From the IMG/VR virus record IMGVR_UViG_3300047157_000032, positions 1 through 39,241 of that record: a stretch of DNA of 39,241 nt; one strand, given 5' to 3'. Shown in pieces: positions 1-39,241 of this stretch (position 1 is the first letter of the stretch; the number at the start of each line of letters is the position of its first letter). This DNA is from a virus. The notes beneath the pieces are model-generated. The model saw only the letters and a list, made by a program, of their open reading frames with translations. It was not told the DNA's origin and did not search any database. Made by a program: the position numbers and the translations under genes.

Positions 1-119
1 TAATATTAAGGCTCATTCGCAGATTGGAGAGAATTTGGGAAAAATCTGTTGTTTACTAAAGTATTTCTAGAAATCCGGAGGTGCGGAGAGGGACTTAAGA
101 CTTTATTTAAGGTCTACTA

Positions 120-148
120 TTGACATTCATTGAAAAGTATGCTATAAT
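120..148 (+). promoter_or_regulatory. Sigma70-type promoter for the late/structural arm
   Basis: TTGACA at 120-125 is followed by a 17-base spacer and TATAAT at 143-148, an exact match to the bacterial housekeeping consensus. The 12 bases after the -10 box, ATTACTATAGAT, are also found after the -10 box of the promoters at 37839 and, on the other strand, at 34201-34229. A leader of about 100 bases with a small hairpin (AAAGG near 180 pairing with CCTTT near 200) separates it from the small terminase gene. It should read the whole rightward arm with host RNA polymerase. Confidence 0.85.
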
Positions 149-260
149 ATTACTATAGATTAAATAAATATTCACCTAAAAGGCTTCTCTTAGAAATAAC
201 CTTTATTATCATTCTAATTTTTCCATTTTAGTTGAAACTATAGTACACTAAGGAGTTAGG

Positions 261-659
261 ATGTCTAAAAAAAATAAGGGTTCACCCAACTTATACAAGG
301 GTATGAAGAGTTTAAACCCTAATGGTAGACCAAAAGGCAGTGTCAACAAGTACACAGCCCTAAGTAGAGAGTTAATGTCTAATAGAGGACCGGAGATTGT
401 CCAGAAAGTTATAGACTTAGCACTCGAAGGTGATAGGACTTGTCTTAAAATGTGTATGGATAGAATCATACCTACAACTAAGGCAGTAGAGTTTAGGTCT
501 TCAGAAGATAAAGGTAATGTTATTATAAATGTTGGTGGTCTCGAAGCTAAGAAAATAGAAATAGAAGAGAAAGACCAGAAAGAACTAACATATGAAGATG
601 GTGTTATAATAGAAGAAGCCGATATTGACAAAACAATTGTGAGTATCGGTAATGGCTAA
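261..659 (+). CDS. terS: Terminase small subunit (DNA recognition for packaging)
   Basis: This 132-residue protein begins with a basic stretch containing NPNGRPKGSVNK (residues 19-30), the NPxGRPKG signature often seen in phage small terminases and other DUF5681-type DNA-binding proteins. A helical middle (residues 31-72) and an acidic tail (80-132) follow. Its gene lies directly before the large terminase and overlaps it by 8 bases, the usual pairing. AAGGAG sits just upstream of the ATG. The expected role is to bind the concatemer and load the large subunit. The call rests on position plus the GRPKG motif; overall similarity to well-studied TerS proteins is not obvious. Confidence 0.75.
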   Translation: MSKKNKGSPNLYKGMKSLNPNGRPKGSVNKYTALSRELMSNRGPEIVQKVIDLALEGDRTCLKMCMDRIIPTTKAVEFRSSEDKGNVIINVGGLEAKKIEIEEKDQKELTYEDGVIIEEADIDKTIVSIGNG

Positions 660-1929
660 AGAGTTAGATGTACAACTACATCCTGCACAGCTAGAAATCT
701 TCAATAGCACTGCCCGATTTAAAGTCGTAAGTGCGGGTAGGCGATTTGGAAAGTCCAGACTAGCAGCGTGGATACTTATAATCAAAGCTCTACAGTCGGA
801 AAGTAAGGATGTCTTTTATATAGGTCCTACTTTTCAGCAAGCTAAAGATATTATGTGGAATATGCTTAAGGAACTCCTTCACGGGACAGACCTTATAGAG
901 ACTACCCACGAGAATACAGCTACTATGAAGTTAGTCAATGGTAGGAGAATTAGCTTGAAGGGTTCTGACCGACCAGATACTCTGAGGGGCGTGGGACTTG
1001 CTTATGTTGTTCTTGACGAATATGCTTCTATGAAGGTAGAGGTATGGGAACAGATTATAAGACCTACGCTTTCGGATGTAAAAGGTGGTGCACTCTTTAT
1101 TGGTACGCCTGCAGGTAAGAATCACTTCTATGATTTGTATTTAGAAGCAGAGAAAGATGAAGACTGGGAAGCATTTCAGTATACATCAATAGACAACCCT
1201 CTGATTGACCCTAAAGAAGTAGAAGTAGCAAAAAGAACGATGTCTACACAGGCATTTAGACAAGAATTTGAAGCCTCGTTTGTAAGTTTTACTGGAGGCA
1301 TCTTTAAAAATGAATGGATTAAGTATGATGAAAATGAACCGGAGGAAGGCAATTTTGTTATTGCGGTTGACCCTGCGGGCTTTGAAGCAGTGGAGAAAGA
1401 GCGTGGTCTTAAAGGGAGTAAGTTAGATGAAACAGCTATATCAATCGTTAAAATCCACGGTGATAAGTGGTGGGTCAAAGATATACTCCACGGTAGATGG
1501 AATATTAAAGAAACTGCTTCTAAGATACTACAGGCTGCAATTGAAAATCAAGCAACTACTGTAGGAATAGAATCTGGAGCGTTAAAGAACGCTATCTTAC
1601 CTTATCTACAAGATGAGATGAGAACACAAGGTAGATGGGTAGTCATAACAGATGTAACCCACGGTGGTAAGAAGAAAGCAGACAGAATTACTTGGGCTCT
1701 TCAAGGTAGATTAGAACACGGTAAGATTACATTTAACCGTAATACTAATTGGAATGCAGAGCTAGAGACACAGTTAATAGAATTTCCTAGCAAGGGAACA
1801 CACGATGACATTATCGACTCTCTTGCCTATATAGACCAAGTTAGTGTAGCAGATTTTATGCACACAATTGAAATAGAAGAGGAGTGGAACCATATGATGA
1901 CGTTGCAGGATACTGATGGACGAAAATAA
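652..1929 (+). CDS. terL: Terminase large subunit (packaging ATPase and nuclease)
   Basis: This 425-residue packaging motor has both domains visible. The ATPase domain has Walker A SAGRRFGKS (27-35), Walker B VVLDE with acidic D122/E123, and the coupling motif GTP at 151-153. The RNase H-like nuclease domain has VIAVDPAG (D240), VGIESGA (E307) and HDDIIDSLAY (D385/D386), the three acidic positions expected to hold metal. The length is near the 420-450 residues of compact TerL proteins and shorter than T7 gp19. It overlaps TerS by 8 bases and the portal gene by 14, so the three are probably translationally coupled. A second, partial copy begins at 38383. Confidence 0.95.
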   Translation: MAKELDVQLHPAQLEIFNSTARFKVVSAGRRFGKSRLAAWILIIKALQSESKDVFYIGPTFQQAKDIMWNMLKELLHGTDLIETTHENTATMKLVNGRRISLKGSDRPDTLRGVGLAYVVLDEYASMKVEVWEQIIRPTLSDVKGGALFIGTPAGKNHFYDLYLEAEKDEDWEAFQYTSIDNPLIDPKEVEVAKRTMSTQAFRQEFEASFVSFTGGIFKNEWIKYDENEPEEGNFVIAVDPAGFEAVEKERGLKGSKLDETAISIVKIHGDKWWVKDILHGRWNIKETASKILQAAIENQATTVGIESGALKNAILPYLQDEMRTQGRWVVITDVTHGGKKKADRITWALQGRLEHGKITFNRNTNWNAELETQLIEFPSKGTHDDIIDSLAYIDQVSVADFMHTIEIEEEWNHMMTLQDTDGRK

Positions 1930-3846
1930 ATATCAAGGATTAGCAGGATGGTTAGGCACTCGTTTAGAAGAGTGGAGAAATCACAGAGACTCTAACTATT
2001 TAGATAATTGGGATGAATATTATCGTCTATGGCGTGGTATCTGGAAAGCTAGTGACAAGACTAGGCAGACTGAAAAGTCTAGATTAATATCTCCTGCATT
2101 ACAACAAGCAGTAGAATCATCGGTTGCTGAAATCGAGGAGGCTACATTTGGCAGAGGTAAATGGTTTGATATCAAAGATGATATGCTAGACCAAGACCCC
2201 TCAGACGCTGAGTATGTTAGAAATTTACTGCAAGAAGACTTAGAATCTACAGGTTGTAAAGACGCTTTATGTGAAGTTTTCTTAAACGGTGCTGTATATG
2301 GTACAGGCATTGGAAAAATATCTGTAGAAGAAAAAACTTGGAAATATCCAGTAGAAGTTCCTGTAGAAGGAACAATGACTACAGAAAGAATACTACAAGA
2401 AGAAACTAAGTAGTAGATGTAAAGTTGAGGCTATCAGCCCTAAAGAATTTCTTATTGACCCTTCTGCGGTTAATATACAAGAAGCATTAGGTGTCGCACA
2501 CGAAGTAATTAAGCCTAGACATAGTATTATAGAAGGTATCGAGAATGGTACATATAGAGATATACCTATTGAAGGTGAGCTATAATGTAGACAGATTAAA
2601 AGGTTTTGACCCTGAAGAGTCTAGACCAGATGCTCAGACCAAATTAAAATTACAGAATACTGGGGTAAAGTTCCTGCAAGATTCCTATCTGAAATGAGGA
2701 TCTATGGATGATTTTGAATATAATGACGATGAATTAGTAGAAGCTGTAGTTACTATGGCTAATGATGAATACATATTAAGAGCTGAAAAATCCATTTATG
2801 ATGGAAGACAGACCTTTTGTAAGCTATCAACACGACATCGTCCCAAACAAGTTCTGGGGTAGAGGGGTTTGTGAGAAGGGGTATAACCCGCAAAAAGCAT
2901 TAGACGCTGAAATGAGAGCTCGTATTGACTCGTTAGCTCTGACCACTACACCAATGATGGCTGCAGACGCAACAAGACTACCTCGCGGAGTCAAACTAGA
3001 GGTCAGACCGGGTAAGACTATTCTTACTAATGGCGACCCAAGAGCAGCAATAATGCCATTAACATTAGGTAGCACCGACCAAAATACTTACAATCAAGTA
3101 GCAGTCTGCAGAATATGATACAGATGGGTACAGGGTGCTTCAGATACTCAAGCTAGTGCAGAAAGAGCTACATCTGCTGGTATGTCTATGCAACAATCTT
3201 CTGCAATTAAAAGACAGAAACGTACTCTAATGAATTTCCAAAACACATTCTTAATCCCTATGATTAACAAATGTCTGTGGAGAAAAGATACAGTTTGATG
3301 TAGATAGATATCCTGTTGTAGATTATAAGTTTGTACCTTATTCTACTATGGGCATTATGGCTAAAGAGTTAGAAGCACAGCAAATGGTAAGTTTATTACA
3401 AGCTATACCTAAAGACTCTCCTGCTTTAATATTATATTAGTATCTGTATTTCAGAACTCTAGTATGCACAACAGAGACCAAATTGTACAAGCTCTTATGC
3501 AAGGTATGCAGCCTAATCCACAAAATGAACAGATGCAACAGATGGCTAAAGAACTGCAACTACAGCAGTTACAGGCTGATATACAGAAGACTGTAGCAGA
3601 AGCTCAAGAAGAACAGACTAAAGCTATGAAAACGCAGCAGAAGCAGGAGCAGCACAACCTAGATGAACTTAAGATTCAAGAGAAGTTCCTTAAACTACAG
3701 AAAGATTTAGCTTCTATAGATAAGATGAGAGCAGATACAGAAATACAAAGATAGTGAAACTATGAGAAATATTCCAGAAGATAGAACACTTACAATCTGA
3801 AACATTATTAAATATAGCATCAGCAAAAGAAAAGTTACAAGGATAG
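1916..3846 (+). CDS. Portal (head-tail connector) protein, broken by several frameshifts
   Basis: The reading frame is open to 2413, then the same protein continues through at least six frame changes (near 2410, 2585, 2650, 2800, 3110, 3140 and later) to a stop at 3844-3846, for roughly 640 residues. Recognisable blocks include LISPALQQAVESSVAEIE, SPKEFLIDPSA, DRPFVSYQHDIVPNKFWGRG and QKRTLMNFQNTFLIP, in the order expected for a podovirus portal. The C-terminal part (3464-3754) is a glutamine-rich coiled coil. The portal ring is the packaging channel and tail attachment site. Because it is essential, and all pieces are present in order, the breaks look like sequence errors rather than decay. 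Confidence 0.85.
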
Positions 3847-3849
3847 TAT

Positions 3850-4132
3850 ATGGCTAAGACAGCAGCGTGGCAACGCAAAGAGGGTAAGAATCCTAAAGGC
3901 GGATTAAATGCTAAAGGTAGAGCTTCTTATAATAGAGAGACTGGTGGTAATCTTAAAAGCACCACAAGGAAGCGGAACTGATAGTAGGCGTGTATCTTTT
4001 GCTTGTAGGTTTGCAGGTATGGCTGGTCCTATGATAGATGCTAAAGGTAAACCTACCCGTAAAGCATTAGCATTAAAGAAATGGGGCTTTAGCTCCGAAG
4101 CAGCAGCTAGAAATTTTTGTAATACGACATAA
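3850..4132 (+). CDS. Small basic phage protein of the NPKGGLNAKGRASY type, one frameshift
   Basis: The protein starts at the ATG at 3850, four bases after the portal stop, and reads MAKTAAWQRKEGKNPKGG onward. Around 3955 an extra A moves the frame, after which VSFACRFAGMAGPMIDAKGK and KPTRKALALKKWGFSSEAAA follow to the stop at 4132, about 93 residues in all. This is a small, conserved, very basic protein seen in many aquatic phages, and its function is unknown to me. Its place between portal and scaffold suggests a virion or assembly role. Confidence 0.7.
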
Positions 4133-4141
4133 AAAATCTTA

Positions 4142-4372
4142 ATGCCAAAAGATAACGAAGAATTTTATAGAGATAGAATAGAGCTTTTAGAAACTGAAGG
4201 CTGGGCAGACTTAATTGAAGAATTAAAAGTGATGTCCGAATCAGTCAAAAGATTAGATTCTATTGATAACGAAAAAGACCTGTGGTTTGCCAGAGGTCAG
4301 TTGTCAATTCTAAGACAAATGATTGTTTTAGAAGACGCAACAAAAGCAACGATGACAGAACTAGATAACTAG
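4142..4372 (+). CDS. Small conserved protein between portal and scaffold
   Basis: This 76-residue, acidic, helical protein has the core FYRDRIELLETEGWADLIEE (residues 8-27) and then a second helical half with LWFARGQLSILRQMI. No enzymatic motif is visible. Short proteins of this look occur in the same position in related podovirus structural operons, so a morphogenesis role is likely, but the function is not known. The last codons overlap the stem of a predicted terminator at 4351-4384. Confidence 0.7.
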   Translation: MPKDNEEFYRDRIELLETEGWADLIEELKVMSESVKRLDSIDNEKDLWFARGQLSILRQMIVLEDATKATMTELDN

Positions 4373-4384
4373 CGTCATCTTTTT
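4351..4384 (+). terminator. Intrinsic terminator at the end of the 76-aa gene
   Basis: GATGAC (4351-4356) pairs with GTCATC (4374-4379); an inner CTAG-ATAA-CTAG hairpin sits within, and five T residues follow. It straddles the stop codon and probably tunes transcription into the scaffold and capsid genes. Confidence 0.6.
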
Positions 4385-4420
4385 ACAACTTCATAACCCC
4401 AAAGGGGCGGAGACAATGAT

Positions 4421-5233
4421 ATGAGCAATATAGTAGTAGACCCTGCAGAAGAATCAGCAGATGTAGAAGTAGAAAACACAGTAGAACCTGAAGAAACCCT
4501 AGAGGCTGGGGAAGCAGAAACACAAGAACCTGCTTTTGAAGTCCCGGATAAATTCTCTGGTAAAAGTGTAGAGGATATAGTTAAGAGTTATCAGAACTTA
4601 GAACAAGAGCTTGGTCGTAAAAGCCAAGAGATTGGAGAGTTAAGAAACTTATCAGACAGTTTCCTTAAAGCTGAAATATCTAGAAACGAACCGCAGACAA
4701 GTCAAGCGACAGAAAACTCAAACAACGAAACAGAAGAAGATTTCTTTGAAGACCCCAGTAAAGCGGTCAATTCTTTAATAGAAAAACATCCAAGGTTTCA
4801 GGAGTTTCAAGAATTTCAAGCTAGACAACAACAAGATACTAGCAAGGCACAATTGGAACAGTCTCATCCAGACTATGTAGACATCGTACAAGATACAGGT
4901 TTTCAAGATTGGGTTAAGGCTAGTAAATTTAGAGTGAACTTATTTGAAGAAGCGGACAAGTATAACTATGATGCAGCAGATGAGTTGTTGACGCACTGGA
5001 AAGAGCGTTCAATGATTGATAAAACTGCAGAGGTTAAACAAGAACAAGCAGCTACAAGAAAGAAAGCACTAAAAGCTAGTAAGACTGAATCGAGAAGTTC
5101 AACTGAATCTTTAGCAGGTAAGAAAACATATCGAAGGGCAGACCTAATCCGTCTGAAAGCAACAGACCCTAATAGATATGCAGACTTAGCTGATGAAATA
5201 TACGCTGCCTACGCTGAAGGAAGAGTCAAATAA
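4421..5233 (+). CDS. Capsid scaffolding protein
   Basis: This 270-residue, strongly acidic N-terminal half (poly-E/D and few hydrophobics to about residue 45) is followed by EVPDKFSGKSVEDIVKSYQN, a motif typical of podovirus scaffolds. A long helical, glutamine- and glutamate-rich middle comes next, and the C-terminus is basic (KKTYRRADLIRLKATDPNRY, ending AEGRVK), as expected for a scaffold that docks on coat protein. It sits directly before the major capsid gene. A CCCC-AAA-GGGG hairpin (4397-4407) lies just ahead of the GGAG ribosome site and could influence translation. The scaffold should fill the prohead and leave before packaging. Confidence 0.85.
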   Translation: MSNIVVDPAEESADVEVENTVEPEETLEAGEAETQEPAFEVPDKFSGKSVEDIVKSYQNLEQELGRKSQEIGELRNLSDSFLKAEISRNEPQTSQATENSNNETEEDFFEDPSKAVNSLIEKHPRFQEFQEFQARQQQDTSKAQLEQSHPDYVDIVQDTGFQDWVKASKFRVNLFEEADKYNYDAADELLTHWKERSMIDKTAEVKQEQAATRKKALKASKTESRSSTESLAGKKTYRRADLIRLKATDPNRYADLADEIYAAYAEGRVK

Positions 5234-5261
5234 TTTGATAATACTATAACAGGAGTACATT

Positions 5262-6200
5262 ATGGCAACAGGTGCAATCGGCACTAACCATCAAACGGTT
5301 ACTACTGGTGCAAATTTCATCCCAGAAATCTGGTCTGATGAAACTATTGCAGCATATAAATCGAACTTGGTGGTTGCTAATTTAGTTACTCGCTTAAATC
5401 ATAAAGGTAAGAAAGGTGACACAATTCACATTCCAACGCCGACTCGTGGTTCAGCGACAGCTAAAGCAGCAAACACAGCAGTTAAAATTCAGGGCGACAC
5501 TCACGGTACTACCAATCTTTCGATTGATAAGCACTATGAATACTCTGTATTAATTGAAGATATCACAGAGGTTCAAGCATTGAGCTCTCTCAGAAAGTTC
5601 TACACGGACGATGCGGGCTATGCTCTCGCTAAGCAAGTGGACACTGACATCCTAAACCTTACTGAAGGTTTGCAGGGTGGTACAGTAGGTGGTTCTGCTG
5701 CAGCAGCTTGGGAAAAAGCGTACATTGGTTCAGGTACAACTAACTACACTGGTAACTCTTCTAACGCAGCAGACATTACAGACGCAGGTATTAGAGCTAT
5801 GCTTCTAAAACTTGACGATGCGGATGTACCAATGGACAATCGTTCATTAGTCATTCCACCTATCTGTGCTAATGACTTGCTAGGCATTAACAGATTCACT
5901 GAGCAACAGTTCATTGGTTCTGGCGATGCAATTAAGACTGGTAAAATTGGACAAATCTACGGTGTTGATGTTTACATCTCATCTAACTGTCCTACTACAA
6001 CAACTGCAACTACTGCAACAGATAGAGTCGGAGTGCTAATGCACAAAGACGCTCTAGCTCTTGCGGAACAAGTGGGCGTTCGTAGCCAGACTCAATATAA
6101 ACAGGAGTGGCTTGGTGACTTATTTACATCAGATACAATTTATGGTGTAGGTGAGATGCGTAATAACGCAGGACTTGCGTTTGTCGTACCGGGCTCATAA
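5262..6200 (+). CDS. Major capsid protein
   Basis: This 312-residue protein starts after AGGAG with good spacing. It begins MATGAIGTNHQTVTTGANF and has FIPEIWSDETIAAYKSNLVV, then KGDTIHIPTPTRGSATAK, LIEDITEVQALSSLRKFYTD and near the end FTSDTIYGVGEMRNNAGLAF. This pattern is common in HK97-fold coat proteins of marine podoviruses. Position after the scaffold supports it. Codon use in this gene is more G/C-rich than in its neighbours, as expected for the most highly expressed gene. A stable hairpin follows the stop codon. Confidence 0.9.
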   Translation: MATGAIGTNHQTVTTGANFIPEIWSDETIAAYKSNLVVANLVTRLNHKGKKGDTIHIPTPTRGSATAKAANTAVKIQGDTHGTTNLSIDKHYEYSVLIEDITEVQALSSLRKFYTDDAGYALAKQVDTDILNLTEGLQGGTVGGSAAAAWEKAYIGSGTTNYTGNSSNAADITDAGIRAMLLKLDDADVPMDNRSLVIPPICANDLLGINRFTEQQFIGSGDAIKTGKIGQIYGVDVYISSNCPTTTTATTATDRVGVLMHKDALALAEQVGVRSQTQYKQEWLGDLFTSDTIYGVGEMRNNAGLAFVVPGS

Positions 6201-6215
6201 GTTAATTGAGCAGTA

Positions 6216-6235
6216 GCCCCTTCTAACGAGGGGGT
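6216..6235 (+). terminator. Hairpin after the capsid gene (terminator or mRNA-stabilising)
   Basis: CCCCT (6217-6221) pairs with AGGGG (6229-6233) around a seven-base loop. No clear T-run follows (TTACAC), so it may be a weak terminator or a 3' mRNA stabiliser that raises capsid output relative to downstream genes. Confidence 0.5.
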
Positions 6236-6260
6236 TACACTAAATTAATTAGGAGTTATT

Positions 6261-6506
6261 ATGCCTTTTTATGATTTTGAATGTAAGAATAACCACATTA
6301 CTGAGACAGTAGTTTCTTATGATAAACGGAAAGAACCTCAAGTTTGTGATGAGTGTGGAGAACCTGCTTACTATCAATTAAGTTTTTGTACTAATTTTCA
6401 ATATGGTAGTAACTACAGTTCTTTTGCTGCAGATACTCACAAGTGGAATCTTAGAGAGAACCACAGAAAGAACCATATGAAAAAGAATCAATCTTACACA
6501 GGATAA
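6261..6506 (+). CDS. Small FmdB-type zinc-ribbon protein
   Basis: This 81-residue protein starts MPFYDFECKNNH and has VCDECGEPAYYQ about 20 residues later. C8 and H12 (or another N-terminal ligand) with C29 and C32 give a zinc-ribbon arrangement like FmdB-family regulators, which also start MPxYxFxC. The C-terminus is basic and histidine-rich. FmdB-like proteins are frequent in phage structural clusters; their function there is unclear. It follows a good AGGAG site. Confidence 0.65.
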   Translation: MPFYDFECKNNHITETVVSYDKRKEPQVCDECGEPAYYQLSFCTNFQYGSNYSSFAADTHKWNLRENHRKNHMKKNQSYTG

Positions 6507-6507
6507 T

Positions 6508-7107
6508 ATGGCTACTAAAAGAAAACATCTTAGTTTATTTGAAGACTCTTCTAGCAATTTAGAGCTAGATGCGTTTAAGAAAAAGATTAAAAAACTATAT
6601 GATGAAATTTTAGAGCGTACATATAAGATAGAAAATCCTGGGGCTAGTCCTGAAGAGGTAGCAGCTTATGTAGAAGAAAATGGTCTAGAGTTTCCTGATG
6701 ATACTATAGATGAAGAAACTAATGAAGTAGACAATCTAATGGATATGTTAGATAGTATGACTGAAGACCAAGATATGTTAGAGCCTGTTAAAGATTTATC
6801 TATGGAAAACAAACCTAAGGAACATACAGGTAAAGAACCATCTTCTAAGTCTCACGAAGCTGGTATTAAAACAGAGACAACAGAATATAAAGATAGGATG
6901 GGAGGATTGTTTAGTGTCAAGACAGACGAAAGAAAGAGAACAGCTACTAAAGCACCTCAGATTCCTACCGGCAAGCATATTAAAAGAGATACTTCCACGG
7001 CTCACCAAATAGCTTTTGCTCCTTTAGTAGAGCAATTTAAAGTAGAGCTTAGAAGTTTATCGGAAAGACAAGCAGCAGGTGTTAGACATTTTAGAGAGGG
7101 TCTATAA
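6508..7107 (+). CDS. Hypothetical structural-region protein, 199 aa
   Basis: I do not recognise the family. The first 40 residues are basic and helical (AFKKKIKKLYDEILERTYKI), residues 45-100 are very acidic, 100-150 look disordered (KEHTGKEPSSKSHE), and the last 45 form another helix ending RQAAGVRHFREGL. It sits one base past the zinc-ribbon gene stop and overlaps the next gene by one base (TAATG), so it belongs to the capsid operon. A head-completion or decoration role is possible but unsupported by motifs. Confidence 0.6.
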   Translation: MATKRKHLSLFEDSSSNLELDAFKKKIKKLYDEILERTYKIENPGASPEEVAAYVEENGLEFPDDTIDEETNEVDNLMDMLDSMTEDQDMLEPVKDLSMENKPKEHTGKEPSSKSHEAGIKTETTEYKDRMGGLFSVKTDERKRTATKAPQIPTGKHIKRDTSTAHQIAFAPLVEQFKVELRSLSERQAAGVRHFREGL

Positions 7108-7292
7108 TGGGTAAGAGACTACCTTGGAGAAAGGCAAAGACTCTAGCAATGCTTTCTAATAGACGACAATGGCAAAGAGAATTTGATGTTGATGAATCCT
7201 CTGCTCAAGAAATAGAAATTGAACAGGGTGGCTACTATATTATTACAGAAACATCCTCAAGTGCTACACCTAACTACATTATTACGGAGTAA
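7107..7292 (+). CDS. Small hypothetical protein, 61 aa
   Basis: This 61-residue protein is basic at the N-terminus (MGKRLPWRKAKTLAML) and acidic in the middle. Near its end it repeats a short phrase, YYIITETSS and NYIITE, at residues 44-61. It begins on the stop codon of the upstream gene (TAATG overlap) and lies two bases before the tail fibre gene. No family is recognised. Confidence 0.5.
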   Translation: MGKRLPWRKAKTLAMLSNRRQWQREFDVDESSAQEIEIEQGGYYIITETSSSATPNYIITE

Positions 7293-7294
7293 AT

Positions 7295-8440
7295 ATGGCA
7301 ACAACTAAAGTATCAGCCTTATCAGCAAAAACCTCATTAGCAGGTAGTGAGGAATTATTAATCAATGATGGTGGTACTTCTAAGAAAGTAACAGCCACTA
7401 ACTTACTAGCAGGTGTATCAGTTGCCGATGGCTCTATTTCAACAGCTAAGATTGCAGATGATGCAGTTACAGAGGCTAAACTAGCTAATGCAATCAACAC
7501 AGCTATTGCTGCTAACACCGCTAAGACATCTAATGCTACACATACTGGCGATGTTACAGGAGCAACAGAACTGACCATTGCCTCTGGTGCAGTAGAAACA
7601 GGAATGATTGCTGACGATGCGGTAACTGCTGCTAAGTTAGCCAACTCTATTAATACTGAGATTGCAGCCAATACAGCTAAAGTAACTAACGCTACTCACA
7701 CAGGAGATGTTACAGGTGCTACAGCATTAACTATTGCTGCTGATGCAGTAACTACAGCAAAGATTTTAGATGACAATGTCACAGCAGACAAACTAGCCAA
7801 CTCAATCAACACCGATATTGCTACAGGCGTTACAGCTAATACAACTGCTAATGCTGCTCTGCCTAAAGCTGGTGGCACTATGACAGGTGATTTAGTTCTT
7901 GGTGATAATGTTAGATTAGAAGTTGGTTCTAAAGTTGATGGTGATTTGGTAATACACCACGATGCGTCAAATTCATATATTGATGAAAGGGGTGATGGTA
8001 AATTGGTAATTAGAAGTGACAATCATATTCGTTTAGGAAAATATACTGGCGAAGAAATGATTGATGCTATAGCTGATGGTGCAGTTACTTTGTATCACGA
8101 CAACTCAGCCAAAATAGCAACATCTGCAAACGGAGTTACAGTAACAGGTGGTGCAGTAGGCACAATGACTACAGACAATGATGGCTCATTTGCTATGTCT
8201 GCTAGTAACAACTTTAAGTGTACTCCAACAGGTAACTTCACATTAACCTTTACATCTATTGTTGCTCAGTCTGGAAACATACTTCTTGTCAACTCAGGTG
8301 GACACACAGTAGCAGCACACGCTAACACTAAAGTCGATGCTAACTTACTAGCTACAGTATCTACAGCAGGTACTTACTTACTGTCTTATTTCTCAGATGG
8401 TACAAATGTTTATATGACTAACTCGGCAATCTACACCTAA
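7295..8440 (+). CDS. Tail fibre protein with internal repeats
   Basis: This 381-residue protein has an N-terminal cap (MATTKVSALSAKTSLAGSEE) and then about 120 residues of imperfect repeats. A roughly 50-residue unit occurs twice, carrying SNATHTGDVTGAT and TNATHTGDVTGAT, with AKLANSINT-like linkers and a partial third copy. The middle has LVLGDNVRLEVGSKVDGDL and the C-terminal part, GTMTTDNDGSFAMSASNNF onward, is beta-rich. Such alanine/threonine/asparagine repeats form trimeric beta or coiled fibres in phage tails. It opens the adhesin block (7295-11003), so a host-recognition role is expected. Confidence 0.75.
   Translation: MATTKVSALSAKTSLAGSEELLINDGGTSKKVTATNLLAGVSVADGSISTAKIADDAVTEAKLANAINTAIAANTAKTSNATHTGDVTGATELTIASGAVETGMIADDAVTAAKLANSINTEIAANTAKVTNATHTGDVTGATALTIAADAVTTAKILDDNVTADKLANSINTDIATGVTANTTANAALPKAGGTMTGDLVLGDNVRLEVGSKVDGDLVIHHDASNSYIDERGDGKLVIRSDNHIRLGKYTGEEMIDAIADGAVTLYHDNSAKIATSANGVTVTGGAVGTMTTDNDGSFAMSASNNFKCTPTGNFTLTFTSIVAQSGNILLVNSGGHTVAAHANTKVDANLLATVSTAGTYLLSYFSDGTNVYMTNSAIYT
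7460..7790 (+). repeat. Tandem imperfect repeats in the fibre gene
   Basis: Two roughly 150-bp units (about 7480-7590 and 7625-7735) encode near-identical DVTGAT-containing peptides, followed by a degenerate third unit. Such repeats are hot spots for length change by recombination in tail fibres. Confidence 0.6.
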
Positions 8441-8443
8441 TAT

Positions 8444-8713
8444 ATGGCATTAATACAATCAACTGCAATACCTAGTGGTGCTACTGACTACGAGTTAGAG
8501 AAATTCACAATAAGTTGTTGGCTAAAGAGAGGAAACCTAAGTGCAAATTCGAGTATTTTTGAATCGTACTTAAACAACTCTAACTTTTTTTCACTTGGTT
8601 TTAATAGTGATGATTACTTTTACATATATGACATCTACTCTGGTACTGATTATGGTTATAAATGTTTCAGAATGGCGACCCAGCACTTAACTATAATACA
8701 AACACTCAAGTAA
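8444..8713 (+). CDS. LamG-like tail adhesin, N-terminal part only
   Basis: The first 70 residues, including DYELEKFTISCWLKRGNLS and FFSLGFNSDDYFYIYD, look like the first strands of a LamG/concanavalin-type sugar-binding domain, as found in many marine phage fibres. The frame then runs into sequence unlike LamG and stops at 8713. The usual second half of such a protein (linker and C-terminal domain, beginning near DLGIDRSGNGNNW) is found only at 9252. The intervening region codes for a glycine-rich protein, so this gene looks interrupted or rearranged; a frame error near 8660 may add to it. Confidence 0.55.
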   Translation: MALIQSTAIPSGATDYELEKFTISCWLKRGNLSANSSIFESYLNNSNFFSLGFNSDDYFYIYDIYSGTDYGYKCFRMATQHLTIIQTLK

Positions 8714-9242
8714 TGGTACTCAAGGTGAGAACTCTGTATTCAGCACTATCACATCAATTGGTGGTGGTTATGGTGGTACAGCAAATCACGTTGGTGGTGA
8801 TGGTGGTTCTGGTGGCGGAGCAGCAGTTGGTTTCGGTGATAACGCCAAAAGTGGAGGAAGTGCAACTTCAGGTCAAGGTTACGATGGTGGAGGCGGTCTT
8901 GCTAAAAATAATGGAAACCGTAGAGACCCTTCTGGTGGTGGCGGTGGAGCTGGTCAAGTAGGTTACACTGGTTCTGGTAGTACAGGAGGTAATGGTGGTA
9001 ATGGATTAGCTTCTTCTATTACAGGTTCTTCAGTAACACGAGCTGGTGGTGGAGCTGGTGATGCTCAAACTGGTGGTAGTGGCGGTGGTGGTAGTGGTAG
9101 AAATAATGGTACTGCAAATACTGGTTCTGGAGGTGGTGGTTCGAGTAACGGAACTAATCACGGCGGTGTTGATGGTCACAATTATGGTGATGGTGGTTCT
9201 GGTGGTTCAGGCATTGTTATCATTCGTTATAAATTTCAATAG
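8660..9242 (+). CDS. Glycine-rich tail adhesin segment (frameshifted at its start)
   Basis: After a frame change near 8710 the sequence reads GTQGENSVFSTITSIGGG and then about 150 residues dominated by glycine, serine and asparagine (GGDGGSGGGAAVGF, GGGGGAGQVGYTGSG, GSGGGGSGRNNGT), closing GGSGIVIIRYKFQ and a stop at 9240-9242. The glycine-run plus IVIIRY ending is typical of glycine-rich tail tip proteins of aquatic phages. Glycine-rich adhesins set host range in T-even phages, so a receptor-binding role is a reasonable inference. The true start is unclear; it may be translated as part of a fusion with the upstream LamG fragment. Confidence 0.6.
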
Positions 9243-9251
9243 GAGGGGTAT

Positions 9252-11003
9252 ATGAGTAATGACTTAGGTATAGACCGCTCTGGAAATGGAAACAACTGGA
9301 CTGTAAATAATATAGCATTTGCAGATCAAGTAGTTGATAGTCCTACGAATAACTTTGCTACGCATAATGTTTTATATGAGCCACTTGGTACTTATAGTGA
9401 AGGAAATTTAAAATGGATTGGACCAGGTGCTTGGGCTTGGTCACCTTCTACTATAGCTTTACCTTTAACTGGTAAATGGTATTTTGAAACAATGTTAGTA
9501 AACAATGGAAGAAATGCAAACGATACTTATGGCTCAATGGGAGTAATGAGGACTTCAACTGTAAGAGCGCCCGATAGTTGGAGTGGTATTAGAGCAGATG
9601 CTTTACTTATGACTGATGGTTATTTAGGTTATAACTTTAGCACAACAGACAGTTTTACTGGTACTGAGAATAAATCTGCTGGGGATATATTGTCTTGTGC
9701 TATTGATAGAGATAATAACACATATAATTTCCGTTTAAATAATTCATCTATTTGGTCTGGAACACTCGCTAGTAGCACTACTGAAGGTTTAAATTTTGTT
9801 GTAATAAGCCATTCTGCAAGTTATGGTGGTACTATGATTACTAATTATGGTCAAGACTCCTCATTTGCTGGTAGCAAGACAGCACAAGGCAATCAAGATG
9901 GTAATGACATAGGTGACTTCTACTACACACCACCTACAGGCTTCTTAGCTTTATGTACAAAGAACTTGCCAGATGTAGCTGTTACACCTAGTGAGCATTT
10001 TAATACTGTGCTTTATACTGGTAATGGTTCTACGAAATGCAATACAGGTGTCGGTTTTCACCCGATTTAGTTTGGTTAAAAATAGGAGCCGAAGCGTAGG
10101 AATCATACTTGGTTATGATGCTGTTAGAGGTGAACAAAAATTTATACAAACTAACAACTAATGTGAAACTACTAATGATGTGTGGGGTTATTTTTCAGCT
10201 TTTGACTCAGATGGTTTTACTTTAACTGCTGGTTCTTCTGGCATTAAGTAAATGATAATACTGATACTTATGTTGCTTGGAACTGGAAAGCAAACGGTAG
10301 TGGTTCATCTAATACTGATGGTTCTATAACTTCTACAGTTAGTGCTAATGTAGATGCTGGGTTTAGTATTATTAAAATACACTGGAACATGGTGCTAATG
10401 CTACTGTTGGACACGGATTATCTAAAGCACCTGAGTTAGTTATTTAAAAAGATAGAGAAGCAGCTAATGGTTGGGGTGTATGGTCAATTTTTGTTAAGTA
10501 ATACTACAAGCATTATATTTAGATACTTACATTGCACAAGTAACTGCTGGCAATTATTGGAAGGACACGAAGCTCAACATCTTCAACTGTAAATAGTTTA
10601 GGATTCATGCTTCAATTTAATGCAAATAACGAAAGGTGATTGCATATGCTTTCCACTCTGTAGATGGCTACTCTAAGGTCGGTTCATATACTGGTAATTC
10701 TTCTACTGATGGTACATTTGTTTACACAGGATTTAGACCAGCTTTGGTATGTTAGTTAAAAGTTCAACTGCAAGTGGAAATTGGCACATAAATGATTCTA
10801 AAAGAAGGTCCTCATAACAGTGATGAAAGATTTGTATGCGAATTCAAATGGATGCAGAAAGATAACTGATTAGACAGATGTAGATTTTACATCTAATGGT
10901 TTTAAAATGAGAGAACAATGACACATCTAATGAATAATGGTGTCAAACATTTATCTACATCGCATTTGCAGAAACACCTTTTAAATATAGTAACGCTCGA
11001 TAG
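9252..11003 (+). CDS. Large tail adhesin, C-terminal domains, heavily frameshifted
   Basis: The frame is clean from 9252 to 10070. It starts SNDLGIDRSGNGNNWTVNN, then has a SPRY/LamG-like block (GKWYFETMLVNNG, DRDNNTYNFRLNNSS) and GDFYYTPPTGFLALCTKNLP. It continues HFNTVLYTGNGSTKCNTGVG, after which at least ten frame changes to 11003 scatter a familiar C-terminal domain: WNWKANGSGSSNTDGS, GFSIIK, DGYSKVGSYTGNSSTDG, TPFKYSNAR and stop. These phrases are common in marine phage fibre proteins that pair a LamG head with a SPRY-like middle. AGGAGG stands upstream of 9252. The density of breaks suggests poor local consensus; a real pseudogene cannot be excluded. Confidence 0.7.
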
Positions 11004-11011
11004 GAGAGAAT

Positions 11012-11623
11012 ATGTGGTACTTTAACGGACAGATAATTAAAACACCTAAATCTATGGAGATTAGTGATGTACTTTATCCTAGAACAATCTTTAAGGATAG
11101 TACAACACTTACCTCACTAGGCATTAAGGCATACAGAGAAGTCACTCCTGATAGCAGATACTATTGGAATGGTGAGTTTACTGTGAACACAAGTGGCTCA
11201 GAGGTTGTAGGTACATATGCCTCAACAGCTAGAGATGTAGCTACGCTTAAAGCTGGATATGTTAGAAAGGCTAATTCAGCAGTAGCTAGTAGACACGATG
11301 CTATAGATTGGTATTGGTCAAGAGCAGCCAAAGGTGGTACTGCTGTGCCAAGTAATATTGCTACTTATGCTACAGCTTTGTATAGCGAACACGAAACAAT
11401 CAAGACAGCTATTAATGCTATATCAGATTTAGCTGGGGTTATGGCTTATGAGAATAAACCTCATACTGAAACTAGAAAGGTTAAGAATACTGCTGAAGAT
11501 GGTACGGTAACTTATGGACCAGCTACAACAACAGCAACTAGACATATTGATATGTGTACACACTTTACTGCTAACCCTACAGATGAAGTAGACCCAGCAT
11601 TTGTGAGTTTAGTCGCTGACTAA
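11012..11623 (+). CDS. Tail fibre-associated protein, 203 aa
   Basis: The protein opens MWYFNGQIIKTPKSMEI and has YPRTIFKDSTTLTSLGIKAY (residues 23-42), a PRxIFxxxxxLxxLGI pattern often seen in small proteins next to phage fibre genes. The rest is helical (YVRKANSAVASRHDAIDWYW) with a polar C-terminus. It follows the adhesin with an AGGAGA ribosome site and overlaps the next gene by one base. It may be a fibre assembly or tip protein; that is inference from position. Confidence 0.55.
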   Translation: MWYFNGQIIKTPKSMEISDVLYPRTIFKDSTTLTSLGIKAYREVTPDSRYYWNGEFTVNTSGSEVVGTYASTARDVATLKAGYVRKANSAVASRHDAIDWYWSRAAKGGTAVPSNIATYATALYSEHETIKTAINAISDLAGVMAYENKPHTETRKVKNTAEDGTVTYGPATTTATRHIDMCTHFTANPTDEVDPAFVSLVAD

Positions 11624-12208
11624 TGTCTACAAGATTTCGCAACAATATAGTTGCTGGTTTTATTTGTATTGATATTTCTTGTAGGAGTAGCACATTCTGC
11701 TGACCCTATTGTTACAAACAGTACAAGTAATAGCACAGTAACTACAAGTACAGATGCTAAGAGTACAATAAGGACAAACCCACCTAGTGCAATTAGTCCG
11801 AGCATTAACGCAAGTAATAGTGACTTATGTATGGTAGGAGTTAGTGGAGCAGTGCAGACACAGATACTAGGTATCAGTACAGGACAGGCTTACTCAGATG
11901 AGAACTGTATGAGATTAAAGAATGCTAAAGTATTATATGATATGGGTATGAAGGTAGCAGCAGTTGCTTTAATGTGCCAAACGAGGTCGGTGTTTGACGC
12001 AATGCGTTTTGCCGGGACTCCCTGCCCGATTTATTCACCCACTACAGGTGAGGGTCTAATAGGACAAGAAGCTACAGCAGAATGGAGATTGAATCCTAAG
12101 AAGATTCCTAAGAAACAACAGACAGCAAATATGGATAGAGGAGTATTTCTTGAGAAATTGGTTAGCGGTATTATTGGCGTTATCTTGCTCGCTATCCTCG
12201 TGGTCTGA
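11623..12208 (+). CDS. Secreted or membrane protein conserved in marine phages
   Basis: The open frame begins at a TTG (11651), but an ATG at 11623 overlapping the upstream stop (TAATG) is a better start if one base is missing or extra near 11650. The N-terminus is a signal peptide (LLVLFVLIFLVGVAHSADP). A serine/threonine-rich stretch and the conserved core SPSINASNSDLCMVGVSGAV and LYDMGMKVAAVALMCQ follow, with four cysteines. The C-terminus is a membrane helix (GIIGVILLAILVV). It overlaps the next gene by 59 bases. I recognise the pattern as recurring in marine podovirus structural arms, but its role is unknown; a lysis or envelope role is possible. Confidence 0.6.
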
Positions 12209-13607
12209 CCCTGAGATAGTTGAGCATCAGATTGCAGATGATGGCTGGGTGGAAGTACCTCTTGACTTTACTTTTCCTTTTTATGGAAATAGTTATGTCA
12301 CTAGTTTTATGTTTAGTAACGGTGTTGTGGGGTTTCTTGACCCTCTTGATGTACCCGGTACTGGCATTGTATATGATGGGTTGTGTTGTCACGGACAAGA
12401 CCTAAGTTCATTTACAGGTGTAAGATTTAATTACACCATAATGCCTTGGAACACAGATTTAATAGACACAGGTGTAGGTAAGTTTTATACACAAGGTGAC
12501 TCCACATTTCCAAAAGTATATGTGGGAAAATTTATCAGAGTATTACGACAGGAACACAAGTAATACATTTGACCTGACAATATACCCAATGGGTAACATA
12601 GATGTAAACTATGAGCAGGTACAAATAAATAACCACGCAGTAACAGTAGCAGTGGTAGGAGATTTAAGTCAAGGTGAGTATGAACAGTGGTTCTATAATC
12701 ATCCGACAAGTGGAGCAATCTTTTGGAACAGTCAAGAAGATGACCCAGTAGAGATAGCAAACGGAGAGAGTGTATGCAGTGTAATACCAGACAGTCATAT
12801 CAGTTGTTTATACTACCCACAAGTCTATGCTGATAATGTGTATAATCAACAATGTGCATTGGACCCTTTGTATGATTACGGTTGTGATGGATGGGACGAT
12901 GCTTACATAGAAGAATATGTTGAGGACGATGTACAAGAAGTTTGGGAAGTTGATGAGGAAGATGTTGAATCGGTATACGTCTTGGAAGAGCCAGAGGTTT
13001 TCCAAATAATAGAGATAGAAGCATTAGATGATTACACTTTAATCTCTACTACATTAGAAGAAGCAATACCAGAGATGGAAGTATTGTTTGAAGAGATGGC
13101 ACAAGAGGAACTGATAGAAGAATTAGAGGCAGAGTTAGAAGAATTTTTAGAGCCAGAGGTAGAAGAAGAACCGATAGAAGAGGAACTTGATGAGCCAGAG
13201 CCAGAAGAAGACACCGTACAAGAAGAACAAACAGAAGAAGAGCCAGAACAGGAAGCGGTAGTAGAAGTTGTAGAGCAACCAGTATTAAAAAAAGTAGCAA
13301 AGAAAGCAAGTAAGAAAGATAAGATGCGTGAGATTATAGGTAACAAACTAAAGAATCTTGCAACTGAAATGGGAGAAGCTGCATCATTAGAAGAGCAACA
13401 GAAACTACAAAGTCTTATACTTGCACTCTTAAACTTTAATGCTGGATTTAATACTACAATACACAACTACTTATTGATGGTGTGTTTTATAAAGATAAAG
13501 GTATATATTTAGACAAGGATATACCAGATAATCAAAGAGGATTAAGAAACGGTTTGGCTAATGAAATACTACACAATAAACTAGTGGACTTACAATGGCA
13601 GAAATAG
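12150..13607 (+). CDS. NIDO-like secreted protein with long acidic tail, frameshifted
   Basis: Translation likely starts at TTG 12150 behind GAGGAG, giving a signal peptide MRNWLAVLLALSCSLSSWS. The next 120 residues, DFTFPFYGNSYVTSFMFSNG and FNYTIMPWNTDLID, resemble the nidogen (NIDO) extracellular domain. A frame change near 12515 leads to MWENLSEYYDRNTSNTFDL, then QQCALDPLYDYGCDGWDDAY, one unit of a cysteine repeat seen in multiple copies in related phage proteins. About 120 mostly glutamate residues follow, then a lysine-rich segment. A last frame change near 13465 gives KDIPDNQRGLRNGLANEILH and a stop at 13605-13607, overlapping the next gene. Likely a virion surface or infection-stage protein; function unproven. 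Confidence 0.65.
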
Positions 13608-14146
13608 AGTACGCAGGAGTTAAGGTAGGGGGCAGTAAGGCTCTACTAATAATACCCCTCTTAGGGACAATCCTTGGAGCTCTGTGGGGTGGTTTTGAAG
13701 TATATCAGAGATACTTAGATATGGAAGCTAAGATTGCTGCATTTGAGTCACCTGATTTGTCTGTTATAGAAAAAGATTTAGCAGTTATAAATGAACATAT
13801 GTCTACAGTAAATACACATATGGAATTTGTAAGTAAAGAGATTGATTTGTTTAAGGAAGAACTAGACTTAATTAAAGCAAATGTTGATGAACAGATTACA
13901 TATGTAAAAGAAGTAAAGAAAGATGTTAGAGAAGATATGCGACACCTTGAAAGTATTGTTAATGATGTAGAAACTAAGCTGCAGAAACAAAAAGAAAACT
14001 TAGCAACAATGATTGATAATGCTGACACAAGATTTGACCAAAGAAGAGATGCTCTTTATTCTGATACAGATAGAAAGATTAAAGAAGTAGAAGAAAGACT
14101 TAACACAAGACTACAAAGAGCGTTAGACAATCCACTAGCAAACTAA
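13595..14146 (+). CDS. Membrane-anchored coiled-coil protein
   Basis: This 183-residue protein starts MAEIEYAGVKVGGSKALLII and has one membrane helix (about residues 16-36, ALLIIPLLGTILGALWGGF). From 40 to 175 it is an almost unbroken charged coiled coil, with ALDNPLAN at the end. The same layout recurs in marine podoviruses right after the NIDO-like gene. It could be a spanin- or holin-associated envelope protein or a tail accessory protein. The start overlaps the upstream gene by 13 bases. Confidence 0.65.
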   Translation: MAEIEYAGVKVGGSKALLIIPLLGTILGALWGGFEVYQRYLDMEAKIAAFESPDLSVIEKDLAVINEHMSTVNTHMEFVSKEIDLFKEELDLIKANVDEQITYVKEVKKDVREDMRHLESIVNDVETKLQKQKENLATMIDNADTRFDQRRDALYSDTDRKIKEVEERLNTRLQRALDNPLAN

Positions 14147-14155
14147 GGAGATATT

Positions 14156-14212
14156 ATGGCTAAGAAGAAAAAGAAAACTAATGGCGGTAACAGAAAAGCA
14201 CCTACTTACTAA
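14156..14212 (+). CDS. Very short lysine-rich peptide
   Basis: An 18-codon frame, MAKKKKKTNGGNRKAPTY, follows AAGGAG with normal spacing, and its stop overlaps the next start (TAATG). The ribosome site and the overlap on a tight operon are the only support. If translated, it would be an extremely basic peptide of unknown role. Confidence 0.45.
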   Translation: MAKKKKKTNGGNRKAPTY

Positions 14213-14361
14213 TGGCACTTACTAAAAGACAATTAGCTACTCTAGATAAACATAAAGAACATCACAGCAAGAAACATATGCAAGAAATGAAAAGACTTAT
14301 GAACAAAGGTTTAAGTTTTACTGAGTCGCATAGAGTGGCTATGAAAAATGTGGGTAAATAA
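14212..14361 (+). CDS. Small basic protein, 49 aa
   Basis: MALTKRQLATLDKHKEHHSK is followed by KHMQEMKRLMNKGLSFTESH and ends KNVGK. It is lysine- and histidine-rich and helical. A near-identical plan (TKRQ, KHxxHHxxKHM, MKxGxxFxxAHxxAMKxVGK) recurs in other marine phages at this place. Function unknown. Confidence 0.6.
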   Translation: MALTKRQLATLDKHKEHHSKKHMQEMKRLMNKGLSFTESHRVAMKNVGK

Positions 14362-14363
14362 TT

Positions 14364-14573
14364 ATGGACGACAAACTTAATCGTATGCAATTACAGCTAG
14401 ACAAACATACTTCTCAAATAGGTAAACTGTTTAGCAAGATTGACGATACTAACTTATGTATACAAAAGATTAACACTTCTTTACTTCAGATTAAATGGGG
14501 TGTCTTTGGTGCGTTTGCTTGGTATATTATAGGACAAGTAGGAATTCTAGAGGCAATGAGGTTAGCAATATGA
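14364..14573 (+). CDS. Small protein with one C-terminal membrane helix
   Basis: This 69-residue protein has a coiled-coil N-terminal half (MDDKLNRMQLQLDKHTSQIG) and a single hydrophobic helix (WGVFGAFAWYIIGQVGILEA, residues 45-64). Its stop overlaps the next start (ATGA). Neighbouring two membrane proteins make a holin, antiholin or spanin partner plausible. Confidence 0.55.
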   Translation: MDDKLNRMQLQLDKHTSQIGKLFSKIDDTNLCIQKINTSLLQIKWGVFGAFAWYIIGQVGILEAMRLAI

Positions 14574-15008
14574 TAGCATTCTTGACTAATGTAGCACCAA
14601 TAGCACTAGGTTTTGTAGCTAAGTTGTTTGCACTTAAGAGCCAAGCAGCAGCAGAAAATCAAAAACTAATGATACAGAACTTGCAGGCACGCAATGATTC
14701 TATCAACCAAGCTAGGGATAAAGCAGACAAAGAGAGTCCAATGGCTGCACTTAACAGACGAGTCATTATATTTGTTATACTAGCATTAATTATATTTACT
14801 CAGGTAGCACCTGTGTTCTTTAATGTGCCAACAGTAATACCTAATACTATAGAAGGGTTTCAGTTTCTTTGGAATACAGTTTACACCAGACATAGTAGAG
14901 TACATAGAAATACAAGCAGGCTCAGTTTTAAAGATGGATGAAATCTTTGGGTGGGCAACAATGATTATAGAGTTTTACTTTGGAGCTCAACTAGCAAAAG
15001 GAAAATAG
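14570..15008 (+). CDS. Holin-like membrane protein, one frameshift
   Basis: The ATG at 14570 overlaps the upstream TGA. Residues 2-20 are hydrophobic (IAFLTNVAPIALGFVAKLF), then a charged linker (SQAAAENQKLMIQNLQARND) and a second membrane helix (VIIFVILALIIFTQVAPVFF). A frame change at about 14870-14900 reconnects to KMDEIFGWATMIIEFYFGAQ and stop 15006-15008, giving a third hydrophobic segment. This three-helix layout resembles the Holin_3TMS type, so it is the best holin candidate here; it has no diagnostic residue motif. Confidence 0.5.
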
Positions 15009-15688
15009 ATGACTTATAGAGAATTAATAAATCAAGTATTGGTAAGGCTAAGAGAAGACACAGTAGCTTCAGATTGGTCTGGTGCTATTAACGATAGCTC
15101 TACAGTAAATGACTACCAGAAAGTTATAGGTTCTTTAATTAATGATGCTAAGAGAAGTATAGAGTCTTACCACGATTGGTTGATTTTACGAGAGACAGTT
15201 AATGTTTCTACTGTAGCAGCTACAAAGAATTATAATTTATCTTCTGGTCAAGAGTTTAAAGTGTTAGATGTAACTAACAATTCTACTGGTAATACTTTGT
15301 CACCGGTGACACAACAATATCTAAACAGCATTAAGTATCCTACTGACCCTACAGGAGAACCTAATTATTATGGTTTTAACGGTGCTGATTCATCTAACAA
15401 TCTTAAAGTAGATTTATCACCTATACCTACAGAAGCACAAACAATATCTTTTGATATAGTTAAGTATCAGGACGCACTAACAGCAGCTACAACAGTAGTT
15501 AAAATACCTAGTCAGCCTATTATACTCGGTGCTTATGCTCGTGCAATTGCAGAGCGTGGTGAGGATGGTGGAACACAATCATCTATAGCTGCACAAGAAG
15601 CTACAAGCTCCTTAAACAAGCAGTTATGGTAGATAGCGGTAACACTCAATATGAAAACGAATGGTTTGTACACACTAATTACCAATAA
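15009..15688 (+). CDS. Tail tube protein A / head-tail adaptor (T7 gp11-like), one frameshift
   Basis: The frame from 15009 gives about 207 residues starting MTYRELINQVLVRLREDTVA, then DAKRSIESYHDWLILRETV and PSQPIILGAYARAIAERGED, a signature of podovirus gp11/gp4-like adaptors (helical bundle with an inserted beta domain). Near 15630 the frame slips and continues MVDSGNTQYENEWFVHTNYQ to the stop at 15688, which fits the usual end of this family. The gene contains one copy of the palindrome GTCACCGGTGAC (15299-15310), coding LSPVT. It forms the upper tail ring between portal and nozzle. Confidence 0.8.
15299..15310. repeat. Palindrome GTCACCGGTGAC, copy 1 (tail tube A)
   Basis: Exact copy inside a coding sequence, read as L-S-P-V-T. 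The only copy in the late arm. Confidence 0.9.
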
Positions 15689-17447
15689 TGGCTAAACAAA
15701 TACAGTATCAATCCTTAACTAATATAGGTCTTAACGGATTAAACACACAAGCTAATCCTGCGTCACTAGACCCATCTTATTTAACTAAGGCAGAAAATGT
15801 TGTTATTAGAGAATCAGGTCGTATATCTCTACGCAAAGGTTTTAAACAAAAAGTAGCACCTAATGTTGCAGCTCCTAATGGGGTAGCTATAAAAAGCATT
15901 ATAGAACATACTGATGGTGTAGTTAAAAAAACATTTGCTAGTTATGGTACAAGTATATACACTGTAGATTTTACATCACCTAATGCTGCGTTCCCTACTG
16001 GCAGTGCGGACACAAAACATACTGTTACTGGTACAGACGGTGACTGGCAGTTTTTAAACTTTAATGGTAGGCTTACTTGTCTACACGAAGACACAGTACC
16101 ACAGAGATATGATGGTTCACAAAGTTCAGGCTCTAAGTGGGCAGCTTTTGATAATGCTACTAGACCGCCTACTGTATCATCAGGTGAATTTAAACCTAGT
16201 TGTGGTGTAGGATTCTATGGTCGTATGTGGGTGGCGGTGTAGAAGAAGAGAAAGATGTCTTGCATTATTCTGCTCTGTTAGACTCTGATGATTATACTAC
16301 AAGTAGTGGTGGTGGTTCTTTTGATTTAAAGAAAGTTTGGGGTAAGGATGACATAATAGCTATTGCTCCTTTTTATGGACAGCTTGCAGTATTTGGTAAG
16401 AACAACATAGTAATTTATCAAAGTCCTGATGTTGTAGGAAGTATGAAACTTAATGAGGTTATACGAGGAGTTGGTTGTGTATCGAGAGATTCAGTACAAC
16501 ACATTGGAGATGACTTAGTATTTTTATCTTCTACAGGACTTAGGTCATTAGCTCGTACAACAGAAAAAGACAAAGTACCTTTAACTGATTTATCCTTAAA
16601 TGTTAAAGATACATTAATTAGAAACATTGGTCAGAGTACAAAAGTTAAGTCTGCATATATAGAGAATGAAGGAATATATGTAATGACTTTTACTGCTAGT
16701 AACATTACTTATGTTTTTGACTTTAAACATTTAACACCTAATGGTGCGCCTAGAATAACTACTTGGACATTTGATAGTGATAGAGAACCTGCTAGTCTAG
16801 CCTATACAGATACTTATGGTATGTTAGTAGGACAAAAAGATGGAAGCATTGCTACATACGAAGGCTACTATGATTCAGACTTAGCAGCAAATGGTTCTAC
16901 ATATAGTTATGCTTCTTACACCGGAGGTTTTGAAACAGTGTGGGTAAACTTAGGAGAGTCTGTAGGTGCGTCTTTATTAAAAAGATTGTTTATGGTTATG
17001 GAAGGTGGTTCAGGTGCTAACCTAGGATTAAAATGGTACAAAGACTTTAGTTCTACTCCATCTAAAACTACATCTATAACTTTAAATCCTACTACAACAG
17101 GTTCAACAGCTTTGTGGGGTGCTAGTACATCTTTATATGGTGCTAACACTGCTTTGACTTATGGCGGAGTTCAATACTGTACTATAGGAAGTCATAATAA
17201 TCAAACAGATTGTGAAGCAGCAGGGGGCACTTGGACAACTATTTCTAATACAGGAGCAGTAGACCAACCAGCAAATGCGACATCTTCACCAGTAAGATAC
17301 AAACCTGTATATGGGTTACAAGAATACAGAACACCTCTTACAGGTTCAGCAAAAAATATAAAAATATCTATAGACATTCAGAGTAATGGCTATGATGCGT
17401 CTTTACAAGACTTAACACTTTTACATAAACAAGGGAAAATAAGATAA
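15688..17447 (+). CDS. Tail tube protein B / nozzle (T7 gp12-like), one frameshift
   Basis: The frame 15688-16242 and the frame 16200-17447 are two parts of one gene of about 585 residues, split by a one-base error near 16235 (...VGFYGRMWVA, then GGVEEEKDVLHYS). The start AKQIQYQSLTNIGLNGLNTQ, SYLTKAENVVIRESGRISLR, FYGRMWVA and PFYGQLAVFGKNNIVIYQSP are standard for podovirus nozzle or stabilisation proteins built on beta-propeller blades. A short cysteine unit, YCTIGSHNNQTDCEAAGGTW, is inserted near the C-terminus. The start codon overlaps the previous stop. Confidence 0.85.
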
Positions 17448-17869
17448 TGGCAGACTATTCAAAAGTTGTTGCTTGGTCGGGTAAGGATGCTTTAGCAGAC
17501 TCAGTGCAGCAAAAGTAATATCCGGAGCTGATTTTCACACTGAATTTTCAGCAGTAGAAACAGCAGTAAATACTAAAGCAGATGTTAACGGTAGTGCTTC
17601 AGAAGCCTTTAGTGCTACAACAGCAAACAGCAGGAACTAATACAACACAAGTAGCTACAACTGCTTTTGTAGATGCTTCTTTTGCTAAAAAAGCAAGTCC
17701 AGCATTAACTGGTACACCAACTGCACCAACAGCAGCTACTTCAACAGATACAACACAGATAGCTACAACAGCTTTTGTACAGGCTAATACACCTGCTGCA
17801 TCTTCTAGTACATTAGGTCTAGTAAAAGCCTCGTTATCTGGAACAACATTAACTATTGCGACATCATAA
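17447..17869 (+). CDS. Short tail fibre with ATTAFV repeats, frameshifted
   Basis: The gene starts MADYSKVVAWSGKDALADS, breaks frame near 17505 and again near 17620, and is readable as ISGADFHTEFSAVETAVNTK, then AGTNTTQVATTAFVDASFAK and TSTDTTQIATTAFVQANTP. The repeated T-Q-x-A-T-T-A-F-V unit is a common short fibre repeat in phages. It ends at 17869, with the next start overlapping. A collar or side fibre role is likely. Confidence 0.65.
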
Positions 17870-18315
17870 TGCCTATAGTTTTTGATGGTACTACTTTAAA
17901 TTGGAATACTCATACGATAGTATTCAATGGTACTACTGTAAGTTCACCTACTGCAACTGGCGTAGTTAATTTTAATGGTACTCAAGTATTTGGTGTTAGT
18001 GATTTTTCTTCTAATACTGTAATGTTTAGTTTTAGTTTAGCACCTGATTCAAATAACTTGGAAAACGCTGTTTCTACTATACAAAGTAGTCATACTGCTG
18101 CTTTTGTAAGTCAAGGTTATACGCAAGGTCCGGGGCAAGATACAACTTGGACATATGTATTACGAAAAGGTTATCGTATGGTTACAAGTGATGGTACTTT
18201 TACAGGCAATGGTTCAACAAGTAATTATTTATATGAAGGACATTCAGTAACAGGTGCTAACACATCACATAACGGTGGTACAAGTGTTTCATTACAAAGA
18301 GATAACGGAGTTTAA
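17869..18315 (+). CDS. Fibre-associated protein, 148 aa
   Basis: The protein opens PIVFDGTTLNWNTHTIVFNG and repeats similar short strands (FNGTTVSS, FNGTQVFG), suggesting a beta-repeat. The C-terminal half, with TTWTYVLRKGYRMVTSDGTF, is low in charge and rich in N, G, S and T. I do not recognise a family; position after the short fibre suggests a tip or side-fibre subunit. It is followed by an AGGAG ribosome site for the next gene. Confidence 0.55.
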   Translation: MPIVFDGTTLNWNTHTIVFNGTTVSSPTATGVVNFNGTQVFGVSDFSSNTVMFSFSLAPDSNNLENAVSTIQSSHTAAFVSQGYTQGPGQDTTWTYVLRKGYRMVTSDGTFTGNGSTSNYLYEGHSVTGANTSHNGGTSVSLQRDNGV

Positions 18316-18341
18316 TATGATTACAAGGATAGGAGATTAGG

Positions 18342-19151
18342 ATGGCAATAGGAGCATTTTTAGCAAAGGCAGCAGTTGGTATGCTTTCTGCTAGGCAGCA
18401 ACAAAAGGCTGCTGAAAAGAATCAGCAGTTTCAAGTAGACCAACAGAACCTAGCTTACGATAGGTCATTACCTTGGAGCAACTATGGTCCTGCGGGTAAT
18501 GTAGAGTTTGACCCTGAAACAAAAGAAATACTTCAGACTCTGGACCCACAGTATCAAGCTATGATGCAAGGATTCTTAGGCTCTTCTGCTATGGCAAATC
18601 AAGAACTACAGAATATGATGAGCGACCCATATGCTATGGAGCAACAACAGTTTAAAAGGTTTGAGGATTTTAATGCTGATGCTTATAATCAATCTAGACT
18701 TCAAGGACAAGAGGCTGCTATAGCACAAGGCAGGACTGGAACACAAGGTTACTACGACCAAATGGCTATAGAAGATTCTATTGGTAGAGATAGAATGAGA
18801 GGTCAAATGCAGTCTATGCAAACTGGTATGGACTACAGAAATATGCTTAGAGCTGAAGCACTTGGTATGGGTGAAGGAGCTAGAAATGTAGCGGGTATGC
18901 TAACACCTCAAGCAGACTTAGGAAGAATGGTAGGTCAGAATTCTAATGCTACTGGTAATATGGCAGGTGTGTCTACAGCAGGAAGCAACACTGCAGATAC
19001 TACATCAGGATTTTGGTCTGGTCTTGCAGGTCAAGCACAGGATTATAACTTTGATAATTTATTTAAAACTCAATATACCCAGAAAAAGTTTCATAGTTTA
19101 CTAGACCAAAAAGGATATACTCCTACTAAATCTAGTTTATTTAATAATTAG
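18342..19151 (+). CDS. Internal virion protein (ejection protein, gp14-like)
   Basis: This 269-residue protein has a short hydrophobic alanine-rich start (MAIGAFLAKAAVGMLSARQQ) and then glutamine- and methionine-rich helices (QYQAMMQGFLGSSAMANQEL). It contains RLQGQEAAIAQGRTGTQGYY, like the short internal proteins of T7-like phages, and ends polar. It is first of four consecutive genes matching the internal core block; ejection proteins leave the virion at infection and form a channel across the envelope. Sequence identity to T7 gp14 is not evident, so the call rests on order and composition. Confidence 0.6.
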   Translation: MAIGAFLAKAAVGMLSARQQQKAAEKNQQFQVDQQNLAYDRSLPWSNYGPAGNVEFDPETKEILQTLDPQYQAMMQGFLGSSAMANQELQNMMSDPYAMEQQQFKRFEDFNADAYNQSRLQGQEAAIAQGRTGTQGYYDQMAIEDSIGRDRMRGQMQSMQTGMDYRNMLRAEALGMGEGARNVAGMLTPQADLGRMVGQNSNATGNMAGVSTAGSNTADTTSGFWSGLAGQAQDYNFDNLFKTQYTQKKFHSLLDQKGYTPTKSSLFNN

Positions 19152-19159
19152 GAGTTAAG

Positions 19160-20821
19160 ATGGCAGAAGAAAGTATGTTTGGTATTAGCAATATCTTTGA
19201 TGCAGCTACAACAGACAATGTAGGCATTAGAGATAGAGCATTAAAGGTAGCTCAGTTACAGCCGGGGCGTGCTTCTGTATATGGAGCAAGTCAAGCAGGA
19301 GGTATGCTTATGCAAAACCTCGCTGGTATGGCAGGTATGAAAACTGCACAACAAGAGAAGGCTGATGTTATAACTGGGATTATGAAGGAAACAAGCAATA
19401 TGGACCCTAACGACCCTAACACTGCTAGAACACTTGCTAATAAATTTATTCAAGCAGGATTTCCGCAGATAGGTCAGAAATTTATAGACAAAGCTAGGTC
19501 AATTCAATTAGATAATGATAAATTAGCTTTAGATGAAAGAACTGTAGCAGCTCGTGAATCAGACGCTGCTGTTAATGTCGCTTCTCAAGAGCAAAGCGAG
19601 TATGAATTTGACAAGACTCACTCACTAGAAGGCTCCAAGTTTGAAAACTTAATCTATCAACAAGACCGTGACTTTGGTTTAAGAGCTACTGAGCAAGAAA
19701 GACTTCAAGCTAAAGATAATTATGCTCAAGTACAAGATGGTATTCTTAATGAACTTAGAAAAGGTGAGCTTGATATATCTAAAGCACGCTCAGCACTAGA
19801 ACGAAACGATTTAGAATGGAGACAATCAAGAGTAAATGTTACTGACGCACAATGGCAAAAAGATTATGACATTAAAAAACTTCTTGCTGATGCTGATGTT
19901 GCTCATAAGACAGAGCAGACTTTAGGTCTCGAAGGAAGTAGAGATTTAGTTGCAGCTCAAACAGAAGCACTTGAGTTAGAAACTGAGCTTAAGAATAGAA
20001 ACTTACAAATGCCTGCACAGGGTATGTATTTGTTACGACCAAATGAAGACGGTGGAAGTGATGTTCTTAAATATAACTTAGACACACAAACATATGAACC
20101 AGTTACAGATGCAGAAGGAATAGCTATTGGTCAACAAGAAGCTGAAGCTGAAGAGTATGGTATGTCTTCTAAAGAACAAAATGTTTATGATAACCTTTGG
20201 GATAAATACAAACAAGAATATCACACTGGTGGTAGTATGTTTGAAGAAGGAAATTGGGTAGAGGGTTATCCAGACTTTGAAGACTGGGCTAGAGATAATG
20301 CAGGTGAAGCAGGATATAATTTAGTTATTAAAGGTCAAGGTGGACTTAGAGGTGACTATATGAATAAACTTATGACAGAGCATAATAACAGTACAGAGTC
20401 TGGCAATAATGGAGATACTGTAGCTGTAGTTATACAGAAACCTGATGCTGTACAAGGAGAAGCAGAAAGTGATGTTGTGTTTGCTGAAGTTCCTTACCAA
20501 CAAATGGCAAGTGCTGAAGATATTTCTGTAAGCACTTTAAGAGAAAGACCTAAAGAAATTAATGGAGTAGCAAATAGTCTGACTAACGGTCAGTATATTA
20601 CACAGCTTGTTCAAGAAGGAAGAGAACCAGAAGCTGTTCTTTATTTAGAATCTTTATCAAAAAATAAAAGCTCTACATTAGATACTAAAATGTCAGAGAT
20701 GGAAGGTATGCAAGGAACTTTAATTAAGTGGAGAGGAAGAGGTACGCCATCAGAAAAACTTATTAAAGAAAAACAGATGGTACAAAGAAACGGACAGTGG
20801 TTTATAAGAAAAGGAGTCTAA
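19160..20821 (+). CDS. Internal virion protein (ejection protein, gp15-like)
   Basis: This 553-residue protein follows its ribosome site AGGAG eight bases after the previous stop. It starts MFGISNIFDAATTDNVGIRD and the middle (residues 110-270) is a long charged helical domain (RESDAAVNVASQEQSEYEFD). The C-terminal part, GTLIKWRGRGTPSEKLIKEK and ending WFIRKGV, is compact. Length and place fit a middle-sized core protein. No enzymatic motif is visible. Confidence 0.6.
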   Translation: MAEESMFGISNIFDAATTDNVGIRDRALKVAQLQPGRASVYGASQAGGMLMQNLAGMAGMKTAQQEKADVITGIMKETSNMDPNDPNTARTLANKFIQAGFPQIGQKFIDKARSIQLDNDKLALDERTVAARESDAAVNVASQEQSEYEFDKTHSLEGSKFENLIYQQDRDFGLRATEQERLQAKDNYAQVQDGILNELRKGELDISKARSALERNDLEWRQSRVNVTDAQWQKDYDIKKLLADADVAHKTEQTLGLEGSRDLVAAQTEALELETELKNRNLQMPAQGMYLLRPNEDGGSDVLKYNLDTQTYEPVTDAEGIAIGQQEAEAEEYGMSSKEQNVYDNLWDKYKQEYHTGGSMFEEGNWVEGYPDFEDWARDNAGEAGYNLVIKGQGGLRGDYMNKLMTEHNNSTESGNNGDTVAVVIQKPDAVQGEAESDVVFAEVPYQQMASAEDISVSTLRERPKEINGVANSLTNGQYITQLVQEGREPEAVLYLESLSKNKSSTLDTKMSEMEGMQGTLIKWRGRGTPSEKLIKEKQMVQRNGQWFIRKGV

Positions 20822-23710
20822 ATGGCTATCTCAGATAGATTTAGTTACTTGGATACTAATAAAGAAGAAGATAAAAAAGATTCTGTAACTAACAACACAC
20901 AACCTTTACTTGGATATGAAGAAGAAACCTACGCAGACAAACTAGCTTTTGTTGCTCGTATGGGTATGTCTGATACTTGGAGAGGTGTCAAACAAATACT
21001 AGGCACTGATGAAGAGCAGATGGCTAGAGACCAAAAGAAACTAAATATGTATCTTCGAAACGAAACCTATGGTGGTTCTATGATGGCTGCCTATACTGCG
21101 GGTTTGTTTGGAGACCCTGTAGGATGGTTTATTCCCGGAATGAAAGCAAAGAATCTTGCGTCTGCTGCGAAAGCTGGAGCTATTGCAGGAGGACTTACTG
21201 CACCTCTAGGTTATGTAGATGAAGAAGAAGGTATGTCTCGTGTTAACAACACTCTTATAGGCATTGCAGGCGGAGGTACATTATCTCCTGCTCTATATAA
21301 GTTCAACAAAACTATAGCCCCTGCTATGAGCAAAGCCTACGGAGATGCGGGTGAAGCTATTAACAAAGGAATTATAGGTCAGAGTGTTAGAACTGTGGGT
21401 CGAGGTATAAAAGGCGGTAAAGATACTAAAAGAGGTAAAGTCTTTGATAACATTGGTGGATATGTAATAGAAAATTATGGTCTTCCTAAAGGTTTTGTTA
21501 CTGCTAAAGGCAACAGAAGACTTATGGAAAACAAATGGGCAGGAGATTTTAATGAGGTTCTTCAGAAATTTGAAAAGCTAACACCAGAACAAGACAGAGC
21601 TTTATATAAACTTATGACTGATGAAAAATTAGCTAAGTCTGAAATGGAGCTTATGACTCCAGATGTTAAAGCGTTAGGTAAAGAAGGAAGAGCTCTTGTT
21701 AATACTTTAGGAAAACAACTAGTAGACTTAGGTCTTCTAGATAAAGATGTATTTAAGGCTAACAAAAAGAAATATTTATATCGTTCATACGAAAAGACAG
21801 CAGACCCTAGAAAGAAAAGAATAGTTAGAGACGAGAACAATGTAGGCGTTATTGCTTCAGAGTTTGTTAGGAGAGGTAGAGACAAAACTTTTAGACCCCG
21901 TAAAGGACAGAGTATATCTGCTAGAATAAAAGAAGAAGAAGCTAACGGTTATAGATTAATATCAAAAGCAAAAGGTGGTAAGTCAGTTCTTATGAACAAA
22001 GACTATAGCCCAGAAGAAAGAGCAAAAATGGGAGAGATTATAAGCTCTACATTTGCTATGGCTAAGACAGGTAAACTAATGTCTAACGATGTAGCTACTT
22101 TTAAATTTTATGATGATGTAGCTAAGATGGGGGATGATGTTGTTGTTCCTAAAAACACAGCACCAGAAAACATACCTGAAGGGTTTAAACAAATACCAAA
22201 AGATTTTGTTAGAGTAGGAAAGAAAGGCACTAAAGTTCGAGAGTTTGGTAATCTGTCTGGAAGATGGGTCTCTCCAGAAGTACATAGAGATTTAGTTTGG
22301 GCTAACAGAATGAAGAAGTATCGTCAAGGTCGCGGAGGTCTTGGTGGATTTGGTCAGCTACATCATAAAGCATTGCAGTATTGGAAGAGGACTAAGACAT
22401 CTCTTAACCCAGTAGTACATATGAATAACATAATGTCTAATGTAGTATTGTATGATTTAGTAGACGGAAGTTATAAACACTTAGGTTCTGCGGGCAAAGA
22501 TTTTTATAAAGCGTTTGGTCCGGGAACAAAGTTTAAGAGTGATGACTTTAAAATGGCTGAAAAGCTAGGTGTCTTTAACGCTGATATGATGAAGAGAGAG
22601 CTTACTGATTTTGAGATTGATACCTATACTAGATATATGAAGATAGGGAAACAACAAGACGATAAGCTGTTAGATAATATGTGGGAGAGCACAAAGAAAC
22701 ACGCAGGTAAAACTCCACTAGATAAATTATATAGTGCAGAAGATGGTGTCTTTCGTTTAGCTTTATTCAAAGACCACTTAGCAAAAAATGTAAGAGAAGG
22801 ACTAACACCTACTGATGACCAGTATGCAGAAGCTGCGACATTTGCTCGCAAGTATATGCTTGACTATGAGATTGACGCACCTGCAGTAGAGCTTATGCGT
22901 GAAACTGCTATGCCATTTATCTCTTATACATATAGAGCTGCACCTATCGTAGCAGAAACTGTAGTTAAGAGACCTTGGAAGATAGCTAAATGGGGTCTAA
23001 TCTTGAATGCTGCTAACGATTTAGCTGCGGACGATGAGGAGTATAGGACAGAAAGAAAGAGACAAGATGAGCTAAATATGGGCTTCGATGTTTTAGGAAT
23101 TCCTGGAGCTAATACATTAATTAAATTACCTAATGAGAAGTATTTAGATGTCTCTAGATGGATACCTGCAGGTGATGTACTTAGTACAGAAACTCAAGGC
23201 TTTGGTGTGCCGGGTCTTCCTGCTCCACTACAGCCATCAGGAGGTGCTCTTGGTGGTATAGCTAAAGCAGTCACAGGCTTTGATACCTTCACTAAACAAA
23301 TGGTTCCCGGTGTAGGTTCTGGAGTTATGGAAGATGAGTTTAAAGCTAGAGGAACTATAATAGGTAAAGAGTTCTTGCCTTTCTGGAATCAAGGATGGAA
23401 CATATGGGACTCTTATCAAGCTAATGGTAAGAGACATCCAACTAAAGATGATAGAACATTGAACGAATCTTTGCTCGGAGCTATAGGTATTAAAGTTAAA
23501 ACCTATGATGAAAAGAAAATGAAAATGCGTGTTGGTTATAAGTATCAAAACAGAATAGATTCTTTAACTAAAAAGTTAAGAAAGAAAGTTGCTGATAAAA
23601 AAGGTGGTAGAGTTAAAGATGATTCTTATAATGCAGAGGTAAAACGAATGCAGTCAGAGCTAAAGAGAATATCTAAAGAAGCTAAAGAAGCACTAAGGAA
23701 AGCACAATAA
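20822..23710 (+). CDS. Largest internal virion protein (gp16-like ejection protein)
   Basis: This 962-residue protein starts on the base after the previous stop and is the longest clean frame in the window. It has a glycine/alanine-rich hydrophobic stretch near residues 75-135 (MMAAYTAGLFGDPVGWFIPG), and a central domain with QYWKRTKTSLNPVVHMNNIM (about 520-540) that recurs in large phage internal proteins. The C-terminus is very basic and helical (RIDSLTKKLRKKVADKKGGR). No lytic transglycosylase motif was seen, unlike T7 gp16. A genome-ejection role is inferred from size and position. Confidence 0.6.
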   Translation: MAISDRFSYLDTNKEEDKKDSVTNNTQPLLGYEEETYADKLAFVARMGMSDTWRGVKQILGTDEEQMARDQKKLNMYLRNETYGGSMMAAYTAGLFGDPVGWFIPGMKAKNLASAAKAGAIAGGLTAPLGYVDEEEGMSRVNNTLIGIAGGGTLSPALYKFNKTIAPAMSKAYGDAGEAINKGIIGQSVRTVGRGIKGGKDTKRGKVFDNIGGYVIENYGLPKGFVTAKGNRRLMENKWAGDFNEVLQKFEKLTPEQDRALYKLMTDEKLAKSEMELMTPDVKALGKEGRALVNTLGKQLVDLGLLDKDVFKANKKKYLYRSYEKTADPRKKRIVRDENNVGVIASEFVRRGRDKTFRPRKGQSISARIKEEEANGYRLISKAKGGKSVLMNKDYSPEERAKMGEIISSTFAMAKTGKLMSNDVATFKFYDDVAKMGDDVVVPKNTAPENIPEGFKQIPKDFVRVGKKGTKVREFGNLSGRWVSPEVHRDLVWANRMKKYRQGRGGLGGFGQLHHKALQYWKRTKTSLNPVVHMNNIMSNVVLYDLVDGSYKHLGSAGKDFYKAFGPGTKFKSDDFKMAEKLGVFNADMMKRELTDFEIDTYTRYMKIGKQQDDKLLDNMWESTKKHAGKTPLDKLYSAEDGVFRLALFKDHLAKNVREGLTPTDDQYAEAATFARKYMLDYEIDAPAVELMRETAMPFISYTYRAAPIVAETVVKRPWKIAKWGLILNAANDLAADDEEYRTERKRQDELNMGFDVLGIPGANTLIKLPNEKYLDVSRWIPAGDVLSTETQGFGVPGLPAPLQPSGGALGGIAKAVTGFDTFTKQMVPGVGSGVMEDEFKARGTIIGKEFLPFWNQGWNIWDSYQANGKRHPTKDDRTLNESLLGAIGIKVKTYDEKKMKMRVGYKYQNRIDSLTKKLRKKVADKKGGRVKDDSYNAEVKRMQSELKRISKEAKEALRKAQ

Positions 23711-25257
23711 TGGGAGTTGTAAGTAACATACTTAATGTACTTGATGCACCTTCTAATGCAGTACAGGGGTTACTGACTGGTGGTCTCGATGATGCTTGGA
23801 GAGGGCTGACTCAACAACAAGACTACGACTTAGAAGAGCTATACTCTGATGAGTTTAGGAAGAATAATCCTAAGACTGCTTACATAAGCTCTGCTGTAGC
23901 TAATGCAGTATTAGACCCTTTGAATTTAATAGGTGTCGGTCTGTTAACTAAAGGTGTTAAGGGTGCTAAAGCAGGTATAGAAGCAGGAGCCAATGTAGCT
24001 AAAGGAGCAAAGAAGGGTTCGTTTATTTCTTCTGTTCCTAACTACATACAAGGAAACTATGGTCCGACAGAACAGACTCTCGCCACAGCAAAGAAAATGA
24101 GTGATGGTTTGTTTAGTGACACAATGAAGTTTACTACACCAAAGCAAGTTGAAATGTTAAACAGAGGAACAGAAGCATTAATCCCTGCTTATATGGCTAG
24201 TAAGAAAGCAGGTGGATTTCTTAAGACAGGTGCGTTAGGTGCTAAGAACATAATAAGAAATTCTATAGACCCAGAAGCAAGGGCTCTATATAGAAGTGAA
24301 AAGATAAACAAAGGGTTACTAGAGACTGGTCAGTTGTCAAACAAAGGAGACCCTAATGTAGACCAAATGCACAAGGCTTTTTATAATATGCACATAGCAG
24401 TACAGTCTGGTGCTGTAGGTTCTAAGCAAGCACTGTCTGACTTTAGTAAAAGATTTGGATACAAAGGATATGAAGACTTTAAAGTAGGTTCATATCATAA
24501 GGCATCTAAAGGACACCACAAAGGAAACACTCCTGCAAGTAAGGCAGAAGCTAACGCAATAGAGACTATGGCTATGGGTGCTTGGAAGAATAGAAAAGGA
24601 GTAACAGCACTAGCAGACAGTAACACAAAGATGTTTCTTAAGAGACCCGCAAGCACTAAGACTGGTAATCACTGGAATGATTTAATTACTTCTAATCAAA
24701 TGAATGATTTAGGTACTGCGTTTAAAGGTAAAGTCCCTACTGATTTAGATGAGTTTGCTAAACACTTAAGTAAACAAACATTTAGAAATAATAAAGGTGA
24801 TATATACAAGCCAAACTTTAAAGTAGATAAGGACACAGGTAATGTCTGGATGCAGTTTGGTAAGTCTGGTTCTTCTATAACAGAAGGAGGAGTTAATATG
24901 CTTGTAGGTATTAAGCCTAGTGGTAGGTTTGTGTCTGCTGTTAGCGACGAGCACAACTTCTTAGAAAAGATACCATTAATAGGAAGAGCAGTGGAGAGTA
25001 GTTTACCTAACAGAGTAGTAGCTATTACACCACCTATGATAGGAAACATTAAACGAGTTAAGAAGAGACAAGTAGGTAGAGATGTAGTGCCTGCAAAAGT
25101 AGTGCAGAGTAAGGTCCCTCCTGCTCAGTGGAAAGCTAGAATGGCGGACATTGAAAACACAAAAGCTAAAGCACCAGACCTAGCATATGAAAAAGGAATA
25201 CAAAACTATGCTTATGGTACTAGTGCTTTAGCGAGTGGTATGTTTACTAATGAGTAG
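23710..25257 (+). CDS. Last late-arm structural protein, 515 aa
   Basis: The start overlaps the previous stop by one base. Residues 1-60 resemble the preceding protein's start region (DAWRGLTQQQDYDLEELYSD compares with DTWRGVKQILGTDEEQ), hinting at a paralogous or partner protein. A glycine/alanine-rich hydrophobic part, VANAVLDPLNLIGVGLLTKG (about 63-82), follows, then a long basic C-terminal region. Function is unknown, probably a fourth internal virion protein. Its last 11 bases overlap the convergent nuclease gene. Confidence 0.55.
   Translation: MGVVSNILNVLDAPSNAVQGLLTGGLDDAWRGLTQQQDYDLEELYSDEFRKNNPKTAYISSAVANAVLDPLNLIGVGLLTKGVKGAKAGIEAGANVAKGAKKGSFISSVPNYIQGNYGPTEQTLATAKKMSDGLFSDTMKFTTPKQVEMLNRGTEALIPAYMASKKAGGFLKTGALGAKNIIRNSIDPEARALYRSEKINKGLLETGQLSNKGDPNVDQMHKAFYNMHIAVQSGAVGSKQALSDFSKRFGYKGYEDFKVGSYHKASKGHHKGNTPASKAEANAIETMAMGAWKNRKGVTALADSNTKMFLKRPASTKTGNHWNDLITSNQMNDLGTAFKGKVPTDLDEFAKHLSKQTFRNNKGDIYKPNFKVDKDTGNVWMQFGKSGSSITEGGVNMLVGIKPSGRFVSAVSDEHNFLEKIPLIGRAVESSLPNRVVAITPPMIGNIKRVKKRQVGRDVVPAKVVQSKVPPAQWKARMADIENTKAKAPDLAYEKGIQNYAYGTSALASGMFTNE
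25165..25232 (-). repeat. Nested inverted repeats at the convergent junction
   Basis: GCTAAAGCAC (25165-25174) pairs perfectly with GTGCTTTAGC (25223-25232), and inside it AGCATA (25182-25187) pairs with TATGCT (25207-25212). On the minus strand the structure is followed by CTTTTG. It could act as a terminator or mRNA 3' end for the leftward transcript, although it lies inside the last rightward gene. Confidence 0.4.
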
Positions 25258-25681
25258 TGTTCTCTTCAAAGGACATAAGGGCATCATCTATATGTAGATA
25301 GCCTACCTCTTTATCAATCCATTTACTCCCTTTGAACTCTGTTTTCTCTGGGAGTTTTTTTATGTGCCATTTAAAATCATAGCCTTCTTCTTCATCCTCT
25401 AAGTTAGCAGGGTCAAACACATACACAATGTGACTGTTAGTTTTATTAGGCATAGATACTGCATACCAAAACTCTAGCTTGTGTTCTCTTGCAAAGTTTC
25501 TGTTCCAGTCATACTTCATCTTCTCAATGAGAGTATCTGGGTAATGCTTATTCCTACACTTAATCTCTAACATAATACCGTTCTTCTCATCGAAGGCATC
25601 ATACCTAGAGAACTTATCGTCCATAGGTTTGAAGTTGTACGCTATACTGTTTAGTGCTTTTATAATTGTAGATTCATTCAC
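25247..25681 (-). CDS. PD-(D/E)XK-like nuclease, 144 aa
   Basis: The GTG start gives MNESTIIKALNSIAYNFKPM, then DDKFSRYDAFDEKNGIMLEI and KCRNKHYPDTL. The pair D28 (YDAFD) and E39-x-K41 (LEIKC) with the intervening strand fits a PD-(D/E)XK active site of the EIK type, as in small phage resolvases and restriction-like endonucleases. The rest is less charged, with two short beta segments. It is the last gene of the leftward arm. A role in DNA processing or host DNA degradation is plausible; the exact substrate is unknown. Confidence 0.6.
   Translation of the reverse strand: MNESTIIKALNSIAYNFKPMDDKFSRYDAFDEKNGIMLEIKCRNKHYPDTLIEKMKYDWNRNFAREHKLEFWYAVSMPNKTNSHIVYVFDPANLEDEEEGYDFKWHIKKLPEKTEFKGSKWIDKEVGYLHIDDALMSFEENTTH
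25325..25361 (+). terminator. Rightward intrinsic terminator at the end of the late arm
   Basis: ACTCCC (25325-25330) pairs perfectly with GGGAGT (25350-25355) and a seven-T run follows. It lies inside the opposing nuclease gene, about 70 bases beyond the last late gene, so it should stop rightward transcription before it invades the replication arm. Confidence 0.7.
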
Positions 25682-25831
25682 TTACTTTCTCCAGTCTGAT
25701 TTCCATAGTCGGGGGCTAAGTTTGTCACCGGTGACAGATTTCTTGTCACTAAGTAACTTCCTGTATAGCTTGGAAGTCCCATCCATACGGACGAGACCCC
25801 AAGTATTTTTAGGTGGTTTACTTTCCGCCAC
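25682..25831 (-). CDS. Small protein carrying the VTGDK palindrome, 49 aa
   Basis: A GTG start overlapping the end of the upstream gene gives VAESKPPKNTWGLVRMDGTS, then KLYRKLLSDKKSVTGDKLSP and a tryptophan-rich end RLWKSDWRK. The 12-bp palindrome (25724-25735) encodes SVTGD within it. The gene is below most length cut-offs, but tight overlap on both sides and sensible composition support it. Function unknown. Confidence 0.55.
   Translation of the reverse strand: MAESKPPKNTWGLVRMDGTSKLYRKLLSDKKSVTGDKLSPRLWKSDWRK
25724..25735. repeat. Palindrome GTCACCGGTGAC, copy 2 (49-aa gene)
   Basis: Exact copy; the AAA-flanked side reads on the minus strand and the coding frame gives V-T-G-D-K. Confidence 0.9.
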
Positions 25832-26057
25832 TCGTTATATCTTTGTCGAGTAGTTTCCAGATGATACCGGCTGCGATTATTCCTGCAAGTCCTGCATTAC
25901 CAAGTGTCCATACTATATCTAGTATCGAACCAATAACATTACCAGTTAGGAATGCTACCTTCTGACCAAAGATAATCTGTAGTACAATTGATAAGCTAAT
26001 TAGTTTGATACCTACATCTATCGCACCATCAGCACCGTTCTTTATTTTCTCTAACAT
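25818..26057 (-). CDS. Small two-helix membrane protein, 79 aa
   Basis: The protein starts MLEKIKNGADGAIDVGIKLI after AGGAG. Two hydrophobic helices are visible: about residues 18-42 (GIKLISLSIVLQIIFGQKVA) and 48-68 (NAGLAGIIAAGIIWKLL), with a short charged end. It could be a holin, antiholin or other membrane protein. It is flanked by a tiny membrane protein and a 49-aa protein in one run. Confidence 0.6.
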   Translation of the reverse strand: MLEKIKNGADGAIDVGIKLISLSIVLQIIFGQKVAFLTGNVIGSILDIVWTLGNAGLAGIIAAGIIWKLLDKDITSGGK

Positions 26058-26091
26058 ATTTTACTCCTTTATTTATTTGTAAAACAATCGG

Positions 26092-26205
26092 CTAAACAAG
26101 CCACCCCTTTCTAAGAGCATCTAGGAACATAACAATGTACACTAGACAACCCGCAGAAACTCCCGCTATTAGTAGCATAATTAAATCTCTAACTTTATAA
26201 ATCAT
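26092..26205 (-). CDS. Tiny membrane protein, 37 aa
   Basis: MIYKVRDLIMLLIAGVSAGC and LVYIVMFLDALRKGWLV make one membrane-spanning helix with a positive start and end. It overlaps the end of the lipoprotein gene, so the two are probably co-translated. It may be a small regulator or holin-like partner. Confidence 0.55.
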   Translation of the reverse strand: MIYKVRDLIMLLIAGVSAGCLVYIVMFLDALRKGWLV

Positions 26206-26350
26206 ATTTCCATCCTATACATAATTTAGAATCTTTAGGCTGACAAACTAGCTGACCTGCTTTAACAGAATCTGGTGCTGTTTGTGAGCATCCTGTAATT
26301 GATATAACAATTGCTTGTAATACTATAATAAGTAGAACTGTTTGTATCAT
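26195..26350 (-). CDS. Small lipoprotein (possible outer spanin), 51 aa
   Basis: The start overlaps the RNR stop (ATGA). A hydrophobic signal MIQTVLLIIVLQAIVISITG ends at a lipobox with C21 (SITGC). About 30 residues follow, with two more cysteines (VCQPKDSKLC) and KYDL at the end. Small lipoproteins with this plan can be outer spanins of the Rz1 type; a matching inner spanin was not clearly found, unless one of the neighbouring small membrane proteins serves. The lipoprotein call is firm, the spanin idea is inference. Confidence 0.6.
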   Translation of the reverse strand: MIQTVLLIIVLQAIVISITGCSQTAPDSVKAGQLVCQPKDSKLCIGWKYDL

Positions 26351-28313
26351 TCGACATCCCTCTCTTCCTCAACGAGGTCGACAAGTTCACACACACTACC
26401 AGTACAGGCTAGTGTCTTAGTTCCTACTGTCATATCTGTAAGCTCATACTCGCTAATCAAATCCCAGTCTACTGCTTTAGGCATCTTCTTAGCTAGAGCA
26501 TCGTGTGTCTTCTTATCACACTCCTCATATGGTGCTTGTTGATATGTGTGGTCTGAGTGAGGTAGGAAACTAACACCTGATACTTCATCAAAGTGTTTGT
26601 ATACCCACGCACCTACTTCCATCCACTCGTGTTCTCTCACACTAACAGTAACACTAGGCTTGTGCTCACAGTAGTATCTTTGATACATAAGCCACAGCTC
26701 TAGTTGTTCGATAGCACTCCTCTCGTTCCTAGTTACTGCACCTTTAGGAGCTTTCATAGGGAAAGAGAATACTTTAACACTGTTAGGTTTCATTACATCA
26801 GGTTCAGCAGGTATGCCTTGGTCTTCCATTAGCTGTGCTATTGGGTCTTTAGAATCTGCTCTAACCCTACGGATATAATAATCACTATGTCTAGTGTGTA
26901 TACCACTAGCACTATCAACTAACTGACTGACTGTACCACTAGGTTTAATAGCAGTAGTAGCAGTAGCTTGTTGAATGCCTAGTAGCTCTGACCATTCTTG
27001 TTAGTCTTAACAGATTCTTTTCTAAGGTCAGATAGAAAATCAGGCAGGCTACGCTTACCATAGTATCCTCTACTATCATCATTACTATAATTCATAAAAG
27101 CATTATCCATAATACCAGTGAGTGATACACCTAGTAGGGCTTCCTCTTCTGTATTGTGTACCCACTTAGGTCTCAATCTCTTGAGGTTAGTAAGTGATGC
27201 TTGGAATGTACCAAGTATAGTAGCTAGTCTAACCTTACGGAGTATATCCTTTTGCGTGTCTTCCGCTCTCACTACAACCTCAGTAAGATTACAGAACTGT
27301 CCGTCTCTTAATATGATTTCACTACAAGGATTACAACCAAAGTCGTGGTCAGTATCTCTTCTACCTATAGATGCTACTTGTTTAATTGCGGCTTCTCTAT
27401 TAAAGATACCACGCTCACCAGACTTAGACTCATACAGTGATGTCCACTCCTTCATAAAGATACCAATGTCAGGCTTCTCTGTGTAGCATACACTGTTGTT
27501 ACTTAGTGCCATCTCTGGTGTATCAGACCACCACTGACCAGACTTAGCATTACGCATACGCTCATCAGTTAGATTAGATAAAGAGATTAGGGCACTTCGT
27601 CTAACACCACCCACTACAACTACCTCTGCTATCTTACACATCATACGGTGACACTCATAGCTAGTTAGCTTACGACCACCTGCTTCTTTAAAGATGTTAG
27701 TAGCAAAATGAAACAAGTCAAGCAAAGGCTCTGGTCCACTAGCCCTGCCACCAAAGGTAGCTAGTCTAGAACCTTTAGGTCTAACCTTAGAGAAGTCCCA
27801 CTTAGGCATCTCACCATCATAGAGATAAGTAATAAGTTTACGGAATGCAGACTGCCATCCTTCCTTGCTATCTTGTACTACAATAACATCATCTATATCT
27901 ACCATATCTGTAGGAACTTCAGGTAGTTTATTAACTGCTTGTCTCTCAACACTAAAGCCTACACCAGTACCGTGCATCAGAACGAATAGACATTCATCAA
28001 ATGCTTTCGGGTGGTCTACACTTAAGTAAGCACAGTTGTACCCTGCTATATTATTCTTAGCAAGAGCAGGACCTGCGGTCATAAGAGCTCTCATACTAGG
28101 CATAACTTCTAAGTTACATACTGCTTCCTCAAGTATCTTCCTAGTCTTAGGTACTAACTCTTGGTTTGTATTCTCTTTTAAATGTTGCTCCATAAAATCA
28201 AAGTATCGGGCAACGGTTTCTTTCCAAGTCTCTCTTCGTTTCTTCTCAGGTAGCCATCGTGCGTACCTGCTAAGTGCAATAAAGTTTTGGTAATCATTTG
28301 GTAATTGGTTCAT
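26347..28313 (-). CDS. nrdJ: Adenosylcobalamin-dependent ribonucleotide reductase (class II, monomeric type)
   Basis: The frame 28313-26979 and the C-terminal frame 26829-26347 are one gene of about 655 residues with a frame change near 27000. In Lactobacillus RTPR numbering the key residues are kept: C94 (GYNCAYL, C119), C330 (GCNPCSE, radical C408), E332 (E410) and C341 (FCNLTEV, C419). The C-terminal CTGSVC is the CxxxxC pair that re-reduces the active site. The enzyme makes deoxyribonucleotides for phage replication and needs B12, so the host must supply it. The start overlaps the upstream stop (ATGA). Confidence 0.9.
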
Positions 28314-28528
28314 TCATCCTCCATTGGGTCGATTTCAATGTTCAGCATCTTCTCTCCATCGTCATCTAAGTAAGTATTATATTTTAGTCTTCCGTTTCTG
28401 TGCATCTGAACAGCATCAGTTATACCTCTGTCATAACATTTAGTACCGTGTCTCCACAATAAGAATCCTCCTATTGTAAGCAACGCTACCATCAGTAAGA
28501 CAAAGTTTTCAGTTGGTATCATCAGCAT
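28310..28528 (-). CDS. Small single-helix membrane protein
   Basis: The longest frame begins at a TTG (28534), but ATG at 28528 sits seven bases after GGAG and is preferred. The product starts MLMIPTENFVLLMVALLTIG, one membrane helix, then WRHGTKCYDRGITDAVQMHR and an acidic end. It overlaps RNR by the ATGA junction and its upstream neighbour by about 20 bases. Function unknown. Confidence 0.5.
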   Translation of the reverse strand: MLMIPTENFVLLMVALLTIGGFLLWRHGTKCYDRGITDAVQMHRNGRLKYNTYLDDDGEKMLNIEIDPMEDE

Positions 28529-28676
28529 CGTCAAACTCCTCTCGTTTATCTATCAGTTTATCTTCGAACTCGTGCAAGATATCTTCCGTTGTTATGTCCA
28601 ATACCTCACACAGAGTACAAGGGTCTATGGCTTCATTGAACTATGCGTTCTTTAATTCATTTAATGTTAGAGCCAT
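28509..28676 (-). CDS. Small early protein with an in-frame stop (possible TAG read-through or error)
   Basis: The start codon at 28676 gives MALTLNELKNA, then an in-frame TAG (codon 12, near 28643-28641), then FNEAIDPCTLCEVLDITTED and HEFEDKLIDKREEFDD to a stop at 28509. The downstream part is coherent and matches a small phage protein with an ITTEDIL-EFEDKLI plan. A single-base error of a Tyr codon to TAG is the simplest explanation. It overlaps both neighbours. Confidence 0.5.
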
Positions 28677-28875
28677 ACTGCCCTCCCTCGTGTTCTATAA
28701 GTTTATCTAAGAACCACCGAGCTTTCTTTAGGTCTTCTATCCCATTTTTAAATCTCCATCTGCAGATGTATTTCATAGATGCGGTTAGGTAATCCATATC
28801 TTGGTCTAAGATAAAATCTATGACCTCAATATTACCCTGCTTATAATGGTTAGGATTTATGTTATCTTCGTCCAC
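28657..28875 (-). CDS. DUF3310 protein
   Basis: This 72-residue protein has NPNHYKQGNIEVIDFILDQ (residues 8-26), then ASMKYICRWRFKNGIEDLKK and ARWFLDKLIEHE. The NPxHY-x-x-G-IE-x-IDF and KY-x-x-R-x-x-K-x-x-x-EDLKKA-x-WFLDKLI pattern defines DUF3310, a family found across many tailed phages and sometimes called a nucleotide kinase in phage annotations. Its function is not settled. It overlaps the endonuclease gene by 19 bases. Confidence 0.8.
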   Translation of the reverse strand: MDEDNINPNHYKQGNIEVIDFILDQDMDYLTASMKYICRWRFKNGIEDLKKARWFLDKLIEHEGGQYGSNIK

Positions 28876-29222
28876 TTCTTAAGCTCCTTTATTTCTTTAG
28901 TTGAAAATATTTTAATATCATACTTATCACACCACTGTCGATAAGTAATCTTATTACCCTTGGCTACCTTAGAGTCTGGTCGTGGCATCAAGAAGATTAA
29001 ATCCTTGCCTTCAAATCTCATCTGTTCAGCAATTGATTTATACTTCTGTCTGTCACCACTACGGAAGAACCCTTTAACCTCTATATGATACTTACCCTTA
29101 ACAAAGTCAGGGGTGTAGTTCTTTCGTATCGTATAGGCTATCCTACAGGGCTCATACTTCCACTCTCTGCCTAGTGCTTCCGCACATTCTTTCTCTAGCT
29201 TACTCCGAAACTTTGTTGCCAT
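28857..29222 (-). CDS. Endonuclease I / Holliday-junction resolvase (T7 gp3-like)
   Basis: This 121-residue protein has RSKLE (E10), NYTPDF (D39) and HIEVKGFF (E48, K50), matching T7 endonuclease I active-site E20, D55, E65 and K67 in order and spacing. The length is close to the T7 protein (149 residues) but shorter at the C-terminus. It should resolve branched DNA before packaging. Its start overlaps the exonuclease gene by 23 bases. Confidence 0.85.
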   Translation of the reverse strand: MATKFRSKLEKECAEALGREWKYEPCRIAYTIRKNYTPDFVKGKYHIEVKGFFRSGDRQKYKSIAEQMRFEGKDLIFLMPRPDSKVAKGNKITYRQWCDKYDIKIFSTKEIKELKKWTKIT

Positions 29223-30085
29223 CTTTATCTACCTCTATAACTTGTGGTAAGTTCTCAACTTTAACTAAGTATCTCGGTCCGTTAGAGTACAGGAATGTTC
29301 TAAGCTCATCGCCCCAACACTCGTGCTTGTATGAACAGTAGCTACAACCTACAGGTAACTTCATATTACCAGACTTACCGTCAGGTATAGGTTCATAGCA
29401 TCTCTTAGGTGTCTTAGATAACTTAACTATATTCTTGATAGATTTAATTCTGTCTACTATCGAGAAGAAGTTTAGCTTAGTCCAGTACCACTGAGATTCA
29501 TCAGCCATATCATACTTGAGGTATGTTAGATGTCCGTTAGTCTTATCCATAACTAACCAACCAACATCCTTTGTATTCTCTGCGTGAGCATAGCCTTTGA
29601 TTTGGTCTATGTATCCAAAGGGGTCATCATTAATAAGTGAACCATCCTTGAATTTCTTAAACCCATAAGGTGAAGCTGACTTAACATCTGTTAGTACACC
29701 ATCAATCTTACAGTCCATAGAACCTTTGATACCATCTACTTCTACCTGCTTCTGTTCGTCTGTCACATCGTGACCAGCAGAGTTTAGTAAGTGCTAGTAT
29801 CATTTCTTCAATCAAGTGACCATAGAGGAACTTGATTCTAGTGTGAGGCATAAGTTCCTCACCTTTGTATCCATTATAAGAATACCACAGTTGTCTATCC
29901 TTCTTACCGATGTTAGACATTCTAAGTTTACGCTTATCAAACTTACTCTCTGTGATATTGTTTCGTAATATCTGCTTCACATTCTCACCGAAGTCATTTA
30001 TTACTTGCTCGACAGGTACACCATCTGCTATTTCTTTGGTGTCTATCATACGATATATATCGTCTACTAGTGTGTCTGTTGCCAA
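29200..30085 (-). CDS. RecB/Cas4-like PD-(D/E)XK exonuclease with a cysteine cluster, one frameshift
   Basis: The frames 30085-29708 and 29766-29200 join at a frame change near 29780 into one protein of about 295 residues. The PD-(D/E)XK core is visible as MDCKIDGVLTDVKSAS (D-x-D...DVK). Four cysteines follow near the C-terminus, CYEPIPDGKSGN and VGCSYCSYKHECW, arranged like the C-terminal part of an iron-sulfur cluster in AddB/Cas4-type nucleases. It likely provides the 5'-3' exonuclease function that T7 supplies with gp6. The TTG start (30085) overlaps the polymerase end by 19 bases. Confidence 0.75.
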
Positions 30086-31872
30086 GTTTTACCTACCTTG
30101 TATTCACCGTCCAGTGGACAGTTTAGATTAAAAGTTTTACCTGCTTTGATGATAGCTCCTACCGCTAGACCACCGAAGAAATCAGCTTGGTCATCTCTGA
30201 CCTCACACTGAAACTCATCGTGCACATTGAAACTCATCGTGCACATTCAGTACAAACTTATAGTCTATGTTGTACTGCTTAGCATATGTATCTAGTAACA
30301 CCAACGCTTTCTTCATTATAACCGCACCTGCACTCTGTAGTAGAGTGTTTAGTGCTGAATGTTCTGAGCGTATGTGTAGCTTCCTACCATCTAGTCCTGT
30401 TACCCACCCCTTCTTACTGGAGTCTGCAACCTTACTACGCAAGTGTTTTAACGCGGGAGTATTATCAAGAAAGTTCTTCTTAAGTATACGACCACGCTTT
30501 GCACCACCTCCTGCTACCTCGCCTATCTTAGTATCTCCTGCTCCGTATAGGAACGCATAGATAAAAGTCTTGGCTTGGTCTCTAGTCTGTAGTCCTGCTG
30601 ACTTCTGATTAGCACTGTGTATATCACCGTTAAGTATCTCATCAGTGTATGCCTTATCATCATTCATATAGTGGGCGAGCATTCTAAGCTCTAGTCCACT
30701 AGCATCACAACCCACCAGACTGTATCCATTAGGGACAGTCCATAAGTTACGACAGTCAGCACCATAACCACCCTCGAAACCCCACAAGATGCTACCATCT
30801 TACCGTGTCTAGTCGCAGGGACTTGAGCACAGTTAGGTTTAGAGTGTGTCATTCTACCGGTGACTGCACCGCAAGGGTTTACCCTACCGTGTACTCGACC
30901 AGTATGCTCATCAATAGCTTCTACCCAACTCTTAACCATAGCTATACGCTTGGTCAGTGTAAGGTAATCTACAATCAATTGTGCTTCGGGTATCTTAACA
31001 GTCTTAAGTACCTTCTCATCTACGATAGGGTTTCCCTTCTCAGTAAATGATTTAGGTTTCCAACCGAAGTGCTGGAGGTACTTAGCTATCTGTTGTCGAG
31101 ACCCAAGATTAAACTCTGGGTACTCATAGTATCCCCATTCTAAATATGTATTCCAAGTGTGCACCCTCTATCCAACTGTGCTTGATACCTCTTAGATATA
31201 CTACCATCCTTGTTGTGTGTCTTATCACCGGGATGCTTCAGGTTTATCCACACAGGCAGAGGTTCAAATTTCTTGTGTACCTCGTCCTCTATGTCTAGTA
31301 CCTTCTCCTTCATCTCAGCTAGTAGTTCATAAGCACGCTCCTCATTGAGTATCATACCGTTGTCGGTCTGCTCTCTGATGATGTCAGCAGTCTTATGTTC
31401 TATCTCTACTGCTAGTGAATCTTTGTCACCGGTGACAAGATGGTGATACAAAGCCTTAGTTACCCGCACATCCTGTTGGCAGTAAGTCTAACATCTCGTG
31501 GCTATACTCTTCCCAACCACCTTGATAGTCATCTTTGTAATTGCCTAGTCTCTCACCCCAAGACCTTAAACTATGTCCACCATCAAGGCTAGGGTTATGT
31601 AGTCTGCTAAGTACGAGAGTGTCCCGTAGATTAAAAGCCCAATCCATCCCAGTAAGCCTACGCAAAATAGGAACATCAAAATTAATAATGTTGTGTCCCA
31701 CAAGAGTGTCGACACTTTCTGATGCCAACCATTTTCGAAAAAGTCCATTGGCTTCTCCTCCTATAAAATTATAAACAGTAGACTCACCGTCATCAAGCAT
31801 CGCACAAATGCAATGTACTTTAGTAGCGTTGAGTCCATCAGTTTCTATGTCAAAAAAAGCTGTGTTCATCAT
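30067..31872 (-). CDS. polA: DNA polymerase A (T7-like, with 3'-5' exonuclease), several frameshifts
   Basis: Four consecutive pieces form one polymerase of about 600 residues. The N-terminal exonuclease has FFDIETDGL (D7, E9) and NLRDTLVLSRLHNPSLD, then a damaged YCQQDVRVTKALYHH. The polymerase domain has motif A DASGLELRMLAHYM, motif B RDQAKTFIYAFLYGAG, LDGRKLHIRSEHSALNTLLQ and motif C NVHDEFQ. A 19-bp tandem duplication at 30210-30247 breaks the C-terminal frame, after which EVRDDQADFFGGLAVGAIIK and a stop at 30067 follow. It is a T7-type replicase; no thioredoxin-binding loop is obvious. One palindrome copy (31425-31436) codes VTGD. Confidence 0.9.
30210..30247. repeat. 19-bp tandem duplication inside polA
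   Basis: GAAACTCATCGTGCACATT occurs at 30210-30228 and again at 30229-30247. Removing one copy restores the frame across motif C of the polymerase, so it is either a recent slippage event or a consensus error. Confidence 0.9.
31425..31436. repeat. Palindrome GTCACCGGTGAC, copy 3 (polA)
   Basis: Exact copy, extended to a 16-bp palindrome TTGTCACCGGTGACAA; the coding frame gives V-T-G-D-K-D. Confidence 0.9.
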
Positions 31873-33502
31873 CTACCTCCGTTAATCTTCCGGTGTCACT
31901 GTCATACTGTAGCTTACAAGCGGGACCAGTAAGACCTGAGAACCTATTCTTTATAACCCTTAGTGTAGTCTGGTTACGAATGATAGGGTCATCGTCCTGT
32001 TGATTACGCTCTAATCCTATTACAATGTCAGACAACTGAGCAATTGCTGCGGAACCTCGAAGCTCTGAGAGGCTCACCTGTCCACCTTCTTCGTGAGCCC
32101 TGCCTTGTGGTCTCCTAAGATGAGATATAAGGAACAAGCCTACGCCAGTCTCCTGTACTATCTTACGGAGCTTAGTCATAATGGCATCAATCGCCTTACG
32201 CTCATCAGCTATACCGTCTTGGTCACTGACTACGATAGACAAGTGGTCCAATACAATCCACTGACAATCATAGGATTTAGCATAGGTTCTAATGACATTA
32301 AGTAGTGAGTCCTCTGACATACTACCGAAGTGGTCATAGAAGAACACATTCTTATCGCCAACTGACTTCTTCCACAGTGCTTTCTTATCCGAATCACTCA
32401 GCTCTCTTTCGTACTGAGGTATATGGATAGGAGCATTAGCTTCGATAGACATCAAGCCTTTAACAGTACGCTCGATGGATTCTTCCAAGTGAATGATAGC
32501 TAGGTTATCATCAGTGTTGTTAAGTATGTAAGACTCTAGTTCCTTAACGACACTAGTCTTACCCATACCAGAGCCACTGGTGATAGTTACTAACTCTTTT
32601 GCTCTGAATCCATAAGTCAAAGTGTTAAGACCTTGCCACGGATAGTCGACAGTAAGTAGGTTCTCATCCTTAAGTAGATGTTCCCAAGTATCCTTACCTC
32701 TGATGATACCTGCCGGAGTGTAAGACTCAGCAGACCACCAAGCATTGGTGAACTCCTTGACCTTTCCGTTCACTAGCATATCACTAGCGTCCTTCATAGG
32801 TAGCTTGCACACCTTGAGCTTACCAACAGATATAATATCTTGACAGGCTTTCACCGCATCAAACCCTGCTTGGTCTTGGTCAAAGCACAGCACCACATTA
32901 TCAAACGACTCGATGTATTCTAGATTGTCTTTGATATCTCGTGACGCAGAAGACGCCCCGTTCTTAAGGGAGACCACCTGCCACTTGCCATCGAACATTT
33001 CTGAAATCGAGAGGGCGTCAATTTCACCTTCACAGATAGTCAGATACTTACCACCGGAGCGGTTAGCATTTTGTCCGAACAGACCAGAGCCTTTGTTCGT
33101 TCCTATTATTTGAAACTCTTTGGTTTCGACAGTTCTCTCTTTATAGCCGAGTAGCCTGTTGCTCTCGTTAGAGTCGTAGTATGGATAGTAATGTTTCTCT
33201 ATCTTACCGGTCTTGTCGTAACCTACAGTCACACCAAACTTAGATGTGATGTTAGATGATATGCGTCTGTCTTTAATTGACGCACCAGATACACCTCTCG
33301 GTGTGATTGTCTGCATAACTGATACCTCCTCATAATCTTTGTCACCGGTGACACTCTTTTGATAGTGACCACAGGCGTTACAATAACCGTGACCATCAGA
33401 ATAGATAGCTAGGTTATCACCTGCTCTGTCCCCACCTGTATCTCTACAGGCAGGGCAGGGCTTATGCTCTACAAAAGTAGAATGATTATGCGAAGAACTC
33501 AC
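31850..33502 (-). CDS. Primase-helicase (T7 gp4-like)
   Basis: This 550-residue, uninterrupted protein has all three parts. A zinc ribbon, CPAC (C16, C19) and CNAC (C41, C44), recognises priming sites. The TOPRIM primase domain has TICEGEIDALS (E158) and NVVLCFDQDQAG (D208/D210). The RecA-like helicase has Walker A TSGSGMGKTS (K315), Walker B WIVLDHLSIVVS, and HLRRPQGRAHEEGG with SELRGSAAIAQLSD. A GTG start overlaps the ssDNA-binding protein by 17 bases. A palindrome copy (33341-33352) encodes VTGD directly after the zinc ribbon, as in PolA. Confidence 0.95.
   Translation of the reverse strand: MSSSHNHSTFVEHKPCPACRDTGGDRAGDNLAIYSDGHGYCNACGHYQKSVTGDKDYEEVSVMQTITPRGVSGASIKDRRISSNITSKFGVTVGYDKTGKIEKHYYPYYDSNESNRLLGYKERTVETKEFQIIGTNKGSGLFGQNANRSGGKYLTICEGEIDALSISEMFDGKWQVVSLKNGASSASRDIKDNLEYIESFDNVVLCFDQDQAGFDAVKACQDIISVGKLKVCKLPMKDASDMLVNGKVKEFTNAWWSAESYTPAGIIRGKDTWEHLLKDENLLTVDYPWQGLNTLTYGFRAKELVTITSGSGMGKTSVVKELESYILNNTDDNLAIIHLEESIERTVKGLMSIEANAPIHIPQYERELSDSDKKALWKKSVGDKNVFFYDHFGSMSEDSLLNVIRTYAKSYDCQWIVLDHLSIVVSDQDGIADERKAIDAIMTKLRKIVQETGVGLFLISHLRRPQGRAHEEGGQVSLSELRGSAAIAQLSDIVIGLERNQQDDDPIIRNQTTLRVIKNRFSGLTGPACKLQYDSDTGRLTEVDDEHSFF
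33341..33352. repeat. Palindrome GTCACCGGTGAC, copy 4 (primase-helicase)
   Basis: Exact copy; the coding frame gives V-T-G-D-K-D, sharing 19 identical bases (GTCACCGGTGACAAAGATT) with the polA copy. Confidence 0.9.
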
Positions 33503-33896
33503 TCGTCTCAGAGTCTGCAGATTTGTACCCTTCGGTACGCTTAAGTACCTTTACTGCGGTCAAGTAAGTAGCTACCCCGTGTTGTGGGTGCTCTTGTCCT
33601 GCTTTCCATAGTACCTGTACTTCGCTTTCAGCTCCAAAATCGTGTCCGATTGATTCGCCATCATCAGCCATCTTCACCATATCAAAAGACAACGGATACT
33701 TTGTAGAAAACTTACGAGCCTTGTAAGACCCTCCATCTTCTGTCTGAATGGTGCGAACCTTAACACCTGCTGACTCTAGTGCTTTGGCTTCTTTATCATC
33801 AACAGAGACAGTAAGTGTGTACTTACCGGTATCCTCACCGTTGAATTTTTCTGTACTGTCTAGATAGACATACTTTGCTATACCTTTAGTTATCAT
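33486..33896 (-). CDS. Single-stranded DNA-binding protein
   Basis: This 136-residue protein has several beta strands in an OB-like arrangement (AKYVYLDSTEKFNGEDTGKY, ESEVQVLWKAG, VATYLTAVKVLKR) and ends with an acidic, aromatic tail SETSEFFA, as in T7 gp2.5-like proteins where the tail recruits replisome partners. It is the first gene of the replication operon, with GAGG upstream of the ATG. The family call depends on context and the tail rather than a strong motif. Confidence 0.7.
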   Translation of the reverse strand: MITKGIAKYVYLDSTEKFNGEDTGKYTLTVSVDDKEAKALESAGVKVRTIQTEDGGSYKARKFSTKYPLSFDMVKMADDGESIGHDFGAESEVQVLWKAGQEHPQHGVATYLTAVKVLKRTEGYKSADSETSEFFA

Positions 33897-33916
33897 AGTT
33901 TTTCCTCGGAGCCCTG

Positions 33917-33957
33917 AAAAAAAAGACTGCTGTGACGGACTCTAAATCACAACAGTC
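33917..33957 (-). terminator. Leftward intrinsic terminator between the tRNA-like RNA and SSB
   Basis: On the minus strand GACTGTTGTGA pairs with TCACAGCAGTC (one G-U pair) and eight T residues follow. It sits about 20 bases before the SSB start codon, so it would stop transcripts of the small early genes and tRNA-like RNA, with any read-through feeding the replication operon. Confidence 0.85.
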
Positions 33958-33982
33958 GTATAAATATTATATCATAAAAGAA

Positions 33983-34131
33983 ATTAGAGATACAGGGTGG
34001 ACTTGAACCACCGACTCAGTACTTCTGTGTGTATACCCACTTCATACTGTATTCATTACCTAGTAACAGGCTGGTTTGCACAAGAAGTATCCTTCTTCCC
34101 TCCCCACTAGCTGAACTACTGTATCTCTAAT
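33983..34131 (-). ncRNA. tRNA-like structured RNA of about 149 nt
   Basis: A perfect 13-bp stem (ATTAGAGATACAG with CTGTATCTCTAAT) closes the element. Directly next to the 3' strand is a canonical T arm (33996-34012), GGTGG-TTCAAGT-CCACC, with no gap, as in a tRNA. After the 5' strand comes TA-GTTCAGCTAGTGG, which looks like the start of a D arm. The inside is about 60 bases longer than a normal tRNA, no clean 5-bp anticodon arm was found, and instead there is an AAGAAG-GATA-CTTCTT hairpin and a CAGTA...TACTG stem. It may be a tRNA with an insert, a tRNA-derived RNA, or a tRNA mimic. Confidence 0.6.
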
Positions 34132-34200
34132 CACTCTTACTTAAGACTCAACTAAAGTGATAATTATTATGGTTATCTCTTTAATTGAATCTATAGTAAT

Positions 34201-34229
34201 ATTTTAAACTATTCCTCACCCAATGTCAA
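34201..34229 (-). promoter_or_regulatory. Sigma70-type promoter for the tRNA-like RNA and replication operon
   Basis: On the minus strand TTGACA (34224-34229) is followed by a 17-base spacer and TAAAAT (34201-34206), then ATTACTATAGAT, the same 12 bases that follow the -10 box of the late-arm promoters. It overlaps the last codons of the zinc-ribbon gene at 34216-34395. Confidence 0.8.
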
Positions 34230-34395
34230 TAGTAATATCTTCTTTTTTTAGTACCTCATCATCATCTAAATAAGAATAAGGATTGGAGTGGTATCTACAG
34301 ACACCACACAAGTCTAGATATTGTGTTCTATCAACAGGGTCCTTTGCTTTAGACTCCCATTCAGTGAGCAGGGCGTCACAACATTTACATCGCAT
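34216..34395 (-). CDS. Small zinc-ribbon protein
   Basis: ATG 34395, six bases after GAGGAGG, is a better start than the upstream GTG. The product begins MRCKCCDALLTEWESKAKDP and has YLDLCGVCRYH, so CxC/CxxC pairs (C3, C5 or C6 and a later CxxC) form a zinc ribbon. The tail is acidic (DDDEVLKKEDITIDIG). Such small zinc ribbons are common early phage proteins with regulatory roles; the target is unknown. Its 3' end overlaps a promoter. Confidence 0.65.
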   Translation of the reverse strand: MRCKCCDALLTEWESKAKDPVDRTQYLDLCGVCRYHSNPYSYLDDDEVLKKEDITIDIG

Positions 34396-34675
34396 CGAAA
34401 TCCTCCTCACTTAGTATGTCTTTATTCTCATAGGTGATAGCAGTACCATCATCATTGTAGAATGGTAAGTCTTCGTTAGGTTCATAATCTGTCACTGGTG
34501 ACAAACTTTCTTCCCTACCAATAGACCAGTTAGGGTCTTTCATAGAGTGTATTCTAGCATCAATCTCTGTCATACCTTTAGCCATACAGTTGCCTTCACC
34601 GTCAGTCACAAAGTATGTGTACTTCTGGTCTTCATATATCTCAGCCAATCTACTTATCAGTGGTTTCTTGTGCAT
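34385..34675 (-). CDS. Small early protein, 96 aa
   Basis: The protein starts MHKKPLISRLAEIYEDQKYT and has FVTDGEGNCMAKGMTEIDAR, and later an acidic tail. A palindrome copy (34491-34502) encodes LSPVT here, as it does in the tail tube A gene. No family recognised. It overlaps both neighbours. Confidence 0.55.
   Translation of the reverse strand: MHKKPLISRLAEIYEDQKYTYFVTDGEGNCMAKGMTEIDARIHSMKDPNWSIGREESLSPVTDYEPNEDLPFYNDDGTAITYENKDILSEEDFDAM
34491..34502. repeat. Palindrome variant GTCACTGGTGAC, copy 5 (96-aa gene)
   Basis: One mismatch in the centre; the coding frame gives L-S-P-V-T as in the tail tube A gene. Confidence 0.85.
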
Positions 34676-34802
34676 TTACTAACTCCTCTATTATTTCCAT
34701 AAGTTCTTTAATTTTCTCCTCTAGCTTGTCGTTCTTACGCTTGAGGTCCCTGTTTATTTCTAATGCCTGCTTGTAGACATTCATATTATAGTTAGGATTC
34801 AT
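34650..34802 (-). CDS. Small coiled-coil protein, 50 aa
   Basis: MNPNYNMNVYKQALEINRDL and KRKNDKLEEKIKELMEIIEE form one long charged helix, ending NAQETTDK. Its start overlaps the upstream stop (ATGA) and its end overlaps the next start by 26 bases. The overlaps and a plausible helix are the support; function unknown. Confidence 0.5.
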   Translation of the reverse strand: MNPNYNMNVYKQALEINRDLKRKNDKLEEKIKELMEIIEELVNAQETTDK

Positions 34803-35092
34803 TTCGTGTTCCACCCATCGTTATTTAATTTCTCTTGTAACTCCTTAATATAATGTTCTTGTGCTCTCTGTTCTTCTTGGAGCCAAAGAATTTGATGTTG
34901 TAAGTCCTGCATTATACCTAAATAACTCTGAGGGTCAACATAATAGCCACCTTGAGCCAGATAATCTGCCTGTGGGTGTAATCTCCCGTCTTTTCTAAAG
35001 ATTAACTCTCCGTACTCTTCTTTTATATTGAATTTCCTGTCGAGTTCTTCGTCTAAATCCTTAACATCGCTTGCATATACGCTTATTTCCAT
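34799..35092 (-). CDS. Small early protein with C-terminal coiled coil, 97 aa
   Basis: The first half, EISVYASDVKDLDEELDRKF, is acidic; the middle has PQADYLAQGGYYVDPQSYLG and the last 40 residues, LQHQILWLQEEQRAQEHYIK, form a coiled coil. It precedes and overlaps the small coiled-coil gene, so they may form a pair. No family recognised. Confidence 0.5.
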   Translation of the reverse strand: MEISVYASDVKDLDEELDRKFNIKEEYGELIFRKDGRLHPQADYLAQGGYYVDPQSYLGIMQDLQHQILWLQEEQRAQEHYIKELQEKLNNDGWNTK

Positions 35093-35100
35093 AATATCTC

Positions 35101-35295
35101 CTAAAAATTAACAGTGTATTCGACTCCAGAATCAACCAGAGTCTGTAAATGCCTAGCTTTTCGTCCGTAAACTGTAACTAAGCGGTGATTATCCTCAAAA
35201 TCAGCATCTTGGTAGAGCCTAGTCACTCTTTTCAGCTCTACCGCAGTGTCAATTAGCTTGATTTCCTTGAGAGGGCTCCAATCTCTGCCACTCAT
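35101..35295 (-). CDS. Small early protein, 64 aa
   Basis: MSGRDWSPLKEIKLIDTAVE is followed by KRVTRLYQDADFEDNHRLVT and VYGRKARHLQTLVDSGVEYT. Basic and compact, no recognised family. Its ATG overlaps the upstream TGA (TGATG). Confidence 0.5.
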   Translation of the reverse strand: MSGRDWSPLKEIKLIDTAVELKRVTRLYQDADFEDNHRLVTVYGRKARHLQTLVDSGVEYTVNF

Positions 35296-35618
35296 CAGTC
35301 AATCAAGTCCATATAGGCTCTGATATTGTTCTCAATGAACCAATTCTTGCCCTTGTTGAAGTCTTTGTATAGTTTTCTGGCTTCTTTATAGTCACCCATA
35401 GTGCCTAACTCGATGTGCTCGTGATAAGACTGCATCGTATGGTCATAAATAGCCAGTTCTACCGGATTCATCTCGACAGTGACCCCAGAATATGGGTTCT
35501 GCCTTGTGTTTTTCTCCGGTTCGAGCCACATATGGGCTCCAAAGGGTAGCTTTTCTATATCATAGCCCCAAGATTTGTATAAATCTTCACGTTTTACCGT
35601 CATTTCTTCCTGTGTCAT
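35295..35618 (-). CDS. Small early protein, 107 aa
   Basis: The protein has WGYDIEKLPFGAHMWLEPEK, then NPYSGVTVEMNPVELAIYDH and KEARKLYKDFNKGKNWFIEN. It is preceded by a 21-bp ribosome-site repeat shared with the gene at 35861-36028. The middle phrase SGVTVEMNPVELAIYDHTM looks like a conserved early-phage protein, function unknown to me. Confidence 0.55.
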   Translation of the reverse strand: MTQEEMTVKREDLYKSWGYDIEKLPFGAHMWLEPEKNTRQNPYSGVTVEMNPVELAIYDHTMQSYHEHIELGTMGDYKEARKLYKDFNKGKNWFIENNIRAYMDLID

Positions 35619-35636
35619 AAGACCTCCTAGTCTTTT
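35616..35636 (-). promoter_or_regulatory. Ribosome-site hairpin repeat, copy 1
   Basis: AAGACTAGGAGGTCTT followed by ATG: AAGAC and GTCTT can pair and expose the AGGAG site in the loop. An identical 21-bp copy lies at 36026-36046. The stem also contains the stop codon of the upstream gene. Confidence 0.65.
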
Positions 35637-35860
35637 GGTTTATTTTGTTGTCTCTCGTAAAGTATATCAAACTTCCGAGTAGCTAGATTATCTATCATTT
35701 TCTTGATTCTGTCAAGGTATTTTGTCATAGAATCTAGTTCTTTGTAGTCAACTAATAGATATAGTTGGTGATGGTCCTGAAATTTCTTCTGAAATTCTTC
35801 AAGGGTGACATCAACTGTGCCATCACCCCACGCTTTTTCTACTGATACTGTTTTACTCAC
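35627..35860 (-). CDS. Small early protein, 77 aa
   Basis: GTG start directly after the upstream stop gives MSKTVSVEKAWGDGTVDVTL, then EEFQKKFQDHHQLYLLVDYK and a helical end with KFDILYERQQNKPKD. No recognised family. Confidence 0.5.
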   Translation of the reverse strand: MSKTVSVEKAWGDGTVDVTLEEFQKKFQDHHQLYLLVDYKELDSMTKYLDRIKKMIDNLATRKFDILYERQQNKPKD

Positions 35861-36028
35861 TTAATTTTCTCCTCTATAAATAGCGTGAACCTCAATCTGA
35901 CTCTCTGAAATATGCTCCTCGTCAGATACTTTACGCTTTAAAATTTCGATTGCTTCCGCTTCTGTTTCAGCGTCCACATAATCCCACTGGTTTTTGGTAA
36001 TGTCATACCCTAAATGCCATACTTGCAT
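35861..36028 (-). CDS. Small early protein, 55 aa
   Basis: MQVWHLGYDITKNQWDYVDA is followed by ETEAEAIEILKRKVSDEEHI and ends VHAIYRGEN. It has a strong AGGAGG site inside the hairpin repeat at 36026-36046 and no gap to the next gene. It was too short for common length cut-offs. Function unknown. Confidence 0.6.
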   Translation of the reverse strand: MQVWHLGYDITKNQWDYVDAETEAEAIEILKRKVSDEEHISESQIEVHAIYRGEN

Positions 36029-36046
36029 AAGACCTCCTAGTCTTTT
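36026..36046 (-). promoter_or_regulatory. Ribosome-site hairpin repeat, copy 2
   Basis: The second identical 21-bp copy of the AAGACTAGGAGGTCTT-ATG element, here before the 55-aa gene. One of two places in the window where sequence around a start codon is duplicated exactly. Confidence 0.65.
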
Positions 36047-36058
36047 AATTAAAATTGT

Positions 36059-36070
36059 GTCACCGGTGAC
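36059..36070. repeat. Palindrome GTCACCGGTGAC, copy 6 (intergenic)
   Basis: Exact copy in the short gap between the glycosylase-like gene and the 55-aa gene; flanked by AAAC on the plus strand. Confidence 0.9.
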
Positions 36071-36073
36071 AAA

Positions 36074-36673
36074 CTATTTGATACGCTTCCAAGCCTGCCA
36101 CGTTATAGACTGGAGATGTAACGGGTCCAGCCCTAATGTTTCAGCAGTCATTATATAACACTTTTCTATAAATGTATAGGCTTTTGGTGTTAATGCTTGC
36201 TCTTTATTTGTGGCGGTCCGTCCGATAGCAATAGCAATCGCGTGCCTATCCACTGTAACTCCGGTTCCGTCCGGATACATCATATTCATATAAAAGCGTG
36301 ATGTCTTCGGACCGCTTAGAATCTCCAGTATTTTATCATCAGAGCCATTGCAATCTAGAATCGCTCTAGCTTTACGCTTGTTCGCTCCCATATGTCCGCA
36401 GTCACCGGTTAAGATAAAGTCAACAGCAATCTCTTTGTTCTTCTCCCACTCTTTAAGCGGAGACAATGCGGAGACAATGCCTAAAACTTGATTGACAGTG
36501 ACATCATAATTTTTGAATGACTTTAAAAAACTAGATACCTCAATTCCGAATTGATGAGCTTCTCTATACCAATCATTTTGTTCACTATTCACACTCACTT
36601 TATAGACCTTGAGTATGTTATTCCTGATTTTTGTTCTGGAGTAATCATTTTCTCCTATTCTTACTGTTTCCAT
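36074..36673 (-). CDS. Putative HhH-GPD-type DNA glycosylase/AP-lyase-like protein, 199 aa
   Basis: The protein aligns by eye to the EndoIII/MutY core. SALSPLKEWEKNKEIAVDFI (68-87) matches the LSAQ...NKATAKLY helix; ANKRKARAIL (97-106) matches the SKAxxI segment; LSGPKTSRFYMN (119-130) corresponds to PGVGRKTAN with K123; VTVDRHAIAIAIGR (139-152) corresponds to the VDTHxxR motif with D142, 19 residues after the lysine (18 in EndoIII). No iron-sulfur cysteines are present. If right, it would excise damaged or modified bases, for example from host or phage DNA. This is remote similarity, not a certain call. It has AGGAGA before the ATG. Confidence 0.5.
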   Translation of the reverse strand: METVRIGENDYSRTKIRNNILKVYKVSVNSEQNDWYREAHQFGIEVSSFLKSFKNYDVTVNQVLGIVSALSPLKEWEKNKEIAVDFILTGDCGHMGANKRKARAILDCNGSDDKILEILSGPKTSRFYMNMMYPDGTGVTVDRHAIAIAIGRTATNKEQALTPKAYTFIEKCYIMTAETLGLDPLHLQSITWQAWKRIK

Positions 36674-36772
36674 ATAATCTCCTATGGTATGTGTTAATTG
36701 TGGGCTCCATATCTTCGATTCTGGAGGACTTCTCTATCTCACTAAGGCTTAGCCCTTGCTTGATTTGTCCCA

Positions 36773-36801
36773 ATGATATATTGATTAAATTGTATAGTCA
36801 A
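36773..36801 (-). promoter_or_regulatory. Sigma70-like promoter for the small early genes
   Basis: On the minus strand TTGACT (36796-36801), a 17-base spacer and TATCAT (36773-36778) resemble the consensus. The palindrome copy at 36819-36830 lies about 18 bases upstream of the -35 box, a good place for a regulator. Confidence 0.55.
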
Positions 36802-36818
36802 TGACTAGTTGACAATCT

Positions 36819-36830
36819 GTCACTGGTGAC
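36819..36830. repeat. Palindrome variant GTCACTGGTGAC, copy 7 (upstream of early promoter)
   Basis: One mismatch in the centre; between the terminator of the 187-aa gene and the promoter at 36773-36801. Confidence 0.85.
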
Positions 36831-36842
36831 AAACTCTAGACC

Positions 36843-36866
36843 AAAAAAAACCCGCACAAGGCGGGC
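36843..36866 (-). terminator. Leftward intrinsic terminator after the 187-aa gene
   Basis: On the minus strand CCCGC pairs with GCGGG (36851-36865) with a CTTGT loop, followed by eight T residues (36843-36850). It isolates the 187-aa gene as its own transcription unit. Confidence 0.85.
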
Positions 36867-36884
36867 TCTTTAGGTTGCTAAAGT

Positions 36885-37448
36885 TTAAGCAGCTTTTTTG
36901 ACTTTCATATTAACAGTCTCAATAAGTATCTGCGCCTTGAGGTCTAGCATTTGTTTTTCGTACTCCTCTTTGGACATATCGGAATTCTCTCCTAATACCT
37001 TTTCCTGCCAGTCTCCTACAATCTCACTGATTGTCTTCTCTGGCTTCGGTGTAGGCTCCGCCTTAACTAAACAGAATTCTCTCAATTTACCTCTATCTGC
37101 TTCGGTGTGAGTACCTCTCTCCGTAATGTCTTTATCATTGACTAAGCGGATAGTGTAGCTGTGAGTATCTGGTTCCGCGTTGTCTCTAGCATTCAAGATA
37201 GATTCTTGCGTCTTCTTCTTAGCTATGAGCTTCTGCATCTTGTGCACTCTGCCCTTAAACTCTTTGAGGTCTTCATTCTCTAGAGTTGTGAGGTTCTTGT
37301 TCATAGCCTTTAAGAATGTTTCCTTGAATTTACTGTTAGTTGCTACAGTCTTCAAGGTCTCTGTGACTTGACCCTCTGCCTTGCGAATGTTACCTAGAGT
37401 GTCAATAAAGTTTGCTATCTGTTGTGTATCTGTCATTTTATTTTTCAT
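36885..37448 (-). CDS. First leftward gene, 187-aa early protein of unknown function
   Basis: The protein is charged and helical: TDTQQIANFIDTLGNIRKAE, KGRVHKMQKLIAKKKTQESI and DMSKEEYEKQMLDLKAQIL, with an alanine/lysine end. A middle part (residues 95-130) is more beta-like. It has its own terminator just after the stop and lies next to the divergent control region, with AAGGA before the ATG. Being the first gene transcribed to the left, it is a candidate host-takeover or regulatory protein. No family recognised. Confidence 0.6.
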   Translation of the reverse strand: MKNKMTDTQQIANFIDTLGNIRKAEGQVTETLKTVATNSKFKETFLKAMNKNLTTLENEDLKEFKGRVHKMQKLIAKKKTQESILNARDNAEPDTHSYTIRLVNDKDITERGTHTEADRGKLREFCLVKAEPTPKPEKTISEIVGDWQEKVLGENSDMSKEEYEKQMLDLKAQILIETVNMKVKKAA

Positions 37449-37528
37449 TGTATTTCCTTTTAAGTTATTGTTATTCCTAGATATTTTGTCTATCTAGGCT
37501 CTCAAGCAATCCCGCTTAAGATGGGTCT

Positions 37529-37554
37529 ATTATACACAAATGATTATCTTGCAA
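37529..37554 (-). promoter_or_regulatory. Possible leftward promoter of the 187-aa gene
   Basis: TATAAT (37529-37534, minus strand) lies about 80 bases before the start codon. The -35 region is weak (TTGCAA at a short spacing of 14), so activation or an extended -10 would be needed. A hairpin lies in the leader. Confidence 0.4.
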
Positions 37555-37587
37555 GCACTATTGATAAAAAATAGTTTATAAATGTTT

Positions 37588-37599
37588 GTCACTGGTGAC
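37588..37599. repeat. Palindrome variant GTCACTGGTGAC, copy 8 (divergent control region)
   Basis: One mismatch in the centre; lies upstream of the 187-aa gene's possible promoter. Confidence 0.85.
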
Positions 37600-37838
37600 A
37601 GATACTGTAGTTGTCTAGAGTGTCACTCACACTCTCTTTTGTCTCACATATGTATCTTGAGCCAGTCCCACACGCTATCCAAAGTGACACCCCGGGGACC
37701 CAATAGGACCGTGCGTGTATAATATATAGGCTCATACGCAGATTGGAGTGAATTTGGGTAAAATTAGTTATTTATTAGTGAAATGCTAGAAATCCGGAGG
37801 TGCGGAGAGGGACTTAAGACTTTATTTGCTTTGTTCTA

Positions 37839-37867
37839 TTGACAATCATTGAAAAGTATGCTATACT
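37839..37867 (+). promoter_or_regulatory. Sigma70-type promoter for the late arm, right-hand copy
   Basis: TTGACA (37839-37844), a 17-base spacer and TATACT (37862-37867), followed by ATTACTATAGAT. One base of the -10 box differs from the left-hand copy at 143-148 (TATAAT). Confidence 0.8.
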
Positions 37868-37991
37868 ATTACTATAGATATAAAAAACAAAGATTCACCT
37901 AAAAGGCTTCTCTTAGAAATAACCTTTATAATCATTCTAATTTATTCCATTTTAGTTGAAACTATAGTATAACTTTAGGAGAGTAAATAGG

Positions 37992-38390
37992 ATGTCTAAA
38001 AAGAACAAGGGTTCGCCTAATCTTTACAAGGGTATGAAGAGTTTAAACCCTAACGGTAGACCCAAAGGCTCAGTAAACAAGTTTACAGCACTGAGCAGAG
38101 AGTTGATGTCTAACAAAGGACCAGAGATTGTCCAAAAAGTTATAGACTTAGCACTCGAAGGTGACAGGACCTGTCTTAAGATGTGTATGGATAGAATTAT
38201 TCCTACAACTAAGTCAGTAGAGTTTAGGTCATCAGAAGATAAAGGTAATGTAATTATTAATGTTGGTGGTCTCGAAGCTAAGAAAATAGAAATAGAAGAG
38301 AAAGACCAGAAAGAACTAACATATGAAGATGGTGTTATAATAGAAGAAGCTGATATTGACAAAACAATTGTGAGTATCGGTAATGGCTAG
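37992..38390 (+). CDS. terS: Terminase small subunit, second copy
   Basis: The 132-residue product differs from the copy at 261-659 at three positions (Y31F, R42K, A75S). Many synonymous differences lie in the first 230 bases, while the last part is nearly identical. The ribosome site and the overlap with TerL are the same. The duplication reflects the ends of the molecule, not a second functional gene. Confidence 0.8.
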   Translation: MSKKNKGSPNLYKGMKSLNPNGRPKGSVNKFTALSRELMSNKGPEIVQKVIDLALEGDRTCLKMCMDRIIPTTKSVEFRSSEDKGNVIINVGGLEAKKIEIEEKDQKELTYEDGVIIEEADIDKTIVSIGNG

Positions 38391-39241
38391 AGAGTTAGAT
38401 GTACAATTACATCCTGCACAGCTAGAAATCTTCAATAGCACTGCCCGATTTAAAGTCGTAAGTGCGGGTAGGCGATTTGGAAAGTCCAGACTAGCAGCGT
38501 GGATACTTATAATCAAAGCTCTACAGTCGGAAAGTAAGGATGTCTTTTATATAGGTCCTACTTTTCAGCAAGCTAAAGATATTATGTGGAATATGCTCAA
38601 GGAACTGTTGCACAATACAGACCTTATAGAGACTACCCACGAGAATACAGCTACTATGAAGTTAGTCAATGGTAGGAGAATTAGCTTGAAGGGTTCTGAC
38701 CGACCAGATACTCTGAGGGGCGTGGGACTTGCTTATGTTGTTCTTGACGAATATGCTTCTATGAAGGTAGAGGTATGGGAACAGATTATAAGACCTACGC
38801 TTTCGGATGTAAAAGGTGGTGCGCTCTTTATTGGGACTCCAGCCGGGAAGAATCACTTTTATGATTTGTATTTAGAGGCAGAATAAAGATGAAGACTGGG
38901 AAGCATTTCAGTATACATCAATAGACAACCCTCTGATTGACCCTAAAGAAGTAGAAGTAGCAAAAAGAACGATGTCTACACAGGCATTTAGACAAGAATT
39001 TGAAGCCTCGTTTGTAAGTTTTACTGGAGGCATCTTTAAAAATGAATGGATTAAGTATGATGAAAATGAACCGGAGGAAGGCAATTTTGTTATTGCGGTT
39101 GACCCTGCGGGCTTTGAAGCAGTGGAGAAAGAGCGTGGTCTTAAAGGGAGTAAGTTAGATGAAACAGCTATATCAATCGTTAAAATCCACGGTGATAAGT
39201 GGTGGGTCAAAGATATACTCCACGGTAGATGGAATATTAAA
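38383..39241 (+). CDS. terL: Terminase large subunit, second copy, cut off by window end
   Basis: The 5' part is the same protein as at 652-1929 with K3R and G78N. An extra base around 38884 makes a premature TAA after LYLEAE, where the first copy reads LYLEAEKDED; beyond this point the DNA matches the first copy again to the window end. Walker A and B regions are intact. The frameshift is probably a sequence error. Confidence 0.8.

What the first reader, a model, noticed from the sequence alone, without database searches (positions are those of the whole stretch)
36074..36673. Possible phage-encoded HhH-GPD DNA glycosylase
Four segments line up with EndoIII/MutY: the LSA...N-K-x-x-A helix, KAxxIL, the K-T lysine (K123) and VDxH aspartate (D142) at nearly the same spacing, without the iron-sulfur loop. 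The gene heads the small early gene run, so an early role in base excision or in recognition of modified DNA (counter-defence or host DNA attack) is attractive.
Basis: partly seen in the sequence, partly recalled or inferred. Interest (0 to 1): 0.5.

Follow-up and report, generated by a model that had tools for sequence, protein, structure and literature searches.

The report
Phage OGG-like DNA glycosylase, genome-end encoded
A phage gene of unknown function looks like an enzyme that cuts damaged or altered bases out of DNA, and in several unrelated phages and some linear plasmids the gene sits near the very end of the DNA, which hints at a job at the start of invasion.

Summary
The ORF at 36074-36673 (-), 199 aa, is a real gene of Pfam DUF7178 (PF23802, "unknown function"; E 1.5e-35). 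A confident model (pLDDT 94.3) matches HhH-GPD DNA glycosylases, best the 8-oxoguanine enzymes (AGOG first in Foldseek; OGG2 first by Z). Profile comparison aligns K123 and D142 with the catalytic Lys and Asp of AGOG and endonuclease III, and Q188/W192 with pocket residues; 0 of 200 column shuffles reach each score. K is kept in 225 of 225 and D in 224 of 225 homologous ORFs. The branch is nearer to OGG2/AGOG/OGG1 than to EndoIII/MutY and belongs to none of them. Substrate (an altered purine) is inferred. The gene lies within 7% of an end in 12 of 13 linear phage records fetched (exceptions are listed elsewhere) and within 2.5 kb of an end in 7 of 9 Streptomyces plasmids; the domain also occurs inside large phage proteins. 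This favours a role at DNA entry: counter-defence, or repair of the incoming genome. Some records already say "glycosylase". Verdict: new variant of a known enzyme kind.

The parts
36074..36673 (-). DUF7178 (PF23802) gene, 199 aa, predicted HhH-GPD, OGG-like DNA glycosylase/AP lyase
36305..36307 (-). codon of K123, predicted catalytic lysine (Schiff base)
   Evidence: K in 225 of 225 homologous ORFs; aligned with AGOG and EndoIII Lys
36293..36295 (-). codon of F127 (K+4), predicted base-stacking residue, as F146 of Pab-AGOG (K142+4)
   Evidence: F in 225 of 225; AGOG role from PMC9638937 passages
36248..36250 (-). codon of D142, predicted catalytic aspartate
   Evidence: D in 224 of 225, one row unaligned
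36110..36112 (-). codon of Q188, position of Gln315 in OGG1 and Asp218/Asp194 in AGOG/OGG2
36098..36100 (-). codon of W192, position of Trp222/Trp198 in AGOG/OGG2 and Phe319 in OGG1
36773..36801 (-). promoter-like TTGACT-17-TATCAT upstream of the gene (consensus match only)
   Evidence: 13 such sites in the region against 9.9 expected, so weak
36843..36865 (-). terminator-like hairpin CCCGC-CTTGT-GCGGG then eight T, between the 187-aa ORF and this gene
   Evidence: my reading; not listed by the scanner
36818..36831 (.). palindrome TGTCACYGGTGACA upstream of the gene, kept in relatives
36058..36071 (.). palindrome TGTCACCGGTGACA just after the stop codon, kept in relatives

Best explanation
The gene encodes a small HhH-GPD DNA glycosylase with AP-lyase chemistry. 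It would flip an oxidised or otherwise altered purine into a pocket lined by F127, W192 and Q188, let K123 (with D142) attack C1' of its sugar, release the base and nick the strand by beta-elimination. It is a mobile-element branch on the OGG2/AGOG/OGG1 side of the superfamily and is probably made among the first proteins after DNA entry. Shown here: gene, family, fold prediction, alignment and invariance of the catalytic and pocket residues, and recurrent genome-end location in the records looked at. Inferred: that it is active, that its base is an 8-oxoguanine-like purine, early timing, and purpose. My sub-estimates: HhH-GPD fold 0.96; active Lys-dependent glycosylase/lyase 0.85; 8-oxoG or a near relative as substrate 0.45; acting at DNA entry 0.6.
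For: Model of pLDDT 94.3, pTM 0.88 from 63 sequences. Foldseek best hit Pa-AGOG, E 5.2e-3, prob 1.00, then TM1821, OGG1 and MjOgg. VIA Z 11.7 for TM1821 and MjOgg, 11.4 SsOgg, 9.8 EndoIII, 9.7 AGOG; the first 39 rows are all HhH DNA glycosylases or homologues. hhalign P 6.4e-5 to 8.1e-5 (AGOG), 1.9e-5 (OGG2), 1.6e-3 to 2.1e-3 (EndoIII-like); 0 of 200 shuffles reach any; reversed AGOG and EndoIII-like profiles score 15.4 and 12.5 against 38.5 and 28.8. K123 and F127 in 225 of 225, D142, Q188 and W192 in 224 of 225 ORFs. Asp218 (AGOG) and Asp194 (OGG2) are described as structurally equivalent to Gln315 of OGG1, and Trp222/Trp198/Phe319 as the stacking residue (PMC3397491 passages). Position: 12 of 13 linear phage records within 7% of an end; 7 of 9 plasmids within 2.5 kb of an end.
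Against: The window protein passes no Pfam model but DUF7178, and no glycosylase model is passed among the families shown for 63 members (25 of 36 in Pfam; 25 of 29 in NCBIfam). No Foldseek PDB hit has E <= 0.001, and the tool warns that Z up to 13 can arise among helical proteins. The OGG2 local alignment starts after K123 and its register would put K one residue off; forced to global mode the OGG2 alignment is poor (P 0.014) and AGOG and EndoIII-like give P 2.6e-4 and 5.2e-4. The HhH hairpin is two residues shorter than LPGVGRK. The AGOG residue that reads N7-H (Q24/Q31) has no identified counterpart, so 8-oxoG specificity is a guess. K-D distance was not measured. Rows were gathered by similarity and many are near copies. 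The 7% limit was chosen after seeing positions and the 13 records were hand-picked; listed but unfetched records include some further from an end (Streptomyces Sentinel 11% and Spernnie 14%; virus Rctr197k 24%, two further Siovirus records about 21%). Plasmid typing of 9 plasmids non-mobilizable.
Confidence: 0.8

Rival explanations
1. Role rival A: counter-defence or host take-over. The enzyme, made or injected first, excises a base that marks or protects DNA, or nicks host DNA, so that host defence or replication is disabled.
For: Genome-end position in 12 of 13 linear phage records fetched and 7 of 9 Streptomyces plasmids; domain embedded in a very large phage protein with a methyltransferase domain and an ART-PolyVal-like stretch and in the 753-aa gp98 of phage Alice, three genes after a head fiber gene. 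Polyvalent proteins are described as injected with phage DNA (PMC7824862 passages), and plasmid leading regions as encoding diverse anti-defence systems (PMC11541004, title and start of abstract in listing).
Against: No defence target is known. The ART-PolyVal match is below Pfam's cut-off (23.3 against 31.2 bits). The leading-region paper has no 'glycosylase' in its main text. Six small neighbouring ORFs of the window (34385-37448) gave no PHROG match of known function, so no known anti-restriction neighbour was seen. Position exceptions as listed under the best explanation.
Confidence: 0.45
2. Role rival B: repair. The phage carries its own 8-oxoguanine-type glycosylase to mend oxidised bases in the incoming genome before replication, as T4 denV does for pyrimidine dimers (denV recalled).
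For: Pocket residues match 8-oxoG enzymes; several carriers infect sunlit-water bacteria (Synechococcus, Prochlorococcus, Roseobacter); early expression would suit repair before replication.
Against: Phages of soil actinobacteria (Mycobacterium, Streptomyces, Rhodococcus, Gordonia) carry it as well; the N7-H reader of AGOG is not identified; repair does not explain the subtelomeric plasmid location.
Confidence: 0.35
3. An inactive, binding-only HhH-GPD protein that recognises altered or bent DNA.
For: HhH glycosylase homologues of the Mag2 type appear (their lack of activity is recalled).
Against: K123 and D142 are invariant across distant members, which a binder would not need.
Confidence: 0.08
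4. Not a glycosylase: a generic helical protein whose similarity is a fold coincidence.
For: Weak single-sequence scores; helical folds give middling Z by chance (note).
Against: Profile tests against two separate families (EndoIII-like, AGOG) align the same catalytic residues, above all shuffles.
Confidence: 0.03

Closest known systems
AGOG (Pfam PF09171), archaeal 8-oxoguanine DNA glycosylase, e.g. Pa-AGOG 1xqo/1xqp
   Same: Top Foldseek hit; catalytic K and D, F at K+4 and W of the C-terminal pocket align; local PLHL-x-x-x-x-W similarity
   Different: Gln in place of Asp at W-4; no counterpart found for the N7-H reader Gln24/31; 199 against 256 aa; PF09171 does not match the window
OGG2 (Pfam PF22175 Ogg-HhH), e.g. 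MjOgg, TM1821
   Same: Highest Z (11.7); best hhalign P 1.9e-5; D142 and W192 align
   Different: Gln for Asp at W-4; register one residue off at K; global alignment poor; PF22175 is not among the 25 of 36 Pfam families shown for 63 members
OGG1 (human/bacterial)
   Same: Gln four residues before the stacking aromatic, as Gln315/Phe319; Z about 8
   Different: No N-terminal extra domain (alignment starts at OGG1 residue 116); Trp instead of Phe
Endonuclease III / MutY
   Same: K123 and D142 align with the Lys and Asp of Nth; LS helix and KAxxI align
   Different: No iron-sulfur cluster; weaker local profile score than AGOG or OGG2. MutY was not compared by profile
DUF7178 proteins called glycosylase in phage records (e.g. 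Shagrat gp113, S-CRES3 gp63, MK4 gp76)
   Same: Same family; residues shared by the members aligned
   Different: Names are annotations, no test seen; the larger part of the rows listed say 'hypothetical protein'
Brig1/Brig3 anti-phage DNA glycosylases
   Same: DNA glycosylases in the phage-bacterium conflict (PMC11078745 and PMC13160076, listings and passages)
   Different: Host-encoded defence against modified phage DNA; no relation to this fold was tested here

Membership tests
Pfam PF23802 (DUF7178) | score over curated cut-off | tested here: met
   123.3 bits against 27
HhH-GPD DNA glycosylase superfamily | two-domain all-helical fold | tested here: met
   AF2 pLDDT 94.3 (a short N-terminal hairpin E3-6/E9-12 apart); 48 of 50 VIA rows shown are HhH DNA glycosylases or homologues
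HhH-GPD DNA glycosylase superfamily | catalytic Asp after the HhH motif, at the start of the next helix | tested here: met
   D142 aligned with Asp of Nth and AGOG, 224 of 225
HhH-GPD DNA glycosylase superfamily | K123 and D142 close in space | not testable with these tools
   no coordinates released
EndoIII-type hairpin | canonical hairpin sequence LPGVGxK | tested here: not met
   LSGPK, two residues shorter than Nth; AGOG is also described as differing in its HhH-GPD motif (PMC9638937 passage), so this does not define the superfamily
Pfam PF00730 (HhH-GPD sequence model) | score over curated cut-off | tested here: not met
   only PF23802 listed at E <= 10 for the window protein
Bifunctional (Lys) glycosylase/lyase | Lys at the hairpin end | tested here: met
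   K in 225 of 225
Bifunctional (Lys) glycosylase/lyase | base release and strand nicking | not testable with these tools
   needs an enzyme assay
EndoIII / MutY | C-terminal four-Cys iron-sulfur cluster | tested here: not met
   three Cys in all (sequence)
AGOG | PF09171 score | tested here: not met
   no match in the window at E <= 10
AGOG / OGG2 | stacking Trp with Asp four residues before it | tested here: not met
   Trp present (W192), Asp replaced by Gln (Q188, 224 of 225), the OGG1 residue
AGOG / OGG2 / OGG1 | residue reading N7-H of 8-oxoG | tested here: inconclusive
   no counterpart could be assigned

The most novel reading that the evidence does not exclude
DUF7178 is an entry-end DNA glycosylase: a mobile-element enzyme class, shared by tailed phages of many lineages and Streptomyces linear plasmids, encoded in the DNA that enters or is expressed first or carried in large phage proteins, which uses 8-oxoguanine-glycosylase chemistry as a weapon or shield in the conflict with host defence. 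It would be the mobile-element mirror image of the host-encoded Brig glycosylase defence.
Probability: 0.35. Interest if true: 0.8.

Novelty: new variant of a known kind. Interest (0 to 1): 0.5.

Why it matters
It turns a widespread Pfam family of unknown function into a testable enzyme with named catalytic and pocket residues, in laboratory-tractable phages (mycobacteriophages, roseophage SIO1, cyanophages) and in the linear plasmid SLP2. If the genome-end pattern reflects entry, it points to base excision as a counter-defence or take-over chemistry. If it is repair, it would be a phage 8-oxoguanine-type glycosylase outside the known OGG branches.

Tried and rejected
First fold job with 12 close homologues gave a poor model (pLDDT 63.9); the deeper alignment fixed this. 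phmmer and a 63-sequence profile against PDB sequences found nothing significant. NCBIfam and PADLOC scans of 63 members gave only low-scoring, scattered matches (best listed E 0.0014, an unrelated DsrK model, and 0.0079; one member hit PRK13280.1-2 N-glycosylase/DNA lyase at 0.028). hhalign against the single Nth sequence was too weak, so family profiles were built. A genome-contig scan with A1 found no relative; PF23802 matched 0 of 299 genomes of one bacterial family and 0 of 395 of its phylum, but nothing rang in the controls, so absence from bacteria is not shown. Two viral scans found no relatives. A role in thymine hypermodification was considered from memory and not tested; a thymidylate synthase lies near the homologue in P12053L and SIO1, and none was searched for in the window. 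No paper in the library holds 'DUF7178'; the polyvalent-protein paper has no 'glycosylase' in its main text, nor has the leading-region paper. Literature was searched only, in a library that lacks most subscription journals; papers were seen as listings and passages, none read whole.

Full report
Observation. The ORF at 36074-36673 on the minus strand encodes 199 aa. It matches Pfam PF23802 (DUF7178) at 123.3 bits against a cut-off of 27, E 1.5e-35, and phrog_3842 at 2.6e-37. The first scan gave 12 viral loci, 11 of them full length. In 50,697 phage records 118 have a match at 1e-5 and 125 at 0.01; with SIO1 gp9 as query 137 match at 0.001. Organism names include phages of Mycobacterium, Streptomyces, Gordonia, Microbacterium, Rhodococcus, Roseobacter, Lentibacter, Synechococcus and Prochlorococcus.

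A plain pairwise alignment with E. coli Nth places K123 on its Lys and D142 on its Asp (K-D spacing 19 against 18), with KA on KA and a hairpin two residues shorter (LSGPK against LPGVGRK). There are three Cys, so no four-Cys cluster. The gene is second in its strand run: a 187-aa ORF (36885-37448) precedes it and is kept in a relative (190 aa in L002). A terminator-like hairpin (my reading) and a promoter-like match lie between the two.

Fold. With 12 close relatives the model was poor (pLDDT 63.9). With 63 diverse sequences (A3, 25-87% identity to the window protein) it is confident (pLDDT 94.3, pTM 0.88). Foldseek puts Pa-AGOG first (E 5.2e-3, prob 1.00), then TM1821, OGG1 and MjOgg; none has E <= 0.001. 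VIA-align on Foldseek's top chains gives Z 11.7 for TM1821 (rmsd 3.7, 171 aligned) and MjOgg (3.7, 169), 11.4 SsOgg (3.7, 164), 9.8 EndoIII (3.8, 159), 9.7 AGOG (4.5, 179). Of 50 rows shown 48 are HhH DNA glycosylases or homologues; the other two are DUF2419. The tool warns that Z below 13 can be common among helical folds, so this alone is not proof.

Sequence profiles. I built profiles of DUF7178 (78 sequences, A2 plus A3), AGOG (31 rows, the seed and L246 being the same gene), EndoIII-like proteins (Nth plus 30) and OGG2 (27 rows from 30 loci). hhalign gives P 8.1e-5 for AGOG (6.4e-5 after column trimming), 2.1e-3 for EndoIII-like (1.6e-3) and 1.9e-5 for OGG2. In each case 0 of 200 column shuffles reach the score; reversed AGOG and EndoIII-like profiles score 15.4 and 12.5 against 38.5 and 28.8. 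The AGOG alignment puts K123, F127, D142, Q188 and W192 on AGOG's Lys, Phe, Asp, Asp and Trp. Against this reading: the OGG2 alignment covers D142, Q188 and W192 but begins after K123 and would place K one residue off; and in global mode P is 2.6e-4 for AGOG, 5.2e-4 for EndoIII-like but only 0.014 for OGG2, with a poor N-terminal half.

Invariance. In A2 (25 sequences) and A3 (63) both K123 and D142 are invariant. In 225 homologous ORFs from the loci held at that point K123 is K in 225 and F127 F in 225; D142, Q188, T191, W192, W35 and Y36 are kept in 224 each, one row unaligned in each case; H144 is H in 213 and W in 11. I skipped loci fetched twice by the same scans, but copies of one phage from two collections remain. 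The row unaligned at D142 is phage Alice gp98, where a separate alignment shows K, F, D, Q and W. Four Streptomyces plasmid proteins and the domain in the very large phage protein keep these five too. Rows are related and were found by similarity, so this is not independent sampling.

Pocket. In Pab-AGOG the base is sandwiched by F146 (K142+4) and W212 and held by Q24, W62, K149, P172, D174 and D208 (PMC9638937 passages). PMC3397491 passages say that Asp194 of OGG2 and Asp218 of AGOG are structurally equivalent to Gln315 of OGG1, and that Trp198, Trp222 and Phe319 stack on the base. DUF7178 thus combines the Gln of OGG1 with the Trp of OGG2/AGOG. The N7-H reader is not identified, so 8-oxoG is a guess, not a result.

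Where the gene sits. I fetched 17 phage records with a free-standing gene, picked by hand from the hit lists for diversity; 4 are labelled circular. Of the 13 linear ones the gene is within 7% of an end in 12; SIO1, at 24%, is the exception. In 9 lineages (grouping mine) 8 have all fetched members within 7%, p 1.2e-6 if 14% is chance. The 7% limit was set after seeing the positions, so p is only a guide. Listed but unfetched records include exceptions: Streptomyces Sentinel and Spernnie at about 11% and 14%, virus Rctr197k at about 24% and two further Siovirus records at about 21%; their topology was not seen. The circular S-CRES3 carries it mid-record. In two cyanophages annotated with an RNA polymerase the gene lies upstream of that gene. 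In cluster A mycobacteriophages the early lytic promoter Pleft is at the right end (PMC5712189 passages), and HINdeR and Rockstar, which I recall as cluster A, carry the gene there. No expression data for DUF7178 itself were seen.

Plasmids. The Streptomyces phage protein finds 9 Streptomyces plasmids (best E 3e-53, 45-55% identity); in 7 of 9 the gene is within 2.5 kb of a record end, in the other two about 13 kb and 57 kb away. The four fetched are linear, SLP2 among them, and all four match PF23802 at 1.7e-66 or better. Eight of nine are typed non-mobilizable, which does not favour a transfer role.

Large proteins. A frame of at least 3051 aa in a Rhodobacteraceae phage (it continues across the record's origin) carries DUF7178 (E 5.1e-27) with a methyltransferase domain and an ART-PolyVal-like stretch below cut-off. 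Phage Alice gp98 (753 aa), three genes after a head fiber protein, carries it too. BFVD shows matches in other large phage proteins. Polyvalent proteins are described as injected with phage DNA (PMC7824862 passages); that these two are injected is not shown.

Mechanism and role. Best reading: a Lys-dependent glycosylase/AP lyase of the OGG side of the HhH-GPD superfamily, acting on an altered purine. Purpose is open: counter-defence or take-over (0.45) or repair of incoming DNA (0.35). Position near genome and plasmid ends and presence in large, polyvalent-like proteins tip me to the first.

Known or new. Some records already name it glycosylase, DNA glycosylase, N-glycosylase or N-glycosylase/DNA lyase, and one glycosyltransferase. 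No paper in the library holds DUF7178. What seems new here is the placement by profile and pocket, and the genome-end and plasmid-end pattern; that claim rests only on the searches listed under Tried and rejected.

The window phage. Its primase is nearest, among the phage records, to Pelagibacter phages HTVC104P, HTVC115P and HTVC103P (46% identity). It is a virus record of 39241 bases; its host is unknown.

Noticed in passing
window 15298, 25723, 31424, 33340, 34490, 36058, 36818, 37587: Palindrome TGTCACYGGTGACA exact at eight places, seven of them in the non-structural half; 19 strand matches with up to 3 mismatches against 4.5 expected (0 of 100 shuffles). Kept at matching places in relatives (17 of 338 loci hold it). 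Could be an operator or stoperator-like set; some copies lie inside genes.
   Followed up: partly
window 248-1500 and 37979-39231: The two ends of the window repeat the terminase start, nearly but not fully identical (mean column identity 98%), with a one-base insertion that breaks the second large-terminase frame: a circular genome joined from two variants, or an assembly artefact.
   Followed up: partly
window 30215-31872 and 1916-3118: Genes that look like DNA polymerase and portal (my reading) appear as several neighbouring frames, as if by frameshifts.
   Followed up: no
L054 3299-5557 (phage Alice gp98, phrog_2878): DUF7178 domain inside a 753-aa protein near the capsid genes of a Bixzunavirus; candidate virion or injected protein.
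   Followed up: partly
L338 (OP947163.1, 1-9155): Phage frame of at least 3051 aa with DUF7178, methyltransferase and ART-PolyVal-like stretches, annotated only as methyltransferase.
   Followed up: partly
Microbacterium and Rhodococcus large phages (rows H8, H24, H35, H91): Two places per record match the query, so paralogues of DUF7178 seem to exist in one genome.
   Followed up: no
archaeal genomes, second matches (profile about 157-243): Proteins in frames of about 300 aa match only the C-terminal third of the AGOG model; possibly another related glycosylase.
   Followed up: no
H95 / H146, Rhodococcus phage Madraxi gp106: DUF7178 homologue annotated as glycosyltransferase, probably a slip for glycosylase.
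   Followed up: no
window 36885-37448 (-): 187-aa ORF just upstream, kept in L002, without a PHROG match at 0.01; it precedes the DUF7178 gene in the minus-strand run.
   Followed up: partly
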